21,018 nucleotides of DNA from the IMG/VR virus record IMGVR_UViG_3300024433_000074, positions 1 through 21,018 of that record, one strand, 5' to 3'. Source of the stretch: a virus. The stretch's first letter is position 1; the number at the start of each line of letters is the position of its first letter. The position numbers were made by a program, and so were the translations under genes. This document shows positions 1-21,018 of the stretch, one piece after another. The notes below the pieces were generated by a model. That model made no database searches. It was not told the DNA's origin and saw nothing but the letters and a program-made list of their open reading frames with translations.

Positions 1-1627
1 AGTCAGGAGTAGTGGCTGGATCGTAGGCAACCTGCACACCATAAGCCCTTGGTCCCTTCCTTACACTTGGGGGTCGAATGAGTTCAGCCTCTTCCAACAT
101 CTCGGAGGCTTCAGCCTTAAGCTTGGATTCAGAGAGTTTAACCGCTGGCTTCTCCGTCACGCTCTTAGCTTTCCAATCAATTCCCCTTTTTTCTAAAAGT
201 CTCCTTGCCGCCATAACGGCTTCATTATCTGGATGTCCTCTCGCTGTCCTAATAAGCGATTCTGTTCTGGTGGGTGGGCGTATTTCCCCAGATTCAACTT
301 TTTGCTTGTATTCCTTGCGAAGTTGTTCCCGTTTTTCTAATAATAGTCTGTCCTTTTCAAGTTGAATTTTTAAAAGTCTTTGTCTGGGCTTACCATAAGG
401 AATGTTTTTATGAAGTGCCGCTTCTCCTATTTCTTGTCTACTTGCACCATGGATAGCAAGATAAGTTTCCTGATCTATTACCTCTGGCTCTTTTGGGGCT
501 GCCTTCTCCGTCACGCCCTCAACCCTTTTGACAGGGGGAATTTTTTTTATTCTTTGTCCAGTCATTAAATCTACTTCACCAATTGGCAAATATCTTTCTT
601 TACTTCTAATAATAAAATCCTGTGCCCCCTTTAAGGTTTTGAAAAACTTTGGTTTGAATTTTCCCAAGATACTTTCTGAGGTAACTTGAAATTTATCATA
701 CTTGAGTGACTTAAAAATTTTGCCCTTCTTTATTCCATCAACTATTATTTCATAAACCATGTCCCCGCTTAGTTCCCCAGCTAATTCTTTTGATACATGT
801 GGGTTTTCTTTTAATGTTGGATATCTCTGAGGTATTTGCCTAATTTCTACTTTTGGTGCAGGTTCCTCCGTCACGCCCTCAGCCTTTAGCTCTTTGGCAA
901 GCTCCATCTTGGCTTTGCCGGGGACTTTCTTCTTGGGGATTTCTATTTCCGGCGGTATTTCAGTTATTGGTCTTACTTCTTCGATCCGAGGCTCTTCAAT
1001 TGGCAAACCCTTTCTTCTCTTTATCTCTTTCACGGCGGTATAAACTTTCTTACCTCCCCTTATTCCACCTTTTAGAATTGCCGTGGTAAAGAATAGACCC
1101 AGCGGATCTTCGGCTATCTGCTCAATTGCTTTCTGTCTGGCTTTTGGTGAAGAAAGAGGACTGATATATGTAGCGTAGTTCTCAAAGTTCTGCCGTCCAT
1201 ATTCAGCGAAATCAGTGACAGTTCTCAAAGCTTGACCCAAAACCTCTTTAGGCTCCCGTGCTTTACCTTCTTCTGTAAACATTACCTGTTGTGCAATATC
1301 TATCGGAAATCGAGGAAGGCTAAGAGCTTGCTTTTTGATGTTTCCCAAAATTATATCAAGTTGCTCCATGCCGGTTTTAGCTTCAGATATAGGAGTAGGA
1401 ACAGTTTCCTCTCTCCATTTCTCCAAACCTCTTTCGGCTAATCCACCGACAATTTCTTGAAGCGGTGGAAGCGCGGGAAGCTTCTGTCTTATTTTTTGCA
1501 TAAAATCCAATCTTGGAAGCTCCGGCCCTATCGGCTCTTCATACTGTCCTTCGGGTAAAGCATACTTGGCTGGATCAAATCTGGTTGGCTTTTCGTCTAA
1601 AGCATATTTTCGGGGATCAAATGGCAT
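1..1627 (-). CDS. Large internal/ejection-type protein, C-terminus beyond the left edge
   Basis: The minus-strand frame is open from an ATG at 1627 to the window edge, giving at least 542 residues with no stop, so the gene is truncated by the window. The start lies 2 nt after the preceding stop. The N-terminus carries a duplicated motif, FDPRKYAL then FDPAKYAL (residues about 3-24). The chain is Lys/Glu/Pro-rich with helical stretches (for example around residues 410-440) and no signal peptide. Three copies of a V-T-E-[EK] linker flanked by Pro/Ala occur near residues 250, 370 and 489, each encoded by the same GCGTGACGGAG string, and divide the chain into blocks of about 120 residues. As the last and largest gene after two smaller ejection-like genes, it fits a large internal virion protein delivered with the DNA. 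No enzymatic motif is recognised and the function is inferred from position only. Confidence 0.7.
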   Translation of the reverse strand, partial: MPFDPRKYALDEKPTRFDPAKYALPEGQYEEPIGPELPRLDFMQKIRQKLPALPPLQEIVGGLAERGLEKWREETVPTPISEAKTGMEQLDIILGNIKKQALSLPRFPIDIAQQVMFTEEGKAREPKEVLGQALRTVTDFAEYGRQNFENYATYISPLSSPKARQKAIEQIAEDPLGLFFTTAILKGGIRGGKKVYTAVKEIKRRKGLPIEEPRIEEVRPITEIPPEIEIPKKKVPGKAKMELAKELKAEGVTEEPAPKVEIRQIPQRYPTLKENPHVSKELAGELSGDMVYEIIVDGIKKGKIFKSLKYDKFQVTSESILGKFKPKFFKTLKGAQDFIIRSKERYLPIGEVDLMTGQRIKKIPPVKRVEGVTEKAAPKEPEVIDQETYLAIHGASRQEIGEAALHKNIPYGKPRQRLLKIQLEKDRLLLEKREQLRKEYKQKVESGEIRPPTRTESLIRTARGHPDNEAVMAARRLLEKRGIDWKAKSVTEKPAVKLSESKLKAEASEMLEEAELIRPPSVRKGPRAYGVQVAYDPATTPD

Positions 1628-1629
1628 AT

Positions 1630-2508
1630 TTATAGCTCGCTTATAATCCAGTCAATATCTTCTTCCGTCAAATGAGGATAGTCTGTCTGTAATACTTCAG
1701 TGTTAATTCTTTTAATTCCAGCATTTTGGAAAGCAGTTAAAATACTTTCTTTTGTCTCTTCTTCCTTTCCTGTTACCCTCTGTTTCTTCCTCATCATTGC
1801 TGCCGTGTCTCGATAAAACTCTATAAGCTCGTCATATTTCCCCGTTGGATCAAGAAGGTTCTCTAATTTCTGCGCTTCGTTTAAATAAGTGGTAGCAGAA
1901 GGCTTTCTACCAACATGTTCAATTCTGTCTATTTCGGGATTCCCAAAATAACCTTTCTCTGACAATCTTTGCAAATCAGCCCAGTCTTCATCAGAAGATG
2001 GATCGTAAGAAGAAAAGGGTTTGGCTGTTTTTTGAAGAATCCACTCTCTTTCAGTTAATCGGGTTATCCCCCTTCCCCTACCCCCACCCCCAAGCCCCTC
2101 ATACTTCATAGTAAAACTTCTTGGCAATTCAAAGAGTGGTTCAACAACCGTAGACGGATATTCTACCCTCCGACCCTCTGGCAAATTTGCTTGGTATACC
2201 ATGTCTTCAAGCACTTTTGTGACCTCTGGCGGCAATCCTCTTGCTGTCCCCAACTCACGGACATTCAGTCCCATTTCCGCCAATTTAAGAGGAAGCCCAA
2301 CTTCCTCCCAGAGTTTTTCTTTGTTCCTCTCTGCCTCCGATCGCTCCCATTCCATTGCTTCTCTATCTATTTGTCTACCAAGTCGTTTTAAATTAAGCTG
2401 ACTGAGAGTTTCTTCTAACTTTTCCCTCTTCTTCTCCTCTGCAAGCTCCTCCTGTTGCTGAGTGTATTGTTGAGCTCCCAACCATCCTCGTAAAAGTGAT
2501 CCAGCCAT
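1630..2508 (-). CDS. Putative internal/ejection protein with N-terminal coiled coil
   Basis: A 292-residue protein. Residues about 15-70 are rich in Glu, Lys, Gln and Arg with heptad-like spacing and look like a coiled coil. Residues about 130-150 hold a Gly/Arg-rich linker (LGGGGRGRGI), and the C-terminal half is charged and probably helical, ending in IDWIISEL. There is no signal peptide and no catalytic motif. It begins 1 nt after the stop of the preceding gene and is followed after 2 nt by the very large gene at 1627, so the three are probably translated together. Small-medium-large runs of helical proteins after the tail genes are typical of podovirus DNA-ejection proteins. That assignment rests on position and composition, not on recognised homology. 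Confidence 0.7.
   Translation of the reverse strand: MAGSLLRGWLGAQQYTQQQEELAEEKKREKLEETLSQLNLKRLGRQIDREAMEWERSEAERNKEKLWEEVGLPLKLAEMGLNVRELGTARGLPPEVTKVLEDMVYQANLPEGRRVEYPSTVVEPLFELPRSFTMKYEGLGGGGRGRGITRLTEREWILQKTAKPFSSYDPSSDEDWADLQRLSEKGYFGNPEIDRIEHVGRKPSATTYLNEAQKLENLLDPTGKYDELIEFYRDTAAMMRKKQRVTGKEEETKESILTAFQNAGIKRINTEVLQTDYPHLTEEDIDWIISEL
2068..2098 (-). other. Five-run G-rich tract, potential G-quadruplex in the coding strand
   Basis: On the minus (mRNA-like) strand there are five consecutive G runs of 4-5 bases (GGGG, GGGGG, GGGGG, GGGG, GGGGG) separated by only 3, 1, 2 and 2 bases. This meets the usual pattern for a stable intramolecular G-quadruplex. It lies inside the 292-residue protein gene and encodes the Gly/Arg linker. 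The run pattern is seen directly; folding is inferred. Confidence 0.7.
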
Positions 2509-2509
2509 A

Positions 2510-3025
2510 TTATCCCCCTAAAAACCCAGGACTATATTGCATCCCACCACCCGATAAACCTCCACCCTTCCCCTTTTTCCCCTGCATAAGCGTATAAAGC
2601 ATCCAACCTATGTCTTCTGCTGGCGGTCCTACATCGAAAGGCATAGTAGTTGTCTGCTGTCCCGTTCCCCCGACAACTGACGCTATGGCTCTCAATATAC
2701 TTGCCTCGTGTCTTTCAGTGGCTTCCCCCATCTCTCTGCCTTCTGCTGTCGTTGCTCTCATCAGTTGGGCGGTCTCCAGGCCTGATCCCGGACCCAAACC
2801 TTCGCCAAGACTTTCTCTGATGCCCTGTTTCCGTGCTCCCCATCTTGCTTCAATCGGTCTCGTTAGATAAGAAGGTGCACCTTTCCCCAATCTGCCGTAG
2901 AGCATATTAAGAAAACGTTGAGCTTCAGGACTCAATCCTCTTTCTGTTTTTTGCCCTCTTGAAGCCAGATAGCTCTGAATAGCCGATCCCGCCGCACTAA
3001 TCGCAGGTATTACCCAAGGTCCCAT
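2510..3025 (-). CDS. Putative small DNA-ejection / internal virion protein
   Basis: A 171-residue Ala/Gly-rich protein. The N-terminus (GPWVIPAISAAGSAIQSYLAS) is a mildly hydrophobic amphipathic helix rather than a classical signal sequence, since no basic n-region precedes it and no clear cleavage site follows. The middle is helical and charged (residues about 30-125), and the C-terminus is a Gly-rich tail ending SPGFLGG. A GGAGAG ribosome site lies about 9 nt before the ATG at 3025, and the gene follows the nozzle gene by 6 nt. Short proteins of this type with an AISAAGSAI-like start are common directly after tail genes in podoviruses, where they are ejected with the DNA. That is a pattern match; no enzymatic role is visible. 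Confidence 0.7.
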   Translation of the reverse strand: MGPWVIPAISAAGSAIQSYLASRGQKTERGLSPEAQRFLNMLYGRLGKGAPSYLTRPIEARWGARKQGIRESLGEGLGPGSGLETAQLMRATTAEGREMGEATERHEASILRAIASVVGGTGQQTTTMPFDVGPPAEDIGWMLYTLMQGKKGKGGGLSGGGMQYSPGFLGG

Positions 3026-3031
3026 AACTCA

Positions 3032-5725
3032 TCACTCTCCTATCTTTTTAAATTTCAATCCCACTTTACCTAACTCTAAATGACTTGATGAAGTTATCTT
3101 AAATGAGAAATTCCTCCCCAGACAATCCGCATCCAAAGGAAGACGTTTATATCGGTATCCTCCGCTTTCTGAAACCGTCTTGTTGTATCTGAGACTGTCC
3201 CCAAAATCTGTATAGAAATAAGTGGTGAAGTTCCCACTGGTCAAATAATAGTCCAGATCAAAGTATGTGAACCTTTTCCTGTCCGCTATGGAGTTGAAGT
3301 CAAAAGCTTTCGATTTGTAAGCCAGAGAAATCGCCTCACCCGTATCTGTGGTAGCTTCTCCAAATTCATAGATTAGGGTTCTATCTTGCCAATCGCTGAA
3401 AAGTAATTTTACGGTATCACTAAGAGCGGTCTGTTCCGCATAAATATTACCCCTCATACCCACTACTGTAGCCCAAGCCACCAGCTTAACATTAAAAACT
3501 ATGGTCTTGTTGCATCGCCCATAACCCCCATCGGGATAAGAAAGATAATAGTGATCTTTGTAATAACCACCCGCCGCAAGTTTTATTGGCCAGCCTTTTA
3601 TCGTTTCTATGGTCGGCTGAATTTTCTTAGATACCAAAGTCACCGTCCGTCCATCAAAAGCGTAGACTCCGGTGGTATGCAGAAACAGGATATATTTCCC
3701 CTCTACATTTACGACAGACTGGGGAGCTACACATCCGATACCCTCCGTCACCTGAACCAAATAATAATCGGTGGCAGAGTTCCAGACCAATTTATAGATA
3801 GAGTTTTCTTTGAAGATTACCAGACAATCCCTAGAGCGATCCTTGTAGCCAAGCTGGTCATCGTAGAAGGTGGCTAAGGCGGTGACTTTATCGTCCCCCC
3901 CTCCCCCAATGGGAATAAAATTATCGGGATCAAAATACGTAGGTTCGTTATCTTCAGAGAAAACGATAAATTCTTTACTACTTTGAGGATATTGATTTTT
4001 GGTAACAAAAAAAAGTCTATTTTTGTAAATTTCACAAAGTTCAGGTTGCCAAAAAACTTTTTTTAGTATTACAAAATCATCTCCTCCCGATAGGGTTAAG
4101 CTATCAAAGCGATATTGAGTTCTAATTTGTGCCAAATCATTATATGTGATGATTCTTTCTTCTCCCGCTGAAGGACCTGATGTCATTTTTATTACTCTGC
4201 CATCTCCATTCCCTACATCAGCTCCTGTAAAATCGTCTCTTATGTAATTAACACAAACAACAGAATTATCAACTGAATCCGTAGTTCCTGCCCATAAAGA
4301 ATCATAATCGAAAGCACCCACAATATAGTTAGCTTCATCCAGACCAACAGAAGCCCATTGCGAGGGAATCAGTAGAACATTATTCGTATTGCCAAAAATC
4401 ATTAAAGGTTCAGTTTGTGCACCCGTTGCATGGGTGCTTGGAGCATCACAAAGAAGATAACCAGCCCATTGGTCTGTCCGCCAATTTACATTCAGAACTT
4501 CAACATAAACCGTGCACGCGATATGAGTTTGTGAGTTGCCAGAGAACTTTTCTGCATATCCAAATTCAAATGGTTTATTCATTTCTTCATCTAAAACAAA
4601 CGGATAATCCCCCTCATGCGCTACAATGGCTTTGCCTTTGAAGGTCTCAAAATCATAATACTTGTCGTTGCTCTGAAGCCCCGTTTTGACAGAAACAAAA
4701 GTCCCAGCACCATTATAGGTTGTATCCGCCCATAGCGTTCCATTCACTCCAGCTAAAAGAATCTTACCACCATCTGAAGTGTAGTAAGGATGAAGTCCCC
4801 AGATTCTTTTACCTGCATCGAATTCAGTGGTGTTATATTTATCAAACCCTGGACGTGGCTCCAATTTCCCCGCTGTACTCCAGATAAAGTTCTGCTGCTC
4901 CGTTGCCTCGTTATCCGCAATCTTGTTGGGAAAATCTACCAGATTAAGACCACCCCTAAAATCTTGCAGAATTGCCATCGAATATTGGGATGATGCACCT
5001 TGGACTTGGCGTGGTGTCCGAAATTTCATCAACTGGTTTCTATAATCAGCTGAAGGTGAAGGTGGGGCATTAGCTAAAAGACTGGGTTGTTTGAAAGGTA
5101 TAAATGATACGCCCCGGGGATTATAGGGATTATGATAATCGGGAGCATTTACAGGGTTGGGTGTCTGAAATTGATAACCCGGTGATTGAATTTGTTTGTA
5201 GTAGTCAGGCGGATTGATAGAACCCGGACCCTGAAACTGAATTCCCTGTGGCTGATCTTCTTTTAGATAGGCGGGGGCACTGATGAGACTGGGGTTTTGA
5301 AATCGTAGCTCCTGTGGTTGGTCTCCTTTTAGATAATTAGGGGCAACAACAGGAGTCGGCTGTTTGAACCAAAATTGACTGGTTGGAGTAGTCCCCTGCT
5401 CCCTTTCAGACGGAGTTGCTGGAGAAAGAGTGGGTTCTTTGAACCAAAACTGACCAGCCGGTTCAAGCTCTGAGTCCCTTTCAGGCGGAGTTACCAAAGA
5501 AGGCGGAACAAATCTCTGCTTGGATTCAACCTTCGGCTCTATCGGTTGAATTTCTATGGGTGTAGGTTTCGGCTTGGGTGGCTGAATGGGCAGGATAATC
5601 TTGTCCTCAATTATCTTTGCGGGTTCTGGTTGCTGTTCTTCCTCATCGTCAATATCCTGCGCCCAAACACCGAATCCCAAAACAAAGAAAATGAGTCCCA
5701 TTAGAAAAACCTTAATACATTTCAT
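3032..5725 (-). CDS. Tail nozzle-like protein with signal peptide and F-x-x-P repeats
   Basis: An 897-residue protein in four parts. Residues 1-22 form a Sec-type signal: basic start (MKCIK), hydrophobic core, and a GVWA cleavage-type end. Residues 23-70 are acidic then Pro-rich. Residues 72-238 hold eight F-x-x-P motifs (F72, 95, 120, 142, 164, 186, 211, 235) at 22-25-residue spacing. From about 255 the chain begins GGLNLVDFPNKIADNEA and then E-x-R-P-G-F. This opening is typical of podoviral tail nozzle proteins (T7 gp12-like role) built on beta-propellers, and the remainder is beta-rich. The mature part has eight Cys. The ATG overlaps the preceding stop as ATGA, with GAGGT upstream. A nozzle protein would close the tail tube. 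A signal peptide on one is unexpected, and it is not an overlap artefact because only 4 nt are shared with the upstream gene. Confidence 0.8.
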   Translation of the reverse strand: MKCIKVFLMGLIFFVLGFGVWAQDIDDEEEQQPEPAKIIEDKIILPIQPPKPKPTPIEIQPIEPKVESKQRFVPPSLVTPPERDSELEPAGQFWFKEPTLSPATPSEREQGTTPTSQFWFKQPTPVVAPNYLKGDQPQELRFQNPSLISAPAYLKEDQPQGIQFQGPGSINPPDYYKQIQSPGYQFQTPNPVNAPDYHNPYNPRGVSFIPFKQPSLLANAPPSPSADYRNQLMKFRTPRQVQGASSQYSMAILQDFRGGLNLVDFPNKIADNEATEQQNFIWSTAGKLEPRPGFDKYNTTEFDAGKRIWGLHPYYTSDGGKILLAGVNGTLWADTTYNGAGTFVSVKTGLQSNDKYYDFETFKGKAIVAHEGDYPFVLDEEMNKPFEFGYAEKFSGNSQTHIACTVYVEVLNVNWRTDQWAGYLLCDAPSTHATGAQTEPLMIFGNTNNVLLIPSQWASVGLDEANYIVGAFDYDSLWAGTTDSVDNSVVCVNYIRDDFTGADVGNGDGRVIKMTSGPSAGEERIITYNDLAQIRTQYRFDSLTLSGGDDFVILKKVFWQPELCEIYKNRLFFVTKNQYPQSSKEFIVFSEDNEPTYFDPDNFIPIGGGGDDKVTALATFYDDQLGYKDRSRDCLVIFKENSIYKLVWNSATDYYLVQVTEGIGCVAPQSVVNVEGKYILFLHTTGVYAFDGRTVTLVSKKIQPTIETIKGWPIKLAAGGYYKDHYYLSYPDGGYGRCNKTIVFNVKLVAWATVVGMRGNIYAEQTALSDTVKLLFSDWQDRTLIYEFGEATTDTGEAISLAYKSKAFDFNSIADRKRFTYFDLDYYLTSGNFTTYFYTDFGDSLRYNKTVSESGGYRYKRLPLDADCLGRNFSFKITSSSHLELGKVGLKFKKIGE
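5012..5512 (-). repeat. Eight degenerate F-x-x-P coding repeats
   Basis: Within the nozzle-like gene the motif F-[VKQR]-[PETNGQ]-P recurs eight times (FVPP, FKEP, FKQP, FQNP, FQGP, FQTP, FKQP, FRTP) with 22-25 residues between phenylalanines. The middle copies share a following P-x-Y about nine to eleven residues later (APNY, APAY, PPDY, APDY). The repeat is clear in protein but degenerate in DNA, which suggests an old duplication kept by selection. Confidence 0.75.
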
Positions 5726-6453
5726 CTGGGCACTACCTCTTTGGCTATGGTTACGTCAACCGGGCGGTTCTCCAAGATGGCTTTCAAGTCCAGAATTTCG
5801 TTGATGGCTATTTGTTTGATAAAATTAGCCACCTCGTGCTCACCCTGTCTTTGTTTGCAGAGATACAGAGCATAAAGCACTACTTCGTTTTCAAAGCCAG
5901 GGTTTAGATAGGAAGTGTCTGCCCACAATGGTGCGCAAGAACCAAAAATCCATATAGCTGTGCTTTCTATTGGTGCCGGATAAACGCCGAGTCTAACGGT
6001 TGCACCTGGCGAGTATTGTTTATACCAGTATCTGATTGGTTCTGAAGTAGCAATTTTCTTTTGGGCTACATCTTTTGCTTTAATTTCCACCAAGGCATAA
6101 GTCGTATCCTTTAACCAGATATTCGTGATCTTAGTAATTGGCGTGCCAGAGGAAAAAATAGAAGAGATGTCAAATGGAGGAACTTTAAAAGCTTCACCAG
6201 TAGCAAGGCGAGCGCTGTCTCCTACATAATGTTCCATCCTAAAATTCCCCACTTGATCGCATAGCGTAGCACACTTTTTCATTCCTATTGCCAAAAAATC
6301 CCACCGTATGCTATCGGGGAAAAATGGATCCGTTTCATCGTTGAGAAGCCGTTTAAGTCGACCATCAAGTGAAGCCCCTTCAACGGCGATTGCAGGACTT
6401 GTTAAAGACAGGTAGATTACAAAAATAAACATTACCATCAATACCTTTTTCAT
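5722..6453 (-). CDS. Exported adaptor-like tail protein, copy 4 of the array
   Basis: A 243-residue protein. Residues 1-23 are a textbook Sec signal: MKKVLM start, long hydrophobic core, and PAIA before VEG. The mature part is helical at the start, has a central beta region with an R-L-G-V-Y-P-A-P motif (about residues 165-175), then a helical C-terminal part with L-Y-A-L-Y and the ending VDVTIAKEVVPR. The same order (P..Y/W, then x-Y-P, then helical pair, then DVTIA-like tail) occurs in the two preceding genes, so they look like tandem duplicates of a podoviral head-tail adaptor or tail-ring protein. GGAGG lies 7 nt before the ATG. Four Cys are present in the mature chain. Adaptor identity is a moderate inference; the signal peptide is well supported. 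Confidence 0.72.
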   Translation of the reverse strand: MKKVLMVMFIFVIYLSLTSPAIAVEGASLDGRLKRLLNDETDPFFPDSIRWDFLAIGMKKCATLCDQVGNFRMEHYVGDSARLATGEAFKVPPFDISSIFSSGTPITKITNIWLKDTTYALVEIKAKDVAQKKIATSEPIRYWYKQYSPGATVRLGVYPAPIESTAIWIFGSCAPLWADTSYLNPGFENEVVLYALYLCKQRQGEHEVANFIKQIAINEILDLKAILENRPVDVTIAKEVVPR

Positions 6454-6462
6454 ATCAGCCTC

Positions 6463-7170
6463 CTATTTGATTATTTTGGGTGCAATTGTTACATCTGGTT
6501 GAACATTAAAAAGTTGCTCTCGCAATATGGCAATTCCTTTAGCATAGGAATTGTAAGCCTGTGCTGCTGCCTGATAATTTTCTATTCTGAGATAAGCAAT
6601 GAAAAGAGCATAATCCAGCCAGACCTCTTCAAAGATAGGCGAAGTAATAATGTTGGTTGTAGCAAAACCACATTTTACCATAGTGACATAAAGTGTTTCC
6701 GTGTTTGCCGACGTCGGATAGACAGAAATGAAAGTTGAATCTTTGTGGCGGAAAAAGGAATAATAAGATAGCGGGACATCGGTGTCCAGATGACGGTGTG
6801 CTAAATCTTTCAAGGAATGCTCCAACAGAGACCTATGTTTACCACCACTTGTCAAAATTACAGACGTTACGAACATTATGTCCAAAGAACCGCCAGCTAC
6901 ATCGTATAGTGGCACAAATTGTTGATTCGGAAACACGACTTTTCGACTGCCTATCTCGTATGTCCCGCTGAGTCCATGATTCAATACCGCTATCCTTCCC
7001 ATGATAATACATGCTTGCAAATCGGCATCCTCAAAATCCGGGGAACTTTGTGCCAATCTATATCCAAGTTGCTTTTTCAACTCAGTGTAACTTATAGCCT
7101 GGCTCTGATTGGCTAAAAGCAACAAAAAACAGATGCCCACCAGAACCAAAATCCACAATTTTAGTTTCAT
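6463..7170 (-). CDS. Exported adaptor-like tail protein, copy 3 of the array
   Basis: A 235-residue protein from the ATG at 7170, chosen because AGGAGG lies 6 nt upstream; a TTG at 7188 would add six residues that include that ribosome site. Residues 1-25 are a signal peptide (MKLKLWILVLV core, NQSQA before IS). The mature part contains a P-L-S-Y-Y element, an I-S-V-Y-P motif, a W-L-D-Y-A-L-F helix, and ends QPDVTIAPKIIK, closely matching the end of the next gene. It lies between the other two copies with gaps of 9 and 14 nt. Two Cys remain after cleavage. It is probably a ring protein of the tail or head-tail joint, with the same caveat as its neighbours. Confidence 0.72.
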   Translation of the reverse strand: MKLKLWILVLVGICFLLLLANQSQAISYTELKKQLGYRLAQSSPDFEDADLQACIIMGRIAVLNHGLSGTYEIGSRKVVFPNQQFVPLYDVAGGSLDIMFVTSVILTSGGKHRSLLEHSLKDLAHRHLDTDVPLSYYSFFRHKDSTFISVYPTSANTETLYVTMVKCGFATTNIITSPIFEEVWLDYALFIAYLRIENYQAAAQAYNSYAKGIAILREQLFNVQPDVTIAPKIIK

Positions 7171-7184
7171 CTTTTCCTCCTTTG

Positions 7185-7880
7185 TCAAGGTTTAATTTCT
7201 TGCCGACCTATAAAAACATCATATTGTTTTCCTTCAAATTTCAGCTTAATCCCCAATCGCTTCATGTAGCTATCATAATAACGATCAGAGGCACCCCTCT
7301 TTCCATCTCTTAGAAGTGCTCGATAGACCACATAGTCGATAATCAGCGGTCGATAGCAATAGGGGATGTCAGTGGTATCGGTAGCTGTATCCATATAAGC
7401 CGCCTCAGCCCCATAGATCACCAGAAAGGTATCTTTGACCACCGGTGGAGGAAAGAACCCAATTATCGCATTCTCACCTTTCCCTATCTGCCAAAAAACT
7501 TGAGGCTCAAAATCCGTAACTGGCACTTTACCTATGTCTGGTGTTGGAATAAAAGTCAAAGCCCGCTTTCCCACGGGTCGTAAGGCAAAGAGTGTAACTA
7601 ACCGGATAAAATCAGTGTTAGCACTATAACTTATGACTCCCTCAACCCAAATTAAGGTGTCTAACTTTTCAATAATACCATATCCGGAAAGATCAGCACA
7701 AGCCTCGTTGATCCAATTATTCCACACAGAGTCGGGATAAAAAGGATGAGTTGATAGAACAGACTGATCCTGTGCCGCTCTCCGAAAATCCGATAGAGTC
7801 AAAAGTTGAGTGGCAACCGAATAGGTGATAGTCAATAGCCAACAGCCAAAAAGCAAAATCAAAAAAGGACACTTTTTCAT
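7185..7880 (-). CDS. Exported adaptor-like tail protein, copy 2 of the array
   Basis: A 231-residue protein. Residues 1-24 form a signal peptide with basic start, hydrophobic core and a Y-S-V-A end. After that come L-S-D-F-R-R, H-P-F-Y-P-D-S-V-W and a D-L-S-G helix. Next is the F-E-P-Q-V-F-W ... I-I-G-F-F-P-P-P pattern, then a helical C-terminal part with I-I-D-Y-V-V-Y-R-A and a final QYDVFIGRQ element. This is the organisation of podoviral adaptor (gp4/gp11-type) proteins, plus a signal. LFGC inside the hydrophobic core resembles a lipobox but is followed by more hydrophobic residues, so signal peptidase I is more likely. It starts 3 nt after the upstream stop with only a weak GAAGAAG site, so coupling to the previous gene is likely. 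Confidence 0.72.
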   Translation of the reverse strand: MKKCPFLILLFGCWLLTITYSVATQLLTLSDFRRAAQDQSVLSTHPFYPDSVWNNWINEACADLSGYGIIEKLDTLIWVEGVISYSANTDFIRLVTLFALRPVGKRALTFIPTPDIGKVPVTDFEPQVFWQIGKGENAIIGFFPPPVVKDTFLVIYGAEAAYMDTATDTTDIPYCYRPLIIDYVVYRALLRDGKRGASDRYYDSYMKRLGIKLKFEGKQYDVFIGRQEIKP

Positions 7881-7883
7881 TTT

Positions 7884-8588
7884 TTATCTTCTTCGCAAAC
7901 CCTGAAAGGTTCTCATCGTTCTTAACTGCCGTTTCTGTTCTGTGGAAATATCTATTTTAATTTTTGGATGAGTAACGGGAGAATCATTTTCCCTCATCAG
8001 CTCTCTCCCTGACAAATATTCCCTTAGATAATCCCTGGCAAGCTGAGCTATGCTCATGCGTTCAGCGGAATCTTTTATGGTGATCGCCTGACCCGTTAGA
8101 TGACGAGCCATAATCCCGTTGACAAAAACCATCGGATTGGGATAAAGGAAAACATCTCCGGCACTGAAAGTCTTTTTGTAAAAGTATGTTATGGATTCAA
8201 GGTTGGTGCCTGTGCATGGGTATATGATTGCACTCCACGTATGGTCGTTGATTCTTTCCTTTGGCACAAAACAAACCGGTGACTCGCTTACAATTTGACC
8301 AAAAGCAAGGCTGTAAAAAGCATCCATGTTAGGATACCTTTTTAGTTTGACCATGTTTTCACCATAATATATCTCAACAACCTTAGATAAATCTTTATCC
8401 TTTCCTGAAAGGTTATATTCAATCGTATTTGTCTCAAGAGTCAGCTCATCCGATCTTATAAGCCAACTCCAATTGTGGAAGTCATAAACGTCCCTTGAGA
8501 CGATCTCTAAATGTTCGTTAAGCTTCCGGGCAACGACCTCTGAAGGATCTCCCAAAATACTGTCCTGGATGTATTTTGTTATGTTCAT
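7884..8588 (-). CDS. Putative head-tail adaptor, cytoplasmic copy 1 of the array
   Basis: A 234-residue protein without a signal peptide. The helical N-terminus (ARKLNEHLEIVSRDVYDFHNW) and the Asp/Glu-rich first domain, the E-S-P-V-C-F-V-P ... I-I-Y-P pattern, and a long C-terminal helix with A-R-H-L-T-G-Q-A-I match the general plan of phage adaptor proteins that bind under the portal. It ends in a basic tail, FQGLRRR. The three following genes share the plan but carry signals, so this copy probably docks directly to the portal. No Shine-Dalgarno sequence is visible in the 20 nt before the ATG; instead a GC-rich hairpin at 8603-8648 precedes it. Homology is inferred from pattern only. Confidence 0.72.
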   Translation of the reverse strand: MNITKYIQDSILGDPSEVVARKLNEHLEIVSRDVYDFHNWSWLIRSDELTLETNTIEYNLSGKDKDLSKVVEIYYGENMVKLKRYPNMDAFYSLAFGQIVSESPVCFVPKERINDHTWSAIIYPCTGTNLESITYFYKKTFSAGDVFLYPNPMVFVNGIMARHLTGQAITIKDSAERMSIAQLARDYLREYLSGRELMRENDSPVTHPKIKIDISTEQKRQLRTMRTFQGLRRR

Positions 8589-8602
8589 TTTAAAGTCAGG
8601 TT

Positions 8603-8648
8603 CTTGGGACTGGGGGCTTGGGGCTAACCCCTAACCCCCAATCCCAAG
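8603..8648 (-). repeat. GC-rich palindrome/hairpin before the adaptor gene
   Basis: Arms 8603-8616 and 8635-8648 pair over 14 positions. The single non-Watson-Crick position is T-G on the minus strand and C-A on the plus strand. A second 4-bp stem (8620-8623 with 8628-8631) closes a TTAG loop. No T-tract follows on the minus strand, so it is not a simple intrinsic terminator. It fills the 70-nt gap between the acidic-tailed unknown gene and the adaptor gene. Confidence 0.75.
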
Positions 8649-8658
8649 TCTCAAGCCT

Positions 8659-9108
8659 TTACTTTATCCCACTCATAACGCCGGGTTTATACTTGGGCAA
8701 CTTACCTTTTGTGGCTTTCCCTTTATTCGCCTCGGCTTCAGAGGATTCAAGTATTCTGAACCCAGACTTTCTCCCAAAGTAGGGGGATTTTTCAATCAGT
8801 TTCTGGATGTTCTCGTCAACCGTTGAATAGAATCCCCACGGCTCCTTTATTGGCTTTTGAAGAACAATGGCTATACTCTGGGTGCCGGTTTCTTCGGGTG
8901 AAGACAGGGTAAGGTGGCAGTTCACAAAGTTATGCTTGTATACTTTTGTTACAGCATCCGAACGCTTCTCCGGCTCTTCCGGCTTTTCGGGCTCGGGCTC
9001 TGGCTCTTCTGGCTTCTCCAGCTTTTCGGGCTTTTCTTTTTTCTCCTCATCTTCTTTTTTAAGAAGAGCCTTTTCTTCTTCCTCCTCCTGTTTTTTCGTT
9101 TCCTTCAT
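8659..9108 (-). CDS. Unknown protein with Glu/Lys/Pro-rich N-terminus, after the capsid gene
   Basis: A 149-residue protein. Residues 1-48 are low complexity, first Glu/Lys then K-P-E-E-P-E type repeats, probably extended. Residues about 50-130 look folded (HNFVNCHLTLSSP, IAIVLQKPIKEPWGFYS, FRILESSEAE), and the C-terminus is basic (KLPKYKPGVMSGIK). GGAGGAGGG precedes the ATG by 3 nt, and the gene starts 15 nt after the capsid gene. I do not recognise the family. Its place between capsid and adaptor suggests a head-completion, decoration or capsid-associated role, but nothing in the sequence proves it. Confidence 0.65.
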   Translation of the reverse strand: MKETKKQEEEEEKALLKKEDEEKKEKPEKLEKPEEPEPEPEKPEEPEKRSDAVTKVYKHNFVNCHLTLSSPEETGTQSIAIVLQKPIKEPWGFYSTVDENIQKLIEKSPYFGRKSGFRILESSEAEANKGKATKGKLPKYKPGVMSGIK

Positions 9109-9123
9109 AACCCTCCTCCTGGT

Positions 9124-10347
9124 TTAATTCTGGTAACCGGTGATCCCACTGGCAAAAGTATGGGATGTTATCACATCCCACCTGAACGTGGCACAAGAGA
9201 TATATTCCTCTTTCCGGCTCAAAGAATCGGGCAACTGCCTATTCTTCAAAAGCTTCTCGTCGAGTATTCCCAGGCTGGTCAAAAGGGGCATATAGGTTAT
9301 ATTGGCGGGATCGGCGACAACGAAACTTGAGCCAAAAAGATTATCTGGTGCATCGTCAGGATCACCAGACAGTTTTCTTTCCGGTAGTATCATTAGTTGC
9401 TTACCACCAGGCAAATCTAACCTGCTAACCCTCATGTTGAGGTATTCGTCCTCATTCATGATGATTACCTTCTCCCTCTTCCACTCAGCCAGGGCGTAAA
9501 GCATCATAGGACAGAACAATCCGAGCTTTTTGGATGAGCCAACCTTGAAAGCCCTTCGCATCGTCTCCAAGAATCTCTTGAGGGTGATAACCCCGTTGAT
9601 CGGATCGAGAACCCCGCCCCTGCGAACTATGGCGGGAATTAGTCCCTCTCCTATGGGTATGCCGAGGGTTGTATCCCAATGTCTTGCGCCAAACAGAGCG
9701 TTGTTGACTTTATCGCTTAAGTGGTCAATCCATTTCTCTATCAACTGATCTGTCCAGGGATCGCCAGTGTAGGTCTTTTGGCTGGTGAAAAACAATCCCC
9801 CACCGATTGCGGTGCGAATCAGTGTCACGACGTTGTATTCTTCACTTGGTATCCGGTTCATTATGGTGGGGAGAGAACTATCTTCTGCGGAAGCATTGAA
9901 CTGAATTTTGATCTTGGTGTCATCCGGCCATACACCCAAACTGCTTGTCCCATAATTTCTGGTGCAGGTAAAAGTCGTATCCGTGGGAACCGTGAGAACC
10001 CGTATCTGCTCAAAGTCGGACAAATCCGCAGCCCATATCTGGATTATATCATCCGGCTTCAAGGGACCTACGGCATCCACGGTGATGGTTGTAGTAGCCA
10101 GAACAATACTACTGGCAAGCTGAAGGAACTCTCCCTCTGCCTGTTTTTCGTAACAAAAGACCTTCGGAGAAATGGATGGCTTTCTCGATATTTCCTTGCC
10201 CTGCAAGGCGAAAAGACTCTTACCCATCTCTACCGCATCTTCGTGGTATTTGATCTTTTTGTGTATCTCTAACATGATCATACCTTCCGGGAACGTCTGA
10301 CCACTTATTATCCCGGAGAGTAAGTCACTTGCATAAGTTGGGGGCAT
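9124..10347 (-). CDS. Major capsid protein, HK97-fold type (SU10-like)
   Basis: A 407-residue protein in the expected position directly after the scaffold candidate. The N-terminal part includes E-I-H-K-K-I-K-Y-H-E-D. Residues about 75-150 form a beta-rich insertion with a VDAVGPLKPDDIIQI strand pair and a TCTRNYGTSS turn. A long helix with W-T-D-Q-L-I-E-K-W and the helical segment R-F-L-E-T-M-R-R-A-F follow, then a C-terminal beta part (SSFVVADPANITYMPL, FRWDVITSHTFASG). The R-N-Y-G-T and later R-I-P-S-E-E-Y arrangement resembles the SU10-type major capsid family. Length and helix/strand order fit the HK97 fold. GAGGAG lies 7 nt before the ATG. No protease is seen nearby and there is no long delta-domain, so maturation cleavage is not evident. 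Confidence 0.82.
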   Translation of the reverse strand: MPPTYASDLLSGIISGQTFPEGMIMLEIHKKIKYHEDAVEMGKSLFALQGKEISRKPSISPKVFCYEKQAEGEFLQLASSIVLATTTITVDAVGPLKPDDIIQIWAADLSDFEQIRVLTVPTDTTFTCTRNYGTSSLGVWPDDTKIKIQFNASAEDSSLPTIMNRIPSEEYNVVTLIRTAIGGGLFFTSQKTYTGDPWTDQLIEKWIDHLSDKVNNALFGARHWDTTLGIPIGEGLIPAIVRRGGVLDPINGVITLKRFLETMRRAFKVGSSKKLGLFCPMMLYALAEWKREKVIIMNEDEYLNMRVSRLDLPGGKQLMILPERKLSGDPDDAPDNLFGSSFVVADPANITYMPLLTSLGILDEKLLKNRQLPDSLSRKEEYISCATFRWDVITSHTFASGITGYQN

Positions 10348-10357
10348 TTCTATCTCC

Positions 10358-11179
10358 TCATAGTTTAGTTATGCCCTCCCCATAATTTTTGACATCTTGG
10401 GAAGTGGCACCTTTGGTTGCTTTCTTGCGCGGTGATATTCCCAACTGTCTTAGCTTCGCCAGCCGCTTTGCGTCAAAAGGCTTTAATCCCTCCCTGAGTT
10501 TTTCGGGATTTTTCTCTTTGGAGAGCTTAAACAGGTAAAGATCATAAGCTTCATCAAAGAGCAGAGCATCTTCTATGTCATCCGCTGACATCCCACTGAC
10601 TATCCCAGGGAGAAGTTTGATGAGTTTTGGTTTGAGGCTCCTGTCGATGTCAATATCTTTTTCCTTCATTATCCGCCGGAACTCATCAAACCGCATCTCG
10701 ACACGCATGTTGCCAATTTCGCTTTCAAGGTCTTTGACTTTCGCATCATACTCTTCGCCCTTTGCTTTCTTTGGTGATAAAGCAGAAGGTGTCTTTTCCT
10801 TGATTTGATCCTTGACTGCATTGATAAATTGATGTGGTGTCATCTTAAACGCAGAGGCAAGCTCTTTGACTATCGGGAACGTCATCTTGTCTTCGTCGAT
10901 GAACTTCTTGAAGTTCTCCGCTAACTCCTTAACAGTTTTGAACTGAGGAAAACCCAACTCTTTCAGTTGGTTTAGTTCATCCTCTTCCAGGAGAGCGTCT
11001 AATTCCTCTTTCGAAAGCCCTTCTAACTCCTTTTTCTTCCTCTCCTCTTCCTCTTCCTCTTCCTCTCTTTTCTTCTCCTCTTCCTCTTCGAGAAGGGCTT
11101 CCTCTTCCTCTTTTTTCTTTTGCTCTTCCTCTTCGAGAAGAGCTTGTTTCTCTTCTTCAGAGAGATTATCGTTTGGCAT
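10358..11179 (-). CDS. Putative capsid scaffolding protein
   Basis: A 273-residue, highly charged protein. Residues 8-60 are almost purely Glu/Lys/Leu, including a 15-residue tandem duplication. The middle is helical (for example KTVKELAENFKKFIDEDK), with a second coiled-coil stretch at about 145-175 (KVKDLESEIGNMRVEM). The C-terminus is basic (SPRKKATKGATSQD). An acidic helical body with a basic capsid-binding tail directly upstream of the major capsid gene (10-nt gap) is the standard layout for phage scaffolds, which guide procapsid assembly and then leave or are degraded. The start overlaps the preceding gene by 14 nt. Identity rests on composition and position. Confidence 0.72.
   Translation of the reverse strand: MPNDNLSEEEKQALLEEEEQKKKEEEEALLEEEEEKKREEEEEEEERKKKELEGLSKEELDALLEEDELNQLKELGFPQFKTVKELAENFKKFIDEDKMTFPIVKELASAFKMTPHQFINAVKDQIKEKTPSALSPKKAKGEEYDAKVKDLESEIGNMRVEMRFDEFRRIMKEKDIDIDRSLKPKLIKLLPGIVSGMSADDIEDALLFDEAYDLYLFKLSKEKNPEKLREGLKPFDAKRLAKLRQLGISPRKKATKGATSQDVKNYGEGITKL
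11057..11146 (-). repeat. Two-copy 45-bp tandem repeat in a polypurine coding tract
   Basis: Residues 12-26 and 27-41 of the scaffold candidate repeat as QALLEEEEQKKKEEE then EALLEEEEEKKREEE, an exact 45-bp period at imperfect identity. It sits inside an almost uninterrupted purine tract on the coding strand (roughly 11030-11160), a sequence type prone to slippage. Confidence 0.75.
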
Positions 11180-11540
11180 CTTTTTCTCCAGTAAGTTGTA
11201 GCTCCAACAGTTTCTGTTGAGCCACAGCTTTTTGTTTTAGTTTTTCTTCTAACATTGATCGAAATTCTTTGATGAATCTCTTTTTTGCCCTCTCCGAGTG
11301 TCCCTCATTATCTTGGGGAATCTCATGGGCAACATTTTCTAACCGCATATCTGCGGCTTCTTTTTCTTCCTCCAACCATGGGCAGATTATCTTCTCCCAG
11401 ATTGGAGATTTGAAGAAGTGCTCCACCCAATCCCCAAGCTCCACCTCAGCAGAAAGCGAAGCCGCCTCTTTTACTTTTTCCTCTTTGGAAAGCAAGCGTT
11501 GTCGGATTGCACGACCGACTCGTTCAAAAACACCTATCAA
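11166..11540 (-). CDS. Unknown helical head-region protein, TTG start
   Basis: A 124-residue protein starting at TTG (11540), directly after the upstream TAA and preceded by GGGGGAG. It is mostly helical and charged, with a Trp-containing centre (DWVEHFFKSPIWEKIICPWLEEE) and a Lys/Gln-rich C-terminal helix (MLEEKLKQKAVAQQKLLELQ). No motif of known function is recognised. The close placement before the scaffold candidate (14-nt overlap) suggests a role in capsid assembly or regulation of scaffold synthesis, but this is inference from position. Confidence 0.6.
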   Translation of the reverse strand: MIGVFERVGRAIRQRLLSKEEKVKEAASLSAEVELGDWVEHFFKSPIWEKIICPWLEEEKEAADMRLENVAHEIPQDNEGHSERAKKRFIKEFRSMLEEKLKQKAVAQQKLLELQLTGEKDAKR

Positions 11541-11783
11541 TTATCTCCCCCTTTTCGCTCTGAGTCGATTCGAATTGGTGAGCGGGGAAACCTTTTGTAT
11601 CTCTATGCGCTTTGTCGAGCGACGAGGTTTTTCCCATTCGCTGCCAAGACTCTCCTCCACCACCTTAGCAGTCACAATCAACTTCACCTGTGAACCAACA
11701 TCTGGCTTTACCTTAGACCGAGGCAGAGTTAATGAAGGCTTAGGTCGTGTTGGCGTTTCCGCCACAGCATTTGTTTTTGCCAT
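11541..11783 (-). CDS. Unknown small basic head-region protein
   Basis: An 80-residue basic protein with a Pro/Thr-rich N-terminus (AETPTRPKPSLTLPRSK), a central strand-like VKLIVTAKVVEES and a basic C-terminus (RLRAKRGR). AGGAG lies 6 nt before the ATG. It follows the 60-residue basic gene by 9 nt and precedes the 124-residue gene without a gap. The family is not recognised. Small basic proteins before the scaffold are frequent in phage head modules and may bind DNA or capsid, but no function can be read from it. Confidence 0.55.
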   Translation of the reverse strand: MAKTNAVAETPTRPKPSLTLPRSKVKPDVGSQVKLIVTAKVVEESLGSEWEKPRRSTKRIEIQKVSPLTNSNRLRAKRGR

Positions 11784-11792
11784 TAGGTACTC

Positions 11793-11975
11793 CTATTTTT
11801 TCCGTTTCGCTTTAAGCCGATTCCTTGCAGGTTCTCCAGTAGGTTTCCATCCATGCCTTACCGCACGCAGTAAATTTGCCTGCCGTTCAGCCTTTATTTT
11901 GGTGGTCTCCTTAGCTGAAACCTTTCCGCCATGAGTAACCCTGTATCCATCTACCTTTCTAACTCTAACTGGCAT
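11793..11975 (-). CDS. Small basic protein of the phage head cluster
   Basis: A 60-residue, strongly basic protein: PVRVRKVDGYRVTHGGKVSA, then an A-K-E-T-T-K-I-K-A-E-R-Q-A-N-L-L-R-A helix, ending RLKAKRKK. The G-Y-R-V-x-H-G-G-K-x-S-A-K-x-T-T pattern is common in tiny proteins found near phage capsid genes, whose function I do not know. GGAGGGG precedes the ATG by about 7 nt. It lies 17 nt after the signal-anchored 210-residue gene. Confidence 0.6.
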   Translation of the reverse strand: MPVRVRKVDGYRVTHGGKVSAKETTKIKAERQANLLRAVRHGWKPTGEPARNRLKAKRKK

Positions 11976-11992
11976 AATTCACCCCTCCAGAC

Positions 11993-12625
11993 TTAGTAAG
12001 TGTCCACTGACTTTATCCAGATTCGCACTTTTGTATGGTCGTAAAGTGTGGTATCGGGAGTATAACAACCTACCAAGCAAGCCGCAGTATCAGGCCAAAT
12101 CGTCCTGATAATTCTGCATCTGGTATGGGTGCCCCAAATCCACTGGCTTGGTCCAACGATGAAACTATCTGGATGGGCATAGTATCTGCGAAGCGTGAGA
12201 TCCTCGACATCAGCAAATGCATCGGCTTTGATGGTGTTAACCGTGGGAGTAGCATCAGTATGATTACTGGTAGTCTGTAATCCGACAGACAAAGTTTCGG
12301 TGCTGTCAACCCCGAACATCGAGTCTTGGTGAATTATCTGAAAATGTATAAGATACCCATCTGCATTGATGGGCTGAGGCATCCAAACGGTATAAGCCGT
12401 GTCAACAATCCTCGTGCTTGCTTCAGCCGAATCACACCCACCGCAAGTGTCCGCATAGAGTGTGTCTGTTGAAGCAAAGGGACCCCAGAACATATACCAG
12501 TCGACAATATGCCACGGAGCCTGATAAGTTTGCTTAACCATCCCATCATACATGTGACCGGCAAATATGCCACCACCCCACAAGATCAAAACCACCACCA
12601 ACGTTACTATCAAATTTCTTTTCAT
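11993..12625 (-). CDS. Membrane-anchored or secreted beta-rich protein of unknown role
   Basis: A 210-residue protein. MKRN is followed by a hydrophobic helix (residues 5-22, VTLVVVLILWGGGIFA) that may be cleaved after IFA or kept as an anchor. The rest is beta-rich with many Thr/Asp/Trp residues and five Cys (C61-x-x-C64 and three near the C-terminus), which suits an oxidising compartment. An AAGGAG site precedes the ATG. It is the first complete gene after the terminator at 12748-12794 and starts the capsid half of the late operon. Its family is not recognised. It could be a virion decoration protein, a superinfection-exclusion factor or a lysis-related protein. The membrane segment is clear, the role is not. 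Confidence 0.65.
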   Translation of the reverse strand: MKRNLIVTLVVVLILWGGGIFAGHMYDGMVKQTYQAPWHIVDWYMFWGPFASTDTLYADTCGGCDSAEASTRIVDTAYTVWMPQPINADGYLIHFQIIHQDSMFGVDSTETLSVGLQTTSNHTDATPTVNTIKADAFADVEDLTLRRYYAHPDSFIVGPSQWIWGTHTRCRIIRTIWPDTAACLVGCYTPDTTLYDHTKVRIWIKSVDTY

Positions 12626-12649
12626 GCCCTTCTCCTTTTGGTTAAAAGT

Positions 12650-12688
12650 TTATCCTTCAGTTTCCTTAACCACTTCGATTCTTTTCAC
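12650..12688 (-). CDS. Possible 12-codon leader peptide
   Basis: A GTG-initiated micro-ORF (VKRIEVVKETEG, stop TAA) is preceded by AGGAGGG at about 8-nt spacing and lies between the terminator and the 210-residue gene. The good ribosome site is the only support. It may equally be a chance reading frame. Confidence 0.25.
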   Translation of the reverse strand: MKRIEVVKETEG

Positions 12689-12710
12689 ATTTCCCGCCCT
12701 CCTATCTTTT

Positions 12711-12738
12711 GGTTCACCATGAATGGTTCACCATGAAT
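12711..12738. repeat. Perfect 14-bp tandem repeat, possible operator
   Basis: The unit ggttcaccatgaat occurs twice back to back. Each unit contains TTCA-CCA-TGAA, a small dyad, and the core GTTCACC also occurs in the adjacent terminator stem (12776-12782). Tandem dyads just downstream of a terminator could bind a regulator, but no such protein is identified here. Confidence 0.6.
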
Positions 12739-12747
12739 GGGATTAAC

Positions 12748-12794
12748 AAAAAAAGCCCCGCCCGATGAACTGTTAAGTTCACCGAACGAGGCTT
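12748..12794 (-). terminator. Strong intrinsic terminator inside the late operon
   Basis: On the minus strand a 19-bp stem (12776-12794 with 12753-12771) closes a TAAC loop and runs into seven T residues. Four positions pair as G-U only in minus-strand RNA, which shows the transcribed strand. It separates the terminase-portal genes from the capsid-tail genes. The rest of this 218-nt gap holds the tandem repeat and micro-ORF; I see no clear promoter. Confidence 0.88.
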
Positions 12795-12843
12795 CGGTTA
12801 TTCCGTATCGCCCTTACAAAAAAGCTATGTTAAAAGGGTTGTT

Positions 12844-13122
12844 TTATTCCTTTCGTGTAAGTTCTTTCATCATCTCCGCAATTTGTTGTTTTACATCTAT
12901 CGTTCTATTCTTAACGATTTTCAATAGTTCAAATGCTACGGTCAAAAGTTCTGGCTCATAAATTTTAGCAACAACTTTATCATCCCAAGAAACATACCAA
13001 AAATCATCAGAGGGAGTTGAATTTTTGTCGGATGAAGATAGAGTCACAGTTCCGTGCAATTGTGGAGCACCGCTTAATCTAACTGTATGAATTTTGATCT
13101 TATATTCTTTTTGTTTTGACAT
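12844..13122 (-). CDS. Unknown 92-residue protein
   Basis: The N-terminal two thirds look like a beta domain (YKIKIHTVRLSGAPQLHGTV, SDDFWYVSWDDKVVAKI). The C-terminal third is a helix (EPELLTVAFELLKIVKNR then VKQQIAEMMKELTRK). No signal peptide or metal site is seen. It begins 6 nt after the upstream stop with GAGAAAG before the ATG, and is the last gene before the strong terminator. The family is not recognised. Being read with terminase and portal, it may have a packaging or small accessory role, but nothing in the sequence shows it. Confidence 0.55.
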   Translation of the reverse strand: MSKQKEYKIKIHTVRLSGAPQLHGTVTLSSSDKNSTPSDDFWYVSWDDKVVAKIYEPELLTVAFELLKIVKNRTIDVKQQIAEMMKELTRKE

Positions 13123-13128
13123 CTTTCT

Positions 13129-13410
13129 CTATCTTCTCCCCGCCCTTGCAATCTCATTTAATCGTTCGATCCGTTCTGGATCGGTTACTCTTTTGCCTAC
13201 ACCAAACCCACCGAAGTTAAATAATGTTAGCCCTCTCGACTCCGCATCTTGTTCATCCTTAACCCAAAAATCTCCTTGCATTATTTGTGGATAATACTTA
13301 ATCAAGTGTGCAAAATAACGGAAAGCTTCATCTTTTCGCAAACAAGCCCGATATGAAACACAAGAAGGGTTGCCCATATAGTTATGGTGTATTTTGCACT
13401 TTATCTTCAT
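13129..13410 (-). CDS. Unknown 93-residue protein with Cys/His-rich N-terminus
   Basis: The start at 13410 is chosen because its ATG overlaps the stop of the small upstream gene as ATGA and has GAGGAAG just before it. A longer in-frame start at 13500 would only add residues read out of frame through the small gene. The N-terminus has C5, H8, H9, C17 and C23 (KCKIHHNY, SCVSYRAC), a possible metal site. The rest is mixed, with R-Y-F-A-H-L-I-K-Y-Y and a basic C-terminus (NEIARAGRR). Family and function are not recognised. Confidence 0.55.
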   Translation of the reverse strand: MKIKCKIHHNYMGNPSCVSYRACLRKDEAFRYFAHLIKYYPQIMQGDFWVKDEQDAESRGLTLFNFGGFGVGKRVTDPERIERLNEIARAGRR

Positions 13411-13571
13411 TTCTTCCTCTTCTCTTCTGGCTCCTTTATACTCTCTCCCTTCCACACATTCAAAATTTTCCCATCTCGAATAAGCACCCGCACATCCCAT
13501 TGTCCTTCAAGTGGAATCTCCGTCTTTCTATCATAATACGGATTCTTGCCTAAGATTTGTGAAAGGGTCAT
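13407..13571 (-). CDS. Small unknown protein between portal and the Cys/His protein
   Basis: A 54-residue frame: ATG at 13571, AGGGA about 8 nt upstream, stop overlapping the next start as ATGA. The product begins TLSQILGKNPYYDRKTEIPL, has a strand-like WDVRVLIRDGKILNVW segment and ends in a charged tail (KEPEEKRKK). Translational coupling on the downstream side and a fitting ribosome site support it as real. The function is unknown. Confidence 0.6.
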   Translation of the reverse strand: MTLSQILGKNPYYDRKTEIPLEGQWDVRVLIRDGKILNVWKGESIKEPEEKRKK

Positions 13572-13583
13572 CTAATATTTCCC

Positions 13584-15545
13584 TTAAATATTCTTTGGTT
13601 TAAACCCCTGCGCCATCTGTTGCGCCAGATCAATTTCATCTTCAGGTAACGATGTCTTTCCACCCGCCTGTGCAGGCATATTCGGCGATTTCTCTTTCTC
13701 TTGAAGCATAGCCATGTGTCCCTGCAAATGTTGGGCAACAATAGGATGATCCTTATACTTCATGTGCACCGGGATATGAATCTCATGCGGTTCTTCAGGC
13801 AACACAGGGACGAAGGTTCCGTCCTTAACCATCATCATATTTTCCTTTTCAGGATACAACAACTTATCCTTTGGATCAGGCACAAGCTTTTCCACCTCTG
13901 TAAACTGAACTAATCTAAAATGTTTTCTTCGGAGTTCAACCGGATCAATAAAAGGATCGTCTTTGTAAATCTCTGCAAGCTTTAACATCTCCTGCCTTTG
14001 GATCGGTTGGTTCCAGACATCGTTAAGTTGTATCTGAATGTCTACATCCCCTCCATCTATGTCACGCATATCCAGCTCTACCGTCTCTTTGGTATCGTAG
14101 AGTTCAATGGGTGTCTTTTCAAGATAAAGCCGCCCTATATCATAGAATCTTTTAAGAATTGTAATCAGCCCCGTATCGACTATTATATTACTTTCAAACT
14201 TCCTCAAAGTATCCGTGACACCTTTCAAAACCATAATTCCCGTAGCCAACTGCTCTCTGGGAGGACTAACTCCGGCAGAGAATTGATTCGAGCCAAAAAT
14301 ATATTGAATCTCATTAGTCAGATTGTTCATCTCTAAATAAGACTCTTTGCTTACGTCTGCGGTTTTTATGGGCTCAAATTTCGATCCCTTCGATACCTTA
14401 ATCACCTCTCCAGACTTTGCCTGAATATAATTGGGAAATTTTTTGTTCTGATCGTCTGTGTAGTAAGGGGGACCCAAAATTCTTGCCAAAGCCATCAGTT
14501 GGCGATTCCTGATATAAAACTTTTGCAACAGAGCATTCATCGAAGCCCCAATTTTGCTGACCGGATATATATAATCATCATCTTCAGGGAAAATAAATGT
14601 TGATATAAAACTCTCCGCCGCAGGATAGTGCCACTCATTTTCGTCAAATTGAATGAGCACCTCCCGATTCGCAAGCGTGCCAATTACGTCCACAAACTTT
14701 GGGATTCCGTTTGGATCATCCTCATTGGGAATGGGTATCCATCCCCGGAAATGCAGAAGCTCAATTGGGATGTTATAATCCTTCATTATCCCAGACCGAA
14801 AGTCCGTAGAGGTAAAAAACTCCTCCCAATCGGTTTTAGGAAAAGTGGTGTTTTTAAGCTTATCTATGTCCTCTTTGGTTTCCAGCCTATCGTATTTTCT
14901 CTCTTCACCCTTTTCCATGTCCTCAAGCAAATCCAGAAGCGATACCTTGTCTTGTTGGATCGCCCATTTCCTTCTCAGATTATCTGGATCGGGAAAATGT
15001 CTTCGGAGGTTACAAGAAACATAAGTCGGACAGAGGAATTTATTCTCAGACACAATGTCAGAATACCCCAAAGGAGAGTTCTCCTCCATCCGTAAGTTTC
15101 TCTTCAACACGTTCAGCGGAATCTCAGTCACATCAACGTAACCCACACCTACGCCAAAACGGATAGCACTGCTCAGCGTCGGAGTATATGAACGCTTGAA
15201 TTTCGAGCGATAAGCAGCAGTCTTGAGATAAGAGGTGATATTTCTAAGTTTTCTTTCCGAAGTGTTTTGCCCTCCGCTACAACGAAAAAAGGGATCGAGG
15301 GCAAAAAGAATATCGTAAAGCTGAGCCAAAAGCTCATTCACACCGACATGAGCATCTGCGGGGAGCAAGCCCGGGTTTTCTTCTTCCAAGTCTGCCCCTA
15401 ACTTCTCAGGTAGCTCTATCTCATACAGCTTTTGCAGATAATTACAAAGCTCATAAAACTCACTGTATCTGTCCTTTGAATACTTGTAGCAGTCAACGAT
15501 GATGTTGATAACTTCTTTTTCCTGAGTTTCAGTAAGCTCTATCAT
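13584..15545 (-). CDS. Portal protein
   Basis: A 653-residue protein directly after the large terminase, overlapping it as ATGA, which is the usual place for the portal. Residues about 1-60 are helical. Residues 90-140 include LFALDPFFRC and a Ser/Lys/Arg helix, followed by the VGVGYVDVTEIPLNVLKRN strands. Around residue 330 there is Y-I-Y-P-V-S-K-I-G-A-S-M-N-A-L-L-Q, and later a long helical stem region (NELMRE-like QYIFGSNQFSAGVSPPREQLA). The C-terminal 60 residues are His/Gln/Pro-rich and probably disordered. Portals form the dodecameric DNA channel at the head vertex and bind terminase and adaptor. Length fits podovirus portals. Identification rests on position, length and overall pattern. 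Confidence 0.78.
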   Translation of the reverse strand: MIELTETQEKEVINIIVDCYKYSKDRYSEFYELCNYLQKLYEIELPEKLGADLEEENPGLLPADAHVGVNELLAQLYDILFALDPFFRCSGGQNTSERKLRNITSYLKTAAYRSKFKRSYTPTLSSAIRFGVGVGYVDVTEIPLNVLKRNLRMEENSPLGYSDIVSENKFLCPTYVSCNLRRHFPDPDNLRRKWAIQQDKVSLLDLLEDMEKGEERKYDRLETKEDIDKLKNTTFPKTDWEEFFTSTDFRSGIMKDYNIPIELLHFRGWIPIPNEDDPNGIPKFVDVIGTLANREVLIQFDENEWHYPAAESFISTFIFPEDDDYIYPVSKIGASMNALLQKFYIRNRQLMALARILGPPYYTDDQNKKFPNYIQAKSGEVIKVSKGSKFEPIKTADVSKESYLEMNNLTNEIQYIFGSNQFSAGVSPPREQLATGIMVLKGVTDTLRKFESNIIVDTGLITILKRFYDIGRLYLEKTPIELYDTKETVELDMRDIDGGDVDIQIQLNDVWNQPIQRQEMLKLAEIYKDDPFIDPVELRRKHFRLVQFTEVEKLVPDPKDKLLYPEKENMMMVKDGTFVPVLPEEPHEIHIPVHMKYKDHPIVAQHLQGHMAMLQEKEKSPNMPAQAGGKTSLPEDEIDLAQQMAQGFKPKNI

Positions 15546-16966
15546 ATCCCTTCCTTCTTTCGCAGGTGGTCAAACCATTGCTTGCGGGGTCGATACTGAG
15601 CTTCGACAAACCAACCTGGAGAAGTAGATAAATCATCAACGTGGATATAGTTCACAAAAAGATACCGGTCTGTATCTGCAACATCCGCATAGGGGTGATT
15701 CGGTTCATGGGGTTCATCTTCACCTTCTCTTAAAAAATATCCCCCTAAGTATGCCTCTTCAGTAATTTGGCAAGAGGGATCAATAATAAAAGACGGAATA
15801 CCATCATCTCTAACAAGCAAGGCTCTCCGAACCAAATTTATACCATCGTTGACAAACGTTCGCTGGCATTTAAAGTTTTCGATTCCCTTAGCCTCCAATA
15901 TCTCAATGGAGCATTGTTCGGATTTATCGTTTTTTTGCAATCCCGCAGGATCCCCGCAATCCTCAAAGTCCTCATTACCAAATCTCTCGTAACTCATCGC
16001 CAAAACCTTATCGGCAAACTGGTCAATAGTAATGTTGATTCCAATCAATTCTGCTAATTTATAAATTCTATCGTTGTCCCGTGAAATTTGATACCATCCA
16101 CACGCTGGCGATCTATACCCAAAATCCCAGCTTCGGATAATCGGTATTTCTCTGGAGAACTGTAAAGGCTCTTTCGCCATGTGGATGTCGGATTTGAAAA
16201 TAGCATAGACTGGATCACCTTCAGCCACAAAAGCCCACTCTCCGTAAAGAAAAGCCTTTTTCCACTGTTCAGGTTGACGCTCTAAATCTTCAATGTAACC
16301 AGGTGGAAGGTTTTCCTTGTTGTCATAAGTTGACGTGTGAATCACAAGGTCTGTGTTAGGATTAAATTCTTTCTTGAAACGCCGATGTAGCCAATGATAT
16401 TGTCCGGGAGGGTTAGGGGTAAGCATACCACAAAAGGGAACCCCTGGCTTGGACAACCTACCTGAAAGTTGACGAAAAATCATCTCAGGGACCTCTTCAG
16501 CTTGGTCAATCCAAAACCAGCCCAATTCATAAGAACCAAACTTCTTATATTCCTCTGCTCCCCGAAACATAATATGGCTGGGTTTGTTAGGGTCTCTGGT
16601 TTTCAGCCAAAGATCATGTGTGCTTTCATTCCACTTCAAAACCAACGGGCAAGTCTTGGGAATAATGCCGAAAAAGGTCTGCATAGTGCTATCACGTAAA
16701 GTTGTATAGTCTTTTCGACAAATCAATCCCACATTTCCAGGATAGTCTAAAGAAAGGAAAAAAGATTTGAAACTGGCGGCAAGGCTTTTACCACTACGAA
16801 AAGCACCAAGAAAAGCCTCATATTTTTTCTGCGATTGAATAAATTGGAGTTGCTTCGGTTTGGGATCGAAAGTCTTAAACCGTTGCTCAGCTTCTATCCA
16901 CCCGAAGTCTACTCCTGGAATCTTTATCCTTTTCGCTTCTACTTCCGCTATCGCTTCGTTCATCAT
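15542..16966 (-). CDS. terL: Terminase large subunit
   Basis: Counted from the ATG at 16966 (474 residues). Walker A is G-A-F-R-S-G-K-S at about 54-61, Walker B with catalytic Glu is W-F-W-I-D-Q-A-E-E at about 150-158, and the coupling motif L-T-P-N-P-P is at about 182-187. A nuclease domain follows with Asp in S-W-D-F-G (about 281), D-C-G-D-P-A-G (about 337-343) and a C-terminal A-D-V-A-D-T-D-R-Y. It is the ATP-driven motor and nuclease that packages DNA through the portal. The frame is open to 17125, and a start at 17026 (AGGA upstream) would add a hydrophobic segment resembling a signal peptide. This is rejected because it would lie wholly inside the small-subunit gene and the motor must stay in the cytoplasm. 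The preferred start overlaps the small subunit by 80 nt. Confidence 0.93.
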   Translation of the reverse strand: MMNEAIAEVEAKRIKIPGVDFGWIEAEQRFKTFDPKPKQLQFIQSQKKYEAFLGAFRSGKSLAASFKSFFLSLDYPGNVGLICRKDYTTLRDSTMQTFFGIIPKTCPLVLKWNESTHDLWLKTRDPNKPSHIMFRGAEEYKKFGSYELGWFWIDQAEEVPEMIFRQLSGRLSKPGVPFCGMLTPNPPGQYHWLHRRFKKEFNPNTDLVIHTSTYDNKENLPPGYIEDLERQPEQWKKAFLYGEWAFVAEGDPVYAIFKSDIHMAKEPLQFSREIPIIRSWDFGYRSPACGWYQISRDNDRIYKLAELIGINITIDQFADKVLAMSYERFGNEDFEDCGDPAGLQKNDKSEQCSIEILEAKGIENFKCQRTFVNDGINLVRRALLVRDDGIPSFIIDPSCQITEEAYLGGYFLREGEDEPHEPNHPYADVADTDRYLFVNYIHVDDLSTSPGWFVEAQYRPRKQWFDHLRKKEGI

Positions 16967-17378
16967 TCCCCAACACACCAGGAATACTATTAAAAATTTG
17001 AATAACATTTGTCTTGGCACTGCCATTAGAATCCTGCTTTTCTGATTTGATGGCATTAAGAATATCACCAGCGGCTTTGCGTGCTGTTTCTTGATTAAAA
17101 ACAGATCGCCAGTTACTTTCATCAATCAAACTCAGTAACATCTTGGCAGCTTTAACGCTGGCACGCTCCAAGATTCGCTGTGCCCTCTCTGAATCAGCCT
17201 TGCCCAGTCTTTGAATTTCCCCTTGAATTTCTGGCTTCTTAAACCACCGATCCCCTGTCTTGACGCTAATATTACATTTCTTCGTTATTTCTTCATTAGT
17301 CAACTCATCCTCATAACGAAGCTTAGCGAACTCCAACTGAGAAGCAGTAAGTATCTTTTTTGGGTCTTTTTCCGTCAT
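16887..17378 (-). CDS. terS: Terminase small subunit
   Basis: A 163-residue protein directly before the large subunit. Residues about 10-55 hold a helix-turn-helix (LTASQLEFAKLRYEDELTNE, ITKKCNISVKTGDRWFKKP), typical of small terminases that recognise the packaging site. Residues about 55-115 are helical, fitting the oligomerisation core, and the C-terminus is a charged Ser/Arg/Asp tail that overlaps the large-subunit start. The ATG lies 4 nt after the T-tract of an intrinsic terminator. The only GGAGG is in the terminator loop, about 18 nt upstream, so initiation is unusual and may depend on read-through or folding. Confidence 0.85.
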   Translation of the reverse strand: MTEKDPKKILTASQLEFAKLRYEDELTNEEITKKCNISVKTGDRWFKKPEIQGEIQRLGKADSERAQRILERASVKAAKMLLSLIDESNWRSVFNQETARKAAGDILNAIKSEKQDSNGSAKTNVIQIFNSIPGVLGNDERSDSGSRSEKDKDSRSRLRVDRS

Positions 17379-17382
17379 AATT

Positions 17383-17418
17383 AAAAAGCCCGCCGTCCTC
17401 CACCCACCGGCGGGCTTT
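17383..17418 (-). terminator. Intrinsic terminator directly before terS
   Basis: On the minus strand arms AAAGCCCGCCG (17418-17408) and CGGCGGGCTTT (17395-17385) form a perfect 11-bp stem with a 12-nt loop and are followed by a T-tract. On the plus strand the stem is followed by CCC, so only minus-strand transcripts would stop. It lies in sense orientation downstream of the late promoter. Confidence 0.85.
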
Positions 17419-17432
17419 CCCTGAATGTGAAA

Positions 17433-17481
17433 AGGACAGTTTACGGGGAGGAATATATTTTTTCTCTCCGTAGACTGTCCT
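17433..17481. promoter_or_regulatory. 18-bp inverted repeat at the predicted late transcript start
   Basis: Arms 17433-17450 and 17464-17481 flank a 13-nt A/T loop. In plus-strand RNA all 18 positions pair (two as G-U); in minus-strand RNA the same two positions are C-A and A-C mismatches. The right arm begins at the predicted +1 of the leftward promoter, so the element would form the 5' end of the late transcript. It could be an RNA antiterminator, an operator, or a small plus-strand RNA. Confidence 0.8.
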
Positions 17482-17486
17482 AAAAC

Positions 17487-17515
17487 ACTCTACGCAAGCA
17501 AATTTAATTTGTCAA
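17487..17515 (-). promoter_or_regulatory. Sigma-70-type late promoter
   Basis: On the minus strand TTGACA (17515-17510), a 17-nt spacer and TAGAGT (17492-17487) match the -35/-10 consensus at 6/6 and 4/6 with ideal spacing. The predicted start is at about 17481. The -35 box lies in the last codons of the 63-residue membrane protein gene. It would drive terminase and all genes to the left. Confidence 0.75.
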
Positions 17516-17695
17516 GAGAAATCTTCGTTTTTTTTCACACCCCCGCTCTACGTATTTTCTAACCTTTTTAACCCATTCTTCTGTTCTTCTTTTTTCATAG
17601 CCCGCATCATATCCCACCCAATAACACAACTTACACGCAATCCAGACAGCCAAGCCGAGTGCAAGTAGAATTCCGATTATGCTAAAGAGGCTCAT
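17504..17695 (-). CDS. Small single-helix membrane protein
   Basis: A 63-residue protein starting with MSLFSIIGILLALGLAVWIA, a clear transmembrane helix (residues about 3-26), then GYDAGYEKRR and a strongly basic C-terminal half. With a short N-terminus and a Lys/Arg-rich tail, it is probably inserted with the C-terminus in the cytoplasm. The start overlaps the YopX-type gene as ATGA. Small phage membrane proteins of this form can serve in lysis, exclusion or membrane anchoring, but no specific family is recognised. It is the last gene before the late promoter, whose -35 box overlaps its end. Confidence 0.62.
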   Translation of the reverse strand: MSLFSIIGILLALGLAVWIACKLCYWVGYDAGYEKRRTEEWVKKVRKYVERGCEKKRRFLLTN

Positions 17696-18141
17696 TTTGT
17701 CTCCTCCAAAAGATTGGGGCTCTCGTAGATGTTGCCGATGACTTCCCAGTCTTTATTCCCAAGATGAGCGAAGTTTCCCTGTAGGCATGGTTCTACTTCT
17801 ACATATTTTCCAAACTTAACGATAAAACCATCTACATCCCAGACAACTTCACCACTTACTTCAACATCTTCACCTATCATTTTGACTACATCCCCCTCAT
17901 AAATCTCCTTCCCGTTCTTGCCCTGCAAGCCGGTGAATTGCCAAGCTTTGATTGGTTCGCCTACTTCATGGGTGGCTTCATCTAATGTCTGCGGCACTAT
18001 TTTCCTTAGCCAAGCAACAACAACACCTTTATCAAAGCCGAAAAAACAATCCTCGTATTCTTTGTCGGAGTAATACATTACTTCATTATCCTCATCCCAA
18101 GCCCTAAACTTAAGTCGATTCGACGGTTTCAGATCATTCAT
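17692..18141 (-). CDS. YopX-domain protein
   Basis: A 149-residue protein from the ATG at 18141, chosen for GAGGAGG 7 nt upstream; a start at 18156 would include that site. The hallmark YopX elements are in order: L-K-F-R-A-W-D near the N-terminus, Q-F-T-G-L-Q-G-K-N-G-K-E-I-Y-E-G-D-V-V in the middle, and W-E-V-I-G-N-I-Y-E-S-P at the end. YopX-type proteins are very common in phages of diverse bacteria and are usually of unknown function, often near replication or recombination genes as here. It overlaps the RusA-like gene by 8 nt and the membrane gene by 4 nt. Confidence 0.88.
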   Translation of the reverse strand: MNDLKPSNRLKFRAWDEDNEVMYYSDKEYEDCFFGFDKGVVVAWLRKIVPQTLDEATHEVGEPIKAWQFTGLQGKNGKEIYEGDVVKMIGEDVEVSGEVVWDVDGFIVKFGKYVEVEPCLQGNFAHLGNKDWEVIGNIYESPNLLEETK

Positions 18142-18568
18142 TTTCAACCTCCTCAAAAATCAAAGTTATTCTTTCCGGTGTGCCGATTTTCTGCTCTATC
18201 TTTCCCCATTCAAGATATTCAGGAGAATCGTCTACCAAAAGATGGGCAACCGGTGGGATGGTGTATCTCAGTTTTTTTCTGGTATAGCGATGGGGATAAA
18301 GACAGTCGACCACAAGCTTGTCCAAGATATTTTTTATATTGATGTCATCTCTCACACCCCGTTTATCTTTCATGTAAAGAATCACACTAAGCTTAACCTT
18401 GTTCTTGAAATAGCTGGTGTTCCCGATATATCTAAACTTGGCTTGGCGCAGGGCTATAAAAACCAAGAGCTTCCAGTTCCCCTTCACCCTTTTTTTCTCC
18501 CCCCAATGTGCGTTCATAAAAACATAGTTCCCTGGAAGCCTCCCAAGAATGGTGAATTCGAGTTTCAT
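18134..18568 (-). CDS. RusA-like Holliday junction resolvase
   Basis: A 144-residue protein. The central K-R-G-V-R-D-D-I-N-I-K-N-I-L-D-K-L (residues about 69-85) and the later L-L-V-D-D-S-P (about 110-115) correspond to the RusA pattern D-x-D-N...K..LD.L ... DD, with the N-terminal strand G-R-L-P-G-N-Y. RusA enzymes cut four-way junctions as dimers using these aspartates and in phages resolve branched DNA before packaging. The first acidic triad position appears shifted or replaced (R73-D74-D75), so activity is not assured. It overlaps the genes on both sides by a few bases. Fold identity is moderate. Confidence 0.6.
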   Translation of the reverse strand: MKLEFTILGRLPGNYVFMNAHWGEKKRVKGNWKLLVFIALRQAKFRYIGNTSYFKNKVKLSVILYMKDKRGVRDDINIKNILDKLVVDCLYPHRYTRKKLRYTIPPVAHLLVDDSPEYLEWGKIEQKIGTPERITLIFEEVENE

Positions 18569-18834
18569 TTCTTCGCTATCGCCTTCCCGGTTTTAAAATC
18601 ATAGTGCCCGATCAGGACGGCTTTAAATTTCCAATCAAAAAACTCTTCTCTGTCCTCCACCTTTACCTCAAGGTTTGTTATTACATATGTTTCGTCTATG
18701 TTAAACTCAAAGGGACAAATAAATTCAATCCACCCAGGTTCTATGACTGTTAAAACCCGCACATCCAGCGTCTTCTCCACCGGCGGCACACCCCAAATCT
18801 GCCCGACTTTAAGCTCGATTTTCAGCTTGCTCAT
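18565..18834 (-). CDS. Unknown 89-residue beta-rich protein
   Basis: The N-terminal LKVGQIWGVPPVEKTLDVRV resembles small barrel-like phage proteins that start with G-Q-x-W. The chain is rich in alternating hydrophobic strands (VLTVIEPGWIEFI, YVITNLEVKVED) and ends with a basic tail. No signal peptide or metal site is seen. It overlaps both neighbours by 4 nt (ATGA style), so it is firmly part of the operon between the Cys-containing protein and the RusA-like gene. Function is not recognised. Confidence 0.6.
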   Translation of the reverse strand: MSKLKIELKVGQIWGVPPVEKTLDVRVLTVIEPGWIEFICPFEFNIDETYVITNLEVKVEDREEFFDWKFKAVLIGHYDFKTGKAIAKK

Positions 18835-19148
18835 TTCCCCTCCTTCTTCACCCCTTGATCACCCTGCGGGGCGTGCTTGGCTTCAAGTCTCTTCAGCTCC
18901 GCCATCATGTCTTTCCAAAACCAACGACCTTGTGGTAAATCTTCTTTTTTGCTAATGAATCTTTTTATTCCTTCCCACATCGCCTTGTAATCCGGCTCCT
19001 GGTCTTCGACAGGGAAGAGGGTGAGATTGCAGGTCTGATTGGGTTCTCTAATACCACCAAGTTGACAAGCTATATAACTTGGTTTTTGATCTTCTCGAAG
19101 ACGGCCAAACTCACAGTCTTTACATTGACCATCAAATATCTTTTCCAT
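18831..19148 (-). CDS. Unknown protein with possible four-Cys zinc site
   Basis: A 105-residue protein. C9-x-x-C12, C28 and C40 fall in the first 40 residues (GQCKDCEFG, ACQLGG, TCNLT), a spacing that could hold one zinc ion. Residues about 50-95 are a helical, Trp-rich part (YKAMWEGIKRFIS, RWFWKDMMAELKRLEAK), with a basic Gly/Lys C-terminus. GGAGGAG precedes the ATG by 5 nt; the start overlaps the small upstream gene by 17 nt. Similar short Cys-rich proteins are common in phage accessory operons, but the family is unknown to me. Confidence 0.62.
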   Translation of the reverse strand: MEKIFDGQCKDCEFGRLREDQKPSYIACQLGGIREPNQTCNLTLFPVEDQEPDYKAMWEGIKRFISKKEDLPQGRWFWKDMMAELKRLEAKHAPQGDQGVKKEGK

Positions 19149-19305
19149 CTGTCTCCTCCTCGTTTAAAGTTAAAAGCAGTCTCCATATCTTATCCACCAC
19201 CAGCTTTGTTGGACTGGTATGCAGAGCAAGGTCGGTGACTATCTCCTTCAACTTTGCCTTGAAGGCTTTCTCTTCAATTAACAAGACTATGAGTTTTTGA
19301 GGCAT
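19132..19305 (-). CDS. Small unknown helical protein downstream of the topoisomerase-like gene
   Basis: A 57-residue frame from the ATG at 19305 with AGGAGGTGC upstream, one of the best ribosome sites in the window. The product starts PQKLIVLLIEEKAFKAKLKE, continues with a helical IVTDLALHTS and ends KDI. The stop overlaps the next start by 17 nt. It fills the gap after the topoisomerase-like stop exactly. The AGGAGGTGCTTTT leader is shared with the topoisomerase-like gene. Function unknown. Confidence 0.65.
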   Translation of the reverse strand: MPQKLIVLLIEEKAFKAKLKEIVTDLALHTSPTKLVVDKIWRLLLTLNEEETDGKDI

Positions 19306-19319
19306 TACAAAAGCACCTC

Positions 19320-20192
19320 CTAAAATTTACTCATAAATTTAATTAACTTTTTCTTGTGTTCCTTCTCTTTGATTAACTGATCTTCTAATATCGTCAAATC
19401 AATTAAATCTTCGATCTGGGTTTTCACCAAAGAATGCAAAACATCCGGTGGCAAAGCATCCACTTCCCATGAAGCAGTGCCATATTTATCAATATACCAA
19501 TTAGCCCTTGGATCGTCTACCTTAGCAGGATTAGGGGGTGGCTTATATTTCTTTATCTGTGCATTTGTCAAAGCTATATGTTTTACTTCCACGTCAGCTC
19601 CAAATTCAAGTATTCTATCGTCAATATCTCTTATCATGTCTAATCCTGAGGGATCGTGGTCTCCCAGATATAGAATTATAATCTCCTTGTGGGATGCCAT
19701 TGCCCCTCTAAATCTATCAAAGGCCTGATACATCGCAGAACAAGAAGAGTAACCTCTATTTACTATTAAATTTATATGATAGAGAGAAGTTACTTTTCTA
19801 AGCACTCCACTTAAAGCATCCTTCTCTACCCACAATTCAACATAAACATCCTGCCCTTTCATTCTATCTAATCTATACTGATCTATTGTATCCTGTAAAG
19901 CTGGCTTAATACCATCCACCCAATAAGGTAAATATGGTCGTCTCGTTCGATCCTCTATTGCATCCCAATCTACAACTCCAGCCATTCGACCTTTCACTAA
20001 AAGACCGCCTAATTTTTTATATTCTCTGTCATCATTAGGAATAAATCCCCTTGAAAAAAGTTGATAGTAAAGCTGGCGCAAAGTCATTCTATAACCTTGA
20101 GAAGCATAATCTTCAATTATAGAATTTACTAAAGCAAGTTTTTCTAAGTTAGCTTTATTTAGATGTAAGGCATCTCTAAAAGTTTCTTTCAT
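19320..20192 (-). CDS. Stand-alone topoisomerase VI A / Spo11-like protein
   Basis: A 290-residue protein. Near the N-terminus T-L-R-Q-L-Y42-Y43-Q-L matches the R-x-x-Y-Y motif carrying the DNA-cleaving tyrosine in the winged-helix domain of Spo11 and topoisomerase VI A. A TOPRIM domain follows, with metal-binding Glu in W-V-E123-K-D-A, a conserved N-R-G-Y-S-S turn (145-150), and D178-H-D180-P-S-G-L-D-M. The C-terminal helix is Lys-rich. It is shorter than cellular A subunits (about 350-390 residues), and no ATPase B subunit lies in the window. Such B-less proteins have been described from mobile elements as mini-A. It might nick or cut DNA for recombination, replication or packaging, but cellular enzymes need a B-type partner, so activity here is open. 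Confidence 0.85.
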   Translation of the reverse strand: MKETFRDALHLNKANLEKLALVNSIIEDYASQGYRMTLRQLYYQLFSRGFIPNDDREYKKLGGLLVKGRMAGVVDWDAIEDRTRRPYLPYWVDGIKPALQDTIDQYRLDRMKGQDVYVELWVEKDALSGVLRKVTSLYHINLIVNRGYSSCSAMYQAFDRFRGAMASHKEIIILYLGDHDPSGLDMIRDIDDRILEFGADVEVKHIALTNAQIKKYKPPPNPAKVDDPRANWYIDKYGTASWEVDALPPDVLHSLVKTQIEDLIDLTILEDQLIKEKEHKKKLIKFMSKF

Positions 20193-20193
20193 T

Positions 20194-20934
20194 TTAAAAA
20201 AGCACCTCCTGTGCTAATCTTTTTTTGCAGATTTTTACGTAATCGGGATTGATCTCGAATCCGATAAACCGCCGTCCAAGCTGTTTGCAGGCTACGGCGG
20301 TAGTACCAGAACCCATGAAGGGATCGAGGATGATTGTATTCTTTGGTGTCACAGATATAATCCAACTTAGAACCTCGATCGGTTTCTCCGCAATATGGTT
20401 TTTATCTTCCCCAGAGACTGGTGCACAACTAAAAACATTCTGTGGGCTATGTTCTCCCTCTGCCATATGTCCATTAGAACCGAATACGATATATTCAGAT
20501 GACAAAGAAAATCTACCACGTTGCATCCTTATTCCAGGTTTCCACCATGTTGCTATTCCACGCCATATCCAACCAGCGCATTGCATCGCATCCGATATTG
20601 TCGGGAGTTGTCTCCAATCAATAAAACAGGCGATAAGAGAACCATTCTTTGATATTCGCCGTGCCTCACCCATCCACATAGAACACCAAATTAGGAATCC
20701 TCTTTGATCTTTATTATCACCTGTAAATGGGATTTTGAAAGTATTCACACTATCTGTTTGAACATACTTGTCTACGGTCGAGCGCATCCTGTCACTACGA
20801 AATTGTCCACCACTTGAATATGGTGGGTCAGTAATCACCGCATCCACACACCCATCCGGCAACTGGCGCATTCCTTCAAGGCAGTCCATGCAATGCACTT
20901 CATTCACCCACTTTTCCAGATCAGGGTTTGCCAA
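20194..20934 (-). CDS. Beta-class DNA methyltransferase (DPPY type)
   Basis: From a TTG start at 20934 (246 residues), chosen because GGAG lies 7 nt upstream and because an upstream frame ends here. The frame itself stays open to the window edge, with a GTG at 21003. Motif IV D-P-P-Y is at about residues 36-39 (A-V-I-T-D-P-P-Y-S-S-G-G), motif I-like D-P-F-M-G-S-G-T-T at about 204-212, followed by F-I-G-F-E-I-N-P-D-Y. This order (IV before I) defines the beta class of amino-methyltransferases; DPPY favours N6-adenine. No restriction enzyme is visible, so it looks like an orphan phage methylase that may protect phage DNA or set packaging or regulatory marks. The topoisomerase-like gene begins 1 nt after its stop. 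Confidence 0.9.
   Translation of the reverse strand: MANPDLEKWVNEVHCMDCLEGMRQLPDGCVDAVITDPPYSSGGQFRSDRMRSTVDKYVQTDSVNTFKIPFTGDNKDQRGFLIWCSMWMGEARRISKNGSLIACFIDWRQLPTISDAMQCAGWIWRGIATWWKPGIRMQRGRFSLSSEYIVFGSNGHMAEGEHSPQNVFSCAPVSGEDKNHIAEKPIEVLSWIISVTPKNTIILDPFMGSGTTAVACKQLGRRFIGFEINPDYVKICKKRLAQEVLF
20196..20215 (-). promoter_or_regulatory. Ribosome site inside a small stem-loop before the topoisomerase-like gene
   Basis: On the minus strand AGCAC-AGGAG-GTGCT can form a 5-bp stem with AGGAG in the loop, followed by a T run and then the ATG. The 13-nt string AGGAGGTGCTTTT is repeated exactly before the 57-residue gene (19309-19321), where the stem is absent. Confidence 0.5.
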
Positions 20935-21018
20935 AGAGTTTCTCCAGCATTTTCTTTTTCCACAAAAAATAACTCGTTGATTCTTTAAGCTCACGATAGC
21001 CACAATCTTGACAACATA
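20921..21018 (-). CDS. C-terminal end of an upstream protein with Cys motif
   Basis: A second minus-strand frame enters from the right edge and ends in TGA at 20921, giving 31 visible residues that begin CCQDCGYRELKE and end MLEKLFGKP. The C-C-x-x-C-G cluster looks like half of a zinc-binding site. Its stop overlaps the methyltransferase TTG start by 14 nt, the same coupling style as elsewhere. The rest of the gene is outside the window. Confidence 0.55.
   Translation of the reverse strand, partial: CCQDCGYRELKESTSYFLWKKKMLEKLFGKP

Follow-up and report, generated by a model that had tools for sequence, protein, structure and literature searches.

Four consecutive tail genes on a 21-kb fragment of an uncultivated virus, encoding three adaptor-like ring proteins and a nozzle protein, begin with Sec-type signal peptides, and their retention in a diverged relative supports the view that these signals on distal tail proteins are real and selected. 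Their placement exactly on the outer rings and the nozzle suggests a tail that is made outside the cytoplasm, unlike in the tailed phages used for comparison. The window, i.e., the whole stretch of 21,018 nucleotides analyzed here, holds a single operon on the minus strand in the order TerS, TerL, portal, scaffold, capsid, adaptor 1, three adaptor-like genes, nozzle and ejection-like genes, the last of which continue past the left end (Table 1).

Signal peptides on four consecutive tail proteins

Signal peptides were called with a home-made rule asking for an uncharged hydrophobic 11-mer with a mean Kyte-Doolittle value of at least 2.4, a net positive charge before it and small residues at -3/-1. 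This rule is strict, since among E. coli proteins it flagged 0/57 cytosolic, 2/18 membrane and 2/6 exported ones. All four tail proteins of the window are flagged with scores of 2.75-3.41, and they display the features of Sec/signal peptidase I substrates, namely a basic n-region, an uncharged h-region and small residues at -3 and -1. Applied to 13 other phages (T7, SU10, crAss001 and Cellulophaga phi38:1 included), the same rule flagged only one of 130 virion-region proteins (Fisher P ~4e-7) and, hence, the four signals are more than chance would give. The hydrophobicity of the signals (2.5-3.4) exceeds that of most cleaved E. coli signals tested and resembles that of uncleaved anchors. Additionally, the net charge of +1 to +2 in the early mature part of the adaptors is slightly unfavourable for export.

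The N-termini, given here up to the predicted cleavage site and followed by the first two mature residues, read MKKCPFLILLFGCWLLTITYSVA before TQ in adaptor 2, MKLKLWILVLVGICFLLLLANQSQA before IS in adaptor 3, MKKVLMVMFIFVIYLSLTSPAIA before VE in adaptor 4 and MKCIKVFLMGLIFFVLGFGVWA before QD in the nozzle protein. That four consecutive tail genes start in this way had been proposed from the letters of the DNA, and it was confirmed, all four N-termini being found on the minus strand. The accompanying claim that the signals are no read-through artefacts held as well, and they are not artefacts of assembly or start-codon choice either: Shine-Dalgarno motifs precede adaptors 3 and 4 in both this phage and its relative, the nozzle ATG overlaps the stop codon of the preceding gene by 4 nt, and the signals are retained in the relative. 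Adaptor 3 starts at ATG 7170, which is preceded by AAAGGAGG, and TTG 7188 is not the start. Equally borne out was the absence of signals from the head proteins (capsid, scaffold, portal, adaptor 1) and from the ejection-like proteins. The pattern is one of signals on the parts predicted to hang below adaptor 1, which is the last protein on the head side, and none on the parts in or on the head.

A hydrophobic, signal-like N-terminus in the TerL frame was rejected as an artefact; it lies upstream of the likely start, inside the overlap with the TerS frame. The N-terminus of the 210-aa protein encoded between portal and scaffold is even more hydrophobic than those of the four tail proteins and had not been listed in the sequence-only reading. 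Positions 17504-17695 encode a short membrane protein. In MW202637, the phage with the nearest TerL, a 146-aa gene following the capsid gene (L003:20886-21326) has a clear signal-like N-terminus.

Table 1 Features of the window and their signal status
Feature	Positions	Strand	Length	Signal peptide	Remarks
Adaptor/ring protein 2	7185..7880	-	231 aa	residues 1-23 (7812-7880)	
Adaptor/ring protein 3	6463..7170	-	235 aa from ATG 7170	residues 1-25 (7096-7170)	
Adaptor/ring protein 4	5722..6453	-	243 aa	residues 1-23 (6385-6453)	
Nozzle protein	3032..5725	-	897 aa	residues 1-22 (5660-5725)	Pro/Gln-rich extension, residues 23 to ~248 (~4982-5659); nozzle domain, residues ~249-897
Adaptor 1-like protein	7884..8588	-	234 aa	none	assigned by position and size
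Protein of no known family	11993..12625	-	210 aa	strong N-terminal signal or anchor	between portal and scaffold
Protein after nozzle	2510..3025	-	171 aa	none	49% identical in the relative G001; within shared tail block
Ejection-like protein	1630..2508	-	292 aa	none	assigned by position; counterpart by place in G001 is a 298-aa gene
Large ejection-like protein	2..1627	-		none	cut by end of the window
Major capsid protein	9124..10347	-		none	assigned by position and a weak SU10_MCP match
Scaffold-like protein	10358..11179	-		none	
Portal	13584..15545	-		none	phrog_332, E=1.6e-5
Large terminase (TerL)	15542..17125	-			PF04466, E=1e-14; true start probably ~16966

Adaptor and nozzle identity of the signal-bearing proteins

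Adaptor 2 matches the SU10_adaptor family (PF24175, E=5e-14) with residues 28-210 aligned to profile positions 2-179, and its counterpart in the relative, G001, does so from residue 26 at profile position 2 (E=9e-10). For adaptor 3, the G001 protein reaches 28.3 bits (cut-off 27), its match running from residue 27 at profile position 2, while the protein of the window scores under the cut-off. An AlphaFold2 model of the latter (pLDDT 70) is predicted to have the adaptor fold of helices and a beta-sandwich; every one of its best matches is a phage adaptor or a ring protein (Z up to 13.9), and its residues 23-27 align to residues 1-2 of the PDB adaptor chains among these best matches. Adaptor 4 gives no direct PF24175 match and is linked to the family only through its profile match with adaptors 2 and 3. 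Together with adaptor 1, these three paralogous ring genes lie in one tail operon. Neither adaptor 2 nor the nozzle gave a related entry when the PDB was searched by sequence.

The adaptors of SU10 type (PF24175) and those of T7 (gp11), N4, KHP30 and GP4 share the fold and the domain limits of the mature chain and, in signal-less marine adaptors, the start Met aligns with the predicted mature N-terminus. Since the Pfam domain, the signal-less homologues and the PDB structures all begin at this point, the signal is a clean addition to the adaptors. Unlike adaptors which start at the domain, adaptors 2-4 carry 22-25 extra N-terminal residues forming the signal, and they do so in both phages. Distant homologues thus do start further in and without a signal, a result that goes against the sequence-only reading, whereas the sole close relative keeps all four signals, in agreement with it; hence, the signal is to be regarded as a lineage-specific addition and not as a wrong start.

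By hhalign, seven nozzles without signals match the nozzle protein (probability 98.5, E=2.6e-15); these begin at about its residue 250, and tblastn gives matches to stabilization/head-closure proteins of P22 type. Its nozzle domain is homologous to the P22 gp10-type stabilization/head-closure/nozzle proteins, but these begin at the nozzle domain, while the protein of the window adds the signal and a Pro-rich extension of ~225 residues before it. The structure model of the nozzle (pLDDT 33) was excluded from the evidence. Within the Pro/Gln-rich extension (4982-5659), degenerate FWFKQPTP-like repeats can be recognized; the extension is much shorter in G001.

One tail block in two phages

The relative, G001 (IMGVR_UViG_3300021511_000001), comprises 40,549 bp with a 124-bp terminal direct repeat. 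It is temperate, encoding an integrase and a repressor-like ORF, and also has an M15-peptidase-like endolysin. Adaptors 2-4 and the nozzle are 61-65% identical between the two phages (65% for adaptor 2, 63% for adaptor 4), and all four proteins of G001 have a signal. The signals themselves share only 33-48% identity compared with 62-68% for the mature chains, with a higher dN in the signals; nevertheless, none of the four alignments shows a change of the Ala at -1, and in a drift simulation to equal divergence all four signals survived with P ~4e-4. As the signals diverged faster than the mature chains and yet were all kept, their occurrence in the window is not due to chance.

TerL, portal, capsid and adaptor 1 show no detectable similarity between the two phages. 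Since head genes and adaptor 1 are dissimilar while adaptor 2 through nozzle are 61-65% identical, adaptor 2 is the first gene of the shared block, whose upstream border towards adaptor 1 coincides with the point where the export signals begin. The shared block is larger than the exported set alone, because the signal-less 171-aa gene downstream of the nozzle is also common to both phages. From these comparisons, one tail block appears to serve two unrelated heads. In G001, the gene at the place of adaptor 1 matches PF24175 with E=1.2e-5, just under the cut-off, and lacks a signal; the same holds for the portal, scaffold, capsid and ejection-like proteins of this phage. G001 has terminal repeats and no further adaptor or nozzle gene among its ORFs and, therefore, the four signal-bearing genes must be its tail, if a tail exists. 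A signal is also present on a tailspike-like beta-helix protein (1187 aa, L015:4715-8275) and on a nearby 377/382-aa protein (L015:3580-4710). The tailspike-like protein additionally carries a lipobox-like LIGC motif. Adjoining its gene, L015:8288-8848 encodes an exported lipoprotein with an OmpA domain (PF00691, E=1.5e-20), possibly a moron or a peptidoglycan tether, and directly upstream of the lysis genes L015:1474-1971 encodes an exported 166-aa protein with no family assigned that looks beta-barrel-like by eye. The integrase of G001 is nearest (29-32%) to integrases of Marinimicrobia, LCP-89 and Stahlbacteria, which by sequence affinity may give a hint, but only a hint, to the host.

IMG/VR scans with the adaptors, the nozzle, the 171-aa gene and the G001 spike identified G001 as the only close relative, and a genome scan with A1 found no relative. 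Matches of the G001 spike in L096-L099 were rejected as relatives, being short and located inside other tail genes without signals. A signal was absent from all 31 SU10_adaptor proteins examined in phages of three phyla, and equally from adaptors in the Marinimicrobia, the Stahlbacteria phylum, and the marine phage contigs and isolates examined. A tail-profile search in Marinimicrobia, the Stahlbacteria phylum, LCP-89 and one further phylum gave distant nozzles only, and their readable starts lacked signals. In total, no signal-bearing adaptor was present among ~60 others examined, SU10-type and other podoviral adaptors alike, in contrast to the window and G001. With the arrangement seen in these two phages only, the trait is rare and lineage-specific within what was searchable. 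A contig from a genome of the same phylum as a Stahlbacteria MAG (G151:C89) resembles the window in having an adaptor region, a large nozzle and three further genes, the last of them for a large ejection-like protein, but its adaptor-region genes and nozzle lack a signal. A fibre-like gene at the end of this contig (L068 end / L066 start) carries a signal peptide. The large ejection-like proteins of the window (2-1627), L002:13876-17901 and L067/L068 of G151 have a repeated N-terminal motif in common (FDPxKYAL / LDFEKLD / INFExFD).

The even number of cysteines in the mature chains had been put forward as fitting disulfides. The counts in the window are indeed 2, 2, 4 and 8, but those in G001 are 2, 2, 3 and 8, and the cysteines of adaptor 2 occupy different positions in the two phages. 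Moreover, the tail barrel of crAss001 contains disulfides (PMC10172136), although its ring proteins lack signals. The disulfide argument, and with it the use of even counts in favour of export, was dropped on these grounds.

Where the tail may be assembled

Judging from the sequence of their N-termini and the selection on it, the four proteins are very probably targeted to Sec, and with good confidence they are parts of the virion tail. Cleavage of the signals is likely, given the invariant Ala and mature N-termini which match the starts of ordinary adaptors. For the subsequent steps, the sequence-only reading had offered four options, of which tails assembled in the periplasm and joined to heads at lysis would fit best, as a plausible but tentative choice. 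The four proteins would form the distal tail of a short-tailed phage, with three rings stacked under adaptor 1 and the nozzle at the tip. Guided by its Sec signal, each of them would cross the inner membrane and lose the signal through cleavage by signal peptidase I at the conserved Ala, which would leave a mature chain that begins as an ordinary adaptor does. Rings and nozzle, in G001 together with the tailspike-like protein, would then fold and assemble in the periplasm, apart from the heads. The latter would form and take up their DNA in the cytoplasm, with the signal-less portal and adaptor 1 closing them. Opening of the inner membrane by the holin at lysis would then let the heads meet the preformed tails and be joined to them at the adaptor 1/adaptor 2 interface. 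We infer such a two-compartment assembly, with actual translocation and cleavage, periplasmic assembly and joining at lysis, at a level of confidence somewhat short of an even call. Slightly less likely still is the full picture, in which a tailed phage fills its heads with DNA in the cytoplasm and completes its tails in the periplasm until lysis brings the two together, and in which the exported tail block could move from one head type to an unrelated one. As a counterpoint, post-lysis joining of large heads and tails would have to beat dilution.

The main rival is a membrane-tethered assembly, in which uncleaved signals anchor the subunits in the inner membrane, tails assemble there and are met by heads docking from the cytoplasmic side, either ahead of lysis or while it proceeds. 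The high N-terminal hydrophobicity, within the range of E. coli anchors, speaks for it, but the Ala at -1 never varies in the four proteins although the signals are only 33-48% identical, the residues at -3 are small or aliphatic and the c-regions are polar (NQSQA, SPAIA), which makes this rather unlikely. The same cleavage-like sites, together with textbook Sec signals having charged n-regions, weigh against hydrophobic N-termini that are retained in the virion and form a ring of fusion-like helices, inserting into a host membrane when the genome enters. Twelvefold rings would indeed present dense hydrophobic clusters, and the hydrophobic character is conserved; however, capture by Sec/SRP during synthesis is to be expected and ~225 Pro-rich residues separate the nozzle signal from the nozzle domain, leaving this explanation with a low probability.

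Just as improbable is a role of the exported proteins other than, or in addition to, that of virion parts, with display on the surface of infected cells or lysogens, e.g., for superinfection block or as surface machinery. This would suit the temperate G001 with its exported OmpA-domain lipoprotein and 166-aa protein, but it is opposed by the predicted adaptor fold, the adaptor and nozzle families, the gene order of a tail operon and the lack of other tail genes in G001. Chance hydrophobic N-termini or wrong start codons, finally, are of the kind seen in the TerL frame, and signal-less distant homologues exist. Against such an origin, all four signals are kept in two diverged phages where drift alone would seldom preserve them, ribosome-binding motifs precede adaptors 3 and 4 in both, and only one of the 130 phage control proteins was flagged; it is thus highly improbable.

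Assembly of tailed phages is taught as cytoplasmic and finished before lysis. Virion proteins with Sec signals that are assembled at the membrane are familiar from filamentous phages (Inoviridae), namely pIII and pVIII, but these are unrelated proteins of an unrelated virion, with no DNA-packaged head and no lysis. Among tailed phages, the barrel of crAss001, in which five rings arise from four paralogous ring proteins (PMC10172136), is alike in having several paralogous ring proteins below the portal and a tip protein at the end, an arrangement that the genes predict for the window. It differs from the window in that its rings lack signals and nevertheless contain disulfides (PMC10172136). 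The adaptor/nozzle family and the multi-ring arrangement are already known, and the new element is the export signal; nothing in the literature searched, a partial selection with few subscription journals, was found to describe adaptors or nozzles bearing Sec signals. If the preferred reading of periplasmic tails is true, tail building would not be confined to the cytoplasm, the joining to heads could come late, and the adaptor 1/adaptor 2 boundary would represent a natural module border for head-tail exchange. It further predicts mature N-termini in virions as well as export of a reporter.
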